Below are positions 1 through 7,144 of a DNA stretch of 7,144 nucleotides, one piece after another (position 1 is the first letter of the stretch; every line of letters starts with the position of its first letter). This stretch comes from Candidatus Omnitrophota bacterium (GTDB lineage Bacteria; Omnitrophota; JACPQZ01), in the NCBI GenBank assembly GCA_016190205.1, contig JACPQZ010000009.1, forward strand, positions 1-7,144, written 5' to 3'. A program made the translations under genes and the position numbers. Below the pieces are notes generated by a model that was given only the letters and a program-made list of their open reading frames with translations, had not been told where the DNA came from and searched no databases.

Positions 1-203
1 CCAGATACCAGAGAGAAATGATGAAATTCGAAATACGAAATTCGAAGCACGAACAAATTCAAAATCCGAGATGTTGAACCACAGGTTCTGGGTTTCTAAT
101 TTCGAACTTCGATCTTCTTCGGATTTCGACATTCGAATTTCGGATTTGTCCTGGTATCTGGCATCTGGTATCTCCTGATTACTGGTATCTGGTATCTGGT
201 TAC
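1..203. repeat. Large imperfect inverted repeat made of heptamers
   Basis: This tract directly follows murE. The left arm (about 1-70) has the heptamers TTCGAAA (27-33), TACGAAA (34-40), TTCGAAG (41-47) and CACGAAC (48-54). The right arm (about 98-202) has the complementary family (TTCGAAC 101-107, TTCGATC 108-114, then units ending in TTCG from 115 to 142), followed by CTGGTAT units at 151-157, 165-171, 182-188 and 189-195, with CTGGCAT at 158-164. The outermost left end (CCAGATACCAG, 1-11) is complementary to the CTGGTATCTGG copies on the right, so the whole tract can fold back on itself. At the centre is a small hairpin, GAACC (76-80), ACA, GGTTC (84-88). No T-run follows, so it is not an ordinary intrinsic terminator. 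Function is unknown; a minus-strand reading frame crosses it without a stop. Confidence 0.85.
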
Positions 204-207
204 TCAT
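1..207 (-). CDS. Partial open frame coupled to the murE stop, repeat-derived, product unknown
   Basis: An ATG at 207-205 shares four bases with the murE stop (ATGA), the classic arrangement for translational coupling. From it 69 codons run to the left edge without a stop, starting MSNQIPDTSNQEIPDARYQD. The peptide is low in complexity and simply translates the heptamer repeats; it shows no domain that I recognise. In a dcw cluster murF would be the expected next gene, but nothing here resembles a MurF N-terminus. Two readings are open: a real downstream gene whose N-terminal part has been replaced or extended by the repeat, or a chance open frame, since the CCAGATA and CGAAATT heptamers contain no stop in any frame. 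I favour the second, weakly. Only sequence to the left can decide. Confidence 0.25.
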   Translation of the reverse strand, partial: MSNQIPDTSNQEIPDARYQDKSEIRMSKSEEDRSSKLETQNLWFNISDFEFVRASNFVFRISSFLSGIW

Positions 208-1655
208 GTTTTAACGAGCTCCTCAATAACGGCCCGGTCATTAAATGGATATTCGACGCCGCCGACGATTTGGGTCGTCTCATGGCCCTTGCCCGCCACC
301 AGAACCACGTCTCCGCGGCGGGCCATGCGGAGGGCGCGGGCGATGGCCTCTTGCCGCTCCGGAATCTCCAGACACCGGGGGCCGGACCCATTCATCCCCT
401 TTCGGATCTCGCCAATAATCGCGGCGGGGTCCTCGCTGCGCGGATTGTCGCTCGTCAGGATGACGAAATCCGACGCGCGGCCTGCGACATGGCCCATGCG
501 GGGGCGCTTGCCGCGGTCGCGCTCCCCCCCGCATCCAAATACGGTGATGAGACGCCTCTGCGTAAACGGCCGCAGGGTGGTCAGTACCTGTTTAAGGGCA
601 TCATCCGTGTGCGCATAGTCGACAAAAATGAAAAAGGGCGCCGCGTGTCCGCAGCGCTCAAGTCTTCCGGGCACCCCTTTGAAACCCGGCAAGGCCTGGA
701 TCAAGGCCTCGGGAGCTAGCCCCGCGCCCACACCGGCACCCAGCGCCGCCAGGGTATTGTACACATTGATGAGACCTATCAGCGGGCTCCGAACGGCAGT
801 GCGCCTGCCCGCATGCTCCAGCACCCATTCGGAACCTGTCAATTCCATGCCCTTGAGGTGAGCTACGAGACTGGCGCCCCGGCGCAATCCGTAGCTCAAC
901 GCCTTGCCTCGCGCAGCGCGCAGCAGGCGTCGGCCGTAGCGATCATCCGCGTTGATGACGGCCACGCGAGGTGACTGCGGTTTAGCGAACAACTGCCTCT
1001 TGGCCCTGAAATAACTTTCCATAGTCTTGTGATAGTCCAGGTGATCGCGCGTGAGATTGGTAAAGACGCTGCAGTGAAAATCAATGCCGCTCACGCGGCC
1101 CTGATCCAGGGCGTGCGAAGACACTTCCATGACAGCAGCCCGCATGCCTTCTTTTACCATGTCGGCGAAGAGGGAGTTGAGAAAGATGGCGTCAGGCGTC
1201 GTATGAGTGGCGGGGATCTCGTGCGAACCGGTCCGGTACAAGACGGTGCTGATCAAACCCGCTGGGCGGCCGCAGGACGAAAGCAGATGGGCGATGAGAG
1301 ATGCGGTGGTGGACTTCCCGTTGGTTCCGGTAACCCCAAAAATCTTAAGCCGGCTCGAAGCGGACTTAAAGTAGCGCCGGGCAATGAACCCAGCAGCTAT
1401 CCTCGAATGCTTGACGCGGACTTGAGTCACGTGCGAGGGGAGATCCAGCCAGCGCTCCACCACCAAGGCGCGGGCCCCCCGCTCCACCGCTTCTGGAGCG
1501 AACGCGTGGCCATCCGTGCGGGTTCCCCGCACAGCTATAAACAGCGAGCCCGCGCGGCACGTATGAGAGGAGAGGTTTAAGTCCTGGATCTCGACATGTT
1601 TGGGCCCCCGAAACTCGACCCGCTCGAGATCCTGCACAAGGTTGTGTAAAAACAA
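204..1655 (-). CDS. murE: UDP-N-acetylmuramoyl-L-alanyl-D-glutamate--2,6-diaminopimelate ligase (MurE)
   Basis: Cytoplasmic Mur ligase that adds the third stem-peptide residue to UDP-MurNAc-L-Ala-D-Glu using ATP. The 483-residue length is normal for the family. The N-terminal domain (about 1-100) is followed by the ATP-binding P-loop GTNGKST (110-116). The HTTPDA segment at 151-156, the MEVSSHALDQGR stretch around 176-187 and TNLTRDHLDYH at 199-209 are family hallmarks, and K219 in RAKRQLF is the likely carbamylated lysine. DNPR (403-406) and the later GKGHE (455-459) form the meso-diaminopimelate pocket, so the third residue is predicted to be meso-DAP rather than lysine. The start is a TTG at 1655, 19 bp after the ftsI stop; the alignment-like N-terminus (LHNLVQDLERVEFRG) fits this start, and the only Shine-Dalgarno candidate is a weak AGG. 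It is the last recognisable gene of the cluster before the left repeat tract. Confidence 0.97.
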   Translation of the reverse strand: MFLHNLVQDLERVEFRGPKHVEIQDLNLSSHTCRAGSLFIAVRGTRTDGHAFAPEAVERGARALVVERWLDLPSHVTQVRVKHSRIAAGFIARRYFKSASSRLKIFGVTGTNGKSTTASLIAHLLSSCGRPAGLISTVLYRTGSHEIPATHTTPDAIFLNSLFADMVKEGMRAAVMEVSSHALDQGRVSGIDFHCSVFTNLTRDHLDYHKTMESYFRAKRQLFAKPQSPRVAVINADDRYGRRLLRAARGKALSYGLRRGASLVAHLKGMELTGSEWVLEHAGRRTAVRSPLIGLINVYNTLAALGAGVGAGLAPEALIQALPGFKGVPGRLERCGHAAPFFIFVDYAHTDDALKQVLTTLRPFTQRRLITVFGCGGERDRGKRPRMGHVAGRASDFVILTSDNPRSEDPAAIIGEIRKGMNGSGPRCLEIPERQEAIARALRMARRGDVVLVAGKGHETTQIVGGVEYPFNDRAVIEELVKT

Positions 1656-1674
1656 GGGCGCCTGCCGCCAATAT

Positions 1675-3393
1675 CTAAAATGACTTCACCAGCCTGACCG
1701 GCTGATGACCCGTAAGTGACAAATACGCGAGACCCTGCTCCAAAATGCGCTTAAACACAGGGGCGCACACCGTGCCTCCGAAGTGTTCCGGCTTCGGCTC
1801 GTCTAGAATAACACAGATGACCATCTGCGGGGAAGAGACCGGCGCAAATCCGACAAAAACGGCGACGAAGTCTTCGTCAGAATAGCCCCGGGTGCCTTCC
1901 AGGATTTTCTGGGCTGTCCCGGTCTTGCCCGCGACTTCAAGCCCCTTCACCCGGGCGCGCTGGCCCGTCCCCTCCTCCACCACCCGCGTGAGAATTCCCT
2001 TTAAGAGCCGCGCCGACTCGGGGTTCATCACGACCCCCTGCGCTTGGGGCGCAAACGTTTCCAGGGTCCTCCCGTCAGCGGTCATGATGCGCTCCACGAG
2101 GCGGGGTTTCATCATGACCCCGTCGTTCGCCACTGCGGCCATGGCACACGTCATCTGGAGCGCCGTCGCAGACACCTCGTGACCCATGGGGATTGCCAAG
2201 AGAGAGGTCCCCGACCACTTCTCGGGAGAGGTAATGCTGCCCGCAGCTTCCCCCGGGAAATCTATCCCCGTGGGGCGGCCGAAGCCAAAACGCTGAATGG
2301 CCTGCCACAGCCGCTCGCTCCCCACCCGCTGGGCGACCTTGCTGGTCCCAATATTGCTCGATTTTATGAACACTTCCGGAAACGTCAGCCACCCGTGAGG
2401 CCGGTAATCATGCAAGGTATGGCCGGCCATGCGGTAGGCCCCGTTTTCACAGAAGACCTTTTCCTCCAGGGAGAAGGAGCCAGACTCCAAGGCCGCAGAG
2501 GCGGTGACTATCTTAAAGACAGATCCGGGCTCAAACATGTCGGTAACAGCGCGGTTCCGCCTCTTGTCCGCAGCCACGAGGCTGGCCCGGTTGGCGTCAA
2601 AGGTCGGGGCATTGGCACAGGCCAATACGCTCCCGTCCTTGGGGTCCAGAACGATTGCCGTACCGGCAATGGCATGGCTCGCCTCCACCGCTCGCACGAG
2701 CTCGCGCTCCACCACATCCTGAATTACCTGATCGATGGTGAGCACCACATGATGACCGTCTTGAGACGGAATGAAAAGCTCATCCCGGGCGCGCAGGGAG
2801 CGCCCGCGCGCATCGCGCTGAGTCATCCTCAAGCCCGGCCTTCCTGAAAGATGGGAATTGTAAAACAGTTCCACGCCCTCGATCCCCTGATTGTCGATGT
2901 CCACCCCCCCCAAGAGATGGGCCCCCAGGGTCTCCGCCGGATAGACGCGCTGCCATTCCGGGGTGAGCCCGATGGCAGGGTGCTGAAAGGATCGTAACTG
3001 TGCCTCCTCACGGCGGTCCAATTTGCGCTTGAGCCACACAAACTCCTTATCGCGCTCGAGACGGCCGCGAAGCCAGTCGGTATCTAAGTCAAGCATTCCG
3101 GCCAGCTTGAGCACCAAGCCTTCCCGCTCGCCCGGCGCAATATCCCGCGGGCAGGCGTAGGCAGAGAAAACTTCTATGGAGGTGGAAAGGATATTAAGCG
3201 TGCGGTCATACACATTCCCCCGCGAGGGAGAGAGAGGGATATCCACCCCGTGCTGACTCTTGGCATGCGCCTTCAGGCGAGGGCTTGGAAGAAGCTGTAA
3301 GGCCACGAGTCTGGAAAGCACGACGCAGGATAAAAAGCAATAACCGGCGAGGATAAAAAGAGAGCGCTTCGCAAAATGATTGAAATACCTCAA
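1675..3393 (-). CDS. ftsI: Peptidoglycan D,D-transpeptidase FtsI (PBP3, class B penicillin-binding protein)
   Basis: Inner-membrane, periplasm-facing transpeptidase that cross-links septal peptidoglycan in the divisome. The 572-residue protein has a short cytoplasmic N-terminus, one membrane anchor (about 11-35), the class B dimerisation motif RGNVYDR (58-64), and a C-terminal penicillin-binding domain with all three active-site motifs: SVFK with the nucleophile S291 and K294, SSN (345-347), and KTGT (490-493). It ends soon after the transpeptidase domain with no PASTA repeats, which favours FtsI over SpoVD/PBP2x-type proteins. The TTG start at 3393 overlaps the upstream ftsL-like stop in a TTGA junction, so translation is probably coupled; no strong Shine-Dalgarno sequence is visible. 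The position between ftsL and murE is the standard dcw order. Confidence 0.96.
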   Translation of the reverse strand: MRYFNHFAKRSLFILAGYCFLSCVVLSRLVALQLLPSPRLKAHAKSQHGVDIPLSPSRGNVYDRTLNILSTSIEVFSAYACPRDIAPGEREGLVLKLAGMLDLDTDWLRGRLERDKEFVWLKRKLDRREEAQLRSFQHPAIGLTPEWQRVYPAETLGAHLLGGVDIDNQGIEGVELFYNSHLSGRPGLRMTQRDARGRSLRARDELFIPSQDGHHVVLTIDQVIQDVVERELVRAVEASHAIAGTAIVLDPKDGSVLACANAPTFDANRASLVAADKRRNRAVTDMFEPGSVFKIVTASAALESGSFSLEEKVFCENGAYRMAGHTLHDYRPHGWLTFPEVFIKSSNIGTSKVAQRVGSERLWQAIQRFGFGRPTGIDFPGEAAGSITSPEKWSGTSLLAIPMGHEVSATALQMTCAMAAVANDGVMMKPRLVERIMTADGRTLETFAPQAQGVVMNPESARLLKGILTRVVEEGTGQRARVKGLEVAGKTGTAQKILEGTRGYSDEDFVAVFVGFAPVSSPQMVICVILDEPKPEHFGGTVCAPVFKRILEQGLAYLSLTGHQPVRLVKSF

Positions 3394-3740
3394 GGACGCG
3401 TCTTCTTCACCCCAAGCGTGAGGGCGCGGATCATCGGTTGAGTGACACCCTGCACAACGCGCCCAAGGGATTCGTCCTCATGCGCACGGCGCAAGACCCA
3501 GCGCGTTTCCTGCGGCCTGGCATTTAGCGCGCTGGAGGAACCCAGCCGGGCCATGAGCTCCTGCGGAGAATCCATGACCGCAAGCCTCCACTTGAGCTCC
3601 CGCTGTTCCGTTTCAAGACTGGCCACCTGTCTTTCCCGCTCACGGATGCTGTAACTTAAGTCGACCTGCTCGTTTTGGATCCAGACAGAAAAGCATCCCA
3701 GCGCACACGCACTGAAAATAAGGGCTATCTTACGCAGCAT
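3390..3740 (-). CDS. ftsL: FtsL-like cell division protein
   Basis: A 116-residue bitopic membrane protein: short basic N-terminus (MLRK), one membrane segment (about 4-21, IALIFSACALGCFSVWI), then a charged heptad-like region (about 22-65) predicted to form a coiled coil, with a SPQEL segment at 58-62 like the SPxxIE region that follows the coil in FtsL/FtsB proteins. In other bacteria FtsL forms a complex with FtsB and FtsQ that activates FtsWI. FtsL sequences are poorly conserved, so the name rests on topology, size and the slot between rsmH and ftsI. The ATG at 3740 lies inside the end of rsmH (11-bp overlap), which places the membrane segment right at the N-terminus as in the family; a longer in-frame extension to 3851 would merely translate rsmH DNA. 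The stop overlaps the ftsI start. Confidence 0.85.
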   Translation of the reverse strand: MLRKIALIFSACALGCFSVWIQNEQVDLSYSIRERERQVASLETEQRELKWRLAVMDSPQELMARLGSSSALNARPQETRWVLRRAHEDESLGRVVQGVTQPMIRALTLGVKKTRP

Positions 3741-4638
3741 CTTTAACCACCGCCCGAAGCCGGGCGCTCCGCGAACGTGGGTTACGCACAACTTCCTCGG
3801 GCTTGGGCCGCACCAAACGCGGCTCCCCATACCTCGCCCACCCGGACCCAACCCACTGGCGCATCTTTTCTTTCACGATGCGATCCTCCAAAGAGTGAAA
3901 GGAAATAACAGCGAGGCGGCCGCCGCTCGTCAAGCGCCCCCAAGACTCTTCCAGGGCCTGCTCCAGATTGGCGAGTTCATGATTCACAGCTATCCTCAAG
4001 GCTTGAAAAGTGCGGGTGGCGGGATCGATCCTTCCCCTTCCCTTACGGATATTTCTTTGAACGATTTGAGCCAGGTCGAGCGTGGTATTTAAGCTGCCCC
4101 CGCGCGCAGCCTTTACCAGCAAACGGGCCAGGAGCCGGGAATGACGTTCCCCGCCATAGCGGTAAAGAATATCTGCCAATTCCTCTTGGGAGGCGGAATG
4201 GAGGATGCCAAAGGCGGTCCGGGACTTTTCATCGGGATTCAAGCGCATGTCCAGAGGGCCCTCGATCCTGAAGCTAAAACCTCTCTGGGCGTCCTCGAGC
4301 TGCCGGCTGGACAGTCCCAGATCCATCAATACGCCGTTCACCCTGTCCACACCCACTTGGTCCAGCGAGTCGCTCAAACGGGCAAAGTTGGACCAAACGA
4401 GTGTCGTGATCTCCGAGAATGGGGCCAGTCTCGCCTCGGCCACGCTGAGTGACGCGCGGTCGCAGTCTATCCCGATGAGATGCCCCGTAGAACCCAGGCA
4501 CCTGGCTATTTCGTAAGCATGCCCCCCATCCCCGATGGTTAAGTCAACGATGGTCTCACCCGCGTGGGGACGGAGGGCATGCAGAACTTCATGTAAAAGA
4601 ACAGGGTTATGAATGGCTGAAGCTTCTGACCGCCGCAC
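3730..4638 (-). CDS. rsmH: 16S rRNA (cytosine(1402)-N(4))-methyltransferase RsmH (MraW)
   Basis: SAM-dependent enzyme that N4-methylates C1402 in the decoding centre of 16S rRNA. Visible family blocks, in order, are the N-terminal HNPVLLHEVL, the SAM-binding VDLTIGDGGHA loop, MDLGLSSRQLED followed by RGFSFR and GPLDMR, the ATRTFQALRIAVNHEL block, ISFHSLEDRIVK, and the C-terminal NPRSRSARLRAV. No ATG is in frame near the conserved N-terminus. I chose the GTG at 4638, which gives 302 residues (usual family size about 300-315) and puts the conserved HxPVLL block at residue 10. This start lies within the 3' end of the STAS gene (32-bp overlap). An ATT at 4613 is a less likely alternative. The 3' end overlaps ftsL. 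Confidence 0.95.
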   Translation of the reverse strand: MRRSEASAIHNPVLLHEVLHALRPHAGETIVDLTIGDGGHAYEIARCLGSTGHLIGIDCDRASLSVAEARLAPFSEITTLVWSNFARLSDSLDQVGVDRVNGVLMDLGLSSRQLEDAQRGFSFRIEGPLDMRLNPDEKSRTAFGILHSASQEELADILYRYGGERHSRLLARLLVKAARGGSLNTTLDLAQIVQRNIRKGRGRIDPATRTFQALRIAVNHELANLEQALEESWGRLTSGGRLAVISFHSLEDRIVKEKMRQWVGSGWARYGEPRLVRPKPEEVVRNPRSRSARLRAVVKDAA

Positions 4639-4957
4639 GTACCCCGTTGTAGACCTGCATGAGCTTGTCGGTGCCGGTCTTTTGAAAAATGCGCCTGACG
4701 GACGGCCGGGCACCCGCAAGCACCAGGTCCCCCTCCAGGTAACGGATCCAACCCAGGCTCTCTGCAAGAATCCCCAGGCCCGCCAAATCCACATGGCGGG
4801 CCTTATGGACGTCCAGCACCATGTGCACCAGATCCCTGCGCACCAGCCGTTCTATCCGGTTGCGAATCCGCACCATGCCGCTCGCGTTCATATCTCCCCC
4901 CACGTCCAGGATCTGAACGCGCGCGGCCTGCCCGTTCGTCTTGTCACTGCTCTTCAT
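4607..4957 (-). CDS. STAS-domain protein, anti-sigma factor antagonist-like
   Basis: A 116-residue single STAS domain. The beta-strand pattern RVQILDVGGDMNASG, the helix MVRIRNRIERLV, the strand HMVLDVHKA, the central loop VDLAGLGIL (56-64) and the C-terminal FQKTGTDKLMQVYNG (91-105) match the SpoIIAA/RsbV fold in order. In classical phosphorylated antagonists the loop reads DSSGLG with a serine target; here it is D57-L-A-G-L-G, with leucine and alanine in the two serine positions. A partner-kinase phosphoswitch at this site is therefore unlikely, and the domain may act as a constitutive binder or scaffold. The ATG at 4957 has an AGGTGA just upstream. It lies between mraZ and rsmH, which is not the textbook dcw order, and overlaps rsmH, so it should be co-expressed with the division genes. 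No sigma-regulatory kinase is in the window. Confidence 0.85.
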   Translation of the reverse strand: MKSSDKTNGQAARVQILDVGGDMNASGMVRIRNRIERLVRRDLVHMVLDVHKARHVDLAGLGILAESLGWIRYLEGDLVLAGARPSVRRIFQKTGTDKLMQVYNGVRAAVRSFSHS

Positions 4958-4995
4958 CTCTCACCTAGAGGTTCAGGCCCCGCACAGAACTTCAT
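4954..4995 (-). CDS. Possible 13-codon upstream ORF ending in the STAS start codon
   Basis: An ATG at 4995-4993, at the edge of the hairpin stem, opens a frame encoding MKFCAGPEPLGER. Its TGA (4956-4954) overlaps the ATG of the STAS gene as ATGA, in exact frame. This could give coupled translation of the STAS gene. No Shine-Dalgarno sequence precedes the small ORF, and an ORF this short may arise by chance, so the call is weak. Confidence 0.2.
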   Translation of the reverse strand: MKFCAGPEPLGER

Positions 4996-5002
4996 GCGGG
5001 GC
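4977..5002 (-). other. Perfect 8-bp hairpin in the leader of the STAS gene
   Basis: GCCCCGCA (4977-4984) and TGCGGGGC (4995-5002) are exact reverse complements with a 10-base loop. The structure sits 20-45 bases upstream of the STAS start. There is no T-run on the minus-strand 3' side, so it is not a standard intrinsic terminator; it could be an attenuation, RNA-processing or stability element between mraZ and the rest of the cluster. The 12-bp palindrome GAGCCCGGGCTC at 5022-5033 and a second CCCGGG at 5039-5044 lie in the same 99-bp gap. Confidence 0.7.
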
Positions 5003-5056
5003 GGGTAGAGACCCACACTTCGAGCCCGGGCTCCCACACCCGGGATCCTGGCAACC

Positions 5057-5503
5057 CTACCCTTCCCCCCTGTCTACAAGCTTTTCAGCGATGTCCTCAA
5101 AAGAGTCCTTCGCCTGCTCGTAGTAACGCTTCCACTCATCGAGGTCCCAGATCTCAATGCGGTTAGAGACCCCGATCACCATCACATCCTTCTTAATGCC
5201 TGCATAGCTCTTCAAGTAGTCCGGCAGGAGGATGCGCCCCTGCTTGTCGCACAACACGTCACAGGCACCTGAAAAATAAAGCCGGTTGAATTTTCTTGAT
5301 TCCGTCTTTGTGAACGACATGTTCTTGAAAACCCGTTCCTGATTCTTCCATTCTTCCTCGGTGAAGACGAAGAGACAGCGGTCCAATCCCCGCGTGACAT
5401 AAAACTTCTCGCAGTATTGTTCTTTAAAGACCTCGCGCAGCTTGGCCGGAATAATAAGCCTTCCCTTGCGGTCGAGGGTGTGCTCATATTCACCATAAAA
5501 CAC
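5057..5503 (-). CDS. mraZ: Transcriptional regulator MraZ
   Basis: DNA-binding regulator of the dcw cluster, acting as a ring-shaped oligomer. The 148-residue length is typical. It carries two SpoVT-AbrB-like halves: the first begins MFYGEYEHTLDRKGRLIIPA (1-20) and the second LYFSGACDVLCDKQGRILLP (75-94). Each half has the signature D-x-x-G-R motif (DRKGR at 11-15, DKQGR at 86-90). The GTG start at 5503 reproduces the conserved N-terminus exactly and follows a GGAGA Shine-Dalgarno sequence by 8 bases. It is the first gene behind a strong promoter with GTGG operator boxes (5512-5541), which suggests autoregulation. A 99-bp structured gap separates it from the STAS gene. Confidence 0.97.
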   Translation of the reverse strand: MFYGEYEHTLDRKGRLIIPAKLREVFKEQYCEKFYVTRGLDRCLFVFTEEEWKNQERVFKNMSFTKTESRKFNRLYFSGACDVLCDKQGRILLPDYLKSYAGIKKDVMVIGVSNRIEIWDLDEWKRYYEQAKDSFEDIAEKLVDRGEG

Positions 5504-5511
5504 TTATAAAT

Positions 5512-5541
5512 TCTCCACTTTCCCCCACTTATTACCACAAA
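5512..5541 (-). promoter_or_regulatory. MraZ operator: three GTGG boxes at 10-bp spacing
   Basis: On the minus strand three consecutive 10-mers, TTTGTGGTAA, TAAGTGGGGG and AAAGTGGAGA, place GTGG at 5538, 5528 and 5518, one helical turn apart. A fourth GTGGG (5551-5547) lies in the promoter spacer, 13 bp further up. MraZ operators described in other bacteria are also direct TGGG- or AAAGTG-type repeats with 10-bp period. The boxes abut the -10 element and cover the expected transcription start, so bound MraZ should block RNA polymerase. The third box also contains the mraZ ribosome binding site. Confidence 0.88.
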
Positions 5542-5569
5542 GTATACCCACTTGCGCAACCCCTGTCAA
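5541..5569 (-). promoter_or_regulatory. Sigma70-type promoter of mraZ and the dcw operon
   Basis: The -35 element TTGACA (5569-5564) matches consensus exactly and is followed by a 17-bp spacer and the -10 element TATACT (5546-5541), one mismatch from TATAAT. Transcription is predicted to start near 5534, giving a leader of about 30 bases before the mraZ GTG. The DNA just upstream (about 5571-5640) is strikingly AT-rich and could act as an UP element. Confidence 0.88.
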
Positions 5570-5570
5570 G

Positions 5571-5676
5571 TAAATAGTTTAAATCTATTTTCATATTAGA
5601 AATAAGGGAGAAATATCTAAATATAGTGGCGATCTGAAGGGAAATGCGAACTTTTGGCTATATGTTGTGGAGGAGC
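5571..5676. other. AT-rich spacer between the RNase HI gene and the mraZ promoter
   Basis: The tract is far richer in A and T than the surrounding genes, especially at 5571-5640. It contains only a weak 6-bp inverted repeat (AAATAG at 5572-5577 and CTATTT at 5585-5590), too weak to call a terminator. I see no ORF or heptamer repeat in it. It most likely serves as upstream promoter DNA for mraZ. Confidence 0.5.
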
Positions 5677-6096
5677 CTAACTGGAGGAGGACTTTTGCTC
5701 TGCGGCCTGCTGGGCGAGTTTATCAGCCGCTTTATTCAGTCCCCGGGGAATGTGGCGAACTGAAAGTTTTGTAAAGAGTGGAGCGATGTTCCTGTAGATG
5801 CCGTAAAACTGCTTGAGGTCCTCATCTTTAACCTTGTACTGGCCGTTTACCTGTTGTGCAACGAGTTCTGAATCGGTGAGCACTTCCAGATGTTTGACAC
5901 CAAACTGCACGGCCTCCAGCAAACCTAAGATGAGGGCGCGGTACTCTGCCACGTTATTCGTGGCCATCCCAATATAGTCACTGCGCTCGCTTAAGGTTTC
6001 ACCCCGCGCATCCTTGAGCACCGCCCCTGCCCCCGACGGCCCCGGGTTTCCAATGGAGGCACCGTCTATGTACACCTGGTAAAGGCCTTCGCTCAC
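5677..6096 (-). CDS. RNase HI-family protein
   Basis: A 139-residue protein with the RNase H fold; it should cleave the RNA strand of RNA-DNA hybrids in the cytoplasm. The four catalytic acids are all present: D11 in YIDGAS, E51 in NNVAEYRAL, D75 in LTDSELV and D125 in NKAADKLA. The segment QVNGQYKVKDEDL (82-94) and the IPRGLNKAAD region (116-125) match the compact RnhA-like group that lacks the basic protrusion of E. coli RNase HI. The serine-rich tail (136-139) is not conserved family sequence. The GTG start at 6096 follows AGGAG by 4 bases. It is transcribed towards mraZ, but 173 bp and a new promoter separate the two genes. The sequence does not show whether it is a true RNase HI or a divergent paralogue. 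Confidence 0.92.
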   Translation of the reverse strand: MSEGLYQVYIDGASIGNPGPSGAGAVLKDARGETLSERSDYIGMATNNVAEYRALILGLLEAVQFGVKHLEVLTDSELVAQQVNGQYKVKDEDLKQFYGIYRNIAPLFTKLSVRHIPRGLNKAADKLAQQAAEQKSSSS

Positions 6097-6116
6097 TTGA
6101 CTCCTCTCTCGTCAAC

Positions 6117-6309
6117 CGCTTGTCGTAAGTAGTGTGTGATGTGTGGTGAGACCAGGCTCATCACTCACCCCTCAACACTCACCCCTACTTGCGTATCTCG
6201 TATCTCGTGAAGCGTATCTCGCAAGCCATCACTCGTCTAGCGCCTGTCGTGAGGGGTGTGCGATGGGTGGTGAGACGGACGCATCACTCTCCACTCAACA
6301 CTCACGACA
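6117..6309. repeat. Duplicated inverted-repeat element joined by a heptamer array
   Basis: Two related copies, A (6121-6186) and B (6245-6309), both begin TGTCGT and share the segments GGTGAGAC, CATCACTC and CTCAACACTCAC, differing by point changes and a 1-base indel. Each folds on itself: in copy B, TGTCGTGAG (6245-6253) and CTCACGACA (6301-6309) are exact reverse complements; in copy A, 6125-6150 pairs imperfectly with 6157-6182 (18 of 26 positions). From 6157 to 6226 the sequence is ten heptamers in one unbroken register, moving from CTCANNN units to CGTATCT units (6192, 6199, 6213). A smaller inverted repeat, CTTGCG (6188-6193) and CGCAAG (6220-6225), lies between the copies. The element fills the whole gap between the zinc-ribbon and RNase HI genes; it has no T-run and no ORF of note. 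Confidence 0.85.
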
Positions 6310-6316
6310 GACGCGG

Positions 6317-7033
6317 CTATTCCTCACAGTAAAGAATGCGGCTGCAACGCTCGCACGCGATGATCTCCCGCGAGCGCTTGAGCTCGTTGATGACCTGGGG
6401 GGGCAAATGGGTATGGCACCCCCCGCAGGCATCACCCTGGATGGGGACAAGCGCTGAACCGGCACGGTTCGCGAGCACCCTTTCGTAGTTCTTGAGGACC
6501 AGCGGGTCAAGGGAAGGAACCATCTGCTTCCGTTTTTCGTTAAGCTGCGTGAGCTCTGCTTCCGCAGTCTTTCTTTCTTCTCCCAAGACAAGCTCTTCTC
6601 CTTGAACCCTCTTCTCTTCTTGTGCGAAGCGCTGACGCTCCTCCGCCACCCGCGCAGCGGCCCTGTCGATCTCATCAAACAAATGGAGGATTTCCTCCTC
6701 CAGCATGGAATTATCCGCCTTCAGACCATCGATCTCGGTTTGGAGGGCGGAGTACTCCTTATTGGACTTGACCTGCATCTGTTGTCCCTGATACTTTCGT
6801 ACATTTTCTTCTTTGCCGGAAAGGTCCATCTCCTTCTCTTTGCGCTCCATCTGCAGCTGTTTTAACCGCTCCTCGAGCATCGTTAAATTTGCGCGCACCC
6901 CTTGCAACGTCTTACGCAATACCTCCACCCTCCGCGGGTGCTCTTCCACGACCCGGCGCCGGGCATAAATCTGGGCATCCAGTTTGTGCAATTCAACGAG
7001 CTTCACCAGCTGGGCCTTCACGTCAACCATCAC
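6317..7033 (-). CDS. Coiled-coil zinc-ribbon protein, CT398-like (C4-type zinc ribbon domain)
   Basis: A 238-residue soluble protein with a long charged coiled coil (about 5-180) and a C-terminal zinc ribbon with CGGC (C203, C206) and CERC (C227, C230) as the four ligands. The segment VKSNKEYSALQTEI (88-101) is the conserved block of the CT398/YbgI-neighbour zinc-ribbon family. In Chlamydia CT398 has been linked to sigma-54 and flagellar-type secretion proteins; whether that applies here is unknown. The start may be the GTG at 7033 or the adjacent ATG at 7030; a clear TTAGGAG Shine-Dalgarno sequence (7050-7044) ends 10 bases before the GTG and 13 before the ATG, which slightly favours GTG. 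It lies upstream of the RNase HI gene on the same strand, with a 220-bp repeat tract between. Confidence 0.9.
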   Translation of the reverse strand: MMVDVKAQLVKLVELHKLDAQIYARRRVVEEHPRRVEVLRKTLQGVRANLTMLEERLKQLQMERKEKEMDLSGKEENVRKYQGQQMQVKSNKEYSALQTEIDGLKADNSMLEEEILHLFDEIDRAAARVAEERQRFAQEEKRVQGEELVLGEERKTAEAELTQLNEKRKQMVPSLDPLVLKNYERVLANRAGSALVPIQGDACGGCHTHLPPQVINELKRSREIIACERCSRILYCEE

Positions 7034-7064
7034 TTGCCAGTGACTCCTAAATAAATGAGTCGAT

Positions 7065-7144
7065 TAACCACTTCGGTTATCGGTTTTCGGTGATCGGTTA
7101 TCGCCAATTCGTTTATCGGTTTTCGGTGATCGGTTATCGCAAGC
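7065..7144. repeat. TCGNNNN heptamer array with an exact 28-bp direct repeat
   Basis: From about 7073 to the right edge the DNA is a run of heptamers starting TCG: TCGGTTA, TCGGTTT, TCGGTGA, TCGGTTA, TCGCCAA, then after one extra base TCGTTTA and the same series again. As a result 7077-7104 and 7113-7140 are identical 28-bp direct repeats with a 36-bp period (five heptamers plus one base). At its left end CGATTAACC (7061-7069) can pair imperfectly with GGTTATCG (7075-7082). The array lies just upstream of the zinc-ribbon gene, continues beyond the window and leaves no recognisable promoter in view. Confidence 0.85.

Follow-up and report, generated by a model that had tools for sequence, protein, structure and literature searches.

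The heptanucleotide tracts that lie between the genes of this Candidatus Omnitrophota genome are likely to be the arms of dispersed, imperfect stem-loops, here termed S23 elements, whose period would reflect a rule by which the S23 protein recognises them. The window is the whole stretch of 7,144 nucleotides analysed here, and its copies would be derivatives of such elements. Heptameric repeats are over-represented between bacterial genes, with polymerase slippage as a guess at their cause. The S23/IVP family is widespread and its structure has been solved for some twenty years, and yet we know of no function for it. Joining the two would provide the protein with a candidate nucleic-acid partner, account for the single period common to unrelated repeat families, and allow the partner sequence of any S23 gene to be predicted from its own flanks. 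The evolution of the S23 protein appears to set both the length and the letters of the repeat.

Period of seven in the genome and in the window

In a 396 kb sample of this genome, intergenic autocorrelation is 0.33–0.34 at lag 7 against 0.25–0.26 at neighbouring lags, with harmonics at lags 14 and 21, and coding DNA of the same sample shows lag 3 only. A 731 kb portion of the genome holds 261 intergenic tracts of period 7, as compared with 0–4 for each of periods 5, 6, 8–13 and 15; some of its contigs were picked for holding pattern hits, so that the density of tracts is biased, while the comparison between periods is unbiased. These tracts fall into about 72 heptamer families, and CTGGTATCTGGTATCTGG, at up to two mismatches, occurs 175 times against none for its mirror control. 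The initial annotation had pointed to three heptamer tracts in the window, unlike in sequence and sharing one period, and expected lag 7 to dominate intergenic DNA; Tandem Repeats Finder places all three at period 7 where they had been described, and both the common period of unlike sequences and the near absence of other periods hold across the sampled genome. At least half of the tract lies inside a detected ungapped inverted-repeat arm in 154 of the 261 cases, and that only these do so counts against the S23-element reading. In the long imperfect hairpins of this genome, arm mismatches also recur every 7 bp; adjacency of the variable positions is a modest effect within single tracts and a clear pattern across arms.

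Within the window, period 7 is detected at 23–53, 93–147, 151–200, 6157–6186, 6192–6208 and 7073–7139, and the tracts, which carry no strand assignment, sit between protein genes. The first is an ACCAG(NN)/CTGGT(NN) hairpin element (1–213), consisting of a left-arm remnant (1–13), a loop (14–150) and a right arm (~151–203) of three units, a short linker and four units; the same fixed arm architecture is shared by 32 dispersed cassettes in the 731 kb. Its left end is truncated by the contig start, and a fuller copy of the locus lies on contig C12. Two inner arms of TTCGAA type (18–59 and 93–150) are nested in the loop. The second is a composite hairpin (6125–6316) between the genes for a CdsZ-like protein and ribonuclease HI, with GTGNNNN/CTCANNN arms (~6125–6150, 6157–6187, 6247–6275 and 6285–6314) around an array of CGTATCT heptads (6192–6226); 6240–6269 forms an inverted repeat with 6285–6314, the computed fold of 6097–6316 has an MFE of -80.7, and 123-bp copies occur elsewhere at up to 90% identity. 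The third comprises TCGGTNN heptads (7068–7144), of which there are many further copies in the genome; its period-7 tract doubles as a 36-bp direct duplication (7068–7140). The placement of the tracts as inverted repeats, which the initial annotation had also proposed, stands for the first two, whereas the third runs into the end of the contig (C74, 7144 bases long), so that its partner arm is not visible. As context, the window carries on the minus strand murE (204–1655), a division penicillin-binding protein of FtsI/SpoVD type (1675–3393), mraZ (5057–5503), a ribonuclease HI family gene (5677–6096) and the CdsZ-like zinc-ribbon protein gene (6317–7033). None of the known RNA families overlaps the heptad tracts of the window.

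S23 genes inside heptad hairpins

The complete elements encode an S23/IVP protein (23S rRNA intervening-sequence protein; PF05635/TIGR02436, 'four helix bundle protein'). In this genome, four out of five S23 genes occupy the loop of a heptad hairpin, and no two of these hairpins share a heptamer family; one S23 locus of the genome, L213, has no flanking repeat beyond shuffles. The gene at C24:40299-40613 belongs to the ACCAG family and has inverted repeats in common with gene-less copies, including the element at the start of the window, whose arm matches its arms with a score of 27 (null maximum 20). An internally deleted S23 copy 1.1 kb away has lost the middle but still has its two arms and the beginning of the ORF. 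The copies in the window carry no S23/IVP (PF05635) gene. For the GTGAG part of the composite hairpin, the match is with the arm of an S23 gene at C31:33670-33984 (score 14; null maximum 12), and for its CGTATCT heptads, with the arms of three S23 loci in other Omnitrophota, L307, L229 and L226 (scores 19, 17 and 17; null maximum 14). On the other hand, the TTCGAA heptamer has no matching S23 gene among the S23 loci compared, and the similarity of the TCGGTNN heptads to S23 flanks does not exceed that of a column-permuted control; two families of the window are therefore without an S23 partner above null, which counts against the S23-element reading.

The association extends beyond this genome. 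In a survey covering 119 S23 loci and 57 genomes from many phyla, leaning to the higher-scoring loci, flanking inverted repeats were found at 97 of the 119 loci against 6 of 225 controls in the pooled comparison (Fisher p = 1e-55), and about 13 loci have no flanking repeat beyond shuffles. Among Omnitrophota, the flanking inverted repeat exceeds every shuffle in 30/33 S23 loci and a period-7 tract is present in 33/33, while an inverted repeat of at least 15 was found at 6 of 173 control genes; in other phyla the corresponding counts are 25 of 26 loci and 0 of 52 controls. The dominant period of the flanks is 7 in 98 of the 119 loci and 8 in 15, shuffled flanks being flat, and the number of units per arm peaks at five. 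S23 genes on plasmids of Nostoc, Calothrix, Anabaena and other cyanobacteria also sit between inverted heptad arrays: of 12 plasmid loci (11 cyanobacterial and one from Azospirillum), period 7 is dominant in all 12, and 11 have an inverted repeat beyond shuffles. S23 genes are co-directional with both neighbours in 34/45 cases against 229/248 in an Omnitrophota baseline, a comparison left unused because the two sets differ in phylum.

Both the letters and the pitch of the arms follow the protein. Between genomes, arm similarity follows S23 protein identity (Mantel r 0.21, null sd 0.028), with an arm score of 13.6 at 60–80% protein identity and 4.9 below 50%; identity at four-fold sites is 0.30, and the outer flanks score 8.1. 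The heptamer letters track the S23 protein even at saturation of the four-fold sites; common descent could explain part of the likeness of arms in related elements, although this saturation argues against it. In a column-permuted tract test, the families of this genome score 15.9 against foreign S23 flanks, compared with 13.3 for the control (p = 1e-5); an exact-heptamer look-up gives only a weak excess (0.76 vs. 0.62), since most heptamers are present in the flanks. Mismatches in the stems repeat with the period of the element itself (z = 7.1 at lag 7 and 3.2 at lag 8). Loci of period 8 cluster on the S23 tree, with 9 changes against 11.6 when shuffled, a value as low being reached in 2 of 500 shuffles; with 105 columns, many unresolved forks and 8–9 changes, the pitch follows the protein only loosely. 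Seven genomes hold S23 loci of both periods.

Proposed recognition rule and alternative explanations

A complete element consists of a left arm, usually of about five 7-nt units, an S23/IVP gene some 35 nt inside it, and a complementary right arm. The solved relative 2gsc has five chains, and S23p has been described as a homopentamer (PMC4990558). We infer that the S23 pentamer binds the arms, and it may engage about five phased duplexes of ~5 bp with weakly paired 2-nt spacers between them, matching one pentamer to five units. Its target would be its own hairpin, either as RNA or as single-stranded DNA. Different S23 lineages keep heptamer letters of their own, with pitch 8 in some of them. 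The gene-less copies of the window would represent non-autonomous, MITE-like derivatives, often nested. There is no clear excess of direct repeats, as expected of a target-site duplication, at the ends of the 32 cassettes, and sites lacking the element were not observed either; both points weigh against this reading, and we infer transposition from dispersal. More tentatively, and with slightly less than even confidence, we suggest that S23/IVP proteins and their heptad or octad hairpins form an unrecognised bacteria-wide protein-hairpin class in which a pentamer reads about five units, and that most unexplained bacterial heptamers, including those of cyanobacteria and Xanthomonas, are its gene-less remains.

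The initial annotation had argued for a common cause of the shared period and offered replication slippage, a heptamer-adding replication mechanism or a selected structural spacing. A common cause is supported and the last of the three comes nearest, whereas the first two misfit the S23 context. Slippage with a preference for seven bases, for instance through the contact size of the polymerase, as quoted in PMC4692102 from a proposal on heptameric repeats in bacteria, would make arrays anywhere, with S23 as a bystander, and although it is improbable, it survives best. It agrees with the great diversity of heptamer families and with the indels between homologous copies, whose commonest length is 7 (38 cases, as compared with 10 of length 6 and 4 of length 8) and a few of which are 14 long, but it does not predict S23 genes inside hairpins, letters that follow the S23 protein, period 8 in some S23 lineages within genomes where period 7 is present too, or mismatches at fixed phases and the fixed architecture of the dispersed cassettes. 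Slippage alone was rejected and kept only as a source of unit gain and loss, which does occur in steps of 7 and probably tunes the length of the arrays; a replication mechanism that counts out seven bases is unlikely to be the cause.

Slightly less probable still is a REP/RAYT-like system, in which a Y1 tyrosine transposase whose gene lies elsewhere in the genome would move the palindromes and S23 would be a passenger gene. Imperfect palindromes in many intergenic copies, the lack of target-site duplication and four Y1 genes in this genome would fit it; nevertheless, heptad arms enclose no Y1 locus as a pair: one tract is close to each of two loci, and the other two have no tract nearby. The RAYT transposase was rejected as the partner on this ground, and letters and pitch follow S23. 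A marginally weaker case can be made for host regulatory or RNA-stability sites, such as terminators or the translational control proposed for the TAACTGA repeats of Beggiatoaceae (PMC4679880), which S23 came to bind. The tracts lie between co-directional genes and form strong hairpins, as such sites would, but their distances from stops and starts are very variable, the hairpins are often nested in one another, and the S23 genes are found inside them rather than elsewhere. Least likely of all is a classical rRNA intervening sequence (IVS) leaked into intergenic DNA, with heptads as a chance feature of the phylum, which would share the protein family and the bordering stem (PMC4990558), given that an Rfam scan found 0 of 40 S23 loci inside an rRNA gene and that S23 genes with heptads around them occur across many phyla and also on plasmids of cyanobacteria.

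Comparison with known systems

The S23 elements proposed here have a close counterpart in the 23S rRNA IVS of Coxiella and Leptospira, in which an S23p ORF likewise lies inside a stem of complementary borders (PMC4990558), and which is regarded as a selfish element with a patchy spread (PMC4990558). In contrast to the IVS, the present elements are located between protein genes, with none of the 40 loci scanned in rRNA, their arms consist of phased 7- or 8-nt units with letters following the protein, and many gene-less copies occur per genome; no heptad structure of IVS borders is described in the literature searched. Avd (NF033474) is a distant sequence relative of S23 (E values of 3e-8 to 2e-4, short of the curated cut-off), which works with a reverse transcriptase in diversity-generating retroelements, whereas no reverse transcriptase was found in this genome by PF00078.

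Among heptamer repeats, the STRR sequences of heterocystous cyanobacteria, for which we know of no associated protein, are similar in that tandem heptanucleotides occupy many intergenic sites with several families in one genome, although the host here is an omnitrophotan. Several families in one genome have a precedent: three heptanucleotide families are attributed to Calothrix in a report cited in PMC4692102. The GGGANTN repeats of Xanthomonas and the GGGGA(T/C)T repeats of Nostoc (PMC4692102) are likewise intergenic heptamers with fixed and variable positions, usually of four units and often in inverted pairs; they were studied as G-quadruplexes, with one family per genome, and the link to S23 was not made there. 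Most families here (CTGGTAT, TTCGAAA, CTCANNN and CGTATCT) have no runs of three G, and the solved S23p structure 2gsc is XCC0516 from Xanthomonas campestris. The search, with subscription journals and preprints outside it, found no paper linking heptamers to S23. The TAACTGA repeats of Beggiatoaceae (PMC4679880) are also intergenic heptamers in many copies, but they share one sequence, are repeated directly and not in inverted orientation, and mostly lie just before start codons. Finally, as compared with MITE and REP sequences, the gene-bearing form encodes no transposase, no clear target-site duplication was found and the arms are phased tandem units; the likeness lies in small, palindromic, dispersed, gene-less copies alongside a rarer gene-bearing form, and, as in MITEs, in inverted repeats that also occur in a parent element with a gene, here that of the ACCAG family at C24:40299-40613.

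Period 7 in the window and across the genome

The window makes up one entire contig (C74, 7144 bases) in a draft genome of 1.65 Mb and covers part of a division and cell-wall cluster (murE, an ftsI-type gene, a short frame resembling ftsL, rsmH, a STAS protein gene and mraZ), with genes for a CdsZ-like protein and RNase HI in addition. Its division penicillin-binding protein has its closest homologues in Omnitrophota. The STAS gene (4607-4957), of the anti-sigma factor antagonist type, is placed in the division cluster with mraZ on one side and rsmH on the other. The three heptad tracts, which the initial annotation had described as unrelated in letters and equal in period, were found where it had placed them, between or beside the cluster, RNase HI and CdsZ-like genes. 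The elements they belong to have the CTGGT/ACCAG and TTCGAA families near 1-213, the CTCA/GTGAG and CGTATCT families at 6125-6316, and the TCGGT family at 7068-7144. Their period is real and genome-wide, as intergenic autocorrelation peaks only at 7, 14 and 21 in a 396 kb sample, in which coding DNA has a peak at 3 only. In 731 kb, 261 intergenic period-7 tracts were counted, with 0 to 4 for each of the periods 5, 6, 8-13 and 15; assigned by the commonest unit of each tract, they form about 72 heptamer families. Among the other Omnitrophota sampled, the period-7 excess is clear in three (G056, G016 and G035) and most are without it; none was found in 75 loci from other phyla, which had been retrieved for the sake of an unrelated gene. 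Heptad elements lie near the ends of contigs C12, C28, C37, C60, C71 and C74 (the window itself). Such elements probably break the assembly, and their number would therefore be underestimated.

Beside murE, the window (1-213) and C12:1-358 (L208/L009) carry the same locus in two versions, probably reflecting strain variation; the C12 version has an additional palindrome of ~36 bp (TCCGCCCGAGGCGGATCCGCCGGG...) inside its inner heptad array, which is absent from the window and recurs in the intergenic stretch L203:6321-6791. On contig C59, tRNA genes are flanked by GCGTAC and GTGAG heptad tracts (L055:7000-8900), and the same stretch contains a 6S RNA at 480-662. On C13, GCGTAC heptads extend into two pseudopilin-like frames (L209:3-221 and L209:354-836) with N-termini of seven-residue repeats (TQYAVRS), where they may have been recruited into coding sequence. 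A second repeat of ~510-570 nt, lacking heptads, is represented by C70:94490-95000 and 33 other matches (such as C49:7343-7854, C15:4550-5120, C36:5419-5959 and C59:12081-12629); its long copies are 74-92% identical, with variation gathered in short segments, and it has no Rfam match at the gathering threshold. It resembles a structured RNA or element present in multiple copies.

Heptad hairpins and the S23 genes in their loops

Long hairpins are formed by the heptad tracts, 154 of the 261 lying at least half inside an ungapped inverted-repeat arm, and mismatches between arms are spaced 7, 14 and 21 bp apart, a pattern that persists without the commonest family. The hairpins are nested, with one heptamer family as the outer shell and another inside. 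In the CTGGT family, 32 cassettes are all built to one plan: four units, a linker of 5 or 6 nt, three units, a variable loop, and then the mirror image. Between homologous copies, differences come in whole units; for indels of at least 3 nt, length 7 (n = 38) is as frequent as length 3 (n = 39), and lengths 6 (n = 10) and 8 (n = 4) are far rarer than 7.

By computation, the S23 element is a hairpin with a gene in its loop, phased mismatches, a modal unit number, and letters and pitch that co-vary with the encoded protein (PF05635, the S23 or 23S rRNA intervening-sequence protein). Five S23 genes are present in this genome, four of them enclosed by heptad arms, each of a different family (GCGTAC, CGTGCTT, CTCANNN and ACCAGNN). 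Dispersed gene-less copies were also established, as was one deletion derivative: the cassette C24:38941-39223, whose loop resembles the start of an S23 protein, is a near copy of a complete ACCAG element ~1 kb downstream and lacks the central part of the gene.

Of the Omnitrophota S23 loci, 33 were usable; the left-right inverted repeat exceeds every shuffle in 30 of these, a period-7 tract lies within 220 nt in all 33, and an inverted-repeat score of 15 is reached in 28, compared with 6 of 173 size-matched control genes. A further set comprised 26 loci from other phyla (Chloroflexota, Bacteroidota, Kiritimatiellota, deltaproteobacterial lineages, Abditibacteriaceae, Patescibacteria and others), with inverted repeats in 25/26 (controls 0/52) and period-7 tracts in 22/26 (controls 4/52). 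In an enlarged set of 119 loci from 57 genomes, 97 score at least 15, and the dominant flank period is 7 in 98 and 8 in 15, left and right being mostly concordant; shuffled flanks prefer neither period. A few loci have other periods (6 in L269, 9 in L259 and L304, ~10 in L261). On named plasmids (eleven cyanobacterial), 12 of 12 loci have period 7 and 11 have inverted repeats beyond shuffles. Two cyanobacterial plasmids, L337 (NZ_CP112875.1) and L347 (NC_019429.1), carry an S23 gene with heptad arms between cas6 and cas4. None of the S23 loci scanned for rRNA is an rRNA insertion.

The window's own tracts were compared with these arms. The CTGGT arm (151-202) scores 27 against the arms of the C24 S23 gene (null maximum 20), the CGTATCT array 19, 17 and 17 against three S23 loci in other Omnitrophota (null maximum 14), and the GTGAG arm 14 against the C31 S23 gene (null maximum 12); the CTCA array equals its null maximum of 17 against locus L253, and for TTCGAA and TCGGT no S23 partner exceeded the null. 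Taken over all heptad families of the genome, the score against foreign S23 flanks is 15.9, versus 13.3 in column-permuted controls (p = 1e-5).

Pitch, letters and unit number in relation to the protein

Stem mismatches of S23 elements are spaced by 7 in period-7 elements and by 8 in period-8 elements. On an S23 tree built on few columns, along which the period changed several times, period-8 loci cluster (9 changes, where shuffles average 11.6 and 2 of 500 reach a value this low). Seven genomes contain elements of both periods, which is not expected from a property of the host polymerase. For loci in different genomes, arms are more alike the higher the identity of their S23 proteins (Mantel r 0.21, null sd 0.028), the score being ~4.9 below 50% identity and 13.6 at 60-80%. 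In the 60-80% pairs, identity at four-fold degenerate sites is 0.30, close to random, and the score of outer flanks is 8.1; the arm letters are thus kept by something besides recent descent. The same ACCAG unit occurs in distant families of the phylum because it is common to an S23 clade comprising L212 (this genome), L311 and L312.

The median S23 arm is 33 nt, equal to five 5-nt cores and four 2-nt spacers, and the mode is five units per flank (71/176), versus 2-3 in shuffled flanks; a stricter unit rule gives 53 flanks with five units and nine with six. The homopentamer is a described state of the S23 protein (PMC4990558), and five chains are present in the solved relative 2gsc. A putative pairing of each S23 subunit with one unit is suggested.

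Proposed mechanism and known elements

The S23 protein would bind its own hairpin via the phased units, and gene-less copies, having retained the arms, may spread for that reason. No reverse transcriptase was found in the genome by PF00078, and no target-site duplication of heptad elements was found. Y1 transposases were considered as members of heptad pairs; the genome has four, none of them part of any pair. IVS elements in rRNA genes are known to combine an S23 ORF with complementary borders (PMC4990558), and rRNA insertions of CPR bacteria also hold S23 ORFs (PMC11270868). Heptameric repeats are on record in Xanthomonas, Nostoc, Calothrix and Beggiatoaceae, and either slippage or a regulatory role has been proposed for them (PMC4692102, PMC4679880). 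A word search of open-access papers retrieved no text joining heptameric repeats and S23. If the S23 recognition rule is confirmed, these elements would go beyond a variant of known ones.
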